64,000 nt of DNA from NCBI RefSeq assembly GCF_011064595.1, contig NZ_JAALJI010000012.1, positions 124,001-188,000 on the forward strand, read 5' to 3'. This stretch comes from Paludisphaera soli. GTDB taxonomy: Bacteria; Planctomycetota; Planctomycetia; Isosphaerales; Isosphaeraceae. A program made the position numbers and the translations under genes. Below the pieces are notes generated by a model. The model was not told where the DNA came from. It ran no database searches and was given only the letters and a program-made list of their open reading frames with translations. Shown here one piece after another: positions 1 through 64,000 of this stretch (its first letter is position 1; every line of letters begins with the position of its first letter).

Positions 1-25
1 CGACGGAAAGGAATTTCTTGCTCAT
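1..25 (-). CDS. N-terminal fragment of a gene leaving the window
   Basis: On the minus strand an ATG at 25 opens the peptide MSKKFLSV before the window ends. The basic start followed by hydrophobic residues could begin a signal peptide, but eight residues cannot identify a gene. The GAAAGACGTC just upstream is only a weak ribosome binding site. The long non-coding stretch to the right would hold its promoter. Confidence 0.35.
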
Positions 26-790
26 GACGTCTTTCGCTTTCGTGTTTCGTGTGCGGGACGAGGCCGTCCCGGGCCTGACGCGACCCTCGCGTCCGAAGCC
101 CTTCGGGCCCTGCGTGTTCGTTGGGATGTTTTGGGGATGATCGCCGCGAGGTCGACCGTTCGTCGTCGACCGTTCGGGGAGGCCGGAGCCTTCAACGCCG
201 GACGGCGGAGGCCCTTCTGGCGCGCCTCAGCGGAGCCGCGTCAACAACAACAGCCTCGGGCGGGACGGGCGGGCATGAGCAAGTCTCCGTGAAAAGGTCC
301 GCGACGGCCTGCCTGGGAGGAGGGGCCGATCGAGCCGCGTGACCTGCGACGACCTAACCATAGCCGGCATCGGCCCGCCAATCAAGCTCTCTTTCATAAT
401 TCCGATAGGATTTATATGGAATAGCCATCGTCTCTCCATGCCTTCTTCATTTCATCAGACCCCGAGAAGTCCAGGCGTCCTCTTCAAGGTTTTCTGCGTG
501 AAGACTTTGGCGAGGGAGATCCCGTCGCTCCCGACCGAAACGGACACGGGCCTCTCCAGGCCTGGTGACCGCCTCACTTTGAGCTGCCGGACGAGGATGA
601 GCAGGACCTCGCCTCGGCAATCTGGGCGGCCTGAGTAAAGAGCGGAGTATAAACTCTCATGCACCGGCATGGGGATTCGGGCAAAATAGATCAAATAGAC
701 AAGCCCGGCTCCCGATAAAAAGGAGTAGAATCCCTGTGGCTGGGCGGGTTTCGACGAGGGGTCGGCCCGGTGACTTGGAGAGGAGTGCGA
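26..790. other. Long intergenic stretch, no convincing gene
   Basis: About 765 bases lie between the clipped minus-strand start and the desaturase. The short open frames here have no ribosome binding site, no recognisable protein features and Arg/Gly/Ser-rich translations typical of out-of-frame GC-rich DNA. The parts around 355-430 and 640-735 are clearly richer in A and T than the rest and are the likely promoter zones. I see no tRNA fold, terminator or repeat. Confidence 0.5.
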
Positions 791-2080
791 ATGAGCGTTT
801 CAGAGGTCGTCCGTCCGTCGTTCGACGACATGGCCTTGCAAAAGCGGATCATGCAGCTGCGACGGCCGGACAACGTCACGAACCTGCTCTACCTCGGCCG
901 GGAGTACGTCTGCCTGGCTTTCATCATCGGGACGGCGGTGGTCTTCGCGGAGTCGCGGGCGGGATGGGGGCTGTCGTGGTGGTGGAACGTCCCGGTGTTC
1001 GCGGCGGCGATGGTCCTGGTCGGGGCCTTGCAGCACCGCCTTGCGGGCCTGGGGCATGAGTCTTCCCACTACACGTTCGTCAAGAATCGGTTCCTGAACG
1101 ACCTGATCCCCGACCTGTTCTGCATGTTCCCGATCCTGACCTCGGTGCACTACTACCGCGTCTTCCACATGGCGCACCACCAGCACACGAACGACCCCGA
1201 GAAGGATCCCGACCTGCTCAACCTGGGCCGGGGCAAGCGCGCCTTCGAGTTCCCGATGACTCGCGAGCGGTTCATCGCCCTGGTTTACTTCTGCATGATC
1301 GTCGCGCCCCTGCGGTTCACCGAGTACCAGTTCGCCTACATGACGGTGAACACGTTCGGCAAGGGGCGGAGCATCTACAACGGCACGGCGAAGGGGCGGG
1401 GGTTCGACGTCTACCTCCCCCGGCTGTCGACCATCCTGGGCGTGCTGTACGTCCTGGCGATCAACGCCGTCTTCATCGCGCTCACCGCGTCCGACCGGCC
1501 GCACTGGATCATCCCCGCGGCCCTGCTCTCGGGAGTGGCCGGGACGCTCGTCGCCTACGCGCTGCCGGATTGGGCGGTCTTCCAGTCGCCGTTCCGCCAG
1601 GCCTACTCCACGCGGTTCGCGGGCTCGGCGCGGCTCTGGTTCTTCACCGTCGTCCTGGCCGCGCTGGCGATGACGCGATGGGCCACCGACGGCCGATCGC
1701 CGATCTACGTCGTGCTGCTCTGGCTGGTCCCGCTGATCTCGACGTTCCCGTTCTTCATGCTGCTCCGGGACGTCTACCAGCACTCGAACGCGGACTCCGG
1801 CCGGCTGACGAACTCGCGGGTGTTCTTCGTCGACCCGTTCACGCGGTGGGCGGTGTTCATCTACGGGCAGGACATGCACATCCCCCACCACCTGTTCCCG
1901 ACCGTGCCGCACTACCGCCTGGCGGAGCTGCACGAGCTGCTCAAGTGCCGGCACGAGGCGTACGGCAGCCAGGTCGTGGAGTGCCACGGCACGTTCGTCG
2001 GCGACGAGGCCCACCCGACGATCCTCGACGAGATGACCAAGGCCCGACAGCCCCTTCTGCCGGGGTCGACCGGGGGATGA
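791..2080 (+). CDS. Membrane fatty acid desaturase family protein
   Basis: A 429-residue membrane di-iron desaturase or hydroxylase, which would introduce a double bond or hydroxyl into an acyl or related lipid chain using O2 and an electron donor. Three histidine boxes are visible: HESSH at 89-93, HMAHH at 126-130 and HIPHH at 363-367, with hydrophobic stretches between them. The start was chosen because AGGAG at 781-785 lies correctly before ATG 791; an in-frame ATG at 770 has no such site. It stands alone on the plus strand. Substrate and regiospecificity cannot be told from sequence; a carotenoid or sterol substrate is an alternative. Confidence 0.88.
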   Translation: MSVSEVVRPSFDDMALQKRIMQLRRPDNVTNLLYLGREYVCLAFIIGTAVVFAESRAGWGLSWWWNVPVFAAAMVLVGALQHRLAGLGHESSHYTFVKNRFLNDLIPDLFCMFPILTSVHYYRVFHMAHHQHTNDPEKDPDLLNLGRGKRAFEFPMTRERFIALVYFCMIVAPLRFTEYQFAYMTVNTFGKGRSIYNGTAKGRGFDVYLPRLSTILGVLYVLAINAVFIALTASDRPHWIIPAALLSGVAGTLVAYALPDWAVFQSPFRQAYSTRFAGSARLWFFTVVLAALAMTRWATDGRSPIYVVLLWLVPLISTFPFFMLLRDVYQHSNADSGRLTNSRVFFVDPFTRWAVFIYGQDMHIPHHLFPTVPHYRLAELHELLKCRHEAYGSQVVECHGTFVGDEAHPTILDEMTKARQPLLPGSTGG

Positions 2081-2196
2081 GTCGCCGCCCTGATGAAGGC
2101 GGAAGAGGGGCGACGAGTTGACGACCCCGATCGTCGCGGACACATTGGAGGTTGGGGCGGTTCGAGGATCGGAGGTCGAGACGGGGGGGCGGTCAT

Positions 2197-2829
2197 ATGG
2201 CGACGAGCACGATCAAGGACGTGCGGACCGAGCCCGACCAGGGCTTCCCCCCCTCGCTCTCGGTCCCGTCCGACGTCCGCCTGACCGTCGACGCCGACGA
2301 CTTCGGGCGCCTGTCCGCCGCCAACCCCGAGTTGCGGCTCGAACGCGCGGCCGATGGAGGCCTGATCGTGATGACGCCCGCATCCCCCGACGGCGGCGGC
2401 CGAGAGCTTGAGCTCGGGGCCCAGCTCAGAAACTGGAACAAGGCGACGGGCCTGGGCAAGGCTTTCAGCCCGTCGACAGGATTCACGCTACCCGACGGTT
2501 CCATTCGCGCCCCGGACGCCTCCTGGATCCGCCGCGACCGCTGGGAGGCGCTCGACGAGAGAGAGCGTCGGCGATTTTCCCGCATCACGCCCGACTTCGC
2601 CGCCGAGATCCGCTCCCCCAGCGATTCGATCGCGGACCTCCGGGCCAAGATGGCCGACTACCTCGCTCAGGGCGTGCGACTCGGCTGGCTGATCGATCCG
2701 CAGTCGCGGACGGTGGAGGTCTATCGTCCCGGCCGCGAACCCGAGACGCTGACGGCACCGAAGGAGATCTCCGGCGAGGACGTCCTGCCCGGCTTCACGC
2801 TCGACTTGGCCGAGATCCTTGACGGTTGA
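2197..2829 (+). CDS. Uma2 family protein (DUF820, predicted PD-(D/E)XK fold)
   Basis: A 210-residue protein matching the Uma2/DUF820 family, which has a restriction-endonuclease-like fold and is greatly expanded in planctomycetes and cyanobacteria with no settled function. The expected acidic sites are present: Asp in APDASW, Glu in FAAEIRSPSD, and a Lys a turn later in RAKMADYLAQG. The C-terminal part YRPGREPETL is also typical. ATG 2197 is preferred over ATG 2152, whose extension is Arg/Gly-rich. It is a single-gene unit. Confidence 0.85.
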   Translation: MATSTIKDVRTEPDQGFPPSLSVPSDVRLTVDADDFGRLSAANPELRLERAADGGLIVMTPASPDGGGRELELGAQLRNWNKATGLGKAFSPSTGFTLPDGSIRAPDASWIRRDRWEALDERERRRFSRITPDFAAEIRSPSDSIADLRAKMADYLAQGVRLGWLIDPQSRTVEVYRPGREPETLTAPKEISGEDVLPGFTLDLAEILDG

Positions 2830-2870
2830 TCCCCAGCGTCAGGCCCGTCGCGACGGGCCCTGGCTCGCGT

Positions 2871-3488
2871 TCAAATCATCAGGACGAGGCAGCCGGCTGA
2901 CGCGAGGACCAGCACCACGGCCAGGATGCCGCAGATCAGGCCCACCAGCGACGCCGGCCTCTCGACGCCGCCGAAGCTCGCCAGCACGACGGCCACCGTG
3001 CCGCCGAGGAGCATGAACAGGCCGACGAGCCCCCAGACCGCGAACAGGAAGGTCTCGGACCCGAGTCCGACCGCCACGCCGTACCCGATCGGCAGGAAGG
3101 CGAACGAGGCCAGGGCCGCGCCTCCCAGGATGGCCGACGCCCTGGCGATGGGCGACGTCCCGTCCCTCTCGGCGGCGACCACGCGCGGAGCGGACGTCGG
3201 GCGTCCCGCGAACGGATCGCGGTGGGGCTCGACGGCCTCGTCGCCCAGGTAGGCCTCAGGCGGGTCGAGCCGCGACAGCACGGCCAGGACGTCGTCGCGA
3301 GAAGCCTCCCGCCCCGACCCGACCCGCCCTTGGAGCAGTTCGTCGATCCGCGATTCGACCTCGCCAACGACGTCCAGCCGCTCCGCCCGCGACACCCGCC
3401 CCAGGAGCGCCCGGTCGATCGCGTCGAGCCGGGCGTCGATCAGGATCCGCGCCGAATTCCGGGTCGCGTTCATCTCCGCCGTGCTCAT
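2871..3488 (-). CDS. HAAS/DUF1700-like membrane protein partnered with PadR
   Basis: A 205-residue protein. Residues 1-75 form a helical, charged segment (DAIDRALLG, ERLDVVGEVESRIDELL, DDVLAVLSRLDPPEAYL) resembling the HAAS/DUF1700 domain found beside PadR regulators. About four hydrophobic segments follow. The gene starts inside the stop codon of the PadR gene (ATGA at 3485-3488), so the two are translationally coupled. By analogy with such pairs it may sense envelope conditions, but that is inference. Confidence 0.75.
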   Translation of the reverse strand: MSTAEMNATRNSARILIDARLDAIDRALLGRVSRAERLDVVGEVESRIDELLQGRVGSGREASRDDVLAVLSRLDPPEAYLGDEAVEPHRDPFAGRPTSAPRVVAAERDGTSPIARASAILGGAALASFAFLPIGYGVAVGLGSETFLFAVWGLVGLFMLLGGTVAVVLASFGGVERPASLVGLICGILAVVLVLASAGCLVLMI

Positions 3489-3817
3489 CCTCGCCCCCCT
3501 TCGAGTAAAGTGCTCAGGCTCGCGGCCACCGTCCGCCAGCCCCGCGTCATCTCCCGAAAGCGTCGTTCCCCCTCCGGGGTCAGGCGATAGTAGCGCCGCG
3601 TCGGCCCGGCCGGCGAGGGCTCGGCGCGGATCGCCAGGAAGCCCTCCCTCGCCAGCCTCGCCAGCACCGGATAGACCGTGCTCTCGGTGAACTCCAGCCC
3701 CTCGATCTTTCGCAGCCGCTCGACGATCCCGTATCCGTAGGCCTCGCCGCCGTCCATCGTCGCCAGGACGGCCAGCTCGACCAAGCCTTTACGCAGTTGC
3801 GTCTCCCAGGAACTCAT
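3485..3817 (-). CDS. PadR family transcriptional regulator
   Basis: A 110-residue winged-helix repressor of the PadR family. The N-terminal part LRKGLVELAVLATM, the YGYGIVERL helix, the recognition helix ESTVYPVLARLAREGFL and the wing PTRRYYRLTPEGERR are all typical. It is a short PadR with a single C-terminal dimerisation helix. It overlaps the downstream membrane-protein gene by 4 bases. Such regulators usually repress their own operon; the candidate operator lies just upstream. Confidence 0.93.
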   Translation of the reverse strand: MSSWETQLRKGLVELAVLATMDGGEAYGYGIVERLRKIEGLEFTESTVYPVLARLAREGFLAIRAEPSPAGPTRRYYRLTPEGERRFREMTRGWRTVAASLSTLLEGGRG

Positions 3818-3837
3818 CCACTCTCGCCTCCGGCCGC

Positions 3838-3863
3838 ATGTACCTCGGATTGCATAGTACCGA
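3838..3863. promoter_or_regulatory. Possible PadR operator
   Basis: Twenty bases upstream of the PadR start two GTAC cores (in CATGTAC at 3838-3844 and GTAC at 3857-3860) and an imperfect CTCGG/CCGAG inverted repeat lie in otherwise unstructured DNA. Some PadR proteins bind ATGTAC/GTACAT-type sites, so this may be the autoregulatory operator. The spacing is not the canonical one. Confidence 0.25.
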
Positions 3864-3954
3864 GCCGCGCGTGCGTGTCAAGACGCTACGCCCCGGCGCG
3901 CGGAGCGACCCCGCACGGCGCGGGGCCGGAACGGGGTCGGCAATGGGGCGTGAG

Positions 3955-5025
3955 TCAGTCGTCCGCGACGCGTCTCGCGGCCGAGGCCTCGCGGGGCCGT
4001 CGCAGGTGGTTGACGACGTCCTCGAACGAGCCGAGGCCCATCGGGAAGTGGGGCGGGCGGACCGCGTTGAGCCCCAGGCCCGAGCGGACCTTCCTGCGGG
4101 CTCCGAGCCGGCCCAGCTCGCGGGCGGCGTCGACCTTGCCGAGGAAGAACGGGATGAAGCGCAGCCGCGCCATTCGCCACGCCGCCTGGGCCAGGACCAG
4201 GCCGACGTGGGGCAGGAGGGCGACCGCCAGCTTGCTCGCCGGAAGGTTGGACCAGAAGACCAGCTCGGCGTTGCGGGCCATCAGACGCTGGAGCCGGGGG
4301 CTGCGGTGGTCGGCCGTGGCCGAGATGTCGTGGAGCACCCGGCAGTGCGGCGTGAAGACCACGCGATAGCCCGCCCAGCGGAGCCGGAAACCCAGGTCCA
4401 CGTCCTCGTAATACGAGACCAGCGAGGCGTCGAAGCCGCCGCCCGCCGCCCGGAGCGCGTCGGCGCGATAGAAGGAGGCCGATCCGCTGGCGCTCATGAC
4501 GTCCTCGACCGGGCGCGACGCCCATCGCGCCGCGGGCTGGCCGTGGCCCCGCTTGGAGGGCCAGCCGGCCAGGCTGTAAGAGTCGCCGGCCGAGTCGACG
4601 CGTCCGGGCGTCGAGCGCACCAGGACGAGCGGCGTCACCGCGCCGACGGTCGGGTCGCGGAACGGCTCCAGGCCGGCTTCGATCCACCCCGGCGTCAGCT
4701 CGGTGTCGTCGTTGAGGACCTGGATGAAGCGGCCCCGGGCCGCCTCGATCCCGGCGTTGGCGGCGCGGCAGAAGCCCTGGCCGGGGGCGAGCCGGACGAC
4801 TCGCACCTGCGGATAGGCCTCCGCGAGCCAGCGGCGGGTCTCCTCGCCGGGGCCGTTGTCCGAGACGACGACCTCGCAGGCGAGTTCGGGCTCGCGCGGG
4901 AGGTTCTCGAAAAGGCTCGCCAGGCAGGGTTCCAGCAGCCGCCGGCCGTGGTAGGTGGGGATCACGATCGAGCAGGCGGGCCGGCTCAGGCCTCCGGCGG
5001 CTTCGGCGGGCGCGAGTGATTCCAC
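3955..5025 (-). CDS. Glycosyltransferase family 2 (rhamnosyltransferase-like)
   Basis: A 356-residue GT-A glycosyltransferase. It shows the CSIVIPTYHG start of the fold, VVVSDNGPG for nucleotide-sugar binding, QVLNDDTEL carrying the metal-binding acidic motif, and YYEDVDLGFRLRWAG, the Glu-Asp region of rhamnosyltransferase-like GT2 enzymes. The C-terminal helices fit membrane association. The start is inferred as GTG 5025, inside the end of the sugar transferase gene, giving a 40-base overlap and probable coupling. It likely adds a sugar to a lipid-linked glycan begun by the upstream enzyme. Confidence 0.88.
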   Translation of the reverse strand: MESLAPAEAAGGLSRPACSIVIPTYHGRRLLEPCLASLFENLPREPELACEVVVSDNGPGEETRRWLAEAYPQVRVVRLAPGQGFCRAANAGIEAARGRFIQVLNDDTELTPGWIEAGLEPFRDPTVGAVTPLVLVRSTPGRVDSAGDSYSLAGWPSKRGHGQPAARWASRPVEDVMSASGSASFYRADALRAAGGGFDASLVSYYEDVDLGFRLRWAGYRVVFTPHCRVLHDISATADHRSPRLQRLMARNAELVFWSNLPASKLAVALLPHVGLVLAQAAWRMARLRFIPFFLGKVDAARELGRLGARRKVRSGLGLNAVRPPHFPMGLGSFEDVVNHLRRPREASAARRVADD

Positions 5026-6101
5026 GAGATCTTTCCCCAGGCGACGTGCTGGATGGTCATCAGCAGGATGCGGAAGTCGATCCAGAACGACCAGCGGTTG
5101 ATGTAGTCGAGGTCGTACTGGATCCGCTTCCGGAGCGAAGTCCGCCCGCGCCAGCCGTGGACCTGGGCCCACCCGGTCATCCCGCAGGGGACCGCGTGGC
5201 GCAGGTCGTAGTCGGGCATCTCGGCGGAGAACTGCTCGACGAAGACCGGCCGCTCGGGCCGGGGTCCGACGAGGCTCATCTCCCCCTTCAGGACGTTGAA
5301 GAGCTGCGGCAGCTCGTCGACGTTCGTGTGCCGGAGCCAGTCGCCGATGCGGGTGCAGCGAGCGTCGTGGTCGGAGGCCCAGATCGGCCCGGTCTCCTTC
5401 TCGGCGTCGCTCGTCATGCTCCGAAACTTCACGATCCGGAAACGACGCCCCCCCTGCCCGATCCTCTCCTGCGTGTAGAAGATGGGCCGGCCCGAGGAGA
5501 GCAGGATCGCCGCGGCGACCGTCAGGAACAGGGGCGCGAAGAGGGCGAGCAGCGTCGCCGAGACCAGGACGTCGGCCCCGCGCTTGGCGAGCCGCGCGCC
5601 GTCCGAGCGGGCCCACTTGCGGAACCGGGAGGCGGCCGTCCGCCAGTCGAACTCGGGGCGCGCGGCCGGGCCCTCGGCGTCGAGCTCCAGGCCTGCGAGG
5701 TCGGGGGCTCCCCCGCCGACGGACACCCAGTGGACGCTGACCCGCGGGTTCGCCAGCCGGGCGAGGCTGGGCCGCAGGTGCCGCCTGGGCTTGGAGTGCG
5801 CGACCACGACGTGGGTGGCCCCGGCCTCGTCGACGATCTCGTCGAGGCGGTCGATGTCGCCCAGCACGGGGAGCGGCCGGGTGCGCGGGTTGACCGCCAG
5901 GTGGCGGCCCCGGAACCTCGGCCCCGACTTGCGGTGATGGCCGGCGTCGATGAACCCGACGATCGGGACCGGCCCGCCGTCGAGGTCGCGAAGCAGCCTT
6001 CGGGCGTCGCGGGGCGCGCCGACGACCAGGATCCGCTTGCGCGTCCGCCCGGCCAGGTCGACCACCCGCTCCCGTCCCACGACTTCCAGGGAATCATTCA
6101 T
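4986..6101 (-). CDS. Polyprenyl-phosphate sugar-1-phosphate transferase
   Basis: A 371-residue initiating transferase for exopolysaccharide or O-glycan synthesis; it would move a sugar-1-phosphate onto undecaprenyl phosphate. Residues 1-130 form a nucleotide-binding-like region (KRILVVGAP, PVLGDIDRLDEIV). A membrane segment GADVLVSATLLALFAP follows, then the catalytic bacterial-sugar-transferase domain with FRIVKFRSM, THVDELPQL-like NVDELPQLFNVLKGEMSLVGPRPERP, and GMTGWAQVHGWRG. ATG 6101 gives MNDSLEVVG; upstream in-frame codons are non-coding in character. It is the first gene of a two-gene minus-strand operon. Confidence 0.92.
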   Translation of the reverse strand: MNDSLEVVGRERVVDLAGRTRKRILVVGAPRDARRLLRDLDGGPVPIVGFIDAGHHRKSGPRFRGRHLAVNPRTRPLPVLGDIDRLDEIVDEAGATHVVVAHSKPRRHLRPSLARLANPRVSVHWVSVGGGAPDLAGLELDAEGPAARPEFDWRTAASRFRKWARSDGARLAKRGADVLVSATLLALFAPLFLTVAAAILLSSGRPIFYTQERIGQGGRRFRIVKFRSMTSDAEKETGPIWASDHDARCTRIGDWLRHTNVDELPQLFNVLKGEMSLVGPRPERPVFVEQFSAEMPDYDLRHAVPCGMTGWAQVHGWRGRTSLRKRIQYDLDYINRWSFWIDFRILLMTIQHVAWGKISWNHSRPPKPPEA

Positions 6102-6324
6102 GAGGCGCCACCGATCCCTCGGTCGGACTCCGGGCGATCGCCCAGGCCTTCGGTCGCCCGATTGGCCTTTGCGGACCCCCGCCGTTCCCCGTACCATCCT
6201 TGGCGAACACCGCCCCGCGCGGTTTTGTTCAAGCTTCTCCATCGGCGCATCCGACGGAATCATCCAGTGAATCCGGAAAACCCCGGATCCGGGCAAGGCC
6301 GGCAAACCCGACGAGGTCGACCGA
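6102..6324. promoter_or_regulatory. Divergent promoter region of the glycan cluster
   Basis: A 223-base gap separates the minus-strand sugar transferase operon from the plus-strand glycosyltransferase operon, so both promoters must lie here. The segment around 6215-6270 is relatively A/T-rich. I could not assign a convincing -35/-10 pair. Confidence 0.45.
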
Positions 6325-7419
6325 GTGGACCCTTCCCCCCGCCAGCCGCAGAACCGTCCCGAGCCGCCCCGGCTGACGGTCGTCGTCGTGAACTACGACG
6401 GCTGGCCGGACGTCGCGGGGCTGCTCGACCGGCTCGTCCGGGAGCCCGAATTCCTTTCGGGCGCCTGCCGGGCGGTGGTGGTCGACAACGCCTCGCCCTC
6501 GCCGAGGCCCGACGCGGAAGTCTTCCGCCGACCGGGCCTCCGGCTCGTGCTGCGGCCCGATAATGGCGGATTCGCCGTCGGTGTCAACGCGGGTTGGCGC
6601 GCAAGTCCCGCGCCCTGGCTCTTGCTGCTCAATCCCGACGTGGCGATCGAACCCGGGACCCTCGGCCGGATCCTCGAACGCCTCGACGCCCTGGAGGCCC
6701 GCCCCGAAGGCCCCCCCGGCGTCGTCGGCTTCGGCCTCCGCAACGAAGACGGGTCGCACCAGGGCTCGGTCGGCGTCTTCCCCAGCCTGGCTCGATCGTT
6801 CCGCGAGCAGCTCACGCCCCGTCGGCGGCGGAAGTACGTCCCGTCGGATCGCCTGCGCCCCGGCGAGGTCGACTGGGTCACGGGGGCCTGCATGCTGATC
6901 CACGGCGCGCTGATGGCCGAGCTGGGGGGCCTCGACGAGGACTTCTTCCTGTACCACGAGGAGGTCGACTTCTGCCGCCGGGCCCGCGACCGGGGCTGGC
7001 GGATCGAGTACGACCCGGGCGTGACGGTGGTCCACCGAGCGCCCTTGCAGGATCGGCCGATTTCGCCCAAGATGCGGGTCGTCATCCGGCACAGCAAGCT
7101 CCTGTACTTCCGCAAGCACGCCCCCCGCCGGCAGTTCCTCGCCCTCGCGCGGATCGTCGAGCTGGAGGCGGCCGCCCGGGGCGCCTGGGCGGCCGTGCGG
7201 AAGCTCCAGGCGGAGCGGCGGGCCTGGAAGGTCGTCGGCGAGGTCGCGAGGCGACTCCGCCGCGGCGGCGGCCCCCTCGGGCGTCGCGTGATCGAGCTGG
7301 CGGAACGGGCCGAGTCCGGGGAGCCCGGCGTCGACGACGGCGGCCGACGCCTCGGCGACGGTCCCAACCCCGCCAGGGCCCGACGCCCGGCGCGGGCGTC
7401 GCGGGCCTCCGACGGCTGA
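6325..7419 (+). CDS. Glycosyltransferase family 2
   Basis: A 364-residue GT2 enzyme of the rhamnosyltransferase-like type: LTVVVVNYDGWPDV begins the fold, AVVVDNASP binds the nucleotide sugar, LLLLNPDVAIEPG is the metal-binding region, and FFLYHEEVDFCRRARDRGW is the catalytic acidic region. The last 60 residues are Arg/Ala-rich and probably disordered. Translation starts at GTG 6325. It opens the plus-strand run that continues with three GT-C-like membrane proteins, and probably extends the lipid-linked oligosaccharide. Confidence 0.88.
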   Translation: MDPSPRQPQNRPEPPRLTVVVVNYDGWPDVAGLLDRLVREPEFLSGACRAVVVDNASPSPRPDAEVFRRPGLRLVLRPDNGGFAVGVNAGWRASPAPWLLLLNPDVAIEPGTLGRILERLDALEARPEGPPGVVGFGLRNEDGSHQGSVGVFPSLARSFREQLTPRRRRKYVPSDRLRPGEVDWVTGACMLIHGALMAELGGLDEDFFLYHEEVDFCRRARDRGWRIEYDPGVTVVHRAPLQDRPISPKMRVVIRHSKLLYFRKHAPRRQFLALARIVELEAAARGAWAAVRKLQAERRAWKVVGEVARRLRRGGGPLGRRVIELAERAESGEPGVDDGGRRLGDGPNPARARRPARASRASDG

Positions 7420-7477
7420 CGCGGACGGGCGGAGGATCCGCCCGCCGAGGATCGCACGGCGAAAGGACGGAACCGAC

Positions 7478-9046
7478 TTGACCCCCGCGCGACACGCCCT
7501 GCGGATCGCCCTCCTGACGGCCTTCGCCGCCGCCCTGCTCGGCCGGCTGGCCGCGACCACCGAGGTCATGTACGCCGACGGGCTCCGATACGTCGCCGGC
7601 GCCCAAGCCGTCGCCCGGGGCGACTGGAAGGCGTCCGTCGTCCGCGCCGTCGACCACCCCGCCTATCCGGTCGCGATCGCCGCCGCCCACCGGGCCCTCG
7701 GCCTCGATGACGGCCCGCAAGGCTGGCAGTCCGCGGCGCAGGTGGTCTCGGTGCTCGCCGGCGCGATGCTCGTCCCCCCACTCTACCTCGTCGCGTTGGA
7801 GCTGTTCGGGAGCACCGCCGCCTGGCTCGCCTGCCTGCTGGCGTTCCTGGTCCCGACGACCGGGCATGTGCTGGCCGACGTGCTCTCGGAGGGTACGTTC
7901 CTCCTGTTCTTCACCTGGGGATGCTGGACGGCCCTCCGCTTCTTCCGAGCCGGGGCGGTGCGCTGGCTGATCCCCACGATCGCCTGCGCCGGGGCGGCCT
8001 ACCTGACCCGGCCCGAGGGCCTCTTGCTCCCCGCCGCGCTCGCCGCGGCGCTGCTCCTGACGCCCCTCGCCGCCGGGCTCCGGCTGTCCCGCGCCGCCTG
8101 GCTGCGGGCGACGGCCCTGGTGGTCGTCGGCCCGTCGCTGATCGTCGGGCCTTACGTCGCGATGAAGGGGGGGATCGGCACCAAGCCGGCCGTGGCGCGA
8201 CTGCTGGGGACCGCGCCGAAGTCGTCGGCGACGGCCGTCGAGCGCGAGCGTCCCCTCGACGCCGATCAGACCGCGCTGAAGGCGTTGGCCGTCTCCTGGC
8301 GGGGGATGTTCCGGGCCGTCCAGGGCGCCGTCACGACGCCGCTCCTGGCGCTCGCCGCGTTCGGGCTCTGGTCCCGAGGTCCGGCGCGAGACGCCGGCCA
8401 GTCGCGCGGCCGGCTGTTCGTCGCGATCGTCGCCGGGGCCTGGATGCTCGCCCTGGTCCGCCTCTACGCCACCGGCGGCTACTGCACGCCCCGACACGCC
8501 CTCATCCTGGCGCTACCGATCACGGCGGCCGCCGCTCACGGGCTTTCGCGGCTTGGCGAACGGCTTGCCGAGCGGTTCGCGGCCGGACGCGTCGAGAACC
8601 GTCGGCTCGTGCACGGCCTGGCCTGCGCCGCCGGCGTGGCGGTCGTCGCGATCGGTTGGGGCCCGCGGACGCTGGCCCCGATCAACGCCGACTACAACGG
8701 CTATCGCGCGGCCGGCGACTGGCTCGCCTCGCACGCCGCCCCCGACGCGAAGGTCTTCGACCTCAAGGGTTGGGCGATGTACTACGGCCGTCGCCCGGGC
8801 TACTCGTTCGCCGACTACGGGGAGGCGGCCCGCGACCCGAAGCTGGGGTATCTCGTCGCTCACGACGCCTTCCTCATCGGCGAATGGCCCTACTGCCAGA
8901 CGGTGCGCGACCTCGTCGGCGGGAGATCGCCGGTCGCGTCGTTCCCGCCCCAGAGGCGCAAGGGGATCGCGCAGGTCCACGTCTTCGAACTGGCCCCGGG
9001 CCTGGCCCGCTCGGAGCCGGCCCCGGGATCGGCCGCGACGCATTGA
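7478..9046 (+). CDS. Multi-pass GT-C/GT39-like membrane protein, copy 1
   Basis: A 522-residue protein with about 9-11 membrane segments and a soluble C-terminal third, the plan of GT39/ArnT-type enzymes that use polyprenyl-phosphate sugars at the outer face. It begins at TTG 7478 after AAGGA. The first loop reads YADGLRYVAGAQ, where GT39 enzymes usually carry Asp-Glu. Landmarks shared with the next gene are VLSEGTFLLFFTWG, RPEGLLLPA and GYCTPRHAL, so the two arose by tandem duplication. Activity and substrate are unproven. Confidence 0.75.
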   Translation: MTPARHALRIALLTAFAAALLGRLAATTEVMYADGLRYVAGAQAVARGDWKASVVRAVDHPAYPVAIAAAHRALGLDDGPQGWQSAAQVVSVLAGAMLVPPLYLVALELFGSTAAWLACLLAFLVPTTGHVLADVLSEGTFLLFFTWGCWTALRFFRAGAVRWLIPTIACAGAAYLTRPEGLLLPAALAAALLLTPLAAGLRLSRAAWLRATALVVVGPSLIVGPYVAMKGGIGTKPAVARLLGTAPKSSATAVERERPLDADQTALKALAVSWRGMFRAVQGAVTTPLLALAAFGLWSRGPARDAGQSRGRLFVAIVAGAWMLALVRLYATGGYCTPRHALILALPITAAAAHGLSRLGERLAERFAAGRVENRRLVHGLACAAGVAVVAIGWGPRTLAPINADYNGYRAAGDWLASHAAPDAKVFDLKGWAMYYGRRPGYSFADYGEAARDPKLGYLVAHDAFLIGEWPYCQTVRDLVGGRSPVASFPPQRRKGIAQVHVFELAPGLARSEPAPGSAATH

Positions 9047-9074
9047 CGGACCGCAGAGACGAAGGAGTGTCGAC

Positions 9075-10703
9075 GTGAACACCGAAGCATCCCCCATGAC
9101 CGTCGCCGCTCCCGCCGACCTCGACCCGGCCGGCCCGTTCCCGCACCTGATCCGCGTCGTCCTGCTGATGGCCGCGACGGCCGCCCTGATGGGCTGGACC
9201 CTGCGGCACGGCGAGGCCAGCCTCCGCGACGGCCTCCGCTCGATCCAGGCGGCGCGTCAGATCGACGCGGGCGCGTGGGGCGAGGGCCTGCGGGGGATCG
9301 AGCATCCGCTGCACCCGCTGGCGATCGTCTCGGCCCACCGGCTGATCGGCGGCGAGGGACCGGAATGGTGGCAGCGCGCGGCGGTGGCGGCGAGTTTCGC
9401 CGCGGTCGTGCTGCTCGTCGTCCCGCTCTACCTCGTCGGCCGAGACCTGTTCGGCGACCGCGCCGCGTGGCTCGGCTGCGTCCTGTTCCTGGCGAACCCA
9501 ATCCTGGGGTCGGTCGTCGTCAACGTCCTCAGCGAGTCGACGTTCCTGCTGGCCTGGACGTGGGGGCTGTGGGCCGCGATCCGGTTCCTCCGCGAAGGCT
9601 CGTTCGGCTGGCTGCTGGGGGCCGTCGGCTTCGGCGTCCTGGCCTACCTGGCCCGCCCCGAGGGCCTGCTGCTGCCGGCGAGCGTCCTGGCGACGATGCT
9701 CCTGATCCCCTTCCACCACGCGACGCGGATCAACTGGCCGCGGTGGCGTCGCGCGACGGCCCTCCTGGTGCTCGGCGCGATCGCCCTGGCGGGGCCGTAT
9801 ATCGCCGCGAGCGGGACGCTCACCCCGCGTCCGGGCCCGGCCCGCGTGCTGGGGCTCGAGCCGCGCTCGCCGGCCTTCGCGCTCGAACGCGAGGCCCCGA
9901 TGGCGCCCGGCCAGACGACCTTCGAGACCTATCGGCTGGCCGCGTCGCGGATGGTCGAGGTCCTCCTCGCCAACCTGCCGCTCGCGCTGCTCGCCGCGGC
10001 GATCCTCGGCGTCGCGACGAGCCGGGGCGGCGCGACGCCCTCGCGGACCTGGCTGTTCCTGGCGGTCCTGCTCGCGGCTTCGTCGCTGGCGCTGGTCCGG
10101 CTGCACGCGACCGCCGGCTACTGCTCCCCCCGCAACGCGCTGGTGCCGGGCATGGTCCTGATCCTCGTCGCGGCGCGCGGGATCGACCGGCTGATGACGC
10201 GCCTGACGATCCCCGGCCGGCTGGTCGGGCTCCCTCGCGAGCGGTTGCGGCCGGGGCCGGTGGTCTGGGCCGCGGCCCTGGCGCTCATCGTGTCGGCGCC
10301 CCGGTTCCAGCAGCCGATCGTCGAGACCCCCGGCCCGTTCAACGTCTACTGGGACGCCGGACGCTGGCTCGCGAGGTCGGCCGCGGACGGCGAGGTCCTG
10401 GACCTCACCGACTGGTCGCTCTACTTCAGCCGGCTCCCCGGCTCGTCCTTCGCCCAGGTCCGCGAGGCCGCCGCCGACCCGGACGTCCGATGGGTCGTCG
10501 CGCTGGCGTCCCAGGTCGAAGGCGAATCGACCTACTCCGACGCCCTCCGCTCCCTCATCGGCGACCGCGAGCCCGTCGCCGCGCTCCCGGCGGAGCCGAA
10601 GCCGGGGCAGGTGCAGATCCGCATCTTCGACCGCGAGGTCGTCCCCGCGGCGCTCGCCGACGCCGGCCCGGCCGAGGCCCCCGCGAAACCCGCCCGCCGC
10701 TGA
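9075..10703 (+). CDS. Multi-pass GT-C/GT39-like membrane protein, copy 2
   Basis: A 542-residue paralogue of the preceding gene with the same landmarks: VPLYLVGRDLFG, VLSESTFLLAWTWG, RPEGLLLPA and GYCSPRNAL. The start is GTG 9075, supported by GAAGGAG at 9061-9067; ATG 9096 is an alternative. The first-loop acidic site reads RDGLRS, again Asp-Gly rather than Asp-Glu. It lies 28 bases after copy 1 and 13 before the next gene, so one operon is likely. A glycosyltransferase role is inferred from topology and context. Confidence 0.75.
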   Translation: MNTEASPMTVAAPADLDPAGPFPHLIRVVLLMAATAALMGWTLRHGEASLRDGLRSIQAARQIDAGAWGEGLRGIEHPLHPLAIVSAHRLIGGEGPEWWQRAAVAASFAAVVLLVVPLYLVGRDLFGDRAAWLGCVLFLANPILGSVVVNVLSESTFLLAWTWGLWAAIRFLREGSFGWLLGAVGFGVLAYLARPEGLLLPASVLATMLLIPFHHATRINWPRWRRATALLVLGAIALAGPYIAASGTLTPRPGPARVLGLEPRSPAFALEREAPMAPGQTTFETYRLAASRMVEVLLANLPLALLAAAILGVATSRGGATPSRTWLFLAVLLAASSLALVRLHATAGYCSPRNALVPGMVLILVAARGIDRLMTRLTIPGRLVGLPRERLRPGPVVWAAALALIVSAPRFQQPIVETPGPFNVYWDAGRWLARSAADGEVLDLTDWSLYFSRLPGSSFAQVREAAADPDVRWVVALASQVEGESTYSDALRSLIGDREPVAALPAEPKPGQVQIRIFDREVVPAALADAGPAEAPAKPARR

Positions 10704-10716
10704 TCGAGGACCCGCG

Positions 10717-12432
10717 ATGACGACCCAAGCCTCGCGACGCTCGCGCTTCCCGGCCGCGACGGTCCCCGCCCTGCTCGCCCTGGCGGTCGTCGTCCAGACG
10801 GGCTGGTCCCGCGAGTCGAGCAGCATCACCTACGACGAGACCTTCTACCTCGGCGCCGGCGTCAGGACGCTTCAGGAGGGAAGACTCGATCCCGACCTGG
10901 CGGCCCACGGCACCGCCCCGCTGCCGATCCTGACCAACGTCGTACCGGCCGCCTGGCTCGGCGGCGCTCGCCCCCGCGCGGAGGCCTGGAAGGGCTCGGG
11001 CGACCGCGAGTCGATCGCCGGGCCTCGGCTCCTGACCACGCTGACGACCCTGGTCCCGCTCGTCGTCCTGGCGTTCGAATGGCTACGCCGGCGGCGCGGG
11101 CTCGCGGCGGCGACCGTCGGCGCGGGGATGCTGGCGTTCTCCCCGGCCCTGCTCGCGCACGCCTCGCTCGCCACCAGCGACGCGGCCTTCGCCTTCCTGG
11201 CGACGCTCGCGGCGCTGGCGATGGGGCGTCACCTCGCGGCCCCTTCGCCCGCGCGGCTCGCCTGCGCCGCGGCGGCCGTCGGCCTGGCGTTCTCGGCCAA
11301 GTACACCGGGATCCTGCTGGTCCCCTGCTTCGTGATCGGCCGCCTCGCGGGCCTGCTCCGCGAGGTTCGAACGGCCGAGGACGCCCGGGATCTCCGACGA
11401 AAGACGGCCCGAGCCGGGGCCGACGCCGCCGCGTTCCTGGCCCTCGCATTCCTGGTCGCTTGGGCCTGCCACGGCTTCCAGGTCGACCCGACCCGGACCT
11501 GGCTCGGCCTCCCCGCCCCGGCCTTCGTGCGGGCGTTCGAGATCCAGCTGCTCCACGACCGGATCGGCCACCCGGCGTTCTTCCTGGGCGAGCGCTCGCT
11601 GCGGGGATGGCGGGCCTATCATCCGTTCACGATGCTGGTGAAGAGTACGCTCCCCGAACTGGCGCTCGCCGTGGTCGGCCTCGGCCTGGCGGCCCGGGAG
11701 CGGTTTCGGATGGACGGGCGGGCCGATCGCGAACGGGCGATGCTCCTCCTTTTCGTCGTCCTTGCCGGGGCGACGCTGGTCCGATCGCCCATCAGCATCG
11801 GCCACCGCTACACGCTGGCCCTCTACCCGCCGATCGTCGTGCTGGCCGTCGACTCGCTCGCGAGGGCGACCGCCGCGGTCCCCTCGCGACGGCTCTGGGG
11901 GGCGGCCCTGATCGGCGGGCAGGTCGCGACGAGCCTCCTGGCCGTTCCCGACTATCTCGCCTACTTCAACCCCCTGGCCGGCGGCCCCGACCGCGAGTGG
12001 AAGTTGTTGGCCGACTCGAACATCGACTGGGGGCAGGACCTTCCCGCGCTCAAGTCGGTGATCGACCGCGAGGGCCTGCGCAGGGTGGCGCTCGATTATT
12101 TCGGCACCGCCTCGACCGCGGAGTACGGGATCCAGGCCGATCCGGCCGACGCCCTGGCCCGACCGCTCGACGAGTACGACGCCCTGGCCATCTCCATCAC
12201 GAAGCTGCACTCGGTCTATCCTCGCGAGGGGGAGAGTCGGCGTGCGATCGCCGACGTTTATCCCGAGCTTCGCCGCATCGCGCCGAGCTTCCGGGCCGGC
12301 CGCTCCATTTTCGTCTACGACCTGCGCCGCCCCGAGGCCCGGGCGGCGTTCGCGGCCTCGATCGAGATCATCCGAAGGCCGAGGGCCGCTCAGGCCGCCG
12401 CGCGGGAGTCGTCCAGGTCGATCGCCCGTTGA
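10717..12432 (+). CDS. GT39 family-like glycosyltransferase (PMT/ArnT type)
   Basis: A 571-residue multi-pass protein. Here the first periplasmic loop has the expected Asp-Glu (SITYDETFYLGAG), followed by LLAHASLATSDAAFAFLATLAALAM and FSAKYTGILLVPCF, which are typical of GT39/PMT enzymes. The C-terminal domain contains NIDWGQDLPAL and DYFGTAST, seen in this planctomycete group. It is the last gene of the plus-strand operon and its 3' end overlaps the convergent gene by 43 bases. It likely transfers a sugar from polyprenyl phosphate; the acceptor is unknown. Confidence 0.82.
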   Translation: MTTQASRRSRFPAATVPALLALAVVVQTGWSRESSSITYDETFYLGAGVRTLQEGRLDPDLAAHGTAPLPILTNVVPAAWLGGARPRAEAWKGSGDRESIAGPRLLTTLTTLVPLVVLAFEWLRRRRGLAAATVGAGMLAFSPALLAHASLATSDAAFAFLATLAALAMGRHLAAPSPARLACAAAAVGLAFSAKYTGILLVPCFVIGRLAGLLREVRTAEDARDLRRKTARAGADAAAFLALAFLVAWACHGFQVDPTRTWLGLPAPAFVRAFEIQLLHDRIGHPAFFLGERSLRGWRAYHPFTMLVKSTLPELALAVVGLGLAARERFRMDGRADRERAMLLLFVVLAGATLVRSPISIGHRYTLALYPPIVVLAVDSLARATAAVPSRRLWGAALIGGQVATSLLAVPDYLAYFNPLAGGPDREWKLLADSNIDWGQDLPALKSVIDREGLRRVALDYFGTASTAEYGIQADPADALARPLDEYDALAISITKLHSVYPREGESRRAIADVYPELRRIAPSFRAGRSIFVYDLRRPEARAAFAASIEIIRRPRAAQAAARESSRSIAR

Positions 12433-14135
12433 CCCTCGCCTCGGCCCTTCGCGATGTCGATCGCGATCGGCTCGACCAGGCCGGCGCGCTCGGCCCGCGC
12501 GTCGTCGCGAAGGATCAGGATCAAGGCCGCCAGCGCGGCGACCTCGACGAGCATCGCGGCCAGGATGGTCGGCAGGCCGAGCCACGCCGGCTGGAGCGAG
12601 GCCAGCCGCTCGGCGTCGACCGGCCATCGCGCGAAGCCGGTGTAGAATGGGACCATCCTCCCGAACACGCCCAGGATTTCCGCCGCGATCGACGTGCCGA
12701 TCAGCGCGAGCGGGGCGAGCCCCCGGAGACGCCCGGAGAGCGGCCAGCGCATCAGGCCGAGCACGACGAGCGTCAGGAACCAGGGCATCGCGGCGCTCGC
12801 GTACCAGGCGCCCGTCGACCACTGGCCCCAGGCCAGCTTCGACTGCACCAGGTGGTAGCCCAGCGCCCCCGTATAGCCGGCCACGAGCACCAGGCAGGCG
12901 AGCGGCAGCCGGGGGTCGGCGAAGATCCGCGAAGGCCGCAGCCCCCGGCGGCGCATCGCCGCCCAGGCCAGTCCGCCCCAGACCCATCCCAGCAGCCCGA
13001 TCATCACCAGGTCGCGGTGGGCGAAGATGGTCTTGGGGTGAGTGCCCTGGAAGCTCCAGGCGCCGGCGAAGAACACCAGGCGCGTCCAGAGGTCGACGAT
13101 CCAGTCGGTCCAGGGGATCGCCATCGCCGTCCTCAGCAGGTCCGCCCGGCCGAGCCCGCGGCTGTGGTTGACGGCCGCCTCCTGCATCGAGCTGATCGAG
13201 CCGTAGTGGGCCAGGTTGAACCGCATCTCCGCCTGCGTGACCGCCAGGAACCCGACCGACAGCGCGATCGCCAGCCCGGCGGAGCGCCGGAGCGTGATCT
13301 CGGGCCGCGCGGCTATCGCCAGCATGCAGAAGCCCAGGAACGGCGCGAGGGCGTAGTTGGTGGCCTTCGCCAGCACAGCGAATCCGGCCAGGACCCCCGT
13401 CGCCAGGCAGGCCAGCGCCAGGCGGCCCGGGCTCGCCCAGGGCCTCGCCGAGAGCGACAGGCCCAGCCAGACCGTGAGCGTCGCCAGGAACACGGCCAGG
13501 GCGTCGTTCGCCACCCGCACGCCGTTGATCAGGAAAAGGGGGTAGGTCGCCAGGACCAGCCCGACCCAAGCCGCGGCGCGACGTTCCCGGAGAGAGGTCG
13601 ACAGGCAGAAGAACGCCGCCGCGACCGCCCCGGCCGTCAGCAGCAGGTTCAGCAGGCGCATCCCAGCGATCGACGATCCGACCGAGTCCACGCCGCCGAA
13701 CGCCGCGTAAACCGGCTGGAGCATCCGATAGCTCAGCGGGCCGTGCTGCGACTGGTACATCATCACAGGGGCGTCCCGGAAGGGGCGGGTCCGGCCGTCC
13801 AGGCGATCGGCCCAGAACTGCTGATACCCCACGCCGCCGACCCCGCCCAGGCCGTCGCGGACCGCCGATCCAGGCTGGGGGTACTTGACGGCCTCGGCGA
13901 GCACGGCCGACGGCACCCGCGTCTCGCCGACCACCGGCGTCCGGCCGCCTTCGTGGAGGTGCTGGACGTACGCGACGTGCTGGTATTCGTCCCAGCCCTC
14001 GAACGGGGGCAAGGCGCACAGGAGGACCACGCCGCGGGCCAGCACCAGCAACGCCAGCAGCACGCCGAAACGGCGGTGGAAGCCGGCGCGCGACGAAACC
14101 TCGGGAGGCCCATCCGTCCCATGCACGTCAAGCAT
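12390..14135 (-). CDS. Multi-pass membrane protein, DUF2142/GT39-like
   Basis: A 581-residue protein with about 11-12 hydrophobic segments. The early loop PPFEGWDEYQHVAYVQHL has the Trp-Asp-Glu found in GT-C enzymes, and YQSQHGPLSYRML followed by LINGVRVANDALAVFLAT resembles DUF2142 and ArnT-like proteins. It is monocistronic on the minus strand and converges with the plus-strand glycan operon. It probably belongs functionally to the same glycan region. DUF2142 versus GT39 assignment would need a profile search. Confidence 0.7.
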   Translation of the reverse strand: MLDVHGTDGPPEVSSRAGFHRRFGVLLALLVLARGVVLLCALPPFEGWDEYQHVAYVQHLHEGGRTPVVGETRVPSAVLAEAVKYPQPGSAVRDGLGGVGGVGYQQFWADRLDGRTRPFRDAPVMMYQSQHGPLSYRMLQPVYAAFGGVDSVGSSIAGMRLLNLLLTAGAVAAAFFCLSTSLRERRAAAWVGLVLATYPLFLINGVRVANDALAVFLATLTVWLGLSLSARPWASPGRLALACLATGVLAGFAVLAKATNYALAPFLGFCMLAIAARPEITLRRSAGLAIALSVGFLAVTQAEMRFNLAHYGSISSMQEAAVNHSRGLGRADLLRTAMAIPWTDWIVDLWTRLVFFAGAWSFQGTHPKTIFAHRDLVMIGLLGWVWGGLAWAAMRRRGLRPSRIFADPRLPLACLVLVAGYTGALGYHLVQSKLAWGQWSTGAWYASAAMPWFLTLVVLGLMRWPLSGRLRGLAPLALIGTSIAAEILGVFGRMVPFYTGFARWPVDAERLASLQPAWLGLPTILAAMLVEVAALAALILILRDDARAERAGLVEPIAIDIAKGRGEGQRAIDLDDSRAAA

Positions 14136-14266
14136 ATGTTCCCATCCTGCAACGACGACCGGGATCCTCCACGGCGCGCGGCGGGGGCGGTCCGACCGCC
14201 GGGGCGCGCCGTGGCAAGCTCTATATCGAGCCTGTCGAGGTCGATCGTCCAGGAAAAGCGCCGGCG

Positions 14267-14617
14267 TCAGGGCTTGAGCCGCGCCAGGGCCGCGGTGCGG
14301 TTGTCCGCCACGTCGAGGATCTTCTGCAGGTTCATCGTGCGGAAGATGTCGAAGACGTAAGGGGCGACGCCGAACAGGACCAGACGCCCCTGCCGGCGAT
14401 CGACGCGACGTTTCACCGTGACCAGGAAGCCGATCTCGGAACTGGCGAGGTAGCCGACATCGGTCAAATCGAGCGCAAACCGCCCGTCTTCACGCGACTC
14501 GATCGTCTTATAAAGCCAGTCTCGCTGGGAGAACTGCCAGTCCATGTTCTCTTCGTCCACGGCCTCGAAGGAGACGATCAAGACGCCGGCCGTCTCGGAG
14601 GTCGTGAAGTTGAGCAT
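14267..14617 (-). CDS. STAS domain protein (anti-sigma factor antagonist-like)
   Basis: A 116-residue single STAS domain. FALDLTDVGYLASSEIGFLVTVKRRV corresponds to the core of SpoIIAA-like antagonists, where the Ser of the LASSE stretch would be the phosphorylation site. The last part, LVLFGVAPYVFDIFRTMNLQKIL, is also typical. AAGGGG precedes ATG 14617. There is no kinase or anti-sigma partner adjacent, so the partner must be elsewhere; control of a sigma factor or another switch protein is inferred from the family. Confidence 0.88.
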   Translation of the reverse strand: MLNFTTSETAGVLIVSFEAVDEENMDWQFSQRDWLYKTIESREDGRFALDLTDVGYLASSEIGFLVTVKRRVDRRQGRLVLFGVAPYVFDIFRTMNLQKILDVADNRTAALARLKP

Positions 14618-14993
14618 GGGGAGCCCCTTATCAGCGGGGTCGGAGGGTTCATCGAACTCGCCCCGGGACGCGTCGTCGCGTGAGGAGGCGGAAGTCGTCC
14701 CGATGAAAGGGCGGGTCGTCGGCCAGCGAGCCCCGCCGGGGCCGGGAGAGGTTCAGCCGGGATTCTACCCGAGCCGCCCGTCGAATCAAGAACGATCGCT
14801 TGCGTTTCGAGAAGTACCAAGGAACTCGGAGAGAACCCGGCACGACGGCTCCCGGTCGCCTTAATCGATAAAAAACAGCCTGTTTAAACAAAGAGCCGTC
14901 CGGAGGGATGAAGAGGAGGGAGCTGATCCAGCTCCCTCCTGATCCTCTCCCCCCGGACGGCGCGTCGGGACGACGACGTTGGAGCGGCCCGAT
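14618..14993. other. Intergenic region containing a strong terminator
   Basis: This 376-base gap holds the promoter region of the STAS gene on its left and the terminator of the large Gly/Met-rich protein gene on its right. GTTTAAAC at 14882-14889 is a small palindrome just outside the hairpin. I see no gene in it. Confidence 0.6.
14866..14960 (-). terminator. Intrinsic terminator of the Gly/Met-rich protein gene
   Basis: Arms CCGTCCGG (14896-14903) and CCGGACGG (14953-14960) enclose a perfect 12-base core stem (14914-14925 with 14929-14940) and a 3-base loop. On the minus strand the hairpin is followed by CTTTG and then a run of six T residues near 14868-14875. It lies 34 bases past the stop codon of the gene ending at 14994. 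Confidence 0.8.
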
Positions 14994-17843
14994 TTAACGG
15001 GTACGGCTGAAGGCCAGGCCGGGGTCGCCGGGACCGCTGCCCATCAGGTGGAAGAGGAAGTGGTCCTCGTCCTTCCAGGCGATCCGACCGACCATGGGAG
15101 GCTGCGTTTCATCGGCGTTCTGGACGAGGGTCAGCAGGCCGTTGCCGCTGGTTCGCACGCCTTCGAATCGCTTCGTCGCACCTCCCTGATCGACGATCCA
15201 GGCGAACTTGCCGGGCTGGCTGAGGTCGAGCGTGATCTTGGCGCCGTCTTCGGGCGCGGCGACCCATGTCCCCTCCAGGGCGTTCTCGCGGACGGCCACG
15301 GCCGGCATGGGGAGCGGCTCGGCCGCCGGGGCGACGAGAGCCGGGGCCGCGGCCGCGGCACCGACCGGGGGTGCGGCCGCGGCACCGACGGGGAATGCGG
15401 CCGCGGCACCGACCGGGGGTGCGGCCGCCGCCCTGACGTCGGCCTCGGGGCCGAGGGCCTCGCGCCGGGCCTTCTCAAGCTGCTGCACGAGCTGCGACGA
15501 AAGTCGATCGCGAGGCTGCATCCGCGACGCGGACTGCAACTGCCCCAGCGCCTCCTCGCCGTGACCCTGGCAGAGGTAGTGATACCCCAGCAGGAAATGC
15601 GGCGAGGCGGCGTTCGGGTCGGACTTCACCCGGGCTTCGAGGGTCCGAAGCTGATTGGTGTAGACCTGCGGGTCGGCGTAGAGGCTGATCAGGCTCGCCC
15701 AGTCCCAGCCGGGACCGATCGAGAGGACCGGGTAGAGCGCCGCCGCCGCGTCGTCGTATCGCTCCGTCGCAAACAACGTCAGCGCGCGGAACTCGTGGAG
15801 CGTGGGGTCGTTGGGCATCTGCCGGAGCGCCTGGTCGGTGAAGTCCAGGGCCGCCGTGTAGAAGCCGGTCCGGAACGCCTCGCGCGCCTTGTCGAACAAT
15901 TCCACGGCCCCGTCGACCACGGTCGCCTCGGGCGGCGCGGCCGTCGGATTGATCGGCTGCGTGTAGTCGTAGACGACCGGCTGCTCCTGGACGACGACCG
16001 TCTGCGGGACGACGTAATACGGGTTGTAGTAGCTGGTGTAGCCCCAGTCGTAGAGCATCGGCCCGTAAGCCCAGGACGACATCCCCCAGCCGAGCCCGCC
16101 CATACCCCAACCGAGGCCGCTGCCCCAGCCGAGCCCGCCGAGCCCCCAGCCAAGGCCGTTGCCCCAGCCGAGCCCCCAGCCGAGACCATTGCCCCAGCCG
16201 AGACCGCCGAGCCCCCAGCCCATGCCGAGGCCCCCCAGACCCCAGCCGCCGAGCCCCCATCCCAGGCTGCTGCCGAGGCCGAGCCCGAGGCCCCAGCCGA
16301 AGCCGTTGCCGAACCCGCCGCCGCCCCAGCCGCCGTTGTTCCAGCCGCCGCCCCAGCCGCCGTTGTTCCAGCCGCCGTTGTTCCAGCCGCCGTGTCCCCA
16401 GCCGCCGTTGTTCCAGCCGCCGTGTCCCCAGCCGCCGTTGTTCCAGCCGCCGTGTCCCCAGCCGCCGTTATTCCAGCCGCCGCCGGGCCGGTTCCAGTTC
16501 CGGTGCATACCGGCGTAGTTGTCTCGCCAGCCGAGGCCGCGGGAACCCAGGTTGTTGATATTGTTGATATTGTTGATGTTGTTGACATTATTGACATTGC
16601 GATTGAAGCTCGTCGGCGTATAGCGACCGCCGGGGCCTCGCATGTCGGCGAACGAGGGCCTGCCGCCCCCGTTCGGCCCACCGCCGGCACCGGGACGTCC
16701 GCCCAGGCCAGGGCCGCCCCCGCCGGGACGGTTGCCGGCGATCGAGCCGGGACCGCCGCCGGGACGCATGCCTCCCGCGCCAGGCCCGCGACCGCCCCAG
16801 TTCAAAGAGCCCGGGCCGCCCGAGCCGCCGGGACGGCTCCCTGCGACGGAACCGGGGCCTCCGCCGGGACGCATCCCTCCCAGGCCGGGGCCGCCCGCGC
16901 CGGGACGCCCGCCGAATCCGGGACCTCCCACGCCGCCGGGTCGGTTGCCGCCAAGGCCCGGACCGCCGCCCCCGGGTCGCATCCCCGCGACGTTACCGGC
17001 GCCGGGTCCTCGGTTGCCCCAGCTGATCGAACCACCGCCAGGGCCGCCGGCCCCACCGGGTCGCATGCCCGAGACCGAGCCGGGACCGCCGACGCCGGGT
17101 CGCGCTCCGCCCAGCCCGGGACCGCCGACGCCGGGTCGCGCTCCGCCGAAGCCCGAGCCGCCGGGACGCATCCCCGCGACCGAGCCGGGCCCGCCGGCCC
17201 CACCGGGACGCATCCCTCCGGGCATCGCTCCTCGGTTGCCGAAGTTGATCGAACCCGGGTTGCTCATCCCCGGCCGCGAGGTCCCCCCCATCCCGGGGCC
17301 ACCACGATTGACCATGCCACCGGGAGCACCCCCTCGCATCCCGCCCATCGAGCCGCCAGGCATGCCGCTCGGGGCTCGCATTCCTCCCGCGCCGGGCATA
17401 CCGCTCGGACCGCGCATGGCGCCCATGCCGCCGCTCGGGCCGCGCATCGCACCCGTCCCGCCGCTCGGGGCACGCATGCCGCCGGGCATCCCGCCGCCGG
17501 GCGCACGCATCGCACCCATGCCGCCGGGCATCCCGCCCCGCATTCCGCCAGGCATCCCGCCGCCAGGCGCGCGCATGCCGCCCATGCCGCCGGGCATCCC
17601 GCCCCGCATGCCGCCGCTCGGCATTCCGCCACCGCGCATGCCGCCCATACCGCCGCCGCCGCGCATCCCACCACCTGGCATGCCGCCGCCGCGCATCCCA
17701 CCACCTGGCATGCCGCCGCCCCGCATCCCGCCGCCGCCACCGCGCATCCCGCCGCGTTGGGCCAGGACTTCGCCGCCGGGCCAGAACGCGAGGACCGTGG
17801 CCAGACCGGTCGCGATCGCCACCCCCCTTGTTTGCCTTATCAT
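14994..17843 (-). CDS. Secreted Gly/Met-rich low-complexity protein with TPR-like region
   Basis: A 949-residue protein. Residues 1-28 form a signal peptide ending GEVLA. Residues 30 to about 405 are Gly/Met/Pro-rich with repeats such as GGMRGGGMPGG and GARPGVGGPG. An Asn/Ile stretch (NNINNINNINN) and a GGWNNGGWGHGG block follow, then Gly/Leu/Trp repeats. About residues 650-800 look like TPR helices (AVELFDKAREAFRTGFYTAAL, NAASPHFLLGYHYLCQGHGEEALGQL); the final 100 residues form a small beta-rich domain (LEGTWVAAPEDGAKITLDL). No family was recognised for the repeats. An envelope or surface role is inferred from the signal peptide. Confidence 0.8.
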   Translation of the reverse strand: MIRQTRGVAIATGLATVLAFWPGGEVLAQRGGMRGGGGGMRGGGMPGGGMRGGGMPGGGMRGGGGMGGMRGGGMPSGGMRGGMPGGMGGMRAPGGGMPGGMRGGMPGGMGAMRAPGGGMPGGMRAPSGGTGAMRGPSGGMGAMRGPSGMPGAGGMRAPSGMPGGSMGGMRGGAPGGMVNRGGPGMGGTSRPGMSNPGSINFGNRGAMPGGMRPGGAGGPGSVAGMRPGGSGFGGARPGVGGPGLGGARPGVGGPGSVSGMRPGGAGGPGGGSISWGNRGPGAGNVAGMRPGGGGPGLGGNRPGGVGGPGFGGRPGAGGPGLGGMRPGGGPGSVAGSRPGGSGGPGSLNWGGRGPGAGGMRPGGGPGSIAGNRPGGGGPGLGGRPGAGGGPNGGGRPSFADMRGPGGRYTPTSFNRNVNNVNNINNINNINNLGSRGLGWRDNYAGMHRNWNRPGGGWNNGGWGHGGWNNGGWGHGGWNNGGWGHGGWNNGGWNNGGWGGGWNNGGWGGGGFGNGFGWGLGLGLGSSLGWGLGGWGLGGLGMGWGLGGLGWGNGLGWGLGWGNGLGWGLGGLGWGSGLGWGMGGLGWGMSSWAYGPMLYDWGYTSYYNPYYVVPQTVVVQEQPVVYDYTQPINPTAAPPEATVVDGAVELFDKAREAFRTGFYTAALDFTDQALRQMPNDPTLHEFRALTLFATERYDDAAAALYPVLSIGPGWDWASLISLYADPQVYTNQLRTLEARVKSDPNAASPHFLLGYHYLCQGHGEEALGQLQSASRMQPRDRLSSQLVQQLEKARREALGPEADVRAAAAPPVGAAAAFPVGAAAAPPVGAAAAAPALVAPAAEPLPMPAVAVRENALEGTWVAAPEDGAKITLDLSQPGKFAWIVDQGGATKRFEGVRTSGNGLLTLVQNADETQPPMVGRIAWKDEDHFLFHLMGSGPGDPGLAFSRTR
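16381..16470 (-). repeat. Three tandem 30-base repeats in coding DNA
   Basis: The 30-base unit beginning ttccagccgccgtgtcccca occurs at 16381-16410, 16411-16440 and 16441-16470, the last differing by one base. It encodes repeats of the GGWNNGGWGH type in the Gly-rich secreted protein. Near-perfect nucleotide identity points to recent slippage or recombination. Confidence 0.85.
16553..16600 (-). repeat. Nine-base tandem repeats encoding Asn-Asn-Ile
   Basis: Units of the form gttgatatt are repeated about five times with small changes and encode the NNV/NNI run of the secreted protein. This is an A/T-rich island in a very GC-rich gene. Confidence 0.7.
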
Positions 17844-18035
17844 GAATCGCCCCTTTCGCGCAGCGAGATGTGCATCGGTCGTCGGTCTATTCTATGCCCT
17901 CCGGGCGATCTCGTCGGAAAACATCCGTGCAGTTCCTCCATTACGATGGCGAAACCCATACCAGCCCGTGCCACCTCCCCCGAATTTTCCGCAGCATCCG
18001 CCAGGTCCCGCCCCCCGACCCCCGTCTCTCAGGAG
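17844..18035 (-). promoter_or_regulatory. Upstream region of the Gly/Met-rich protein gene
   Basis: A 192-base gap lies between this gene and the kinase gene, both on the minus strand. It is less GC-rich near 17880-17960 and must carry the promoter of the secreted protein. An imperfect GC hairpin (18014-18022 with 18040-18048) spans the kinase stop codon but has no T-run, so I do not call it a terminator. Confidence 0.35.
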
Positions 18036-20807
18036 TCAAGGGGTCGGGTCGGAGACGTCGCCGGCCGCCCGGGCGAGGATCGCCGCGAAGGCCGGCGAGC
18101 GGCGGGCGGCGGCGAGTCGGTCGTCGGTCTCCAGCTCCCGGCGCTTCGGGGGGTTCTCGGCGAGGTCGTACACCCTGGCGAGCGAGCGCACCGACTCGTC
18201 GCGGAGACGTTCGGCGAGATCGCCCTCGAAGCCGCCGACGAGCAGCGAGCACGAGCGGGCCCGGGCCATCCAGCCGCCGGCCCCCTCGGGCGGAGACGCC
18301 AGGAGCCGTTCGGCGGTGGCGACGGCCTCGGCGGGTTGTCCGGCGGCCTGCAGCAGCGCGATGCGAGCCTCGGCCACGCGGGGGGCCAATTCCTCGGGGG
18401 CGGCCCAGACGACGGATTCGTCGTCGACCGCGACCAGGGCCCGGCGGCAGAGGGCGAGGTCGGCGGTCGCCGATTCGCGACGCTCCAGGTCGTAGATCGG
18501 CAGGCCCGTCAGCCTGCCCTCGGCGTGGAGCCGTTCCAGGAGGCCGCCGGCCTCCTCCAGGAACGGGATCGCGGCGGCGAAATCCAGGTCGCCCATCGAG
18601 ACCGACGCGCGATTGCAGAGCGCGTCGATCAGGTCGAGCTTGCGCTGGACGTCCTCGGGGTCGCGTTCCGCCCATCGCCTCGCCCGGTCCAGGCCGGCGT
18701 CCATCGCGACGAGCGCCTTCGGGACGTCGCGGAGCCGCAGGTGGATCAGCGCCAGGTTGTTCAGCCCCACCATGATGTCGCGGAGGGCGGAATCCGCCTC
18801 GGCCCCCCCCGCCCGCGCCTCGGCCGCCAGGCTCAGGTCGAGCGAGCGTTGATAGCGCTCGCGAGCCGAGACGAGGTCCTCGGCGCTCTCATCCATGCCG
18901 CCCAGCAGGTCGAGCGCCTGCGCGAGCAGGACGCCCGCCCGCTCGTCGTCGGGGTGGGCGGCCAGGCGGGATTCGGCCAGCGCGAGCATCCTCTCCAGGG
19001 GCGGTCGGGCCGCGGCCGGGTCGCCGACCCAGTGGGCGGCGTGGCCCAGATGACCCAGCCCCTCGATCAGGGCGATCTCGGCGCGGGGGTCCGCCGGCGA
19101 GGCCTCCCGCCAGGTCTCGGCCCGGTCGACGGCGCGGCGGAAGAACGCCCGCGCCGCGTCGGGTCGGTCGGCCCGCAGGTGGAAGCTCCCCAGACGCCGG
19201 CAGGTCGCGAGGAGCTGGTCGCGGGCGTCGTCGAGCCCGGGGTCGGCCACGAGGAGGGCCTCGGAGATCGCGAGCGAGCGCTCCATCTCCGCGATCGCCT
19301 CGCCGGTCCTTCCCAGCTCCCAGTGGACCTCGCCGAGGAGCTGATGCGCCGAGGCCCGGCTCAGGCGAGGGGCCGTCGCGTCGGCCGTGGTCACGCGCCG
19401 GAGGCCCTCGACGGCCGTCTCCAGAAGGCCCCGCCGCAGCGTCCGGGTCGCGGGGGCGTCGCGGAGCGCCTTGCGGACCTGCTCGATGAGCTGCTCGTGG
19501 GCTTCCAGGGCCACGCGGGCGTTGCCCTCGGCCTGTCGCTCGGCGGCCCTCGTCGACCGGAGGGCCTCGCGGAGGAGGCCGTTGTACCACCACGCGCCGA
19601 CGGCCAGGACGACGAGCGACGCCTGCGCGACGGCCAGGGCGCCGGCGACCGCCGGCCGCCGTCGCGCCGCCTTCCACGCGACCTCGGGCAAGCTCGCCGG
19701 ACGGGCCAGGATCGGCCGGCCGTCGAGGAACCGCCGCAGGTCGGCCGCCAGCTCCGACGCCGACGCATAGCGTCGCGAGGCGTCCTTGCGCAGGCACTTC
19801 AGGACGATCACGTCCAGGTCGCGGGGCACGTCGGGCCGGATCCGCGACGGCGGCGACGGCTCCTCGGCCAGAACCCGCCGAAGGAGGTCGTGGGGCGACT
19901 CCCCCACGAAGGGCGTCCGGCCGGTCGTCACCTCGTAGAGGATCACGCCCAGGGCGTACACGTCGACCGGCGGCCCCACGTCCCGACGCTCGATCTGTTC
20001 GGGCGCCATGTACGGGGGCGTGCCGAGCGCGACGTCCGCGAGGGTCGCCCATTCGCCGTCGCTCCGCCCCTCGCCGAGCGGCTCCTGGCTGATCCACTTC
20101 GCGATGCCGAAGTCGCCGATCTTGGGCGTCGCGGCATGCAGGGAATCGATTCGGGACGCACGCTCGTCGGCCGGCCGGAGCAGGATGTTGCTCGGCTTCA
20201 GGTCGCGATGGACGACCCCGCGACCGTGGGCGTGCTGCACGGCGCCGGCCAGCAGTTCCACGAAGGCCGCCGCCTCTCGCGCGGGCCGTGGGCCGCGCCG
20301 CAGGAACTCGAAGAGCGTCCCGCCGGCCACGTATTCCATCGCCAGGAACGGATACCCGCGCAGGTCGCCGACCTCGAAGATCTGGACGATCCCGGGATGC
20401 TGCAGCGCGGCCACGGTCTCGGCCTCGCGTCGGAAGCGATGGAGCCCGTTCGGCGTATGGACCCGCAGCCGCTTGAGCGCGACCAGGCGGCCGAGGCGGA
20501 CGTGCCGCGCCTTGTGGACGACTCCCATGGCCCCGGATCCCAGCGGCTCGAGGATCTCATAGCCCGGGACGTCCTCCTCGCGCGGGAACGTCTCGCCGGG
20601 TGCGACGGGGGGCGTCTCGGGCCCGGCGAGGCGGAGCGCGGCGAGGATCGTGGGCGGGTTCGATTCCAGCTCGGCGAGGCGTGCGGAGCAGCCCGGGCAG
20701 GCGTCGACGTGCGCGAAGATCCAGGTCTCCTCGGCCTCGTCCGCCTCGCCGGAGGCCGCCGCGGCGAGCCGCCGCGGGTCGGGGCAGGGATGGGTGGGGG
20801 TGGGCAC
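18036..20807 (-). CDS. Transmembrane Ser/Thr protein kinase with N-terminal zinc-finger-like motif
   Basis: A 923-residue Hanks-type kinase. Residues 33-40 (HVDACPGC) match the His-x3-Cys-x2-Cys of anti-sigma zinc fingers. The kinase domain runs from about 83 to 370: GSGAMG loop at 91, VALK lysine at 112, HRDLKPSN at 200-207, DFG at 232-234 and APE at 268-270. A membrane segment follows (VAGALAVAQASLVVLAVGAW), then some 500 residues of TPR-like helices. GTG 20807 is preferred; an in-frame ATG near 20877 would add 23 residues. It is divergent from an ECF sigma factor, suggesting joint signalling. Confidence 0.88.
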   Translation of the reverse strand: MPTPTHPCPDPRRLAAAASGEADEAEETWIFAHVDACPGCSARLAELESNPPTILAALRLAGPETPPVAPGETFPREEDVPGYEILEPLGSGAMGVVHKARHVRLGRLVALKRLRVHTPNGLHRFRREAETVAALQHPGIVQIFEVGDLRGYPFLAMEYVAGGTLFEFLRRGPRPAREAAAFVELLAGAVQHAHGRGVVHRDLKPSNILLRPADERASRIDSLHAATPKIGDFGIAKWISQEPLGEGRSDGEWATLADVALGTPPYMAPEQIERRDVGPPVDVYALGVILYEVTTGRTPFVGESPHDLLRRVLAEEPSPPSRIRPDVPRDLDVIVLKCLRKDASRRYASASELAADLRRFLDGRPILARPASLPEVAWKAARRRPAVAGALAVAQASLVVLAVGAWWYNGLLREALRSTRAAERQAEGNARVALEAHEQLIEQVRKALRDAPATRTLRRGLLETAVEGLRRVTTADATAPRLSRASAHQLLGEVHWELGRTGEAIAEMERSLAISEALLVADPGLDDARDQLLATCRRLGSFHLRADRPDAARAFFRRAVDRAETWREASPADPRAEIALIEGLGHLGHAAHWVGDPAAARPPLERMLALAESRLAAHPDDERAGVLLAQALDLLGGMDESAEDLVSARERYQRSLDLSLAAEARAGGAEADSALRDIMVGLNNLALIHLRLRDVPKALVAMDAGLDRARRWAERDPEDVQRKLDLIDALCNRASVSMGDLDFAAAIPFLEEAGGLLERLHAEGRLTGLPIYDLERRESATADLALCRRALVAVDDESVVWAAPEELAPRVAEARIALLQAAGQPAEAVATAERLLASPPEGAGGWMARARSCSLLVGGFEGDLAERLRDESVRSLARVYDLAENPPKRRELETDDRLAAARRSPAFAAILARAAGDVSDPTP

Positions 20808-20912
20808 GCCAGGTCTCCGGGAAACGGCCCCGCGGTCGTCGACGCGACCTCGCGGCGAGACTATGATCATGTCCATCCCCGAGGCGTGGCGACAAGGGAG
20901 GCCTCGCGACCG

Positions 20913-21503
20913 GTGCCCGACGACTTGCCGACTTCTCCGACCCTGCTCGATCGCGCCCGCGCCTCCGACGCCGAGGCCTGGTCGCGCCTGGTCTTCCTGT
21001 ACGAGCCGCTCGTGCGGCACTGGGCCGCGCGCTGGGGATGCCTCGGCGCCGACGCCGACGACCTCGTGCAGGAGACGTTCCTGGCCCTCGCCGTCGCCCT
21101 GCCGACCTTCCGCCGCGACCGTCCCGGCGACGCCTTCCGCGCCTGGCTGCGGACCATCGCCCGCAACAAGCGGCTGGACGCGCTCCGTCGCCGCGGCCGC
21201 GCCCCCGCCGCCCGGGGCGGGACCGAGGCCTTCCGGCAGATCGCCCAGGCCCCCGACCCGGAAGCCCTCCCCGACGAGGACGACCCGATCGAGCAACTCT
21301 CCGGGCTGTACCATCGGGCCCTCGAGCTGGTGCGCGGGGAGTTCGAGGAGAAGACCTGGAAGACCTTCTGGCGCGTCGCGGTGGACGGGCTCTCCGCCGA
21401 CGCCGTCGCGCGCGAGATGAAGATCGGCACCGCCGCCGTCCGCCAGGCCAAGTCGCGCGTCCTGCGCCGCCTCAAGCAGGAGCTGGGCGACCTGATCGCC
21501 TAG
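20913..21503 (+). CDS. ECF-type RNA polymerase sigma factor
   Basis: A 196-residue sigma-70 family factor. Region 2 is clear (DADDLVQETFLALAVALPTFRR, AFRAWLRTIARNKRLDALRR), a linker PDEDDPIEQLSGLYHRAL follows, and region 4 carries DGLSADAVAREMKIGTAAVRQAKSRVLRRLKQEL. GTG 20913 is preceded by AAGGGAGG at 20894-20901. The gene is divergent from the kinase with a zinc-finger-like N-terminus, an arrangement typical of planctomycete kinase-associated ECF groups. The long open frame running upstream is antisense to other genes and not part of it. Confidence 0.92.
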   Translation: MPDDLPTSPTLLDRARASDAEAWSRLVFLYEPLVRHWAARWGCLGADADDLVQETFLALAVALPTFRRDRPGDAFRAWLRTIARNKRLDALRRRGRAPAARGGTEAFRQIAQAPDPEALPDEDDPIEQLSGLYHRALELVRGEFEEKTWKTFWRVAVDGLSADAVAREMKIGTAAVRQAKSRVLRRLKQELGDLIA

Positions 21504-21637
21504 CTCCGCGGCCCGCCGTCGAAAAATGCTGTCACGCTCCCGGCGTTAGATGCGGGGTCGAGGGGACGCCCCCTCAGCTCCATCGCATCCTCGCCTCGCC
21601 AACCAGCATGGCGGTCCATCCGCCGGGAGCGTCCCTG

Positions 21638-24085
21638 ATGTCCTTCCTGACGAAACTCCGCCCGTCCCGCCGTTCTCGGACCATCGCCCCCCGCCGCGCA
21701 CGGATCGGCGTCGAGGCGCTCGACGAGCGCGTCCTCCTGTCGGTTTCCGCGAACTTGGACCCCTGGGGCAAGCTCGCGATCGTCGGCGGCGCGGGGAACG
21801 ACGACGTCGTCGTCTACCCCAGCGGCGACGCGGTCTACGTGATGGACCGCTCCGCCGACGCCACGGTTTACAGCCGGATGTACCGCAACGTCGCCTCCAT
21901 CGACTTCCGGGGGGGCGCCGGCGACGACTACCTCCTGAACGTGACGGCCATCCCCACGTCCTTCACCGGCGGGGCGGGCGCCGATCGCTACGTGAGCGGT
22001 ACGGGGACGAACGTCGTCACGGATCTCGAATCCGTGGACGTCTTCCAGAATCGCGGCTCGGCCTTGGCCGTCAACGACCGGACGACGGGCGTGCTGACCA
22101 TCAAGGGGAGCCCCTGGAACGACGAGGCGGGCGTCTCCGCGTCCGGGCCGAACACGTATCGCGTCGACCTGAACGAGGTCTACGTGGACGGCCTCGCCGG
22201 CTTCCGCCGGATCGAGTTCGACGGCGGCGCCGGGAACGACTACTTCGGCAACGCCACGAGCCTGCCGTCGCGGCTGAACGGCGGCCCCGGCGACGACCAC
22301 CTGGCCGGCGGCACGGGCGACGACCTCTTCCTGGGCAGCGACGGCCGCGACGTCTACGACACGATCTCCTGGCGGGGCGGCTCCGACCTCCTCGACCGCA
22401 ACGGATTCCGCGGCACGCTCACGGGCCCCGGCCAGACGATCGGCCTGGTCTCCGGGGCCCTGACCCCGGAGGAACTGTCGGCGAAAGGCGAGCTGACCGT
22501 CTCCCGGAGCGGGGACTACGTCACGCTCAACGGCCCCAGCGGCGCGGGATTCCGGCTGCGGGGATCCTGGATCGCCTTCTCCGCCGGCGGCCAGAACTTC
22601 TACTACAGCTTCAGCCCCGTCTACCTGGAGACGGCCGCCGGCGAGCTGCCGATGAGCCCCGGCATGGTCTACATCGGCGCCAGGGCTTCCGGGATCGCCG
22701 ACGTCGGGACGTTCCTGACCGCCTACTGGCCCGGCCTGGGACTCGACACGGTGACCCCGACGAGCCCCCTGCACGCCGTCGCCGACGCGACGGGCCTGGG
22801 GATCCAGCTCAATCCGACGGGCGCCGAGCTGACCGTGGGGCTGGGCTCGACCCTCAAGGCGAACGGGATCGAGGGGCCGCTCAACGACGCCGTCCCCTAC
22901 TTCAGCTTCCGGGTGAGCACCTCGGCCGGGATCAAGCTCGGCGGCACGACGGTGAAGACGCCCGGGAGCAGCATCGGCGTGCAGGGGGCGTTCGACCCGT
23001 CCGACCCGTTCCTGTTCGTCCGGGTCGACCCCGAGATCGGCAAGAACCCGCTGGAGGAGTTCGCTCTGGGATGGTCCACCCGAGGCCGGATCCCGTTCAC
23101 CCCCAGGACGCCGATCGCGACGGCGAGCCAGGCGGTCTACGGCAACGTCTACGCGATGGCCGGCGTGAAGCTGGGCAACTACCCCATCAAGATCAACGGC
23201 GAGACCGTCCTGGACCTGGACGCGAACGACGACGGCCGGATGCTCGGGCTCTCGGGCGCGGACCTCGCCCGGGTGATCCGGGGCGAACTGGACCTGGGGA
23301 CGATCGTCGGGGCCCTCACGGACGTTCGCATCGGGCTCAACGGCGCGGCCTCGCTGAGCCTCGCCCCGAAGAACAGCTCCGGCGCCGAGGTGGTGAAGCT
23401 GTCGCTCGACCTCTCCTACGCCTCGGCGATCATCAGCCCCTCGGTCATCGCCTTCCGGGCCACGGGCGCCGACTTCTTCAAGGGCACCCCGCTCGAAGGC
23501 GCGGTTAAGCTCTCCTCCTACGACGTGCAGGGCCTGTACAGCCTCAGCACCCGCTCCTGGTTCTTCGACGCGACCTCCTCGACGGCCGGCGTCAACGGGC
23601 ATTCATTCGGCCAGGTGACGCTCAGCGGCGACAGCACCCGGGGGACGATCACCGCGTCCGCCCGGTTCTCGCCGCCGCTGGGGTTCACCACGGTGACCAT
23701 GAACGGCTACCTGGATTACACCAACGGCAACTTCAGCCTGTACGCCTCGGCCTCGGCCTCCCTCGACGCCAAGGTCACGCGGCTCAACGCGACGATCGAG
23801 CTGCTGATCCAGCAGACGGCCGGCAACTTCCGCTTCTACGCGGGCCTGCGGGCCTCGTTCTCGCAGAACCTCGGCGTCGGCTCCATGAAGGGCCAGATCT
23901 ACGCGATGATCGACTTCCAGGCGGGCAAGGACGGGGTCTCCTTGAGCGGGAGCGGATCGGCCTCGGGCTCGGCCCAGATCGACGGGCTCGGAAGCGTCGG
24001 CTTCTCGTCAAGCTTCATGATCGACACCTCGGGCTTCCAGATCCGCCTGGCGGACGGCCTGCCGACGCTCTCCGTGAACTGGTGA
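21638..24085 (+). CDS. Secreted RTX-like protein with LEPR-XLL-like N-terminus
   Basis: An 815-residue protein. A basic N-terminus (RRSRTIAPRRARIGVEALDERVLLS) resembles the LEPR-XLL segment of planctomycete surface proteins. Residues 45-250 carry RTX-type calcium-binding turns: GGAGNDDVV, GGAGDDYLL, GGAGADRYV, GGAGNDYFG and GGPGDDHLAGGTGDDLFLGSDG. The remaining 550 residues are Ser/Gly/Thr-rich and beta-rich with no recognised family. GGGAG at 21625-21629 supports ATG 21638. It is probably exported or surface-attached. No classical signal peptide is visible, so the route is unclear. Confidence 0.75.
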   Translation: MSFLTKLRPSRRSRTIAPRRARIGVEALDERVLLSVSANLDPWGKLAIVGGAGNDDVVVYPSGDAVYVMDRSADATVYSRMYRNVASIDFRGGAGDDYLLNVTAIPTSFTGGAGADRYVSGTGTNVVTDLESVDVFQNRGSALAVNDRTTGVLTIKGSPWNDEAGVSASGPNTYRVDLNEVYVDGLAGFRRIEFDGGAGNDYFGNATSLPSRLNGGPGDDHLAGGTGDDLFLGSDGRDVYDTISWRGGSDLLDRNGFRGTLTGPGQTIGLVSGALTPEELSAKGELTVSRSGDYVTLNGPSGAGFRLRGSWIAFSAGGQNFYYSFSPVYLETAAGELPMSPGMVYIGARASGIADVGTFLTAYWPGLGLDTVTPTSPLHAVADATGLGIQLNPTGAELTVGLGSTLKANGIEGPLNDAVPYFSFRVSTSAGIKLGGTTVKTPGSSIGVQGAFDPSDPFLFVRVDPEIGKNPLEEFALGWSTRGRIPFTPRTPIATASQAVYGNVYAMAGVKLGNYPIKINGETVLDLDANDDGRMLGLSGADLARVIRGELDLGTIVGALTDVRIGLNGAASLSLAPKNSSGAEVVKLSLDLSYASAIISPSVIAFRATGADFFKGTPLEGAVKLSSYDVQGLYSLSTRSWFFDATSSTAGVNGHSFGQVTLSGDSTRGTITASARFSPPLGFTTVTMNGYLDYTNGNFSLYASASASLDAKVTRLNATIELLIQQTAGNFRFYAGLRASFSQNLGVGSMKGQIYAMIDFQAGKDGVSLSGSGSASGSAQIDGLGSVGFSSSFMIDTSGFQIRLADGLPTLSVNW

Positions 24086-24106
24086 TGGGCGCGAGGCGCG
24101 CGAAAA

Positions 24107-24129
24107 GAGGGGGCCGGAAAGGCCCCCTC
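24107..24129. terminator. Bidirectional terminator hairpin
   Basis: GAGGGGGCC (24107-24115) pairs perfectly with GGCCCCCTC (24121-24129) around a GGAAA loop, between the convergent RTX-like gene and hflX. AAAA just before it gives a short U-run for the minus-strand transcript. Confidence 0.7.
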
Positions 24130-24160
24130 GGTTCGCGCGGCTTCGTTTTCTCCATTGCAC

Positions 24161-25525
24161 TCAGGCGTAGACGCGGATTTCCTTCTCGCGGACCTGGGCG
24201 CCGTGCTCGTACAGGAAGTCCAGGCAGCGTCGCGGGAGGCGGCACTGGAGGACGACCCGGTCGTTCTCCTCGTCGTAGGTCCGGCCGAGGATCTGGGCGT
24301 GCTGGGCCAGGTAGGAGAGGACCCGGCCGTCGGCGACGCTCGTCTCGACCTCGGCGTCGAGCGCCGATTCGAGCAGGGCGAGCCGGACCCTCTGCTCCAG
24401 GGCGTCCAGCCCCTCGCCCTTCGCCGCGCTGATGGCGATCGAGTCGCGATGGTGGGCGCGCAGCACGTCCAGGAAGGAACGGTCGGGGACCTTGTCAGCC
24501 TTGTTCAGGACGAGCAGGGTCGGGTGGTCCTTGAGCCCCAGCTCCTCCAAGACTTCGACGACGGCCTGCACCTGCATCTCGGCGTCGGGGCTCGACGCGT
24601 CGACGACGTGGAGCAGCAGGTCGGCCTGGCGGGCCTCCTCCAGCGTGGCCTTGAACGACGCCACGAGGGAGTGGGGCAGGTCGCGGATGAAGCCGACCGT
24701 GTCCGACAGCAGGGCCGCGCCGCCGCCCCGGAACCGCCACTTGCGGGTCCGCGTGTCCAGGGTGGCGAACAGCTTGTTCTCGACCAGGACCCCGGCGTCG
24801 GTCAGGGCGTTCATGAGGGTGCTCTTGCCGGCGTTGGTGTAGCCGACGAGCGAGACCGTGGGGAAATCCCCGCGGCCGGCGACCTCGCGCTCCTTCCGGG
24901 CCTGGATCTTGCCGAGCTTGGCCTTCAGCTCCTGGATGCGGTGGACGACCAGCCGCTTGTCCTCTTCGAGCTGCTTTTCGCCGGGACCGCGGACGCCGAT
25001 GCCCCCCTTGTACCGCGAAAGGTGGGTCCACATCCGCTTCAGCCGGGGCATGGCGTATTCGAGCTGCGCCAGCTCCACCTGGAGGTGGGCCTCGTGGGTC
25101 TGGGCGTGGACCGCGAAGATGTCGAGGATGACCTCGGTGCGGTCGACGACCTTGCAGCCCAGGGCCTTCTCCAGGTTCCGCGTCTGGGCCGGCCCGAGGT
25201 CCGAATCGAAGACGACGACGTCGGCCTCGAACGCCTCGACCAAGCCCTTCAGCTCTTCAACCTTGCCCGAGCCGATGTACGTCGCGACGTCGACCTGCTG
25301 CCGCTTCTGCAGCATGGAGCCGACCGCCTCGAGGCCCGCCGTCTTGGCCAGGCCACGGATCTCGTCCAGGGGGTCGTCCGCGTTGTACACGCCCCCCGGC
25401 AGGATGACCCCGACCAGGATCGCGCGCTCGCGACCCTCATGCTCGTTGCGGCTGGTATCGATCAAAATAGGCTGAAACCTCTGTTGGGTGAGGGGCGAAA
25501 CCGGCGAAGAAGGGCCGTCCGGCAC
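24161..25525 (-). CDS. hflX: Ribosome-associated GTPase HflX
   Basis: A 454-residue HflX, a GTPase that binds ribosomes and splits or rescues stalled ones. The N-terminal HflX domain (VDVATYIGSGKVEEL, VVVFDSDLGPAQTRNLEK) is followed by a coiled linker with GIGVRGPGEKQLEEDKR and the GTPase domain: GYTNAGKS at 228-235, DTVGFIRDLPH at 275-285 and NKAD at 341-344. The start is probably GTG 25525. It forms a single-gene unit, convergent with the RTX-like gene. Confidence 0.95.
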   Translation of the reverse strand: MPDGPSSPVSPLTQQRFQPILIDTSRNEHEGRERAILVGVILPGGVYNADDPLDEIRGLAKTAGLEAVGSMLQKRQQVDVATYIGSGKVEELKGLVEAFEADVVVFDSDLGPAQTRNLEKALGCKVVDRTEVILDIFAVHAQTHEAHLQVELAQLEYAMPRLKRMWTHLSRYKGGIGVRGPGEKQLEEDKRLVVHRIQELKAKLGKIQARKEREVAGRGDFPTVSLVGYTNAGKSTLMNALTDAGVLVENKLFATLDTRTRKWRFRGGGAALLSDTVGFIRDLPHSLVASFKATLEEARQADLLLHVVDASSPDAEMQVQAVVEVLEELGLKDHPTLLVLNKADKVPDRSFLDVLRAHHRDSIAISAAKGEGLDALEQRVRLALLESALDAEVETSVADGRVLSYLAQHAQILGRTYDEENDRVVLQCRLPRRCLDFLYEHGAQVREKEIRVYA

Positions 25526-25761
25526 GGCGGACGGATTCTAAGGAGGCCGCGGAGGTCCGTCAACGACGATCGCGAAGGCACCGGAGAACCCGATCGACCC
25601 TCGCGACTCGCGACGACCGCCATCGTCCATCATACTACGCACAAGAACTAGACGACGACCGGGGCGTGAAAGTTCGCGGAGATCCGCCGGAAGACTCCCG
25701 GCGGATCTCCGCTCCCAATCCTCCTTCTCGCTTCCCGGCTCCCTTCCGAAGGCGACGAACC

Positions 25762-26268
25762 ATGCAGGCATGCGACCAGTGCGGCTCCCGCATCTTGTTC
25801 GGCGGGGTGAACCAAGGCCTCCGCCGCTTCTGCGGCGAGGCTTGCGCCCACCAAGCCTACTGGGCCCCTCGGGTACGGGCGATCCCTGCGGCCGTAATCG
25901 AGGAGCGGCTCCGCCGGACGCATGAAGGCCAATGCCCGAAATGCCAGGGCCCCGGGCCGGTCGACGTGCATTTCTCCTGCTGGGTTTACTCCGCGATGTT
26001 CTTCACCCGGTTCGGCTCCCGCGCGGAGGTTTGCTGCCGCTCCTGCGGCCGGAGCAATCAGCTTCGCGACGGCCTGTTTTCCATGGCCTTCGGCTGGTGG
26101 GGGTTGCCGATGGGGCTGCTGGGCACGCCGATCGTGCTGTTCCGGGACATGGTGGCGGCCGTCGGCCTGGTCGGGCCCAGGGCCGATACGCCGTCCCCCG
26201 CGCTCCGAGATGTGATCGAGGTCAGGACGGCGGCGGAACGTCGCGACGGTCGAGACGCCCAAGCTTAG
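25762..26268 (+). CDS. Zinc-ribbon membrane-associated protein of unknown function
   Basis: A 168-residue protein with three metal-binding-like clusters: CDQCGS at 4-9 followed by FCGEAC, CPKC near 58, and CCRSCG near 92. A hydrophobic stretch follows (FGWWGLPMGLLGTPIVLF). AAGG upstream of ATG 25762 favours this start over an upstream in-frame one whose extension is Arg/Pro-rich. It is monocistronic. I do not recognise a characterised family; the pattern suggests a structural zinc ribbon. Confidence 0.7.
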   Translation: MQACDQCGSRILFGGVNQGLRRFCGEACAHQAYWAPRVRAIPAAVIEERLRRTHEGQCPKCQGPGPVDVHFSCWVYSAMFFTRFGSRAEVCCRSCGRSNQLRDGLFSMAFGWWGLPMGLLGTPIVLFRDMVAAVGLVGPRADTPSPALRDVIEVRTAAERRDGRDAQA

Positions 26269-26305
26269 AGGACGGGCGTGGACCGGAGCCCGGCCTGCGC
26301 GCGAA

Positions 26306-26337
26306 GAAGCCCGGACGGGTCGCATCCGGGCTTCTTT
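26306..26337. terminator. Bidirectional intrinsic terminator
   Basis: GAAGCCCGGA (26306-26315) and TCCGGGCTTC (26325-26334) form a perfect 10-base stem with a 9-base loop, followed by TTT on the plus strand. It lies between the convergent zinc-ribbon gene and the lipoprotein gene ending at 26364. Confidence 0.8.
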
Positions 26338-26363
26338 CGATTCAGGCGGTGCAGGCCGGTCGA

Positions 26364-26585
26364 TCAAACGTCCGGCGGGGGAAGCGGGCCGGGCGCCTCC
26401 TGCTGGCTCTTGCGCTTGGAGGCGGGGAGGACCTTGGGAGCCCCCGCCCCTTCGCCGGCGGGCGCGGCGGTCTTAGTCCCCGCGCTGCTCGCGGAGATGG
26501 CGTCCACGCCGCCGGATTCGCAGCCGGCGAGGGACAGGATCACGGCGCAGGCGACGGCCGGCGCGACGAGGCGTCGAAATCTCAT
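26364..26585 (-). CDS. Small lipoprotein, module B
   Basis: A 73-residue predicted lipoprotein. A basic start and hydrophobic core lead to the lipobox LAGC (Cys about 22), after which the chain is Gly/Ala/Ser/Pro-rich and ends PLPPPDV. GAGGAG stands 10 bases before ATG 26585. It follows a DUF1559 gene by 56 bases, mirroring the pair just upstream. Such small lipoproteins commonly sit beside DUF1559 genes in planctomycetes; their role is unknown. Confidence 0.75.
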   Translation of the reverse strand: MRFRRLVAPAVACAVILSLAGCESGGVDAISASSAGTKTAAPAGEGAGAPKVLPASKRKSQQEAPGPLPPPDV

Positions 26586-26641
26586 GAAGGCGAAAGCTCC
26601 TCGATCTTGCGGGGGTGCCGGGCTCGGAAGCCGGTCGTGGA

Positions 26642-27709
26642 TCAATACGCGTCCGAGCTGATGACTTCGCCGCCGGCGCGGGTGGCCAGCTGGCGATAGA
26701 CGCCCGGCGTGAGCTGCCCGTTGGCCGGGTTGACCGGGCCGACGACCTGGATCGAGTCCTTGATGTAGCGGACGCTGCCGTCGCCGAAGAGGAAGTTCAC
26801 CCCGCCCGGGTGCATGCTCCGGAAGCCCCACTGGCCCATGTTCTGGAGCTGGAGCGAGGGGTTCCGGTCCCAGTCGGTGTAATAGGTGGTGTCGCCGCCG
26901 GGCTCGGGGATCAGGACGCTGGCGTTCGGACGGGCGACCGTGCTGGCGAAGGCGAAGATGCGGCTGACGCCGTCGGCGATCCAGGAGCCGTACCAGGCGT
27001 CCTGGTTCCACTGGTAGAACCAGTCGCCGTCGGCGTCGTTGCGGAACTTCGAGGTCTCGCCGATGAACAGCGTGTTGCTCAGGCCGTCGGTGACGGAGGC
27101 GACCGAGTAGTTGTAGTCGGCGTTGAACATGCCGTCGGACTCGGCCGTCGCCGCGCCGGAGACCGGGCAGCCGTTCCACCAGTGCATGACGTCCTTGTTG
27201 CCCAGCACTCCGCCGTACGAGGACTGGGAACGGCCGGCGACGTTGGTCGGATAGGTCCGGGATTTGATGTCCGAGGGGCAGATGTACGCGGAGACGGCCG
27301 AGTTGTAGGCCGTGCTGTTCATGGCCGCGCCGTTCGCCGAGCCGACGCCGTACGGGCTGGCCGTGTCGAGCGAGGGGACCGAGAAGTTGATGGCGTTGTA
27401 GACGGTCGACAGCTCCATCTGGGGCAGAATCAGTGCGAACATCGTGTGCCGACGCGGCACCGAGCAGTCCTGGCCGCCGCCCGATCCGTTGCGGACCGAG
27501 CCGAGCGGGAACGTCCCCTGCGCGCTCTCGTAGTTCGCTACGGCCAGGCCCATCTGCTTCAGGTTGTTGGTGCACTGGGCGCGGCGGGCGGCCTCGCGAG
27601 CCGACTGGACGGCGGGGAGCAGGAGCGCGATCAGGACGGCGATGATGGCGATGACGACCAGAAGCTCGATGAGCGTGAAGCCGCGGCGCCGACTGGCGGG
27701 ATGACTCAT
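26642..27709 (-). CDS. DUF1559 pilin-like protein, module B
   Basis: A 355-residue type II secretion pseudopilin-like protein. [21 protein letters not shown] is the prepilin N-methylation signature with the methylated Phe after Gly, followed by [26 protein letters not shown] and ending [19 protein letters not shown], the DUF1559 C-terminal motif. ATG 27709 begins [10 protein letters not shown]. It is very similar in length, start and end to the gene at 28079-29149, so this is a tandem duplicate. DUF1559 proteins are numerous in planctomycetes and of unproven function. Confidence 0.93.
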
Positions 27710-27821
27710 GTTCGGGGAGACCTCGGTACGGGGACGGAAACGGACGGATCGATAAGTAGGGATTCGCCGATCGACCCCGCCCCGGTGGGGCGGGGCGGGC
27801 GAGGGGCTGCGGCTGCTGCGC

Positions 27822-28031
27822 TCAGTCATAGACCTCGGTCGGGGCCTCCTTGGCCTTGGAGGAGGTCTTGGGGGGCGTCGGCGGGTTGGCGGCGGCGGCG
27901 CCCGCGGGGGCCGCGCCGGCCGAAGGGACGGCCGTCGCCCCGCCGGACTCGTCGTCGGGCGCCCCGCAGCCGGGCTGGCCGACGGAGCAAGCCATCAGGA
28001 ACGCCGCGATCAAGAATCGCCGTGATTTCAT
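27822..28031 (-). CDS. Small lipoprotein, module A
   Basis: A 69-residue predicted lipoprotein. The N-terminus [27 protein letters not shown] has a hydrophobic core; either Cys15 or Cys22 (QPGC) could be lipidated, the second fitting better before a flexible, Ala/Pro-rich chain. AAGG precedes ATG 28031. It lies between two DUF1559 genes, equivalent to the small lipoprotein at 26364-26585. Confidence 0.7.
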
Positions 28032-28078
28032 AACAGGCTACCTTTACGTGTCGATTCGTCGGGAAGTCGGGGGCCGCG

Positions 28079-29149
28079 TCAGAACGCGTCGGCGCTCACC
28101 GTCTCGTTGCCGCCGCGGGTTGCCAGCTTGCGGAAGACGCCGGGCGAGGCGTAGCCGCTGACCGGGTTCGGGGCCCCGACGACCTCGATCGAGTCCTTGA
28201 TGTAGCGGACGCTGCCGTCGCCGAAGAGGAAGTTCACCCCGCCCGGGTGCATGCTCCGGAAGCCCCACTGGCCGAAGTCCTGGAATCGCGTGGCCGGGTT
28301 CCGCTCCCAGTTCGTGCTGTAGGAGCCGTCGCCGGGCACGTCGGGGACCAGCATGCTGGAGTTGGGCTTCGCCAGCGTGAAGGCCAGCGCGCTGGGACGG
28401 GTGACGCCGGAGACGGACGACCCGTAGTAGGCGTAGTTCCCCCACTGGTTGCTCAGGTTCGGGTCCGGGTCTTTGCGGAACTTCGCCACCTCGCCGACGA
28501 ACAGGGTATTGCTCAGGCCGTCGCTCACGTCGCTGACGCCGTAGTTGTAGTCGGCGTTGAACATCCCGTCGGACTGGATCACCGAGGGGCTGGCGGGGCA
28601 GCCGTACCACCAGTGCCGCACGTCCTTGTGGCCCACCGAGCCCGAGTAGGACGATTGGCCGCGGCCTCGGGGCGCCGCCGGGTCGGGCGGGACCACCATG
28701 TCCGAGGGGCAGATGAAGCCGGCGATGGTCGAGTGCAGGGCCGTCCGATTCGACGCCCCGCCGTTGCCGGGCAGCCCGAAGGGCCCGACCTGGTCGATCG
28801 CCGGCAGGCTGAAGTTGATGGCGTTGTAGATCGCCCCCTGCTCCATCTGGGGCAGGATCAGCGAGAAGAACGTGTGCTTGCGCTCGTTCGAGCAATCGGC
28901 GTTGGGCGCGCTCCCGCGGGCGACCGCGCCCGGCGGGAACGTCCCCTGGGCGCTCTCGTAGTTCGCCAGCGCCAGGCCGATCTGCTTGAGGTTGTTCGTG
29001 CATTGCGAGCGCCGCGCCGCCTCCCGCGCCGATTGGACCGCGGGGAGCAGGAGCGCGATCAGGACGGCGATGATGGCGATGACGACCAGCAGCTCGATGA
29101 GCGTGAAGCCGCGGCGACGGCCCGATCGAAGGGGCATGGACTTCCTCAT
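28079..29149 (-). CDS. DUF1559 pilin-like protein, module A
   Basis: A 356-residue paralogue of the DUF1559 protein at 26642. It has the same [21 protein letters not shown] start, the [16 protein letters not shown] segment and the [21 protein letters not shown] end. ATG 29149 has no good ribosome binding site, whereas ATG 29137 is preceded by AGGAAG at a 5-base spacing; the true start may be the latter. It is the first gene of the four-gene minus-strand run with the lipoproteins. Confidence 0.93.
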   Translation of the reverse strand: MRKSMPLRSGRRRGFTLIELLVVIAIIAVLIALLLPAVQSAREAARRSQCTNNLKQIGLALANYESAQGTFPPGAVARGSAPNADCSNERKHTFFSLILPQMEQGAIYNAINFSLPAIDQVGPFGLPGNGGASNRTALHSTIAGFICPSDMVVPPDPAAPRGRGQSSYSGSVGHKDVRHWWYGCPASPSVIQSDGMFNADYNYGVSDVSDGLSNTLFVGEVAKFRKDPDPNLSNQWGNYAYYGSSVSGVTRPSALAFTLAKPNSSMLVPDVPGDGSYSTNWERNPATRFQDFGQWGFRSMHPGGVNFLFGDGSVRYIKDSIEVVGAPNPVSGYASPGVFRKLATRGGNETVSADAF

Positions 29150-29624
29150 GAATAGAGATGATCAAAAATCAGGACCGAGGACGGCGGCCGCGCGGTCGGT
29201 CCGCGCGGCCGCCCGGAGACGCGGCGCCACGCCGAGCCCGAGACCACGAGTTCGAACGGACCAGCTCGAACGTCGGTCGACGCGCGTGCGGGCGAGGGCC
29301 GGACGCGAGGGGACCAACGGCGGGCGAGGGCCGCCGAGGAGGACGATGCTTGTTGTCGTGGTTGAGAAGATCTTGCCAGGGGAGGTCGGAGACCGACTTG
29401 GCACCGCGGGCCGGGAGGGGCCGGGCGCCGTTCATCCCGTGGAGCGGGGTCGGGGCCGGGGGAGAGAGGAGGGTCCCGGTCGACGCCAGAATGAACTTAT
29501 GGAGATAGTACTCTGCGACCACCCGAAAAGTCAAGTGGATCGACCGGCCCCTTCCGCGCGGGGGCCCGCCCGAACGGCTCGCGCCCTCACGCATCGACCG
29601 CGCGATGCGTGAGGGCCGGCGGCC
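29150..29624. other. Intergenic stretch upstream of the DUF1559 modules
   Basis: About 475 bases without a convincing gene, between the DUF1559 run and truB, both on the minus strand. Around 29490-29545 and just after 29150 the base composition is less GC-rich, fitting a promoter and leader for the pilin-like genes. Near 29575-29612 ACGCATCGCGCGATGCGT forms a GC-rich palindrome past the truB stop that may serve as its terminator, although no T-run follows. Confidence 0.45.
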
Positions 29625-30524
29625 TCATCCCAGGACCTTCCTCGGCTGGATCCAGAGCCCGTCGGGGCCCGCCTCGCCGAGGGCGAGGAGGCGGCCGTCG
29701 GGGGCCAGGAGCGCCACCTGCGAGCCCGGGGCGGCCTGGGCGGCGACCCGGCGGCCGAGCAGGACGTCGGCGACCGCCGCCTCGTCTAGCGCGATCCTCG
29801 GGAGGCCGGGGACGGCGTCGAGCGCGGGCCGGAGCAGGTCGGCGAAGGTGTCGCGGTCCAGGTCGTCGGGGGCCGTCGCCTCCTCCTGCGTGAACACGCC
29901 GATCCGGGTGCGCACGAGCGTCTCCATCAGGGCCCCGCAGCCGAGCGCCTCGCCCACGTCGCGCGCGATCGAGCGGATGTAGGTGCCGCTCCCGCAGTCG
30001 ATCTCCACTTCCAGCCGGGGCCAGGCGTAGCCCAGGATCTGGATCCGGCCCACGTGGACCGGCCTCGGGGCCAGCTCCACGGCCTCGCCGGCCCGGGCGA
30101 GGTCGTAGGCGCGACGGCCGCCGACCTTCAGGGCCGAGTACTCCGGGGGCTGCTGGAGGATCTCGCCGGTCTGCGAGGCCAGCGCGGCCTCGACCTCGGC
30201 GAGGGTCGGGACCGCGGGGTCGGGCGTGGCGGCGACCGTGCCGTCGGCGTCGTGGGTGTCGCTCGTCGCGCCCAGGCGGAACGTCGACCGGTAGGTCTTA
30301 CCCATCCGCTGGACGTACTCGATCAGGCGGGTGGCCGGGCCGACGCAGACGACCAGCACGCCCGTCGCCATGGGATCGAGCGTGCCGGCGTGGCCCGCCT
30401 TGATCTTCCTGGGCAGCAGCCGCCCCACCCGGTTGACGACGTCGCGCGAGGTCACGCCCGGCGGCTTATCGAGGTTCAGGATGCCTTCCCAGTCCGGCTT
30501 CGCGCTCACGATTTCGACGCTCAC
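29625..30524 (-). CDS. truB: tRNA pseudouridine(55) synthase TruB
   Basis: A 299-residue TruB, which makes pseudouridine 55 in the T-loop of tRNAs. It has ILNLDKPPGVTSRDVV, the catalytic GHAGTLDPMATGVL with Asp50, KTYRSTFRLGATSDTHDADG, and RLEVEIDCGSGTYIRSIARDVG. The start is GTG 30524, preceded by GGAAG and overlapping the upstream stop codon by 4 bases. The C-terminal part carries the usual short PUA-like extension. It is the last gene of a coupled operon. Confidence 0.95.
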   Translation of the reverse strand: MSVEIVSAKPDWEGILNLDKPPGVTSRDVVNRVGRLLPRKIKAGHAGTLDPMATGVLVVCVGPATRLIEYVQRMGKTYRSTFRLGATSDTHDADGTVAATPDPAVPTLAEVEAALASQTGEILQQPPEYSALKVGGRRAYDLARAGEAVELAPRPVHVGRIQILGYAWPRLEVEIDCGSGTYIRSIARDVGEALGCGALMETLVRTRIGVFTQEEATAPDDLDRDTFADLLRPALDAVPGLPRIALDEAAVADVLLGRRVAAQAAPGSQVALLAPDGRLLALGEAGPDGLWIQPRKVLG

Positions 30525-32239
30525 TTGCGGCTTCCTTCGGGATCGAATGCGGGGAGGCCGACCCCTTCGATCGGCTCCCCCGCGCGGAGGCGTCGGGCGG
30601 CCTCGGCGAACCGCCGGGACCTGGCCAGACGCTCGGTCGGATCGTAGCGGTAGCCCGCCACGCGCTGATAGTGCAGGCTCGTCCGGTCGCACGCCTGCGC
30701 CAGCCGGTCGGCGTCGAGCCCGAACCGGGCGAGGCAGCCGGCCACGTCCGGCGCGGCGATCGCGGCCGACTCCGCGCCGAACGTCCCTCGGACCTTCAGC
30801 TCGCGGAGGACGGCGGCGGCGAGGGCGATGTAGCCCCTCAGGTTGGGATGATGCGTGTCCTCGACGACCTGGTCGTCGAGCAGGCCCGTGGGACTCGCCT
30901 CCGACAGCTCGCGACGACCGTCGACCAGGATGCAATTCGGGCGCCCTTCGGCGACCGCGCGGTACGCCTCGCGGAACGGCGCGGGGCAGCGGATCGGCAG
31001 GCCGTCGAGGTCGAGAGCCCGCAGGAACGCCTCGCGGGCCTCGTCGATCCGCCCACGGTCCCTCAGCCGCCGGCCGATCCGGTAATGGGCCTCGGCGAAC
31101 CCGGGGTGACGTTCGAGGATCGCCCGATAGGCCGCGTGGGCGCGGTCGGGATCGGACGCCTCGCTCGCGCGGGCGGCCAGGAATTCGTCGGCGACCCGGG
31201 CCCGCTCGGCCTCGTCGACCCCGGGCTCGACCGTAGACCGGCCCGGCTCGTAGTCGGCCTCGTTCGCGGGCGGGATGATCAGGATGGGCTGGGCGCCGAT
31301 CCGTTCGCAGTAGGCGACGATCGCCTCCAGCCGGGCCGAGAAGTCGTCGAGCACCTCGCGGGCCTCGGCCGGGCTGCAGAGGGGAGGGTCGACGACCTGA
31401 TGCCGGTCCTTGAGCGACGGCGGGGCGTCGAGCCGGTTCTTGCTGATCAGCTCCCGCGTCAGGCGGACGAACGGCGACGCGGCCCCCAGCCGGTGGACGA
31501 GGCGGACGACCGACGAGGCGTCCAGGCCCGGCTCGTAGGCCCGATCCTCCTCGTACCTCGCGACGAACTCGTTGTGCCCCGAGTAGACGATCACCGCGTC
31601 GGGCCGGCGCGTGATCCTTGCGAGCTTATGGTGCTGCTGCTCCAGCGATTCGCCCAGCCAGGCCAGCGTCTCGACCTCGAAGCGACGCCCCGGGACCGCC
31701 TCGCCGAGCTTCCAGGCGATCATCGCCCCGACCGAGACCCAGGGCCGATACGGCTCCCCCAGCGCGCTCGAGCCGCCGAGCACGACGATGCGATACGTCG
31801 CGGGGTCCTCCGCGGGGAACGTCGCGGGGAGGTCCGGGAACCGATGGATCCGGGAGCGGACCGCCGCCGCGCCCAGCTCCAGCGAGCCGAGCGCCAGCAG
31901 GCACGAGACGCCGAGCAGGAACAGCCGCCCATTCGCCCCCGCCGGCCGGCGAAGGCGGCGGGCGCGCAGGCCGAGCCAGGCGAACGACGGCGTCCCGACC
32001 AGGCCGACGAGGATCAGGACCGCGTGGAACAGCACGGCCGTTTCGAGCAAGCCCTCGGTCAGCGCCCGGCGGACGGGGCGCGACAGGAGCGGCAGCCATC
32101 CCGGCAGCGAGACGATCGTCGTGACCGCGACCGCCGCCGGCGCCGCCAGCGCGAGCCGCAGCAGCCAGCGCCGGGCGGCCTGGCGGCGCGACGGCGGACG
32201 GTCCACTTCGGGGATTCGGCTCGCGGGTCGGGGGTTCAA
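30521..32239 (-). CDS. Membrane-anchored SGNH/GDSL-like hydrolase with TPR segment
   Basis: A 572-residue protein with two or three N-terminal membrane segments (up to about residue 125) and an SGNH-type catalytic domain: GGSSALG supplies the nucleophile Ser, YSGHNEF the block III Asn, and DTHHPN the Asp/His pair. A TPR-like helical segment (AAYRAILERHPGFAEAHYRIGRRLRDRGRIDEAREAFLRALDLD) is inserted before the last block. TTG 32239 shares bases with the upstream stop; GTG 32206 is an alternative. It likely acts on ester groups of a surface glycan, which is inference. Confidence 0.78.
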   Translation of the reverse strand: MNPRPASRIPEVDRPPSRRQAARRWLLRLALAAPAAVAVTTIVSLPGWLPLLSRPVRRALTEGLLETAVLFHAVLILVGLVGTPSFAWLGLRARRLRRPAGANGRLFLLGVSCLLALGSLELGAAAVRSRIHRFPDLPATFPAEDPATYRIVVLGGSSALGEPYRPWVSVGAMIAWKLGEAVPGRRFEVETLAWLGESLEQQHHKLARITRRPDAVIVYSGHNEFVARYEEDRAYEPGLDASSVVRLVHRLGAASPFVRLTRELISKNRLDAPPSLKDRHQVVDPPLCSPAEAREVLDDFSARLEAIVAYCERIGAQPILIIPPANEADYEPGRSTVEPGVDEAERARVADEFLAARASEASDPDRAHAAYRAILERHPGFAEAHYRIGRRLRDRGRIDEAREAFLRALDLDGLPIRCPAPFREAYRAVAEGRPNCILVDGRRELSEASPTGLLDDQVVEDTHHPNLRGYIALAAAVLRELKVRGTFGAESAAIAAPDVAGCLARFGLDADRLAQACDRTSLHYQRVAGYRYDPTERLARSRRFAEAARRLRAGEPIEGVGLPAFDPEGSRK

Positions 32240-34206
32240 CGTGGGTCGCCGGGGGGAGGGGGCGGGAGGTCTCGGAATTCCTGCAAGGCCGTCAGCATGG
32301 TCGGCATCGACGCCGGGTCCTGCGCGAGAAAGCCGCTGAAGGCTTCAAGCGTCTTGCCCGCCAGCTCGCGGTAGCGGGCCTCGCCCGTCGCGCGGTCGAG
32401 GGCCAGGAGGGCCCTCGCGGCGACGGCGTTGGCGGCGGGCAGGGCGTCGTCGAACGGGTCCTTGGAGCGGGCGAGGAGCGTCTCGTGGTCATCGGCTGTG
32501 AAGAAGAAGCCACCGTCCCGCTCGTCGGCGAAGTCGGCGATCATCCGGTCGGCGAGCGTGCGGGCCTGCTCCAGCCGGCGCGGGTCGCGACCGGCCTCGT
32601 GCAGCCTGAGCAGGCCGTGGACGAGGAACGCGTAGTCCTCCAGGTACCCCGGCAGGTGGGCGGCCCCGGCGCGGTAGGACCGCAAGAGCCGGCCCGAGGG
32701 GTCGCGGAGCTTCTCCAGCACGAAGTCGGCGGCCTTCTCGGCGGCGCGGAGGTACGCCTCGTCCTTCAGCACGCGGTATCCCTCGGCGTAGGCGGCGATC
32801 ATGAGGCCGTTCCAGGCGGCGAGGACCTTGTCGTCGCACGGCGGGGCGGGCCGGCGCTCGCGAGCGGCCAGGAGCCGCGCGCGGGGGCCTTCCAGCTTCC
32901 GAGCCAGGTCCTCGACGCTCATCCCCATCGCCTCGGCCTGCTCGGCGCGGGGGCGGGGCTCGGTCAGGACGTAGCGGCCCCCCTCGAGATTCGGCTCGCG
33001 CTTCAGGCCGACGACCTGGAGGAAGGCGTCGGCGTCCGGGTCGTCGCCCAGGATCTTGCGGGCCTCCGCGCGGGTCCAGATGTAATAGGCCCCCTCGCCG
33101 GCCTCGGTCTCGGCGTCGATCGACGAGGCGAAGGCCCCTTCGGGGGTGGTCAGCGAGCGGGCGACGAAGGCGAACGTCGACTCCGCTTCGGCCTTCCAGC
33201 GGGGGTCGCCCGTCAGCTCGAAGGCGCGGAGGTGGACGGCGGCCAGCTGGGCGTTGTCGTAGAGCATCTTCTCGAAGTGGGGCGAGCCCCAGAAGCGGTC
33301 GGTGGCGTAGCGATGGTAGCCGCCGCCGAGCTGATCCCGGATGCCGCCCCGGGCCATCTGGTCGAGCGTCGTTAGGGCCATGGCCAGCGGGTCGTCGCGG
33401 CCGGGGCGCTCGGCGGGCGCTCGGGCGTGCCGGTCGAGCAGGAAGGCGAGGTTCGCGGGCTCGGGGAACTTGGGCCGGCGGGGGTTCTCGCGGTTGTAGC
33501 CGAAGCCGCCGTACTCGGGGTCGAACCGCTCGGCGAGCCCGGCCAGGCCCTCGGCGGCCAGGGTCGTCGGCAACGGGGCGCGTCGCCCCGGGCGGCCGTC
33601 CCCCAGCTTGCGACGGACGATCTCGGTCAGGCCGGCGGCGGCCCGCTCCATCTCCGGCCGCTCGTCCCGCCACGACTTGAGGATGCCCGCGAGCACCACG
33701 TCGAAGCCGGTGAAGCCCGCCTTCCCCCGCGCGGGGTAGTAGGTGCCGCCGTAGAAGGGCCGGCCGTCGGGCAGGAGGAACATGGACATCGGCCAGCCGC
33801 CGGAGCTGAACGCCTGGAGCGCGGCCATGTACACCTCGTCCACGTCCGGGCGTTCCTCGCGGTCCACCTTGATGCAGACGAAGCCCGCGTTGAGCGCTCG
33901 CGCGATCTCGGGGTCGCGGAAGCACTCGCGCTGCATGACGTGGCACCAGTAGCAGGCGCGGTAGCCGATGGACAGGAAGATCGGCCGGTCCTCGGCCTTC
34001 GCCCTGGCGAACGCCTCCGGCCCCCAGGGGAGCCAGTCGACCGGGTCGTCGGCGTGCAGGAGCAGGTAGGGGCTGGTCTCGCGGCCGAGCCGGTTCCCCC
34101 CGGCCGGCGCGGCCTCTTGCCCGGGGGCGGCCGGCGGGGCCAGGCCCGAGGCCAGGGCGAGCAGGAGCCACGCGGCGGGCGTGCGGACGGACCTCGATCG
34201 CGGCAT
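32236..34206 (-). CDS. Secreted DUF255/YyaL-type thioredoxin-fold protein
   Basis: A 656-residue protein of the YyaL/DUF255 (SPATA20-like) family. After a signal peptide (WLLLALASGLAPPAAPGQEA) it has NRLGRETSPYLLLHADDPVDWLPWG, the thioredoxin-like CYWCHVM, and KVDREERPDVDEVYM, followed by an (alpha/alpha)6-barrel with GGIRDQLGGGYHRYATD and PHFEKMLYDNAQL. ATG 34206 follows GAGG; GTG 34209 is also possible. The export signal is unusual for a family mostly regarded as cytosolic. Its enzymatic role is unproven. Confidence 0.88.
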   Translation of the reverse strand: MPRSRSVRTPAAWLLLALASGLAPPAAPGQEAAPAGGNRLGRETSPYLLLHADDPVDWLPWGPEAFARAKAEDRPIFLSIGYRACYWCHVMQRECFRDPEIARALNAGFVCIKVDREERPDVDEVYMAALQAFSSGGWPMSMFLLPDGRPFYGGTYYPARGKAGFTGFDVVLAGILKSWRDERPEMERAAAGLTEIVRRKLGDGRPGRRAPLPTTLAAEGLAGLAERFDPEYGGFGYNRENPRRPKFPEPANLAFLLDRHARAPAERPGRDDPLAMALTTLDQMARGGIRDQLGGGYHRYATDRFWGSPHFEKMLYDNAQLAAVHLRAFELTGDPRWKAEAESTFAFVARSLTTPEGAFASSIDAETEAGEGAYYIWTRAEARKILGDDPDADAFLQVVGLKREPNLEGGRYVLTEPRPRAEQAEAMGMSVEDLARKLEGPRARLLAARERRPAPPCDDKVLAAWNGLMIAAYAEGYRVLKDEAYLRAAEKAADFVLEKLRDPSGRLLRSYRAGAAHLPGYLEDYAFLVHGLLRLHEAGRDPRRLEQARTLADRMIADFADERDGGFFFTADDHETLLARSKDPFDDALPAANAVAARALLALDRATGEARYRELAGKTLEAFSGFLAQDPASMPTMLTALQEFRDLPPPPPGDPR

Positions 34207-34331
34207 CACGAAACCTCAGCCCTGGCGGCGCCCCCCTCGCGACGAGTCGCGGCGCGACGGGCGGACGAGCCGACCCGATTGTACGCGGAACCGCACGGCG
34301 GTCCAACCCGCCCGGCCTCGCCGCGCCCGGC

Positions 34332-36176
34332 TCACTTCGCCGTCGGCTCCGCGGCGCCGGCCGTCCGGCGCCCCTCGGTGACCTTGACGTTCGCCATGCC
34401 CTGCAGCTCTTTCGGGAGGTCGTCGTGCTTGGCGTCCACCGTGCACACGCCGATCGGGTCGTCGGCCGTCACGGCCTTCACCTTGATGCCGAGCGTCACC
34501 TTCTTGTTCGCGCCGATGCGCTCGATCTTCGGGAAGGCGACCTCGGTGCCGTTCTTGTTCCCCTTGCTCTCCCCCTCGGGCCCGCCGGACGTCTCGAAGA
34601 TCTGGAGGTTGGGCGAGACCTTGGCGTGGACGACGACGTTGGTCGCGTCCTTGGTGCCGTAGTTCTGCAGCGTGATGAGGAACATCGTCTCGCTCCCGAC
34701 GTCGACGACCCGCTTGACCTCGCGGACGATCAGGTCCAGGTCCGCCATGCCCTGGACGTCGGTCGACCGCTTCTCGCGGACGTCGGCGACGTTCTCGGCG
34801 CGGGCCTCGGCGGTGACCTCGTAGAAGCCGACGTCGCCCATGCGGACGTCGAAGGCCAGCGAGCGGGCCTTCTCGCCAGGGGCGATCTCGGGGATCGACC
34901 AGCTCAGTCGATGGGTCTTGCCGTCCCAGGTCGCGTCGGGGGGGACCTTGACCAGCCGGCCGCCGACTCCGAGCGAGACCACGACCTGGACCTTGCGGGC
35001 CGGGGCTGTGCCGGGGTTCTCGATGGTCAGCTCGTACGGGGCGATCGTGTCGGTGTATCGCTTCTCGGGCGCCGCGAGCTGCATCTTGAGCTGGGGCTCG
35101 ACCACCTCGACGAACCGCTCGACCTCGCCGTCGGCCGGGTCGAAGATCACGTCGGGACTGGTGGCCTTCACGGTGCAGGTCTGCCGGCCCCCCTGCTTGG
35201 TGTCGACCACGAAGGGGGGGAGGTCCCGGCGCTCGAAGGGGCCGAGGCTGTCGAGCGGGATGTCGAAGCTGTTCTGTTCGTTGCGCTCGCCGCTCTCGTG
35301 GGCGAGGCCGGGGCTGAGCTTCGCCAGGACCACGACGTTCCGCGCCGGGCCGTCCCCGGTGTTGGTGACCGAGATCCGGAACTCGGCCTTCTGCCCCTTC
35401 AGCACCTTGGGGATGCTCGGGGTCTGGACGACCTCGACCTTGATCTTGGGCTGGAGGACGCGGGTCCGGGCCTTGCTGCCGGCGAGGAACGAGACGGTGG
35501 CGCCCTGGTCCATGGGCGTGACCTGCGTGGGCGTCACCTTCATCTGGATCACCCGGCTGGTGCTGGCGGGGAGCGTCCCGAGCTTCCAGACGAGGGGCCC
35601 CCCCTGCTCCGCGTTCTCGGGCATCGGCGCGCTGGAGACGAAGGTCAGGCCGGGCGGCAGCTCGTCGCGGACGACGACGCCGTACGCGTCGGCCGAGCCG
35701 GCGTTCGCGACCACGAGCTTGACCGTCGCCTCCTTGTTGACGTTCATCACCGGCGGGGCCTGGACCTCCACGCTGACGAGGACCTCGTGCTTGCCCAGGG
35801 CGAGCCGGTCGGGCTGCAGCAGGAATCCGCCGTCTCCCGACGGCGGGGCCGAGGCCGGTCCGGGGGCGGGGGCGGGCGCCTGCACGCGCTCCACCTCGTC
35901 GTCCCGGGGTGCGGCCTCCGCCGGTCGGGAGGGCTTGAAGCCGGGGATCGCGAGGCCCCCAAGGGCCTTCGACGGCGCCGGGGCCGGCTCGTCGTCCACG
36001 GGCGGGAAGTCCGCCGGCTCCTCGGGGGCAGGGATCGCATCCGCGGGCGGGAGGAGCGCGCCGGGCTGCTCGATCGGCGCCGGGGCCGGTGCGGCCTGTT
36101 GCAGGCCGAGGACGCGCGCGGGACCGCAGGCGATCAGAAGCGCCGCGCCGATCAGGAAGAAGAGTCGCCGGCCCAT
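34332..36176 (-). CDS. Secreted protein with repeated DUF11-type domains
   Basis: A 614-residue protein with an N-terminal signal (MGRRLFFLIGAALLIACGPARVLG), where Cys17 could be a lipobox. A Pro/Ala-rich linker runs to about residue 130, then roughly four beta-sandwich repeats of the DUF11/conserved-repeat type: VVANAGSADAYGVVVRDELPPGL, ISVTNTGDGPARNVVV, LTIENPGTAPARKVQVVV and ITLQNYGTKDATNVVVHAKVSPNL. AAGGAGG precedes the ATG. The architecture fits a cell-surface structural or adhesive protein. It stands alone. Confidence 0.85.
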   Translation of the reverse strand: MGRRLFFLIGAALLIACGPARVLGLQQAAPAPAPIEQPGALLPPADAIPAPEEPADFPPVDDEPAPAPSKALGGLAIPGFKPSRPAEAAPRDDEVERVQAPAPAPGPASAPPSGDGGFLLQPDRLALGKHEVLVSVEVQAPPVMNVNKEATVKLVVANAGSADAYGVVVRDELPPGLTFVSSAPMPENAEQGGPLVWKLGTLPASTSRVIQMKVTPTQVTPMDQGATVSFLAGSKARTRVLQPKIKVEVVQTPSIPKVLKGQKAEFRISVTNTGDGPARNVVVLAKLSPGLAHESGERNEQNSFDIPLDSLGPFERRDLPPFVVDTKQGGRQTCTVKATSPDVIFDPADGEVERFVEVVEPQLKMQLAAPEKRYTDTIAPYELTIENPGTAPARKVQVVVSLGVGGRLVKVPPDATWDGKTHRLSWSIPEIAPGEKARSLAFDVRMGDVGFYEVTAEARAENVADVREKRSTDVQGMADLDLIVREVKRVVDVGSETMFLITLQNYGTKDATNVVVHAKVSPNLQIFETSGGPEGESKGNKNGTEVAFPKIERIGANKKVTLGIKVKAVTADDPIGVCTVDAKHDDLPKELQGMANVKVTEGRRTAGAAEPTAK

Positions 36177-36344
36177 GGGTAATCATCCCCTCCTTGGGAC
36201 GCCCGTTCGTCGACGCCGCGCGCGTCGCGACGGGTACGAGAGCGATCGGGAACGGCCGCCGAAGCGTGCGCGCGTCGCCGCGCGTCCGGGACCTCGGCCG
36301 ATCCACCGCCGGTTAGATAGCAGAAGAGCCCCCGCCCCGGAAGG

Positions 36345-37319
36345 TCAATCCGGGGGATTCGGGTCGTCCGCGACGGCCTCGATCCGATCGGCCAGCCGCC
36401 GGGCGACGGCCCCGGCCGGCTCGCCGGGCTCGACCGCCAGCGGGACCACTTCCGAGAGCCCCCGAAACCACGTCCCCTGCCGCTTGGCGAACTGGCGGGT
36501 CCGGGCCCGGATCAGCTCGATCGTCCGGTCGAGGTCCGGCCCCCCCGGCCCCAGATGGGCGATCGTCTCGCTGTACCCGACCCCCTGGGCGGCCACCCCG
36601 CTCAAAGGCCGCTCGGCCGATTGCAGGCGACGGACCTCCTCGACCAGGCCGGCCTCGAACATCGCCGAGACCCGGCGGTTGATGCGGTCGTGGAGCACAG
36701 GGCGGGGAAGCTCCAGGGCGAACACCCTGACGCCCGCCGCCGGCCGCTCGTGCTGCTTCTGCAAGCTGCTGAAGGGGGTTCCCGTCAGCTCGATCACCTC
36801 GAGCGCCCGGACGACGCGGCGTCGGTCGTTGGGGTGCAGCCGCGCGGCCGTCGCCGGGTCGAACGCCGCCAGCCGGGCGTGGAGCGCGGCGTCGCCCAGC
36901 GATTCGGCCTCGGCTTCCAGCCGGCCTCGGACGGCCGGGTCGGCCCCCGGGCCGTCGAACAGGCCGCGGAGCATCGCCTTGAGGTAGAGAGCCGTCCCAC
37001 CGACGAAGAGGGCGAGGCGGCCTCGCGATTCCACGTCCCGGATCGCCGCGACGGCCCACTCTCGGTATTGCGCGACGCTCGCCGACTCCCAGGGGTCCAG
37101 CACGTCGATCAGGTGATGCGGCACGCCCCCCCGCTCTTCCTCGGTCGGCTTGGCCGTGCCGACGTCCATGCCTCGGTAGAGCGTCATCGAGTCGAGGGCG
37201 AGGATCTCGGCGTCGAGCAGCCGCGCCAGCTCGACGGCGACCGCCGACTTGCCCGAGGCCGTCGGCCCGGTCAGGTAGATCGCGCGATGCTCGGGGGCCG
37301 GGGTGGTCTCCACGCTCAT
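36345..37319 (-). CDS. miaA: tRNA dimethylallyltransferase MiaA
   Basis: A 324-residue MiaA, which puts a dimethylallyl group on A37 of tRNAs reading codons that start with U. The P-loop GPTASGKS is at 18-25, followed by EILALDSMTLYRGMDVGTAKP, GVPHHLIDVLDPWESASVAQY, LFVGGTALYLKAML and LHPNDRRRVVRALEV. The length is normal. Its ATG overlaps the stop codon of the upstream membrane-protein gene (ATGA at 37316-37319), so the two are co-translated. Confidence 0.95.
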   Translation of the reverse strand: MSVETTPAPEHRAIYLTGPTASGKSAVAVELARLLDAEILALDSMTLYRGMDVGTAKPTEEERGGVPHHLIDVLDPWESASVAQYREWAVAAIRDVESRGRLALFVGGTALYLKAMLRGLFDGPGADPAVRGRLEAEAESLGDAALHARLAAFDPATAARLHPNDRRRVVRALEVIELTGTPFSSLQKQHERPAAGVRVFALELPRPVLHDRINRRVSAMFEAGLVEEVRRLQSAERPLSGVAAQGVGYSETIAHLGPGGPDLDRTIELIRARTRQFAKRQGTWFRGLSEVVPLAVEPGEPAGAVARRLADRIEAVADDPNPPD

Positions 37320-39088
37320 CGCCGGGCCTCGCGCGCGGCCTCCTGCAAGGCCTCGTAGGGGAAGACCCAGATCAGCGGCACGCCCAGTTTCGAGACCGTA
37401 TAGGCCGGCTTCCCGCGACTCGCCAGGACGTGGTCCCAGGAGTTCCAGGCGCCGGGGCGGTTCTGGAGGACGTACCACTGCGGGACGCCGCGATCGACCG
37501 GCGCGATCCGCGCGGGGAGCGAGCCGACCTGCCGCAGGTAGAGCCACGAGGTCGGGAACGTGGAGAACTGGATCGTCCGCCCGGGCGCGGTCTCGGCGCG
37601 GAGCCAGGCCAGGGCGTCGGCGTCGAGGGCGTCCCAGTAGTAGGTCGGCTCCATGCCCAGCCTCGCCGCGCCGGGAGGGCCGCCGACGATCGGGCTGAAG
37701 TACGCCAGCGGGACGGGCATCAGCAGCGCGACGCTCGCCACCCCCTCGACCAGGCTCGCCGAAGCGACCCAGCGCGAGGCCTTCCCAAACCAGTCGCGGA
37801 CCTGCGCGACCCCCGGCCCCGCCAGCAGCGCCAGCACGCCGAACGCGGGCAGGAACAGGCGGACGCCGTCGTGCCCCGGGGTGTTGGGCATCGCGCGGAG
37901 CGCCAGCAGGAACAGCCAGTGCCCCAGGATCAGCAGGACGACCGGTTCGGCCTTCCATCGCGCGACCGCCCGATAGGCGCCGGCCGACGCCAGCAGCAGG
38001 AAGCCGACGGGCGTCGCCAGCAACGTCCAGGCGATCGTGTTGTACCAGGGGAGCGATTCGACGGGCGTTTGATAGACCCGGCCCAGGAACATCACGGGGA
38101 TCGGGATCGTCTTTCCGCGCGTCAGGTTCGAGCGGAAGAACCGCGAGAGCCCCGCGACCGGCTCCGTCCACCACGGAGGATTGAGCAGGAGCAGCACGGA
38201 GAAGCCCAGGATCAGGCCGACGGCCAGCACCTCGAAGGGGCGTCGGCGGCGCTGGAGGATCGCCCAGGCGAGGAACGGCAGCGGCAGGAACCAACCCGTG
38301 AGCTTGTCGGCCATCGCGCAGCCGAGCACGACCCCGAACGCCATCGCCGGCAACCACGGTAGGCGCCGGGGCTTCGCCGCTTCCTCGCCGCTCTCGACCG
38401 CCGCGACGAAGGCGAAGATCGCCAGCAGCCAGAGCGCGCTCAGCGGGCCGTCGTAGGCCGCATAGTGGCCGTGGCCGAAGAGGTTGGGCTGGAAGACCCA
38501 GGCCCCGGCCGAGGCGGCCGCCGCCCACCACCCCCAGCGCCGCGAGACGAAATGAAACAGGACCCCCGAGGCCAGGCTGAACAGGAGGATCGGCCCGAGC
38601 CGGGCACGCGAGAGGTCCGGCAGCCCCGGCGTCAGAACGTCGCCGACCAGCCCGAGCAGGGCATAGAAGGGCGGGTGGCCGTGCGGCTCCTCGCGGGCGA
38701 AGGGCCAGAAGTAGGCGAGGACCTGCGCGTCGAACAGGAGCTTGCCGCGGGTGTCGACCTGATCGGACCTCGGGGGCGGGGCCCCGACCTGCTGGACCAG
38801 CTCCTGGGCCGGGGGCGTCCAGGTCGCTGCGAAGGCCGCGGGGTCACGCAGGGCCCGGAACCAGGTCCGCAGGCGGGCCTCGCGGCCCAGCGTGTAGCCC
38901 TCGTCCCAGACGATCGCCAGGCGGGGCTCGGTCGCCACCATGACGGCCAGCGTCGCCAGGCCGACGAGCGTGGCGGCGACGAGCCGCCGGCGCGACGAGC
39001 GAGGGTCCGGGGAAAGCGAAAGCCCGCCCGCCTCGACGGCGAGCGTCGGGGCGACCGGGCTGTTCTTCGTCGATTCAGGGCCGCTCAA
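37316..39088 (-). CDS. GT39-like multi-pass glycosyltransferase
   Basis: A 590-residue protein with about ten membrane segments. The first loop EPRLAIVWDEGYTLGREAR has the Trp-Asp-Glu of GT39 enzymes, and EPHGHPPFYALLGLVGD, MADKLTGWFLPLPFLAWAIL and PVPLAYFSPIVGGPPGA are typical of the group. Translation probably starts at TTG 39088 after GGGGAG. It is coupled by 4 bases to miaA, with no obvious functional link. A role in transferring sugars from polyprenyl phosphate is inferred from the family. Confidence 0.78.
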   Translation of the reverse strand: MSGPESTKNSPVAPTLAVEAGGLSLSPDPRSSRRRLVAATLVGLATLAVMVATEPRLAIVWDEGYTLGREARLRTWFRALRDPAAFAATWTPPAQELVQQVGAPPPRSDQVDTRGKLLFDAQVLAYFWPFAREEPHGHPPFYALLGLVGDVLTPGLPDLSRARLGPILLFSLASGVLFHFVSRRWGWWAAAASAGAWVFQPNLFGHGHYAAYDGPLSALWLLAIFAFVAAVESGEEAAKPRRLPWLPAMAFGVVLGCAMADKLTGWFLPLPFLAWAILQRRRRPFEVLAVGLILGFSVLLLLNPPWWTEPVAGLSRFFRSNLTRGKTIPIPVMFLGRVYQTPVESLPWYNTIAWTLLATPVGFLLLASAGAYRAVARWKAEPVVLLILGHWLFLLALRAMPNTPGHDGVRLFLPAFGVLALLAGPGVAQVRDWFGKASRWVASASLVEGVASVALLMPVPLAYFSPIVGGPPGAARLGMEPTYYWDALDADALAWLRAETAPGRTIQFSTFPTSWLYLRQVGSLPARIAPVDRGVPQWYVLQNRPGAWNSWDHVLASRGKPAYTVSKLGVPLIWVFPYEALQEAAREARR

Positions 39089-39124
39089 AGGACGCCGCTC
39101 CCCTCCGGGTCGGATCGGGACGGG

Positions 39125-39634
39125 TCAGACGGGCGCGAGCGCCAGGGCGTCGACCGGCTCCAGGCTCCGCTCGATCGGCCGATGCGAGCGAATCAGGGCG
39201 ACTTCCGTGCAGTTCGGGAAGAGCGGGCAGCGCACGCACTCGTTCCAGATCTTGTGCGGCAGGTCCGCCTTGTCCATCTGACCGTAGCCGCAACGCTCGA
39301 AGAAGCCGACGGCGTAGGTCAACGCGAAGACGGAGTTGATCTCCAGCTCGCGGGCCTGATCCCAGCAGGCGTCGACCAGCAAGCGGCCGACGCCGGCCCC
39401 CTGGGCCTCCTCGGCCACGGCGAGGCATTTCAACTCGGCCAGGTCCTCCCAGAACACATGCAACGCCACGCAGCCCACGACCCTGCCGTCCCCGTCGATC
39501 GCGACCAGGAACTCACGGATCGACTCGTACAGCTCGCCTAAAGACCTGCGGATCATGACCTTGCGGTCCGCGAACTTGCGAATCAACTCGTAGATGGCGG
39601 GGACGTCGCCGACGCGTGCGGGGCGGATGTTCAA
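39125..39634 (-). CDS. GNAT N-acetyltransferase, ArgA C-terminal-like
   Basis: A 169-residue GNAT enzyme. MNIRPARVGDVPAIYELIRKFA begins the fold, LVAIDGDGRVVGCVALHVFWEDLAEL is the central sheet, and VAEEAQGAGVGRLLVDACW holds the acetyl-CoA-binding Gln-x2-Gly-x-Gly. The later SVFALTYAVGFFERCGYG and PHKIWNECVRCPLFPNC resemble the acetyltransferase domain of N-acetylglutamate synthases, so it may make N-acetylglutamate. TTG 39634 follows GGGAGG. The Cys cluster ECVRCPLFPNC is common in this subgroup. Confidence 0.82.
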   Translation of the reverse strand: MNIRPARVGDVPAIYELIRKFADRKVMIRRSLGELYESIREFLVAIDGDGRVVGCVALHVFWEDLAELKCLAVAEEAQGAGVGRLLVDACWDQARELEINSVFALTYAVGFFERCGYGQMDKADLPHKIWNECVRCPLFPNCTEVALIRSHRPIERSLEPVDALALAPV

Positions 39635-39777
39635 TCGAGGAACCTCCCTTATCGGCTTGCGAGCCGTGTCTTGGGGATGCGTGCCGGGTCGATTCGGGCC
39701 GGAACGATTATTGTAGGGCGCTCATCTCCGGAATCAAGCGGCCTTCCGCCGAGATCCTCCGGGTGGGGCCCAGAGGA

Positions 39778-40449
39778 TCAGCGCCGGACGGGGGCCGTCG
39801 CGGCTTCGACCGGGGCCGATTCGGCGGGCTTGGCGGAGTCCGTGACGGCGACGGCCTTCTCGGCCTCGCGGGCCGGCAGGATGCTCTTGGCGTAATACTG
39901 GACCATGGTCCGATAGTCGGGCCCGTGGTTGGCCTCGACGAGCCCGAAGCTCGACGCGACCTCCTCGGTCGCCTGCTCCAGGGTCCAGCCGCAGTACTTC
40001 ATCCGGTAGGCCATCTGCACCATCGAGACCCGGTTCAGGCCGTGGTGGCAGTGGAAGTAGATTGGGTGGTTCGCCGGGTCGTTGACCACCGCGGCGGCCT
40101 CGTCGAGCAGCTCGAAGATGGACTTAGGGTCCTCCTGGCCGCGCTGGTCGATGATCGGGACGTGCACCCAGCGGATCCCCAACTCGTTCGCGAGGTTCCG
40201 CTCCTTGGTGGCGATGGCGCTGTCATAGGGGTGGGCGAGGGCCAGGATCGTCTTGAGCTTGCAGTCGCGGGCGATGCGGCGCATCGGCCATTCCTTCTGC
40301 CAGGCCCCGCGGTAGACCTTGCCCGGCTCGAGTTCGGCGAACTGCTGAGCGAAGACGTAGTCGGAGCCGTGCCGCCAGGTCTGGTGCACCGCCAGGACGG
40401 CCAGGCCGACCGCCAGCGCGATACGCAGCCATTTACGACGATTGGACAT
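39778..40449 (-). CDS. Membrane-anchored dual-specificity-type phosphatase
   Basis: A 223-residue protein. Residues 1-25 form a basic start and membrane segment (RKWLRIALAVGLAVLAV). The rest is a cysteine phosphatase fold with the P-loop HCHHGLNRVS, giving Cys-x5-Arg, and the upstream acid-loop region HVPIIDQRGQEDPKS. LEPGKVYRGAW is a common opening for DSP-like bacterial phosphatases. GGGAG precedes ATG 40449. The C-terminal Ala/Pro/Lys tail looks disordered. The substrate could be a phosphoprotein or phospholipid and cannot be told. Confidence 0.82.
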   Translation of the reverse strand: MSNRRKWLRIALAVGLAVLAVHQTWRHGSDYVFAQQFAELEPGKVYRGAWQKEWPMRRIARDCKLKTILALAHPYDSAIATKERNLANELGIRWVHVPIIDQRGQEDPKSIFELLDEAAAVVNDPANHPIYFHCHHGLNRVSMVQMAYRMKYCGWTLEQATEEVASSFGLVEANHGPDYRTMVQYYAKSILPAREAEKAVAVTDSAKPAESAPVEAATAPVRR

Positions 40450-40765
40450 CGGGCGAAATCTCCCTGTCAGCCGGCCGACGGACCGCTCGTCCGCCATCAC
40501 GAACATCCCCTTCCCTGGGGCGGCGCCCCCGAGGACGTCGATCGGACGAGGGCGGCGGATCCTAGCAAGACCCGCCGGAAGCCACAAGTCGGGCCTCGGC
40601 CTCCCTCCAGCATCGGCCCCCCCGGACGCCGGGTTGAAGAAATCCGCCGCCCGAACGAGTGGCGACGGTTTTTCGCGTCGTCAAAATCCCGCCCCTTGGT
40701 ATTCTCGGGGCCGAGCCCTAGGATTGGGCGTCTCGTCGGCGAGGAGGCCGGAGGACCGATCGATC
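40450..40765. promoter_or_regulatory. Divergent promoter region
   Basis: A 316-base gap separates the phosphatase from the DAC-like gene on the opposite strand. The segment 40660-40715 has short A/T tracts. I found no strong promoter pair or operator. Confidence 0.4.
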
Positions 40766-42226
40766 ATGGTGAATCAGACGATGCGGAAGGCGGTCCGGTT
40801 CGACGCGCCGACGCTCGCGGAGCAGACCTTGCTGGCCCGATCCGAGCGTCATTACGGCCCCGTCTCGAAGGTCGTCGGCCTTTACCAGTCGGTGATGCGG
40901 CGCACGCTCGAACACTTCTTCCCCGACTCGGTCCTGGAGATCCAGGGGGACCGCAGCATCATCGACTGGGACGTCGTGATGCAGGAGACCCCTTATAAGC
41001 TCAGCGACGACACCGACCGCCTGGCGATCGACATCGAATGGCGCGGCACGCGGCTGACGTTCCAGCCGGGGAGCCCGGTCCCCCTGTTCCCGTCCGAGCG
41101 GCGGATGATCGACGTCATCGTCCACGCCCTCGACCATCGCTTCCGATCGCTCTTCGACCAGGACGTCAACGACCGGGTCGAACGCTTCAACTACCTGACG
41201 GAAGACCTCATCATCGCCGACTTCCTGGCGACCGAGGGCCCGTTCCGCATCCCCGCGGCGCTGGAGGCCCTCCGCGTCGCCGCGCTCTCGACCTACGAGA
41301 ACAAGCGGGTCACCACCGGCGCCCTGCTCCTCGGCACTCCCAACGACCCGACGACCCCCGGCCGCGAGAACCTCCAGGGAGCCCCCCAGTTCAACGCCCG
41401 GCTCACCGCCATCAAGGGCTTCCACCGCCTCTGCGACGGCCTGCGAACCGTCTTCGTCGTCGACCCTCAAGGGGAGCTTGTCCGGATCGCCGACATCGAC
41501 CAGTGGGCCGAGCGCACCCAGGCCCGCCACACCCAGGCCCACCTCTGCCCCCGCCCCTACCAGAGCCACGCCCGGGCGACGATCTCGGACGGGCACGTCT
41601 GCGTGGCCCTGACCCCCTCGCAGGAGATCAAGGTCTTCTCCCGGGGCGAGATGACCTTCAGCTTCAGCGACGGCCGCTGGCGGCTGCTCGACATCGCCAG
41701 CAAGTTCGCCGTCTGGCGCGAGGCCGTCCAGCGCTCCAGCGACGACGACCTCGCCCGCCGCCTCTTCCAGGCCGCCATCAACCTCAGCGAATCCCGCGTC
41801 GGCGCGCTCCTGGTCGTCGCCCGCGACCCGGAGAAATCCATCCCCCAGCTCATCGCCCCGGTCGACCGGATGAACGAGGAGATCGCCGTCGACGACCCCC
41901 AGGACCCCGAGAACCTCTCGCCCCGGCTGGCCAAGCGGGCGCTCCACCACGCGGTGCGCGGTATGACCGTCAGCCAGCTCGAACCGACCGTCCTGGAGGC
42001 CATCGCCAGCCTCGACGGGGCCGTCGTCACCGACCCCGACGGCGGGCTCGTGACCTTCGGCGCGATCCTCCGGATCAACCCCGAGGTCCTGGACCTCGGC
42101 CGCTCCGTCCAGGGCGCCCGCACCCTGGCGGCCCTCGCCGCCTCCCAGTTCGGCCCGGTCCTCAAGGTCAGCGAGGACGGCTACGTCACCATGTTCCTGA
42201 AAGGCCGACGGGTCTGGGAATTCTGA
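40766..42226 (+). CDS. DAC-like (DisA_N-like) protein with altered catalytic motif
   Basis: A 486-residue protein. The C-terminal 150 residues follow the diadenylate cyclase layout: LFQAAINLSESRVGALLVVARD, then the conserved DGA at 417-419 in SLDGAVVTDPDGGLVTFGAIL, then GARTLAALAASQFG (450-463) where active enzymes have GTRHRAA, and SEDG at 469-472 where SEETG is usual. DGA is kept but the RHR is lost. The N-terminal 320 residues look like a DACNV-type sensor domain from memory of that family. GGAGG at 40750-40754 supports ATG 40766. It may bind rather than make cyclic di-AMP; this is inference. Confidence 0.65.
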   Translation: MVNQTMRKAVRFDAPTLAEQTLLARSERHYGPVSKVVGLYQSVMRRTLEHFFPDSVLEIQGDRSIIDWDVVMQETPYKLSDDTDRLAIDIEWRGTRLTFQPGSPVPLFPSERRMIDVIVHALDHRFRSLFDQDVNDRVERFNYLTEDLIIADFLATEGPFRIPAALEALRVAALSTYENKRVTTGALLLGTPNDPTTPGRENLQGAPQFNARLTAIKGFHRLCDGLRTVFVVDPQGELVRIADIDQWAERTQARHTQAHLCPRPYQSHARATISDGHVCVALTPSQEIKVFSRGEMTFSFSDGRWRLLDIASKFAVWREAVQRSSDDDLARRLFQAAINLSESRVGALLVVARDPEKSIPQLIAPVDRMNEEIAVDDPQDPENLSPRLAKRALHHAVRGMTVSQLEPTVLEAIASLDGAVVTDPDGGLVTFGAILRINPEVLDLGRSVQGARTLAALAASQFGPVLKVSEDGYVTMFLKGRRVWEF

Positions 42227-42242
42227 ACCGACCCGGCCCCCA

Positions 42243-43016
42243 TCACGTCGCCGGCGGCGCCGGCAAGAGCCCCCGCGCCCAGGCCTCGTCTTCCGCCGAC
42301 AGCGGCGGCTCGGGAAGGCCGTGGTAGAGGAAGTAGGCGTAGCCCGCCTCGTCGTACACCTGATTCAAGGCCTCCTGCAGATCGACCCGGGCGTCGGCGT
42401 CGGGCGCACGCAAGGGGATCGGGATGATCGGCAAGCGGTCGCGCAACCCGATCGGCCAGAAGCCGACGCCGGGACGTCGCTCCGCTCGACTGACGAGCAC
42501 CGAATACGCACAGGGCGGCCGGTCGGTCGGCGGCATCGGGGGATGGCCTCGAAGCAGGTCGATTTCGACAAGATTCGCCGCACTCCCGAGGATCTCCCGC
42601 CGCTTCTGCAAATAGCCCCCGCGGTTGTTGCCACGCCGCTTGTTCGCAGGGCTCAGCAGTTCGACGACGGCGATCAACTCGCGATCTTGACGATCCAGGA
42701 TCTTCAGGAACGGCAGGCGGACGATTTCCTCGGCCGGAATCTCCAGACGTGTCGGAGCTTCCAGTTCCGCGAGAGCCGCGCCCCCTCGCGCCGGCCCCTC
42801 GTCGAGGCGGGTCGCCGCCAGATCGGGCCGGATGGAGCGGACGGGCCGCCCGGGCTCCTCGTGGACGTAGACGTTCTCCTCCATGAGAACCATGTACTTC
42901 GGGAGGACCTGGCTTGCGATCCGATGCCGAAGCGCGGGGATGAAGGCCGAGTGGAAGTCCGGCCAGATGTCGTCCTGCTCGATCCAGGGATTCATGCCGG
43001 GGAATGGCGAAGGCAT
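42243..43016 (-). CDS. DUF4058 family protein
   Basis: A 257-residue protein matching DUF4058, seen in planctomycetes and cyanobacteria. The start MPSPFPGMNPWIEQDDIWPDFHSAFI is diagnostic, followed by RELIAVVELLSPANKRRGNNRGGYLQKR and NLVEIDLLRG, which recall the acidic and Lys positions of Uma2-like nuclease folds. The C-terminus is YDEAGYAYFLYHGLPEPPL. The function is unknown. It lies alone on the minus strand and converges closely with the DAC-like gene, only 16 bases apart. Confidence 0.9.
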   Translation of the reverse strand: MPSPFPGMNPWIEQDDIWPDFHSAFIPALRHRIASQVLPKYMVLMEENVYVHEEPGRPVRSIRPDLAATRLDEGPARGGAALAELEAPTRLEIPAEEIVRLPFLKILDRQDRELIAVVELLSPANKRRGNNRGGYLQKRREILGSAANLVEIDLLRGHPPMPPTDRPPCAYSVLVSRAERRPGVGFWPIGLRDRLPIIPIPLRAPDADARVDLQEALNQVYDEAGYAYFLYHGLPEPPLSAEDEAWARGLLPAPPAT

Positions 43017-43089
43017 GGGGGACCTCCCAAGGGCGATCGTCCGTCAAGCCATCGATAAGCCTACCAGGAATTCGCCCATCGCGCCGACC

Positions 43090-44205
43090 TCACCCGCCCC
43101 CGGGGAGATACGCGCCGCACGACTCGCGGACGACCAGGCGGGGGGCGAGCGTAACGGTCCTGGGGGGGAGCGTCGGGTCGGCGATCCGTTCGAGCATGGT
43201 GCGGAAGGCGACGGCCGCGATGTCGCGGCAGGGCTGGTGGACGGTCGTCAGCGGGACGGAGAGGATCGTGGCGTAGCGGACGTCGTCGAAGCCCACCAGC
43301 CGGACGTCGTCGGGCACCCGCCGGTCGCACTTCGCCAGCGAACGCATCAGGACGGCCGCCATCCGGTCGTTGGCGCAGAGGATCGCCTCGACGGGCCCCG
43401 TCAGGAACGCTTCGCGAACCTCGGCCGGGTCTTCGAACTCCCCTTCGCGCGCGAAGTCCGGCGGCGGGGCGACGCCCCGCGCCCGCATCGCCTCGCGCGC
43501 GCCGGCGACCCGCGCGGCGACGGTCGCGGCCGAGCCCGGCCGGCGGGCGAAGGCCAGGCGGCGGCATCCCAGCTTGAGCAGGTGGTCGGCCGCGAGGAAG
43601 CCGGCCGCGAAGTTGTCGAGCCCCACCAGGTCCAGCCCCTCGCGCATCGGGAACGGCGCCAGGTCGCGGTCGATCAGCACGACCGCGACCCCCTCCCGAC
43701 GCAGCCGCTCGACCAGGTCGCGATTGGCCGGCCCGACCCCCGCCTCGTGCTCGAACGGGGCGAAGAAGACCCCGGCCGCCCGGCTTCGGACGAACTGGTC
43801 GCAAAGCTCCTCGGCGTCGCGGACGCTCAGGTCCTCGCCCGCGGCCCGGCGCCCGGCGCCCCAGACCAGGCCGTAGCCCCGCCCCCTCGCCAGCGCGGCC
43901 AGCTCGCCGCCGAGCGCCTCGAAGATCTCGGTCGTACCCAGCCCCGGGACCAGGAACCCCAGCTGCCGCGAGGCCGTAGCTTCATCCGCCCGGGGCTTCA
44001 CGAAGCTCCCCGAGCCGACCCGGCGCTCGACCAGGCCCTGCTCCTGGAGGTCGCGCAGGGCCCGCGCGGCCGTCGGCCGCGAGACGCCGAACCGCTCCAC
44101 CAGCTGCGCCTCGCTGGGGAGCCGGCCGGTCGGGGCGAACTCGCCCGCCGCGATCTGGGCCAGCAGGGCCCTCGTGATCCGCTCGTGCTTGACGTCGTGA
44201 GTCAT
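43090..44205 (-). CDS. GntR-type HTH with LacI-type sensor domain, transcriptional regulator
   Basis: A 371-residue regulator. Residues 1-70 are a GntR winged helix (GRLPSEAQLVERFGVSRPTAARALRDLQEQGLVERRVGSGSFV). Residues 80-370 resemble the periplasmic-binding-protein-like sensor of LacI/GalR proteins: LGFLVPGLGTTEIFEALG, GVFFAPFEHEAG, AVVLIDRD, ILCANDRMAAVLMRSL and VRLVGFDDVRYATILSVPLTTVHQP. AraR-type fusions have this design and sense sugars. It probably binds the palindromic sites just upstream. The ligand is unknown. Confidence 0.9.
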   Translation of the reverse strand: MTHDVKHERITRALLAQIAAGEFAPTGRLPSEAQLVERFGVSRPTAARALRDLQEQGLVERRVGSGSFVKPRADEATASRQLGFLVPGLGTTEIFEALGGELAALARGRGYGLVWGAGRRAAGEDLSVRDAEELCDQFVRSRAAGVFFAPFEHEAGVGPANRDLVERLRREGVAVVLIDRDLAPFPMREGLDLVGLDNFAAGFLAADHLLKLGCRRLAFARRPGSAATVAARVAGAREAMRARGVAPPPDFAREGEFEDPAEVREAFLTGPVEAILCANDRMAAVLMRSLAKCDRRVPDDVRLVGFDDVRYATILSVPLTTVHQPCRDIAAVAFRTMLERIADPTLPPRTVTLAPRLVVRESCGAYLPGGG

Positions 44206-44216
44206 GAATACACCTT

Positions 44217-44242
44217 ACAGCTTGTCCGAGCTGTCATGACAG
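44217..44242. promoter_or_regulatory. Palindromic operator candidate for the GntR/LacI-type regulator
   Basis: Immediately upstream of the regulator ATG, CTGTCATGACAG at 44231-44242 is a perfect 12-base palindrome, and ACAGCT/AGCTGT (44217-44222, 44229-44234) is a second inverted repeat overlapping it. The location 12-37 bases before the start codon fits autoregulation. Confidence 0.55.
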
Positions 44243-44360
44243 GAATATTACCACTCGACGCCCACTACACCTAGCCGATGACGGACCGTCTCCCTAGACT
44301 CCCCTGAGCGGGGCGGGCCGTCCGCCTCGCCGATCGCGATCACCACGGAGGCCTTCGCCC

Positions 44361-45293
44361 GTGCACGAACCCCACGCGACGCCCGCGACCCCTCGCCTCG
44401 ACGCCCGGGCCGACAAGCCCGCCCGGCTCGGCTACCTGATCGACATGGACGGGGTGATCTACCGGGGCGGCCGGCTCATCCCGGGTGCCGACCTGTTCAT
44501 CGCCAAGCTGCTGGAGGCGGACATCCCCTTCCGCTTCCTGACCAACAACAGCCAGCGCACCCGCCGCGACGTGGCGACCCGGCTCCGCCGCATGGGGATC
44601 CCCGTCCACGACGAGCACGTCTACACCTGCGCGATGGCGACGGCCCGATTCCTGGCCCGCCAACGCCCCGGCGGCACGGCCTACGTCATCGGCGAGGGGG
44701 GCCTGCTCAACGCCCTGCACGAGAACGGCTACGCCGTCGTCGACAAGGACCCCGACTACGTCGTCGTCGGCGAGGGGCGGACGATCAGCTTCGAGATGGT
44801 GGAGTCGGCCGTCCGGATGATCCTCGACGGGGCCCGGCTGATCGCCACCAACCCCGACCCCAACTGCCCCACCGAGCAGGGCCTGCGTCCCGGCTGCGGG
44901 GCGATCGTCGCCATGATCGAGGCGGCCAGCGGCGCGAGGGCGTTCAGCCCCGGCAAGCCCAGCCCGCTCATGCTCCGGGGCGCCCGCAAGGCGCTCGGGC
45001 TCACGACCGATCAGGCCGTGGTCATCGGCGACACGATGGAGACCGACATCCTCGGCGGCGTCCAACTCGGCTTCAAGACGGTCCTCGTCCTGAGCGGGGG
45101 GACCCGCCGCGAAGACCTCGCCGACTACGCCTACCAGCCCGACCAGGTCGTCGACTCCATCGCCGACCTCGACCCGACCCGGCTCGCCGCCGAGTTCGGG
45201 CCGCCCCCGCTCCCCCTCGCCCCGCCGGCCTCGCCTCGGTCGCCGGCGCGGACCGCCCGCCGCGAGGTCGTCCTCACCTCAGACCTCACCTGA
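44361..45293 (+). CDS. HAD-IIA family hydrolase (NagD-like)
   Basis: A 310-residue HAD phosphatase of the NagD/PNPase subfamily. Motif I is YLIDMDGVIYRGG with nucleophile Asp, motif II is FLTNNSQRT, motif III includes SPGKPSPLML, and motif IV is VVIGDTMETDILGGVQLG. The C2-type cap lies between motifs II and III. GTG 44361 follows GGAGG. The last 45 residues are Pro/Ala-rich and probably disordered. It is monocistronic. Members dephosphorylate nucleotides, sugar phosphates or related compounds; the substrate is not identifiable. Confidence 0.9.
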   Translation: MHEPHATPATPRLDARADKPARLGYLIDMDGVIYRGGRLIPGADLFIAKLLEADIPFRFLTNNSQRTRRDVATRLRRMGIPVHDEHVYTCAMATARFLARQRPGGTAYVIGEGGLLNALHENGYAVVDKDPDYVVVGEGRTISFEMVESAVRMILDGARLIATNPDPNCPTEQGLRPGCGAIVAMIEAASGARAFSPGKPSPLMLRGARKALGLTTDQAVVIGDTMETDILGGVQLGFKTVLVLSGGTRREDLADYAYQPDQVVDSIADLDPTRLAAEFGPPPLPLAPPASPRSPARTARREVVLTSDLT

Positions 45294-45336
45294 GCCGGCC
45301 TGGGCCGGTCGGCTCCACCGAGATGGTTCGAAACGA

Positions 45337-45379
45337 ACTCGGCCGGATGCGAGGCCCTGGGGCTCGCATCCGGCCGAGT
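45337..45379. terminator. Long bidirectional terminator hairpin
   Basis: A perfect 17-base stem (45337-45353 with 45363-45379) around a 9-base loop lies between the NagD-like gene and the convergent Cys-rich protein gene. The minus strand continues TTCGTTTCG after the stem. Confidence 0.75.
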
Positions 45380-45410
45380 GTCGGGTCAGCGATCAAAGAT
45401 CGCCGTCCGC

Positions 45411-45800
45411 TCAGTTCTGGCCGGTGGCCTGGGGAGCGGCGTAGGCCTGGGGAGCAGCGTAGGCGGCCTGCGGGGCGGCGTAGACCGCCTCGGGGGCCGA
45501 GTAGACGACGTCGCCGTAGACCGGGGCGCAGGTCGCGGCGGCCTTCTTGTGGCAGCCCAGCTTCGGCATCTTGAACTTCGGCATCTTGAAGCAGTGCTTC
45601 TTGGGGGCCGGGGCGCAGGTCTCGACGACCGCGACCGGCTCGCAGACCGGGGCCGGTGCCGGGGCGCAGACCGGGGCCGGGGCGGGGGCGCAGGCCGGGG
45701 TGCAGGTGGCCTTCTTCTTGTGACAGGCCTGGGCGTCGCCGACGAGGACGAAAGAACCAACCAGAGCGCCGAGAGCCAGGCCCAACAGGTGCCGCTTCAT
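45411..45800 (-). CDS. Secreted Cys/Ala/Pro-rich small protein
   Basis: A 129-residue exported protein. A signal peptide of about 25 residues (LLGLALGALVGSFVLVGDAQA) leads to CHKKKATCTPACAPAPAPVC and further CAPAPAPVC repeats, a basic HCFKMPKFKMPKLGCHKK block, and a C-terminal YAAPQAAYAAPQAYAAPQA repeat. The Cys residues, about ten in the mature part, could form disulphides or bind metal. GGGAG precedes ATG 45800. No characterised family was recognised; proteins of this design are common in planctomycetes. Confidence 0.78.
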   Translation of the reverse strand: MKRHLLGLALGALVGSFVLVGDAQACHKKKATCTPACAPAPAPVCAPAPAPVCEPVAVVETCAPAPKKHCFKMPKFKMPKLGCHKKAAATCAPVYGDVVYSAPEAVYAAPQAAYAAPQAYAAPQATGQN

Positions 45801-46326
45801 CGTAAAATCTCTCCCAAGGGATCAATCGGGTAGGGTGAATCTCTGAACCGTTGCTCGACCCACCAGGTAGGAAGTCGTCGGTGGTATCGCAGGTGTGTCT
45901 GGAACGTAGGTTATATGATGAACCCCAAGATGCCAACCCCCCAGGTTCACTTTCCAGGAAAAGTCCAGCAATCACCCGTCAAACTCGCTAAATCTCATGT
46001 ATCCAGCAATCGGATCAGTTGATCCATCCTTCCGAATTTCTCCGTCGGTTGAGACGGCATCCGGCGGCGTTAACGCGCCAAGCTTCCGCCAACGCTCTCC
46101 TGGCCCTCGAGCTGCACTCGGAGTGTCATCTCGCCGGCCCCAGCCGTCATCCAGGGTCGGATCCCGTCGAGTCGGCGTTCCAGGAGCCTGGGGGCGTCCC
46201 AAGGAAGCCTAATCAGGCGGCTTTTGCGTCCGACTGTGGCGAGAATGGGCGGAGGCTCGTCACGGGGCCGTCGAACCGGTACGATGCGCGAGGGTCGACG
46301 GCGTCGCTCTGGACCACCGGGTGAAC
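45801..46326. other. Intergenic stretch between Cys-rich protein and DUF72 gene
   Basis: About 525 bases without a gene. The left part is A/T-rich and contains a candidate promoter for the Cys-rich protein (see separate entry). TCCAGCAATC occurs twice (45964-45973 and 46002-46011), and GGATCA/TGATCC flank a 2-base spacer at 46012-46025. These might be a regulator site. No tRNA was seen. Confidence 0.4.
45910..45936 (-). promoter_or_regulatory. Candidate promoter of the Cys-rich secreted protein
   Basis: On the minus strand TTGGCA (45936-45931) and TATAAC (45915-45910) are spaced by 15 bases in an A/T-rich context, placing a transcript start about 100 bases before the ATG. The spacing is slightly short. 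Confidence 0.35.
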
Positions 46327-47298
46327 ATGAATCAACTCTCCCTGTTCGACTCTCCGGAAGAGCTCCCCCCGCAGGCGGCCTCGCTGGCGCCGAAGCTCCG
46401 CACGCTGGCGGCTCGGGAGTTGTTCTTCGGCACCTCGTCGTGGAAATACGAGGGTTGGCTGGGCTCGATCTACAGCCCGGAGCGGTATCAAACCCGCGGC
46501 AAGCTCTCGATGAAGAAGTTCGAATCCGAGTGCCTGGCGGAGTACGCGCGGGTCTTCCCGGTCGTCGGCGGCGACTTCAGCTTCTACCAGTTCCCCTCGG
46601 CGGGCTACTGGAAGAGCCTGTTCGAGGGGACGCCGGAGGGCCTGCGGTTCGGACTCAAGGTCCCGGAGGAGGTGACGGTCCCGCGCTGGCCGCGACACGC
46701 CCGCTACGGGACGCGCGCGGGGAAGCCTAATGAGGCGTTCCTCGACCCCAAGGTCTTCAAGGAGCTGTTCGCCCGGCCGCTCTGGAAGCACCGCGACCGC
46801 GTGGCGGTGCTGATGTTCGAGTTCGGGACGATGGCGAAGTCGAGCATGTCCGGCGTGGACGAGTTCCGCGAGCGGCTGGGCGCGTTCCTCGACGCGATGC
46901 CGCCGGGCTTCCGCTACGGCGTCGAGATCCGCAACCCGGAGTATCTGGGCGAGCCCTACTTCGAGACGCTCCGCGCCCGCAACGCGGCGCACGTCTTCAA
47001 CTCCTGGACGCGGATGCCCGAGCTGATCGAGCAGGTCGACATGCCGGGCTCGCGCACGGCGGACTTCACGGTCGTCCGGGCGCTGCTGCGGCACGGCCAG
47101 GCATACGAGGACGCCGTCGAGCGCTACAGCCCGTATCGGAGCGTCCAGTCGCCGGTCCCGGCCGTGCGCGAGGCCTTGAGGGCGCTCGCGGAGCGGGCGT
47201 GGGAGGCGGCGCAGCCGGCGTTCGTGTTCGTGAACAACCGGCTGGAAGGCAACGCGCCGGGGACCATCGAGGCGGTCGCCGACGCGCTGCTGGATTGA
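46327..47298 (+). CDS. DUF72 family protein (YecE-like)
   Basis: A 323-residue DUF72 protein with a TIM-barrel-like fold and unknown function. FFGTSSWKYEGWLGSIYSPERY matches the family start, FRFGLKVPEEVTVPRWPRH the middle, and FVFVNNRLEGNAPGTIEAV the typical C-terminus (NNxxEGNAP). It appears somewhat longer than many family members. ATG 46327 is preferred to GTG 46321 two codons earlier; neither has a strong ribosome binding site. It converges on a DUF1559 gene 31 bases away. Confidence 0.9.
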   Translation: MNQLSLFDSPEELPPQAASLAPKLRTLAARELFFGTSSWKYEGWLGSIYSPERYQTRGKLSMKKFESECLAEYARVFPVVGGDFSFYQFPSAGYWKSLFEGTPEGLRFGLKVPEEVTVPRWPRHARYGTRAGKPNEAFLDPKVFKELFARPLWKHRDRVAVLMFEFGTMAKSSMSGVDEFRERLGAFLDAMPPGFRYGVEIRNPEYLGEPYFETLRARNAAHVFNSWTRMPELIEQVDMPGSRTADFTVVRALLRHGQAYEDAVERYSPYRSVQSPVPAVREALRALAERAWEAAQPAFVFVNNRLEGNAPGTIEAVADALLD

Positions 47299-47302
47299 GC
47301 GG

Positions 47303-47343
47303 ACGAGACGGATGCGGCGTGATTGCCGCTTACTTCGTCTCGT
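47303..47343. terminator. Probable bidirectional terminator hairpin
   Basis: Outer arms ACGAGACG (47303-47310) and CGTCTCGT (47336-47343) enclose inner arms GCGGC/GCCGC (47314-47318, 47325-47329). It lies between the convergent DUF72 and DUF1559 genes and covers the DUF1559 stop codon. No T-run follows. Confidence 0.4.
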
Positions 47344-48289
47344 CGGACGAGATGACCTCGCCGCCGTTGCGGGTCATCAGCTTGTTGAGGACCGGCTTGG
47401 CGATCGTCGCGCTGACGGAGCGGATGCTGCCGTCGCAGTTGACGAAGTTGACCAGGCCGGGGTGCTTGCTGGACCAGTAGGTGTAATAGTTCACGCCCCC
47501 GGAGACGATCGGCCGGTTGATGGTGCGGTCGTTGTTCGTGCGTACGCAGCAACTGGTGGCGGGGGCCCAGACGCCGTTGGGGGCGATGGTCTCGCCGATC
47601 AGGCAGGTGTTCGTCGTGCCGTCGGTGACGTCGGCGATGCCCACGCTGGAGTTCTGGTAGGTCAGGCCGTTGTCGAAGTTCAGGCAGTAGACGTTGGTCG
47701 GGTCCTGGGTCGGGCAGTTGCCGGCGGAGTCGGGCAGGATCATGCCGGCCGCCATGTTGCCGCGATAGTCCGAAGGGCCCATCTTCTGCGTCGAGCCGGT
47801 CTGGGTCGTCGTCTCGGGCCGCCGGTTCGACGGGCAGACGAAGCCGGTCAGGGTGGTCCGCACGGCCGAGGAGTTGCCGACGTGGTTGGGGGCGAGGTCG
47901 AAGTTGATCATATTGAACAGGTTGCCCTGTTCCAGCTTGTTGAACAGGCCGACCATGCCGTTCCACTGGTAGGGCTGGTACGGCGTGTAGATGTTGGCGC
48001 AACCCGTCACGTCGCCGCCGATCAAGGTGTTGGGGTTGATCGGGTCGTACTGGGGCGGCGTGCAGTACCAGCCGGCGGGGAAGGCGTTGAACGAGTCGTG
48101 ATACTCCTGCGCCGCCAGGCCGAGCTGCTTCAGGTTGTTCTGGCACTGCGAGCGGTTCGCCGCCTCGCGCGCCGACTGGACGGCCGGCAGTAGGAGGGCG
48201 ACCAGCACGCCGATGATGGCGATCACCACCAGCAGCTCGATCAGGGTGAAGGCCGTCCTCTCGTGCCGACTGTCGGGGATGCGGCGCAT
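47330..48289 (-). CDS. DUF1559 pilin-like protein, third copy
   Basis: A 319-residue DUF1559 protein. [40 protein letters not shown] gives the prepilin-type methylation signature with an Ala in place of the usual Gly before Phe. The C-terminus [21 protein letters not shown] corresponds to the family motif but lacks the [10 protein letters not shown] form. It is shorter and more diverged than the pair at 26.6-29.1 kb and has no small lipoprotein beside it. GAGGAA precedes the ATG. An Ala at the cleavage site may still be processed. Confidence 0.92.
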
Positions 48290-48506
48290 CGAGATTTCCT
48301 CGGAGAAGGGAAGGGCGCATGCCGTCCGGGCCGTCCGTTCAGCCGGACAAGTGTCCTCTCCTCAAGCTACACCATTCCCGATCCCCCCGCCACGCGACCT
48401 GGGAGGGAAATGCGGGAATCAGCGGCCGACTGAGTGCATGAAGTCATTGTCGGCGGCGAACCCGAGCGAGTCAAGGCCCCACGCTCGGTCCCGCCGCCAG
48501 CGGGAG

Positions 48507-49625
48507 TCATTCGCGGTCGAGGGCTTCCAGCACGGCGGCACCGACCTCGACGGTCGAGTTCTTGCCCCCCAGGTCGGGTGTCCTGGGCTCGCCCGCCGCC
48601 AGCACGGCGGCCACGGCGCGGCGGATGCGGTCGGCCGAGGCCCCGGCCCCGACGTGGTCGAGCATCATGGCGGTCGAGAGGATCGCGGCCAGCGGGTTGG
48701 CGATCCCCTTGCCGGCGATGTCCGGCGCCGAGCCGTGCACCGGCTCGAACATGCTGGGAGCGGTCTTGTCCGGGTTCAGGTTCCCCGACGAGGCCAGGCC
48801 CATCCCCCCCTGGAGCACGGCGCCCAGGTCGGTGATGATGTCGCCGAACATGTTGGTGGTCACGATCACGTCGAACCACTCGGGGTTCGTCACCATCCGC
48901 ATGCAGCAGGCGTCGACGTGCATGTAATTCGGCTTCACGTCCGGGTAGTCGGCGGCCACCTCGTCGAACGCGCGCATCCAGAGGTCGTGGGCGAAGGTCA
49001 GGACGTTCGTCTTGGCGACCAGCGTGACCTGGCGGACATAACCCTTGGCCCGGTCGGCCTCGGACAGCGCCTTGAACGCGCCCGTCTTGGCGCGGGTGCG
49101 GGCGGCCTCGAAAGCGTATCGGATGCAGCGTTCGACGCCGGCGCGGGTGTTGATGGAGGTCTGGATGGCGACCTCTTCGGGAGTCCCCTTGTAGGTGAAG
49201 CCGCCGGCGCCCACGTACAGGTCTTCGTTGTTCTCGCGGACGACGACCATGTCGATGTCGTCGGCCCCCTTGTTCTTGATCGGGGTCTGGGCGCCGGGGA
49301 AGAGGCGGACGGGTCGGAGGTTGATGTACTGGTGGAAGTCGAACCGGAGCTTGAGCAGGACGCCCTTCTCCAGCACGCCCGGCGGCACGCCGGGGTGGCC
49401 GACGGCCCCCAGCAGGATCACGTCGCAGGCGCGGAGGCGGTCTTGCTCGGCCTGGGGGAGGACCTCGCCGGTCTTCAGGTAGCGTTCGCCCCCCAGGTCG
49501 AAGTGCTGCAGCTCGTAGGCGATGCCGTCGCGCTTGGCGACCTTCTCCAGGATCCCCAGGCTGACCTCGATGACCTCGGGCCCGACGCCGTCCCCGGGGA
49601 TCACGCCAATCTTCAACAACGACAT
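48507..49625 (-). CDS. leuB: 3-isopropylmalate dehydrogenase (LeuB-like)
   Basis: A 372-residue member of the isocitrate/isopropylmalate dehydrogenase family, most likely LeuB of leucine synthesis, oxidising 3-isopropylmalate with NAD. LLKIGVIPGDGVGPEVI begins the fold, LKLRFDFHQYINLRPVRL is the substrate-binding region, VVRENNEDLYVGAGG and HVDACCMRMV follow, and FEPVHGSAPDIAGKGIANPLAAI binds the cofactor. ATG 49625 starts MSLLKIG. Homoisocitrate or tartrate dehydrogenase activity is an alternative. No other leu genes are near. Confidence 0.85.
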   Translation of the reverse strand: MSLLKIGVIPGDGVGPEVIEVSLGILEKVAKRDGIAYELQHFDLGGERYLKTGEVLPQAEQDRLRACDVILLGAVGHPGVPPGVLEKGVLLKLRFDFHQYINLRPVRLFPGAQTPIKNKGADDIDMVVVRENNEDLYVGAGGFTYKGTPEEVAIQTSINTRAGVERCIRYAFEAARTRAKTGAFKALSEADRAKGYVRQVTLVAKTNVLTFAHDLWMRAFDEVAADYPDVKPNYMHVDACCMRMVTNPEWFDVIVTTNMFGDIITDLGAVLQGGMGLASSGNLNPDKTAPSMFEPVHGSAPDIAGKGIANPLAAILSTAMMLDHVGAGASADRIRRAVAAVLAAGEPRTPDLGGKNSTVEVGAAVLEALDRE

Positions 49626-49768
49626 CGCCGCTCCAGACGCTTCGGTGGGTCCGAATAGAGGAAGTACACGCGGGCCGGTCGCCCGTCCGGGTTCGATGAT
49701 AGCTCGCGCCCCGGCGACCGACAAGGAATGCGGCGGCGTTCCCGCGAGCCGAAGCGGAGCTGAAGCTT

Positions 49769-49803
49769 TGAACGTCCTCCCCCCTGGTGGGGGAGGACGT
49801 TCA
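49769..49803. terminator. Strong hairpin, terminator of the thioredoxin gene
   Basis: A perfect 15-base stem (49769-49783 with 49789-49803) with a 5-base loop lies 33 bases past the stop codon of the minus-strand TlpA-like gene. It has GC-rich lower strength and only a short T tract. Confidence 0.7.
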
Positions 49804-49835
49804 GCAGCGGCGTTACGCGTCGCTCTCGATCAGGA

Positions 49836-50921
49836 TCAGTCCCCCTTGCGCTCGTCGGCCGGGGCCTTGGCGAGCAGCTCGGGGATCAGGGTTTCGAGCT
49901 TGCCGCGGGCCTCAGTGGAGACGAGGACGCCGTCGGGGCCGACCAGGAAGAGCGCCGGGATGCCGGTGATGCCCCACGACTTGGAGAATTCGCTCTCCCA
50001 GCCGTTGCCCTGGTAGTACTGGGGCCAGGGGATCTCGTTCTCGGCGACGTAGGCCTTCAGCTTGGTCAGGCCCTTGCCCTCCTCCTCGGGGTAGTCGAGC
50101 GAGATGCCGAGGAACTCGACGCCCTGGTCCTTGAACCTGGCGTACAGCTCCTTCATCTTGGGCATCTCGGCGACGCAGGGGCCGCACCAGGTGGCCCAGA
50201 AGTCGACGACGACGACCTTCCCCTTCAGGTCGGCCATGCGGATCGACCGTCCGGAGACGGCGTCGGCGAACTCCAGCTCGAACGGCTTGCCGACGGCCTC
50301 GCGCAGGCGGCGCGACCCCATGACCCGCTCGGCGCACTTGGGGAACTCCTTCAGGACGCGTTCCTCGAGAGCGAGCCGCAGGGCCTCATCCTTGGTGCGT
50401 TCGGCGATCGAGCAAAGGAAGCCCCCGGCGCGAGGGTCGCCTTTCGGGGCGATCGCGGCGAAGGCATCGATGGCCTTGAGCCGGTCCGCTTCCTCGCCGG
50501 GGCGGGAGATAACGTGGATCACCTTGACGTAGGCCCCCTCGACCCGCATCTTCTCGTCGCCCGAAAGGGCGACCGCCTCCTCGATCTCCCGATCCAGCTC
50601 CTCGGGCTTGTCGTACATGGCCTGCCAGCGCTCGAAGAGGAGCCTGGTCAGGCGGGGATTCTTGGGGTCGACCTGGAGGAGTTCCCGCGTCAGCGCCGAG
50701 CGGCGCTCGCGGACCTTGCCCATCTCTTCAATGTAGGCGTCGGTGTAGGGCTTGTCCTCGCGCCGCGATTGGTCGTAGGGCTCCTGCCGGGCGGCGTCGA
50801 GGTCCTTCAGGACGGCCTCGGCCGATCGGGGGGCCTCCTGGGCGAAGGCGACGGCGACAGCGGGGGCGGCGAGCGCGACGAGGGCGATCGCCGGGAGCAG
50901 CGAGGCGGGTCGGGAGATCAC
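49836..50921 (-). CDS. TlpA-family thioredoxin-like secreted protein
   Basis: A 361-residue protein. The N-terminal SLLPAIALVALAAPAVAVAFAQ is a signal peptide. Residues 30-210 are helical and charged, with no recognised family, and residues 215-355 are a TlpA/ResA-like thioredoxin domain with VVVDFWATWCGPCVAEMPKM (Cys-Gly-Pro-Cys) and GITGIPALFLVGPDG carrying the cis-Pro. GTG 50921 follows AAGGAG and is preferred to an ATG at 50978. It likely handles thiol-disulphide exchange in the periplasm. Confidence 0.87.
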   Translation of the reverse strand: MISRPASLLPAIALVALAAPAVAVAFAQEAPRSAEAVLKDLDAARQEPYDQSRREDKPYTDAYIEEMGKVRERRSALTRELLQVDPKNPRLTRLLFERWQAMYDKPEELDREIEEAVALSGDEKMRVEGAYVKVIHVISRPGEEADRLKAIDAFAAIAPKGDPRAGGFLCSIAERTKDEALRLALEERVLKEFPKCAERVMGSRRLREAVGKPFELEFADAVSGRSIRMADLKGKVVVVDFWATWCGPCVAEMPKMKELYARFKDQGVEFLGISLDYPEEEGKGLTKLKAYVAENEIPWPQYYQGNGWESEFSKSWGITGIPALFLVGPDGVLVSTEARGKLETLIPELLAKAPADERKGD

Positions 50922-51234
50922 GGGGGCTCCTTCCACGTCCGGGGACGCGGGCCTTGGCGGCAGTTGAAGAGAGGTCATCCCAGGTTAGGGAGGCCGGGCG
51001 TCGGCCGTCAACGGCCGCCCCTCCGAGATCCTTCGGACGGGCGAGCGGCCAGGGGCGACACAAACCGGAACGGCGATGGTATCCTAAGTGGGGCGTCGTC
51101 GAGCGGACGCGACGTCGGGCCGGCGAGCCCGCGCGGTCCGCCCCATCTCGGCCTCGCCGCATCGACCCATGATCCGTGGTTCCAGACAAAGCCCCCGCCC
51201 GATCGCGACGGGCGGAGGGCGCGGAGACGTCCGC
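50922..51234. promoter_or_regulatory. Divergent promoter region
   Basis: This 313-base gap separates the TlpA-like gene and the tail-anchored kinase on opposite strands. An open frame extends upstream of each chosen start but is Arg/Pro-rich. The sequence near 51070-51095 is slightly less GC-rich. No clear promoter pair was found. Confidence 0.35.
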
Positions 51235-52575
51235 ATGGCCGCCCCAGCCGACGCCGAGAATCGCAGCAACCCGACCGCATCCCCCCCCTCGGCCTCGGGC
51301 ACGACGCCGAGGGACGCCCGGGGGCTCTCGTCGCTGGACGAATCGAACCTGGAGCGCTCGATCATCCGCCGGGGGCTCGCCACGCCCGGCGAGGTCGAGG
51401 CGTGCAAGGCCCATCGCGCCAAGCTCGCCGCGCAGGGGGACGGGACGCCGGGCCAGAGCCTGCTCGACGTCATGGTCGGCGCCAAGGTCCTCACCAAGGG
51501 CCAGATGGCCCGGCTCCTCCAGGAGCGCGGCGAGGCGACCCGGAAGCTGGAGATCCCCGGCTACACGATCATCGAGAAGCTGGGCAAGGGGTCCATGGGG
51601 GTCGTCTTCAAGGCCCGGCAGAACAGCGTGAATCGGACCGTGGCGGTCAAGATCCTGCTCGACAGCCTGGCGCAGAATAAGGAGTTCATCCGCCGGTTCG
51701 AACGCGAGGCGCAGATCGCGGCCAAGCTCTCGCACAACAACATCGTCAACGCCATCGACGCGGGCGAGGCCGGCGGCCGGTTCTTCTTCGTCATGGAGTA
51801 CGTCGAGGGGCCGACGATCAAGGACTTCCTCGACAAGAACAAGGTCTTCGAGGAGAAAGACGCCGTCCGCATCGCCATGGCCGTCGCCGAGGCCCTCAAG
51901 CACGCCAACCAGCGAGCCTTGATCCACCGCGACGTCAAGCCGGAGAACGTGATCCTCACCAAGGACGGCGGCGTGAAGCTGGCCGACCTCGGCCTGGCGC
52001 GGCTGACCGGCGACGAGACCTGGGGGCTCTCCGAGGCCGGCATGGCGATCGGCACCCCCTACTACATCAGCCCCGAGCAGGTGCGGGGCCAGACCGACGT
52101 CGACATCCGCGCCGACATCTACAGCCTCGGCGCCACGCTCTACCACATGGTGACCGGCAAGGTCCCCTACGGCGGAGACACCCCGTCGGAAGTCATGCGG
52201 AAGCACGTCGACCCGCGCGTGGAACTGGTCCCGCCGGACCACCTCAACACGAAGATCTCCAGCGGCCTAGGCATGGTCATCGAGACGATGCTCGCCAAGA
52301 ACCGCGAGAACCGCTACACCACGCCCGACGACCTGATCCTGGACTTCAAGTGCCTGCTCCAGGGCGACAGCCCGATGATCGCCGGCCAGAAGCCCGACAG
52401 CCTGGAAGCCCTCGCCGAAGGCGAGACCGACGAGTACGCCCCGACCGCCGTCGACGAGGCCCACATGATCGAGATGGCCGGCTACGTCAACAGCCGCAAC
52501 CAGATCATCGCCGCCCTGGCGATCGTCCTGGGCCTGTCGATGGTCACCAACGTGCTGATGCTCGTGGCGAAGTGA
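51235..52575 (+). CDS. Tail-anchored Ser/Thr protein kinase
   Basis: A 446-residue Hanks-type kinase. Residues 35-105 form two short helical repeats (IIRRGLATPGEVEACKA, MVGAKVLTKGQMARLLQER). The kinase domain runs from about 110 to 380: GKGSMG at 117-122, VAVK lysine at 139, HRDVKPEN at 231-238, DLG at 251-253 instead of DFG, and TPYYISPEQ. The last 24 residues (IIAALAIVLGLSMVTNVLMLV) form one membrane segment with no extracytoplasmic sensor. GGAGA precedes ATG 51235. It probably phosphorylates cytoplasmic targets while tethered to the membrane. Confidence 0.9.
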   Translation: MAAPADAENRSNPTASPPSASGTTPRDARGLSSLDESNLERSIIRRGLATPGEVEACKAHRAKLAAQGDGTPGQSLLDVMVGAKVLTKGQMARLLQERGEATRKLEIPGYTIIEKLGKGSMGVVFKARQNSVNRTVAVKILLDSLAQNKEFIRRFEREAQIAAKLSHNNIVNAIDAGEAGGRFFFVMEYVEGPTIKDFLDKNKVFEEKDAVRIAMAVAEALKHANQRALIHRDVKPENVILTKDGGVKLADLGLARLTGDETWGLSEAGMAIGTPYYISPEQVRGQTDVDIRADIYSLGATLYHMVTGKVPYGGDTPSEVMRKHVDPRVELVPPDHLNTKISSGLGMVIETMLAKNRENRYTTPDDLILDFKCLLQGDSPMIAGQKPDSLEALAEGETDEYAPTAVDEAHMIEMAGYVNSRNQIIAALAIVLGLSMVTNVLMLVAK

Positions 52576-52578
52576 AGA

Positions 52579-52607
52579 CGGGCGTCTCGCCGTCGGTGGG
52601 ACGCCCG
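52579..52607. terminator. Hairpin after the tail-anchored kinase
   Basis: CGGGCGTC (52579-52586) pairs with GACGCCCG (52600-52607) around a 13-base loop, just past the kinase stop and before the convergent ankyrin gene. No T-run. Confidence 0.4.
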
Positions 52608-52608
52608 C

Positions 52609-52971
52609 CTACCGGGTCGCTCCGGCCCGTTCCAGCATCGTCGCGACGTCCCGGTCGCCGCGGCTGCGGGCTGCCGAGAGGGCCGTGGTCCCGTCCTCCC
52701 ATTGCGCCTCCGGGTCGGCCCCCGCGCGGAGCAGGGACTCGACGCGGGCACGGTCGCCCGAAGCCGACGCGATGAACAACGGCTCGTTCAGCAAGTACTC
52801 CTGGTGAAGATACTTCCCCAGGATGGCGAGCAGGACCGCGCCGCACATCCAGAACCACAGAGGTCCCCGGCGACCCGGCCATCGGGCCGCGAAGGCGACC
52901 ATCAGGCCGAGGACTCCGACCATCAGGGCCGCCGCGAGGAGGCCGAAGAGGAGGAAGCCTCCGAAATCCAT
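52609..52971 (-). CDS. Small membrane protein with one ankyrin-like repeat
   Basis: A 120-residue protein. Two membrane segments (FLLFGLLAAALMVGVLGLMVAFAA and PLWFWMCGAVLLAILGKYL) fill the first half. The second half is one ankyrin-like repeat and a half (PLFIASASGDRARVESLLRAGADPEAQWEDGTTALSAARSRGDRDVATML). Ankyrin repeats mediate protein contacts; no partner is evident. It is convergent with the kinase gene. Confidence 0.75.
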   Translation of the reverse strand: MDFGGFLLFGLLAAALMVGVLGLMVAFAARWPGRRGPLWFWMCGAVLLAILGKYLHQEYLLNEPLFIASASGDRARVESLLRAGADPEAQWEDGTTALSAARSRGDRDVATMLERAGATR

Positions 52972-53043
52972 GTCACGGGGCCCTTCGAGGCGGGCGGCTC
53001 GCCGCCGGATTCGGAAGCTGTTTGACCGAACGTCGCGGCCGGA

Positions 53044-53358
53044 TCAGTTCTTGCTGAAGTTCAGCACGCTGGCGTTCGACTTGCCCAGCGGGTTGCGCAG
53101 GAACTTGCGGTGGCAGGAGGGGCAGAGGTCGAAGCGGAAGCCCTGGCGGCGGCAGGCGTCGTCGGCCTGCTCGCGGTGGGCGAAGTCCTCGTCGCGTTCG
53201 AGCAGCTCGGAGACGGCCTCCATCGGGTCGTCGTCCAGATCCTCTTCCTTGATCTCGTTGGGGTCGAACCCGGGGAACGCCTCCATCTTGACCACGAAGC
53301 GGTCTTCCCCGGAGGAGGTCATGTCCTTGCCGCAGAGATCGCACGTGAAGTGGACCAT
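53044..53358 (-). CDS. Small zinc-binding-like protein
   Basis: A 104-residue protein with two Cys pairs, CDLC at residues 6-9 and CPSC near 79-82, the spacing of a zinc ribbon. An acidic middle (NEIKEEDLDDDPMEAVSELLERDEDF) separates them. The C-terminal RKFLRNPLGKSNASVLNFSKN is basic. No characterised family is recognised; the design looks conserved for planctomycetes. An inverted repeat AGATCGT/ACGATCT (53406-53412, 53419-53425) lies 47 bases upstream and may be its operator. Confidence 0.65.
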   Translation of the reverse strand: MVHFTCDLCGKDMTSSGEDRFVVKMEAFPGFDPNEIKEEDLDDDPMEAVSELLERDEDFAHREQADDACRRQGFRFDLCPSCHRKFLRNPLGKSNASVLNFSKN

Positions 53359-53405
53359 CAGCGTTTCATCCTCAATAGCGACGTGCCGGTCGACTGCCCC
53401 GGCCG

Positions 53406-53425
53406 AGATCGTTCTAAGACGATCT
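53406..53425. repeat. Inverted repeat upstream of the zinc-ribbon gene
   Basis: AGATCGT and ACGATCT are separated by TCTAAG, in a 98-base gap between the YfhO-like gene and the small zinc protein. It may be an operator or a weak terminator for the gene to the right. Confidence 0.4.
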
Positions 53426-53456
53426 TAACCGGCGGGCTCGGGTCCGTCCAAGCCCC

Positions 53457-55775
53457 TCATCTGGCCTTTCCATCAATCCGCAAGAAGGCCCCCCCTGTCA
53501 AGGCGAGAAGCGCCGCCGCGGCCGCCCCCGCCGAGGCGGCGGCGGCCGCTCGGAACGGCGTCGGAGCATATTCAAGTTCGACGACTCGCGAATGCGAATC
53601 GACCGGAAGGCTCATGAAGACGTCGAGATGCTTGTCGACCTTCACAAGTCTCCCGTCGACGCGCGCCCGCCAGCCCTCGTCCCACGTCTCGCGGACGACC
53701 AGCCGCCCGGGGCCTTCGGCGTCGACCTCGACGCGGATCGCGCCGGGCTCCGCCCGCGGCGCGGCCGTCGCACGGCCGGGTCCTTCGAAGGCGACCGGAT
53801 CGGCCGCGTCGAGCCAGGCGATCCAGGCCTCGCCGACGGGCTCGACCTTCGTGAAGAGCGACGGATCCGGCGGCGGGCTCGCGGCGACGACGGCCCCGAC
53901 GGCCGCCTCGCGGAGCCTCGGCAGGGCCGCGGCAACGGTCGCCCACGACACGGCGCGCCGGCTGCTGCGGGCCTCGTCGGTCGGCTCGTACAGCGGCTCG
54001 AACCAGTCGAGGCTCCGCGCCAGCTCGACCGAGTCGTAGTTCCGAGCGTCGGCCAGGCCGAACCGCATCAGGACGTTCGGCGGCAGCTCGCCCCCCACGC
54101 CGATCGCCCGACGCCCAGGGCCGAGGCCCTTGCGCAGCCGCGCGATCAGCGGCGGCTCGAACTCCTGGGTCGCGCGGTCGATCGCAGGATTGAGCCCCAC
54201 GCCGAACGCGAACAGGTCGGCGAGCGTCGCGGCGAGCAGCAGGCCGGGGATCGCGGGGCGGATCCCCGGGCGTCGGCGCGCGGCCTCGGCCGTCGCGGCG
54301 AGGGCGAGGAAGGCCGTCGCGCCGATAGCCAGATAGCGCGGGGTGAAGCCCAGCATCGTCCCGACCTGGGCCTCGACCCGGCGCGCGACCTCGGCGGGTT
54401 CGAGCCGCTCGGCCGCCTCGCGATAGTGCCGCTCGGCGCGCTCGCGCAGTCGAGGCTCGGCGAACGGGACGGCGAACGCCGCCGCGCCGAGCAGGACGCC
54501 GGCCGCGATCCAGGCCCCGGCCCAGCGTCGCGAGATCGACTCGCCACGCGCCGCCAGGTCGATCCCGATCCCGCCGAGGAACGTCAGGGCGAAGGCGACC
54601 CAGAGCGTCAGTCGGCGGTTGTCCATCACGCCCACGACCGGCAGGGCGCGCAACAAATTATCCACCGGCGCGATCCGGAAGGCCCCCATCGCCCCGATCA
54701 CGAGCAAGGCCAGCAGGAAGCCGGCCTCGGGGCGACGCCGCCCGACGAAGACCGCCAAGGGCGCCAGCCAGGCGAGCGTCGCCAGCCCGGCGAAGCCCCC
54801 GGCGGACTCGTTCAGGTTGTTCAGCCCCAGCCCGCGAGCCAGGTTCGGATGCCCCCGCCGCTGGCTCCCGTAAAGATAGGGGAACGCCGTGCAGGCGGCC
54901 TCCAGGATCCTCGGCCGGGTGGCCTTCCAGAACGGCGGGTGCTCGCGACGGCGTTCGGACCAGACCGGGCTCTTGGCCAGGTAGTCGGCCAGCGGGACGA
55001 TCTGCACGGCCGCTATCCCGACCCCGAGCGCGATCCCCGCCCCCCAGGCGATCGCCGCCCGTCGCCGAGGCTCGGCCCTCGCCAGCCGCCAGGCCGCGAG
55101 CAGGCCCGCCGCCAGCAGGACGTGGGCGCTCGTCTGGACGTGTCCGGCGACCAGCACGCCGCCGACGGCGAACGCCAGCAGGGCCGCGGCGAGGGCCCCG
55201 GGATCGCGGATCGCCCGGTCCGTCGCCAGCAGCACCCAGGGGAGCCAGATCGCGGCCGGCGTGACGGGGTAGAGCAGCCAGACGACCAGGAACCCGCAGA
55301 ACGGGAACGTCAGCCCGGAGAACCAGCGTCCCCAGGGGCCGAAGCCCCACGACCTCGCCAGCAGGAACGCGCCGAGGCCGGCGAACCAGAGCCGCGCCGC
55401 GGCCGTCCAGGCGAGGGCGTCGGGCCAGGGGCTGAGGACGAGGATGAGGTTGAACGGGTCGAACACCCCGCTCTGACCGTTGGCGACATGCGGAGCCCCG
55501 CAGCCGGCGTACGGGTTCCAGAGAGGCAGTCGGCCAGAACGCATCTCGTCGCGATTGAACGCCAGCCAGGGTTGGAACTGGAGGACCGGGTCCATGAGGA
55601 GCCGATTCGCGGGCTCGTGGGCGGCCTCGCCCGGCTCGCGGAAGCTCGCCTCGACGAGCAGGACGTCGGCCGGGCTGAGTACGCGGCCGGGGCGGAGCGC
55701 GTCGTGGAGGAAGGCCCCGACGAGTCCCGCCAGGACGACGCCGAAGGCGACCAGTTCCGCGCGTCGCGAAGGCAT
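53457..55775 (-). CDS. YfhO family membrane protein
   Basis: A 772-residue protein with about 12 membrane segments and a C-terminal soluble domain, the plan of YfhO proteins, which are GT-C-like and in Gram-positives glycosylate teichoic acids. The loop RLPLWNPYAGCGAPHVANGQSGVFDPFN and PVTPAAIWLPWVLLATDRA are typical, and the later DNRRLTLWVAFALTFLGGIGID is characteristic. In planctomycetes the acceptor is unknown. It is divergent from rpmB. Confidence 0.86.
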   Translation of the reverse strand: MPSRRAELVAFGVVLAGLVGAFLHDALRPGRVLSPADVLLVEASFREPGEAAHEPANRLLMDPVLQFQPWLAFNRDEMRSGRLPLWNPYAGCGAPHVANGQSGVFDPFNLILVLSPWPDALAWTAAARLWFAGLGAFLLARSWGFGPWGRWFSGLTFPFCGFLVVWLLYPVTPAAIWLPWVLLATDRAIRDPGALAAALLAFAVGGVLVAGHVQTSAHVLLAAGLLAAWRLARAEPRRRAAIAWGAGIALGVGIAAVQIVPLADYLAKSPVWSERRREHPPFWKATRPRILEAACTAFPYLYGSQRRGHPNLARGLGLNNLNESAGGFAGLATLAWLAPLAVFVGRRRPEAGFLLALLVIGAMGAFRIAPVDNLLRALPVVGVMDNRRLTLWVAFALTFLGGIGIDLAARGESISRRWAGAWIAAGVLLGAAAFAVPFAEPRLRERAERHYREAAERLEPAEVARRVEAQVGTMLGFTPRYLAIGATAFLALAATAEAARRRPGIRPAIPGLLLAATLADLFAFGVGLNPAIDRATQEFEPPLIARLRKGLGPGRRAIGVGGELPPNVLMRFGLADARNYDSVELARSLDWFEPLYEPTDEARSSRRAVSWATVAAALPRLREAAVGAVVAASPPPDPSLFTKVEPVGEAWIAWLDAADPVAFEGPGRATAAPRAEPGAIRVEVDAEGPGRLVVRETWDEGWRARVDGRLVKVDKHLDVFMSLPVDSHSRVVELEYAPTPFRAAAAASAGAAAAALLALTGGAFLRIDGKAR

Positions 55776-56077
55776 GGCAGGCTCCCGTTTCCCCTGGGCA
55801 TCAGGTCCGTTAGGGCGGCAGGATACGCCCGGTCGGCCTCCCCGGACAGGCCGATCGTCAGGTCGGGCTTGAAAGTTGGGCGGGGAACGCGATAATGGGA
55901 CTCTTTCCCGCGGAAGTCCCGTGCGCGGTCTGCGCCGAGACGGACGCCCGCGGGCCTCGCGGCCTCGGCTCGACGCGTCGGCCCAACTCCGCGATGGACG
56001 CGTTCACGCCACGGAATCGCAATCAAACGTCGGCCGCCCGGTTGGGGAAGGTCGTCGCAGGGCAGGAGTCAGGAACG
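55776..56077. promoter_or_regulatory. Divergent promoter region of YfhO and rpmB
   Basis: A 302-base gap between the minus-strand YfhO-like gene and plus-strand rpmB. The open frame running into rpmB from 55895 has no ribosome binding site and out-of-frame composition. No defined promoter could be assigned. Confidence 0.4.
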
Positions 56078-56398
56078 ATGGGCCGCGTTTGCGAAGTCAG
56101 CGGGAAGAAGACCACGTTCGGCAACCGGAAGACCGAGCGCGGCAAGGCGAAGTACCTCGGCGGCGTCGGCAAGAAGACGACCGGCATCAGCCGGCGCACC
56201 TTCAAGCCGAATCTGCAGACGATCCACGTGTGGCTGCCCAACGGCCAGACCACCCACGTCCGCGTCGCCACCTCGGTCATCCGCAGCGGCCAGTTGACCC
56301 TTGAGGTTGACGGCAAGGTCCAGACCTTCCCCCTCATCAAGGCCTCGAAGGGGAGCGCCACCGCCCGCGAGAACCTCAAGAACCTCTACCCGATCTGA
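56078..56398 (+). CDS. rpmB: 50S ribosomal protein bL28
   Basis: A 106-residue bL28. MGRVCEVSGKKTTFGN matches the family opening, and SRRTFKPNLQTIHVWLPNGQTTHVRVATSVIRSG the remaining core. At 106 residues it is longer than the 75-80 usual, mainly by a C-terminal tail (DGKVQTFPLIKASKGSATARENLKNLYPI). AGGAG and AGGAA precede ATG 56078. It is monocistronic and followed by a strong terminator. Confidence 0.93.
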   Translation: MGRVCEVSGKKTTFGNRKTERGKAKYLGGVGKKTTGISRRTFKPNLQTIHVWLPNGQTTHVRVATSVIRSGQLTLEVDGKVQTFPLIKASKGSATARENLKNLYPI

Positions 56399-56441
56399 TC
56401 GATCGCGTCGCGGTTCCGGGCCGTCGGGCCATGAATCAACC

Positions 56442-56480
56442 AGCGGAGACTCGTCCCTTGCGACGAGCCTCCGCTTTTTT
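56442..56480 (+). terminator. Intrinsic terminator of rpmB
   Basis: AGCGGAG (56442-56448) pairs with CTCCGCT (56469-56475), with an inner GACTCGTC/CGACGAGC-like stem, followed by a run of six T residues (56475-56480). It sits 43 bases past the stop codon. Confidence 0.88.
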
Positions 56481-56617
56481 GCGCGCCGCGGCTGAGTTGC
56501 GACGCCGTCAAACCTCGGGCGATTTCGCTCGGCGCGCGAAAACGCCGAACCCTCGGAAAGTGGCTCGGCGGGAGACGCTGGGGCGTGTCGTGCGGGGCGG
56601 GGGCGATTGGGGTCAGG

Positions 56618-56803
56618 TCAGAAGGGCATGCGGCCCGGGGCACCGTTCTTGAGGTGCTCGGCCAGGCACTCTTCGTGCACCTTGTGGGTGGGGACCGACT
56701 GCTTGCACATCGGGCAAACGGTCAGGTTGATCGGCGTCAGGAAGTCGTGACTCCGGCGCTTCCCCTTCGCGGACTTCGATTTACGTCTCTTCGGTACGGC
56801 CAC
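56618..56803 (-). CDS. rpmF: 50S ribosomal protein bL32
   Basis: A 61-residue bL32. MAVPKRRKSKSAKGKRRSHD is diagnostic, followed by TVCPMCKQSVPTHKVHEEC, which keeps a CxxC pair and a later Cys for zinc. The length is normal. It faces rpmB on the opposite strand in a convergent arrangement, with 216 bases between stops. No partner gene such as plsX or fabH lies beside it as in many bacteria. Confidence 0.95.
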   Translation of the reverse strand: MAVPKRRKSKSAKGKRRSHDFLTPINLTVCPMCKQSVPTHKVHEECLAEHLKNGAPGRMPF

Positions 56804-56898
56804 GTCAGCATCTCCCGACTATCTTACCGCTCGGCGCAGACTGGGACGAAAGGTCCATTATCCGGAATTCCCCGCGAATTGCAACTCGGTCCGCCGGA

Positions 56899-57888
56899 TC
56901 AAGGGGCCTCCGGGGCCTTCTCGGGGAGCCGGACGCGGGCCAGATAGATGGAAGTCTTGCCCTCGTGCGAGGAGTAGTAGCTGACCCAGAGGAGGCCGTC
57001 GTGCCACACGAGGCCCGGGTAGCTGGTGTCGCCGCCGGAGGGGAAGGCCAGGAACTCGGTGAGCTTGCCGGCCTCGGGGTCGAGCCAGCAGAGGGCCGTA
57101 TGGACCTTCGGCGCATGGAGACGGCCGCCGGCCACCAGCCGGCCGTCCGGGAGCCGGAGCAAGGCGGGCCCCCCCAGATGGACGCCCAGGTCTTTCCAAC
57201 TCCATTCGGTGTAAGGAGGCTTGGAAATCCCGAGTTGGTTCGTGCCCGGCTTGCCGTCCCGACGCAGGAGGCAGAGGCCGGTCTCGTCGGGGAGCCAGGC
57301 CAGGGCGGCCTCGTTGGGGAAGCCCTCGGCGAAGAGGGTCGGGACGAGCGGGGCGAAGCTCGCACCGTCCTTGCTGGCGTAGAGCCGCGTGAGATGGTCT
57401 CCGGCCGTGGAATAGCCCACGGCGTAGGCCGTCCCCTCGTGCCAGGCCGGCCGCCAGACCCACACGTTCGGATCGCCGATCGGCGTCGGCATGGACCACT
57501 CGCGTCCGTCGCTCGAGAACCAGGCCAGCGACCGGTGCCGGGATGCCGCCGGCTGATGGAGGGCCGAGGCCCCGGCGAGCATCAGCCGGCCGTCGGGGGT
57601 GATCGAGAGCTTCGGGTCGCGCAGGTCGCCGGTCTCCGACGTGAGGGTCGCCGCCGAGGTCCATTCGTCGCCGTCGGTCGAGGTCAGGACCCGGATCGCC
57701 CCGTCCGGCGAGACGTGCCCCGCCCCCTCGCGGAAGGTGAGGAACCAGCGGTCCCGGAACCGGACGAGGTCGGTGAAGGCGTTGTGATTCGCGCCGTCCC
57801 AGACCTTCTTGACGTCGAGGACCTCCGCCCCGGACGGCTCGGCCTGGAAGCTCGCCAGGCTTAACGACAGCAGCAGGATCGACGTCAT
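56899..57888 (-). CDS. Secreted sialidase-like Asp-box beta-propeller protein
   Basis: A 329-residue exported protein. A short signal (ILLLSLSLASFQAEPSGA) precedes a beta-propeller of sialidase/BNR type with Asp-box motifs TSTDGDEW, WFSSDGREW and YASKDGASF. DLVRFRDRWFLTFREG and SYPGLVWHDGLLWVSYYSSHEG are typical of the exo-alpha-sialidase superfamily. ATG 57888 follows GGAG. It could cleave or bind glycans or sulphated sugars; the catalytic Arg triad of true sialidases was not confirmed. Confidence 0.75.
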   Translation of the reverse strand: MTSILLLSLSLASFQAEPSGAEVLDVKKVWDGANHNAFTDLVRFRDRWFLTFREGAGHVSPDGAIRVLTSTDGDEWTSAATLTSETGDLRDPKLSITPDGRLMLAGASALHQPAASRHRSLAWFSSDGREWSMPTPIGDPNVWVWRPAWHEGTAYAVGYSTAGDHLTRLYASKDGASFAPLVPTLFAEGFPNEAALAWLPDETGLCLLRRDGKPGTNQLGISKPPYTEWSWKDLGVHLGGPALLRLPDGRLVAGGRLHAPKVHTALCWLDPEAGKLTEFLAFPSGGDTSYPGLVWHDGLLWVSYYSSHEGKTSIYLARVRLPEKAPEAP

Positions 57889-58061
57889 GGGAGGGCTCCG
57901 CGCAGGCGTCAAGGGGACGATCATCGCGCCGTCATTCTCGACGATCGCCGTCGGGGTTGCCAGGCGCCGGTCGGCGAGGCCTTGCGATCGGCGACGGCGG
58001 GCGGGATCCTGGAGGTCGGGCGCGGGCCGGAGTCGGATCGAGGCCGAAGGGGGCGGGGCCG
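57889..58061. promoter_or_regulatory. Divergent promoter region
   Basis: A 173-base gap between the sialidase-like gene and the large secreted protein gene on the opposite strand. No promoter pair was assigned. Confidence 0.35.
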
Positions 58062-60677
58062 ATGGGCGGAACGACGGGGTCTCGGTTCCTGTGGACGGCC
58101 CTGCTGGTGCCGCCGATGCTGGTGCTGGCCGGGACCGCGGCCATTACGCTCTGGCCGGCGCCGGTCGTGGGGGTGCTCGATCAGGCCGCCGCCCTCTGGA
58201 CGCGGTCGTGGTGGTCGCCCTCGCAGCCCGGGCCCCGCGCCCCCGGCGACGGCCGCCATCCGTTTCCGCCGATGAACCGGGGATTCATGGCGACCCCCAC
58301 CCCCACGCCTCCGAGGCGGGGGGTGGTCCGCAAGCCCGACGGCTCGCCGCTCGAAGGGAACTTCCGGCTCACCACGCTGCACGTCGGCGGCGGGGGCTTC
58401 GGCTACTCGGCCGGGGCCGACGCGAGCGTGGCCGCCCCCCGGTTCTCCTTCCAGCCCCAGAGCGAGCGCTGCTGGGTCGTGATCGAGGCCGACGGCTACG
58501 CCGCCGCGGCCGTCGGCCCCATCGGCCCCCGGGCCGCCAAGGCCGAGGCCCCGCCCGGGGCGAAAGCTGGGTCGGGCCCGGATTCGAAGCCGGGCGAGGC
58601 CCCGCCCCCGCCCCCGGAGGAGGAGGAGCCCGAGATCTCCGTGGTCCTGGAGGAGGGCTTCCCGCATCGGGTCCGGGTCGTCCGCGCGGACGGCGCGCCG
58701 ATCGCCCGGGCCGAGGTCCACGCCAGCCTGACCGTCGAGAACCGGCCCGCCGGACTGGAGCCGCGATACTACACCGACGACGACGGCTGGGCCCTGATCC
58801 CCCACGTCCGCGAGGTCGAGTACGAGTTCGAGGTCAAGGTCCACGACTTCGCCCTGCCGGACGACACGGTGTTCGCGACCCTCCGGCCCGGCGTCGACAC
58901 GACGATTCGGCTGGACCGGGGGCCCCTCTCCGGGCTCGCGCTGGACGAGGAGGGCCGGCCGGTCGCCGACGCCCTGGTCCTGATCGCGGCCGAGTTCGAC
59001 GCGTCCACCGAGCGGACCGACATCCACCCCCTGGAACGGGTCATCGCGGCGACTTCGGACGCCGAGGGCCGTTTCGTCATCCCGGACCTCCACAAGGACT
59101 CCGTCTACCTGCTCCGGGTCGAGGGGCCCGACGGCTCCGCCGGCTACGCGCCGGGCGTCCGGCTGAACGGCCGCGAGGTCCGGGCGACGCTCCGCCCGCG
59201 CCGCGTGGTCCGGGGGATCGTCAAGCGAGGCCCGGAGCCCCCCCAGCCCGGCCCGTCGATCGTCAGGGTCCGCTCCTCGATCCCCACGGGCTTCGAGGGC
59301 TACGGCAGGCGCGGGGGCGCGCTCACCGAGTACGCGTGGGACCAGGGCCTGATGCTCGACGCCGAAGGCCGGTTCGAATACCCGGTCTGGGAATCCTCCG
59401 AGAGCCGCCTGGAGGTCGCCGGCCGCATCGTCCCCGTCCCCTGGCCGCCGCCGGCCGCGCCGATCCCGATCGAGGCCCCGCCGGCGACCGAGGGGCGCGA
59501 ACGCCAGGTGGAGATCCGGATCGTCGGCGACGACGCGGTCAGGTCCCGCGTCGACTCGCTGACCTTGCAGCTCGTCAACCGCCCGCCCGAGCGGGCCAAC
59601 CTGAAGATCGAGCGCCTCGTGGAGATCCAGGGCGGCCGCGGCAGCTTCCGGGCGCTGGGGGGCGACTCCTTCCAGATCGAGGCCGACGCGATCCCGGGGC
59701 TCTGGACAGCACCGACGCGGATCGACCCCGCGCCGGGGGGCGGCGACCGCTCGGTGGAAGTCCGGGTCTTCGCCGCCGGCTCGATCGTCGGCCAGGTCGT
59801 CGACGCCGACGGCCGGCCCGTCGGCGAGGGGACGACCGTCCTGGCCGAGTTCGACCCCGCCTGGGTCGCCACGATGCACCAGCCGGGCCCGACCGGCCCC
59901 GGGGGCTTCGCCTCGTTCGTCCGGTCCTCCCCCTACGCCCCGCCCGAGCCGACGGCGACCGACGCCTCCGGCCGCTTCACGATCGCGGCCTGGCCCCTGG
60001 ACGTCCCCTGCCGCGTCACCGTGGAACGCGGCCGTTTCCGGACCCACGCCGAGACCGTCCGGCTCGACGACGGGACGCCCCGCTACGAGATGGAGATCTC
60101 GCTCCCGAAGACCGCCTCGGCCCAGGTGCGGCTCGTCGATCCCGAGGGCCGGCCGATCCCCGGCGAGACCGCCTTCGTCCGCCTCGATCGACCCGCCGAG
60201 GGGACCCGCACCTGGCCCTACGGCGAGACCGACGCCGACGGCCGGATCCGCATCGACGACCTCGCCCTGGGCGAGCCGGGCTACACGCTCCGCTTCGCCT
60301 TCGAGGCCGACTACGGCCCGATCAACGCCCCGCTGACCCCCGGCGGGCCCGCGCTGGAAGTCCGCGCCGAACGGGGGCGGACCCTCGAAGGCCGGGTCGT
60401 CGAGGCTGTCAGCGGCTGGCCGATCCCCGGAGTCCGCTTCTCCGCCCAGAGCCTCGTCGACCTCGATGCGAACGCCGAACTCGTCACCGACGACGACGGC
60501 CGCTTCCGCTGCACGACCCTCCCCCGGGGCGACGTCCGCCTGGCGAATCCCGGCAACATGACATGGATCGCCCCGCAGCCCTCGATCGTACGGGCGGGCG
60601 ACCTCACGCCCGTGCTCCTCGAGGCGTCGAAGCTGCGATTTCCCGGCCCCCAGCCGAAGCCCCCAGCCCGCCCCTGA
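58062..60677 (+). CDS. Large protein with carboxypeptidase-regulatory-like repeats
   Basis: An 871-residue protein. An N-terminal hydrophobic segment (LWTALLVPPMLVLAGTAAITLW) acts as anchor or signal. A Pro-rich, Glu-rich linker is seen around residues 170-200. At least five carboxypeptidase-regulatory-like beta-sandwich repeats follow, marked by RADGAPIARAEVHA, DEEGRPVADALVLI, DADGRPVGEGTTVL, DPEGRPIPGETAFV and EAVSGWPIPGVRFSA. AAGGGGG precedes ATG 58062. It is an envelope protein of unknown role, possibly structural or adhesive. Confidence 0.83.
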   Translation: MGGTTGSRFLWTALLVPPMLVLAGTAAITLWPAPVVGVLDQAAALWTRSWWSPSQPGPRAPGDGRHPFPPMNRGFMATPTPTPPRRGVVRKPDGSPLEGNFRLTTLHVGGGGFGYSAGADASVAAPRFSFQPQSERCWVVIEADGYAAAAVGPIGPRAAKAEAPPGAKAGSGPDSKPGEAPPPPPEEEEPEISVVLEEGFPHRVRVVRADGAPIARAEVHASLTVENRPAGLEPRYYTDDDGWALIPHVREVEYEFEVKVHDFALPDDTVFATLRPGVDTTIRLDRGPLSGLALDEEGRPVADALVLIAAEFDASTERTDIHPLERVIAATSDAEGRFVIPDLHKDSVYLLRVEGPDGSAGYAPGVRLNGREVRATLRPRRVVRGIVKRGPEPPQPGPSIVRVRSSIPTGFEGYGRRGGALTEYAWDQGLMLDAEGRFEYPVWESSESRLEVAGRIVPVPWPPPAAPIPIEAPPATEGRERQVEIRIVGDDAVRSRVDSLTLQLVNRPPERANLKIERLVEIQGGRGSFRALGGDSFQIEADAIPGLWTAPTRIDPAPGGGDRSVEVRVFAAGSIVGQVVDADGRPVGEGTTVLAEFDPAWVATMHQPGPTGPGGFASFVRSSPYAPPEPTATDASGRFTIAAWPLDVPCRVTVERGRFRTHAETVRLDDGTPRYEMEISLPKTASAQVRLVDPEGRPIPGETAFVRLDRPAEGTRTWPYGETDADGRIRIDDLALGEPGYTLRFAFEADYGPINAPLTPGGPALEVRAERGRTLEGRVVEAVSGWPIPGVRFSAQSLVDLDANAELVTDDDGRFRCTTLPRGDVRLANPGNMTWIAPQPSIVRAGDLTPVLLEASKLRFPGPQPKPPARP

Positions 60678-60695
60678 GCGTAGCGGACGCCTGGT

Positions 60696-60995
60696 TCAGC
60701 CCGACGGCGGCCGGGGCACCACGCGGAGCCCGACCTTCTCCAGCCGGCTGAGCAGGATCGGCCAGTGCCGGGCGAAGCTGCGCTCGTCCATCGTGTGCGT
60801 GCAGGCGATCGTCTCGCGGTCGTGACGGCCCAGCACGCGGGCCCCGCCGGGCGCGCGGAACAACGCCTTCCGCACCGCGCTGACGCTCGGCGCGGCGACG
60901 TGGAACCGCAGCGCGGCCGCCGCGTCCTCGGCGATCGCCGCGGCCCCCTCCCCTTCGTCCCCAGGCCCGCCGATGGTATCCTGGACGTCCAGCAT
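60696..60995 (-). CDS. Small protein of unknown function
   Basis: A 99-residue protein from ATG 60995, which begins MLDVQDTIGG. It contains FHVAAPSVSAVRKALFRAPGGARVLGRHDRETIACTHTMDERSFARHWPILLSRLEKVGLRVV, a plausible alpha/beta fold. I recognise no family. It converges on the preceding gene with 18 bases between and lies divergent from the DUF971 gene; an earlier ATG would overlap that gene. Coding is likely but unproven. Confidence 0.55.
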   Translation of the reverse strand: MLDVQDTIGGPGDEGEGAAAIAEDAAAALRFHVAAPSVSAVRKALFRAPGGARVLGRHDRETIACTHTMDERSFARHWPILLSRLEKVGLRVVPRPPSG

Positions 60996-61053
60996 GACCG
61001 CGCCCCCGCCGACCCGTCCGGGCCATTCCCCGGTCCTTCGAGACAATCGTCCC

Positions 61054-61368
61054 ATGATCGATCCTCCCAGCAACATCCGGGCCCATCAGGCGGACCAGAT
61101 CCTGGAAGTGGCCTGGCCCGACGGCTCGGTCGACCGCTTCCCCTACCGCTTCCTCCGCGCCGAGTGCCCCTGCGCCAGCTGCCGCGACGAGTGGAGCGGC
61201 GAGCGAATCATCCAGATCGAGCACGTCCGCGAGGACGTCAAGCTCGAGGGCCTGGAGCCGGTCGGCAACTACGCGATCAAGCCCTCGTGGAGCGACGGCC
61301 ACTCCAGCGGCATCTTCACCTGGGACATGCTCCGCGAGACCGCCCTCTCCATCCCCAAACCCGAGTGA
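61054..61368 (+). CDS. DUF971 protein with Cys cluster
   Basis: A 104-residue DUF971 protein. LEVAWPDGSVDRFPYRFLRAECPCASCRDEWSGERII matches the family, with CPCASC supplying the conserved Cys pair, and VGNYAIKPSWSDGHSSGIFTWDMLR the C-terminal half. DUF971 proteins are close to the N-terminal domain of gamma-butyrobetaine hydroxylases and are sometimes linked to iron-sulphur clusters. The ATG is 61054. Its stop overlaps the start of the GT2 gene by 4 bases. Confidence 0.9.
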   Translation: MIDPPSNIRAHQADQILEVAWPDGSVDRFPYRFLRAECPCASCRDEWSGERIIQIEHVREDVKLEGLEPVGNYAIKPSWSDGHSSGIFTWDMLRETALSIPKPE

Positions 61369-62330
61369 ACGCCCCCGCGCCGAAGATCACCGTCGCGATC
61401 CCCACCTGCAACGGCGAGGCCCACCTGGCCGAGGCCCTCGCCGGCGTGCTCGCCCAGCGCGGCGCGACGTTCGACCTGTTGGTCTGCGACGACCGTTCGG
61501 ACGACCGGACCGTCGAGTTGGTTCGCGACCTGGCCGGCGATCGCGCGCGGATCGCGGTCAACCCCGAGCGCCTCGGCCTGGCCGGCAACTGGAACCGCGC
61601 CGTCGCCCTGAGCCGAACCCCCTGGGTCGCCGTCTTCCACCAGGACGACGTCATGCGTCCCGGAGACCTCGCCGCCCGCCTCGAAGCGATCGAACGGCCG
61701 GGCGCCGACGCCTTGGGCCTGATCGCCGAGCCCGCCGACGTGATCGACGAGCAAGCCCGCCCCATGCCGGCCGCGATCGTCGAGCCCGGCGGTTTGGCCG
61801 AGGAGCCCGCCGGCCGCTTCGTCGACTTCCCCCCCGGCGCGTTCGCCGCCCAGCTGGAAGAAGCCAACATCCTGCGATGCTCGGCCGTGACGACGAACAA
61901 GGCCGCGCACGAGGCCCTCGGCGGCTTCGACCCGAGCTACCGCTACGTCGTGGACTGGGACTTCTGGCTCCGCGCGGCCGACCGCTACGGAGTGACCTGG
62001 ATCGCCCAGGAGCCTAAAGTCTCCATCCGCTGGCACGCCGCCAGCGAGACCCACCGCTTCAAGGTCGGCCTCGACGATCTGGAGGAGACCGAGCGGCTGC
62101 TGGCGAGCCGGTCGATCCGCCCCGGCCGCCGCCTCGCCCGCGCCTACCTCAACCGCGCGCACGACGCCCTCCGCGCCGGGCGGGTCGACCTGGCCCGCAC
62201 GGCTCTCAGCCTGGCCGTGCGGCTCGACCGCCGCGTGCTCGCCGCGATCCTCGCCGACCCGCGTCTCGCCGCCCAGATGGCGACGCTGGCCGTCGCCCCG
62301 GGGCTCGCCCGCCGCTGGTTCGCGCGCTGA
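61365..62330 (+). CDS. Glycosyltransferase family 2
   Basis: A 321-residue GT2 enzyme. ITVAIPTCNGEAHLAEALAGVLAQ begins the fold, LLVCDDRSDDRTVELVRDLA and NWNRAVALSRTPWVAVFHQDDVMRPG bind the nucleotide sugar and metal, and YRYVVDWDFWLRAADRYGV is the acidic acceptor region. Translation starts at GTG 61365, within the GTGA shared with DUF971, so the genes are coupled. The C-terminal helical region is Arg/Leu-rich. It lacks a visible membrane segment. The product sugar is unknown. Confidence 0.9.
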   Translation: MNAPAPKITVAIPTCNGEAHLAEALAGVLAQRGATFDLLVCDDRSDDRTVELVRDLAGDRARIAVNPERLGLAGNWNRAVALSRTPWVAVFHQDDVMRPGDLAARLEAIERPGADALGLIAEPADVIDEQARPMPAAIVEPGGLAEEPAGRFVDFPPGAFAAQLEEANILRCSAVTTNKAAHEALGGFDPSYRYVVDWDFWLRAADRYGVTWIAQEPKVSIRWHAASETHRFKVGLDDLEETERLLASRSIRPGRRLARAYLNRAHDALRAGRVDLARTALSLAVRLDRRVLAAILADPRLAAQMATLAVAPGLARRWFAR

Positions 62331-62337
62331 GGGCCCG

Positions 62338-62769
62338 CTACTTCGGCACGCCCACGTCGCAGAGCGGGATGATCGGGCTGGTCGATTCCAGCAGCGACTT
62401 GAGGGTGACGTTGCGGAAGGCCGCCTCCATCGTGGCGTAGGCCTGGTCCAGCTCGCGGTGGAGCGGGCAGAGCGCCGTGTGCGACGGCAGTCCCAGCGGG
62501 CAGTGCCGGATCCGCTCGATCGGCGCGACGGCCTCCACCACGTCCAGGATCGTCACGTCGGCCGGGGCCTTCGCCAGCTCGTATCCGCCCCCCGGACCCG
62601 GCCGCGAATGCACCAGCCCCGCCGCCGCCAGGTCCTGCAGGACCCGGTTGAGGTAAGACCTCGGCGTCTTCGTCTTCCTGGCCAGCACGTCCGCCGACGC
62701 CGGCCGCCCCGGCTCCCCCGCCAGGCACACCGCCGCCCGCAACGCGTATTCCGCCGTCTTCGGCAGCAT
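62338..62769 (-). CDS. Rrf2 family transcriptional regulator
   Basis: A 143-residue Rrf2-family winged-helix regulator: [60 protein letters not shown]. Cys are present in [17 protein letters not shown] and a further Cys near the end (IIPLCDVG), but not the usual three-Cys spacing of NsrR or IscR. It is followed upstream by a membrane-protein gene and is next to divergent hmp. NO sensing through a cluster is inferred from context. Confidence 0.88.
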
Positions 62770-62786
62770 GGTCTCTCCGCCTTCCG

Positions 62787-63191
62787 TCAGTCGCCTTTCG
62801 GGCCCGGTCCCGGTGCCTTCCGCTTCTCCAATTCCACGATCCACCGCCGGGGGTCGTCGCCGAAGTCCTCCCCCGTGCGGGCCCGGAAGATCGCCAGGAT
62901 CTCCCGCACCGCCCCCTGCCTGTCCCGCTCGACGATCCGGTCGAGATGCGAGCCTTCGACCTGCTTCGTCCCCGAAGGATAATACCAGAGCACATACCCC
63001 AGAAGGCTCGGGTCCGCGCCTTCCCCTTCCTCCACCTGCCGACGCATCTGGTCGAAGACGTCCGTCTGGTCCTCGGCCATGACGATATGGGCCTTCGCGA
63101 CGAACGTCTCCACGAACATCCACCCGGCCAGGCCCGCCAGGACCAGCGTCAAGATCCAGTGCGCGACCCGCACCGTGTCCCGGCGTATCAT
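62787..63191 (-). CDS. Small membrane protein upstream of Rrf2 regulator
   Basis: A 134-residue protein with one N-terminal membrane segment ([23 protein letters not shown]) and a charged soluble part, [33 protein letters not shown], ending basic. AGGGAGGGG precedes ATG 63191. It is 17 bases from the Rrf2 gene in the same direction, so the two are likely one operon divergent from hmp. No family is recognised; it may sense or modulate the NO response. Confidence 0.65.
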
Positions 63192-63205
63192 CGCCCCTCC
63201 CTATC

Positions 63206-63249
63206 CTACACCTTGACGTCCAGATTCTATTCTGTATATTCAGGTGTAG
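63206..63249. promoter_or_regulatory. Promoter bracketed by inverted repeat, hmp control region
   Basis: TTGACG (63213-63218) and TATATT (63235-63240) are spaced by 16 bases and read towards hmp. They are bracketed by an 8-base perfect inverted repeat CTACACCT (63206-63213) and AGGTGTAG (63242-63249). The opposite strand drives the membrane protein/Rrf2 operon. This layout fits an operator for the neighbouring Rrf2 regulator. Confidence 0.65.
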
Positions 63250-63311
63250 ATTTCAACCCGCCCCCCGCCGCGAGGGAACGACGCGTCCCCCGGCCGCCAG
63301 GAGGACCTCCG

Positions 63312-64000
<689 letters not shown>

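Follow-up and report, generated by a model that had tools for sequence, protein, structure and literature searches.

Does a protein that keeps the DGA motif of diadenylate cyclases (DACs) but lacks their RHR motif still handle a nucleotide and, if so, does it make a product or only sense one? This question is raised by a gene of Paludisphaera soli located at positions 40766..42226 (+) of the 64,000-nucleotide stretch of DNA analyzed here (the window). The gene translates to 486 amino acids plus a stop codon (protein P0001), and its start at 40766 matches a methionine at the equivalent alignment position in congeners. The first-pass annotation described a DAC-like protein with DGA at residues 417-419, GARTLAA at 450-456, where diadenylate cyclases have GTRHRAA, and SEDG near the end; the translation confirms all three, with SEDG at 469-472.

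Three parts can be delineated in the protein. The N-terminal region (residues 1-157; 40766..41236, +) has no family match in Pfam and is the least conserved part, with 3 of the 51 invariant positions. It is followed by a second domain (residues 158-318; 41237..41719, +) and by a C-terminal domain (residues 326-486; 41741..42223, +) which, judging from Pfam and profile comparisons, is a genuine but divergent DAC fold. The DAC family (PF02457), the sole Pfam family in the window protein at E ≤ 1, matches residues 336-480 with an E-value of 1.8e-5 and 24.8 bits against a curated cut-off of 27; the same place scores 27.2 bits in the genome search, and 21 of the 35 aligned family members have a PF02457 match at E ≤ 1. 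The profile of the family's C-terminal domain aligns with canonical CdaA domains (E 1.3e-6), with DacZ-type DACs (E 1.5e-7; none of 60 column shuffles scored as high) and with DS-2-like DACs (E 3.8e-10). The assignment to the DAC fold follows from the PF02457 match together with these alignments, and the annotation, which was to be abandoned if a profile search found no DAC, is borne out on this point. The DACNV domain that it also suggested does not show up when the 35 members are scanned with Pfam; among sensor models, DACNK comes nearest, with a weak match to the second domain in 6 of the 35. PADLOC assigns no family to any of the 35. A profile search of the PDB with the 35-row alignment returned no DAC, and an RPA49 match in that search (E 0.1 and above) was dismissed as chance. 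AlphaFold2, given two sequences (the window protein and relative L007), yielded a mean pLDDT of 32.6 over the full length and 33.2 over residues 150-322.

The pocket can be followed residue by residue. According to a study of CdaA, the GALI motif is the adenine contact, and the pocket includes Leu31 of GALI, Asp71 of DGA, Thr102-Arg103-His104 of GxRHRxA, Ser122 and Glu124 (PMC7288161). Of these residues, Leu31, Asp71, Arg103, Ser122 and Glu124 map to L348, D417, R452, S469 and D471, which are kept in 33, 35, 35, 35 and 35 of the 35 aligned members, respectively, D471 being an aspartate in the place of Glu124. The place of GALI is taken by GALL (346-349; 41801..41812, +), and DGA (42014..42022, +), which the annotation gave as kept, is present in all 35 members. 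G450, A451 (the Thr102 place), R452 (the Arg103 place), S469 and D471 are likewise invariant. SEDG (42170..42181, +) occupies the place of the (V/I)SEE motif, which here reads VSEDG: the serine and the first glutamate are kept and the second glutamate is an aspartate in 35 of 35. The GxRHRxA motif is replaced by GARTLAA (42113..42133, +), with threonine (34 members) or serine (one) at position 453, the His104 place, and threonine (19), leucine (14), valine (one) or alanine (one) at position 454. The alignment was hand-picked from 54 extracted rows and the motif was recounted on all of these: GAR[TS] is present in all 50 members that reach the motif, the other four being fragments that end earlier. 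Thus, the claim that the protein lacks RHR holds for the last two letters, but the first arginine, R452, is invariant. By these alignments, the absence of RHR is a trait of the whole family. Lacking GxRHRxA, the window protein is better not classified as a diadenylate cyclase, although it may still work like one.

The loss of RHR is accompanied by a gain. Lys467 (42164..42166, +), two residues ahead of the pocket serine, is present in 49 of the 49 extracted members that reach this place (among the 54 rows) and in all six far members. We denote these proteins the GxRT...KxSxDG class, a name coined in this analysis. The lysine is found in 41 of 41 class members (a count that, like the tree below, leaves out L065, a contig-edge fragment that reads GGRFAA and keeps the lysine) compared with none of the 36 CdaA, DacZ and DS-2-like domains, where the place is mostly occupied by valine. 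For CdaA, 30 loci were fetched and only the 18 that gave a frame with the search pattern were counted; this pattern demanded RHRAA, so the motif state of the CdaA domains is selected and the lysine column is not. A tree of 77 domains, midpoint rooted and built on few columns, with a long-branch warning, places the class apart from the rest (SH-aLRT 90). If the segment that carries Lys467 is a strand, as in DAC structures, residues 467 and 469 would point to the same side.

The gene is widespread in its own planctomycete family. Matches were found in 34 of the 59 genomes searched, namely, 34 of the 37 from that family and none of the 22 that represent six further families in the same taxonomic class; the three family genomes without a match make up one genus. 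Sorted by hand, the matches fall into group A (30 genomes) and group B (22), with both in 19 and a total of 33 of 37, one fragment being unassigned. The own genome (7.97 Mb in 197 contigs) carries a paralogue of the window gene on contig C101. The sole relative found in the named genome collection comes from Planctomycetales bacterium 71-10 and is 87% identical. Purifying selection acts on the window gene: its dN/dS ratio (NG86) is 0.11-0.26 in comparisons with five congeners, and 0.21 and 0.44 with two genomes from a different genus. Farther afield, a profile search of 294 Planctomycetota genomes matched 18, including the own genome, with four further class members (L064-L067), seven DS-2-like DACs, five DacZ-type DACs and one unrelated protease-like protein (L079), which was dropped. 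Plasmid and phage records added relatives from Agrobacterium vitis (GGRTAAA), Vescimonas fastidiosa (GGRTAAA) and a gut contig (GARGAAC), as well as one from Paracoccus albus in which the frame ends ahead of the motif. The far class members lie in other Planctomycetota, on a Clostridia plasmid, on the gut contig and on an Agrobacterium plasmid. A plasmid search with L067 as the query gave no match, and the 49 stretches of viral contigs that fit a pattern included no relatives. A partial literature search found no paper on this class, and we do not claim its absence from print.

The window class differs from each of the known kinds of DAC compared. It shares with the CdaA/DisA DACs (PF02457) the fold, a GALI-like motif, DGA, GxR and the pocket serine, but these have GTRHRAA and SEE where the class has GAR[TS]xA, SED, the new lysine and other N-terminal domains. 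With the DacZ-type (DacZ_P-DAC) proteins, the fold, DGA and GxR are common; however, DacZ-type DACs keep the histidine (RHW, RHE, RHR and others, 7 of 7 compared), read S[QE]S instead of SED and carry the DacZ_P sensor domain, whereas the window protein has no DacZ_P match and has T453 at the histidine place. RHR is likewise missing from DS-2 (NF053872; DACNG-DACNH-DAC), which also keeps GxR and has an S[ED]D motif. The differences are that DS-2 reads RYN and has valine or isoleucine ahead of the serine, where the class has RTx and lysine, and that DS-2, unlike the window protein, has DACNG and DACNH domains and CBASS neighbors. The NCBIfam model NF053872 (DS2_3_antiphage) scores 13.2 bits on the window protein against a cut-off of 630 and gives weak matches in 26 of 35 members (best E 2.3e-4). 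The architectures DACNK-DAC and DACNH-DAC do not describe the family either: no sensor domain above the Pfam cut-off was found in the members scanned and none at all in the window protein.

In DS-2-like DACs, RHR is replaced by RYN or RFN in 11 of 11 cases. One of these, an Escherichia coli protein named DS2_3_antiphage, an anti-phage protein, in the NCBI annotation (L107:4001-5746), has DGT and GSRYNSG; its gene comes after those for an anti-phage phospholipase and a nucleotidyltransferase. We take this locus to be DS-2 because of the gene order and because a Citrobacter relative scores 804 bits against the cut-off of 630 at 85% DNA identity. Directly after the E. coli locus lies a second CBASS operon. 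Mutating two residues predicted to be catalytic in the DS-2 DAC reportedly abolished defense (PMC13092281). A DAC without RHR can thus be functionally needed, and the missing motif is no proof that a protein is inactive.

RHR is incomplete in the family's other DACs as well. The own genome encodes two DacZ_P-DAC proteins (L061:5966-7162, -; L062:5766-6665, -) with the motifs GTRHWAA and GTRHEAG, and all 29 DacZ/CdaA-type DACs fetched from 18 family genomes (a count that leaves out one unfetched match and one partial) are without RHR, reading RHW (15), RHE (13) or RHS (1). The two types seen in the own genome make up 28 of the 29. As RHR is incomplete both in these proteins and in DS-2-like DACs, its lack alone does not separate a sensor from an enzyme. 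Of 25 family genomes, 4 have c-di-AMP riboswitches (RF00379) that score above the cut-off; the own genome is not among them. In three cases (L173, L174 and L175, from genomes G023, G019 and G012) the downstream frames appear permease-like by eye. From these DACs, riboswitches and frames, we infer that c-di-AMP signaling probably exists in this planctomycete family. In these three genomes, too, the fetched DACs are without RHR.

Fold membership, the conservation of D417, R452, S469 and D471, the change from T-R-H-R to A-R-T-x, the invariant Lys467 and purifying selection form the base on which the readings of this protein can be weighed. Tentatively, we prefer a signaling-type protein in which the C-terminal DAC fold would hold a rewired but working nucleotide pocket. 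Lys467 would lie on the Ser469 side of the strand and take over the phosphate contacts of the lost histidine; the pocket would bind ATP or a related nucleotide; the protein would join or cyclize nucleotides and not only sense them, with a product perhaps other than c-di-AMP; and residues 158-318 might dock onto the catalytic domain and gate it, serving as a pseudo-dimer partner within the same chain. Between an enzyme and a pure sensor, the enzyme is slightly more likely. The proposal of the annotation, a nucleotide-binding sensor or an enzyme with a changed substrate, survives in that the protein is best read as having an altered nucleotide site, but it was too simple: the first arginine of RHR stays, and the change is common to a whole family and goes with Lys467.

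The strongest rival, which we regard as a real if somewhat doubtful possibility, is a pseudoenzyme sensor that would bind ATP, c-di-AMP or another DacZ-made nucleotide and signal via its N-terminal domains or a partner, with no chemistry. No aligned member retains the histidine or the threonine of the ATP-phosphate site, and this counts against our preferred reading, as does the lack of a match between the second domain and CdaA (below). In addition, the two DacZ-type DACs of the own genome could make c-di-AMP, freeing the window protein to act as a receiver; the riboswitches of the four family genomes fit a receiver as well, though none is in the own genome. The substitution of AAA for RHR reportedly abolishes ATP binding and activity of Rv3586 and the activity of CdaM (PMC3328451, PMC13022847). 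These dead mutants also weigh against a working pocket, but all three residues were replaced there, whereas here the first arginine stays and a lysine is gained. Against a pure sensor stand the invariance of D417 and of the acidic D471, the new class lysine and the need for residues of the RHR-less DS-2 DAC.

That the protein simply makes c-di-AMP in the usual way, needing no more of RHR than the first arginine, appears improbable. DGA, GxR, the serine and the acidic residue are kept, and other DACs of the family genomes have an incomplete RHR, but the histidine is present in 25 of 25 DacZ and CdaA domains compared (the CdaA frames having been selected by RHRAA) against none of the 52 class and DS-2-like domains, and the class holds a motif of its own rather than the canonical one.

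Still less probable is an anti-phage accessory cyclase alongside CBASS, as thought for DS-2. On an Agrobacterium vitis plasmid (L082:7362-13162), a class member adjoins Mov34/MPN/PAD-1, ThiF, DncV-like nucleotidyltransferase and patatin genes, which we take to be the layout of a type II CBASS. Nucleotidyltransferase and patatin genes also adjoin the DS-2-like DACs of Citrobacter and Gluconobacter plasmids, and one on a Priestia plasmid is near a nucleotidyltransferase gene. Against this, no CBASS gene is found among the window neighbors and none is named around the Vescimonas relative; the SMODS model matches in 0 of 32 genomes, among them the own one, while controls such as E. coli did match; and the gene is present in 34 of 37 family genomes. 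As far as searched, in the window neighborhood and with SMODS in 32 genomes, the family does not partner with CBASS. The CBASS operon of the Agrobacterium vitis plasmid runs opposite to the class gene. Finally, a DAC fold that binds no ligand, being in decay or serving structure only, to which the divergence from the Pfam DAC might point, is the least probable explanation of all, given dN/dS well below 1 and 19 invariant positions among the 56 of the pocket region 417-472, compared with 51 among all 486.

The second domain bears on how such a protein could be built. Residues 158-318 of the window protein have no Pfam domain; DACNK (PF21753) matches in the 6 members mentioned above are all below the cut-off (best E 0.015; the best score shown, 15.4 against 27 bits, is in a paralogue). 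The domain is common to the far members (probability 96.7). A joint profile of the second domain and DACNH regions can be aligned with DacZ-type DACs over almost the full length (score 34.7, P 6.8e-5, or about 0.002 after correction for the 30 comparisons made between such N-terminal domains and DAC-type profiles); none of 120 shuffles came up to it (the highest was 18.6), the six control profiles of unrelated families reached at most 16.9, and a benchmark pair of true DACs (DS-2-like and DacZ) scored 40.1. Without the DACNH rows, the score against DacZ is 31.1 (P 3.2e-4; 0 of 120 shuffles). The DACNH rows have a weak link of their own to the second domain (P 0.039; 0 of 60 shuffles) and alone match nothing among the DACs. 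Seven of the 30 comparisons were at P < 0.01. One of them, the family's N-terminal against its C-terminal domain (aN vs aC, P 7.5e-5), was discarded for overlapping slices, and in the comparison set that contains it, DS-2 row L068 was cut at the wrong DG; in four of the other six, the DAC profiles include the family's own C-terminal domain. Against CdaA profiles alone, four of four comparisons gave nothing below P 0.04. On balance, these profiles suggest that residues 158-318 are a probable degenerate DAC half, with duplication likely but not proven.

Our preferred reading can be extended, in a form that we consider unlikely, to a class in which the positive charge that binds phosphate would have moved off the RHR helix onto a lysine in a strand, and which would act as a single-chain asymmetric cyclase, with a degenerate DAC half on a catalytic half and a product that is not c-di-AMP. 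If this were true, DACNH in the anti-phage DS-2 cyclase would likewise be a pseudo-DAC. RHR is taken to mark c-di-AMP synthesis, and here a conserved class drops it without signs of decay; Lys467 is the candidate compensating residue and gives a sharp mutational prediction. An active protein would represent a new nucleotide chemistry for the DAC fold and an inactive one a nucleotide sensor of a new kind. In both cases, relying on PF02457 alone for annotation would be misleading.

The divergent neighbor of the gene encodes a member of the tyrosine/dual-specificity phosphatase family (39778..40587, -; PF03162, E 5e-10). In 15 of 21 loci, a phosphatase gene is found on the strand opposite the class gene, farther off in several; the two are recurring neighbors for which we claim no functional pairing. 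On the other flank lies a DUF4058 gene (42243-43016, -). Farther downstream, the window encodes a small protein rich in cysteine, alanine and proline, perhaps exported and with no Pfam family (45411-45800, -), and similar frames are found near the DAC gene in five congeners.
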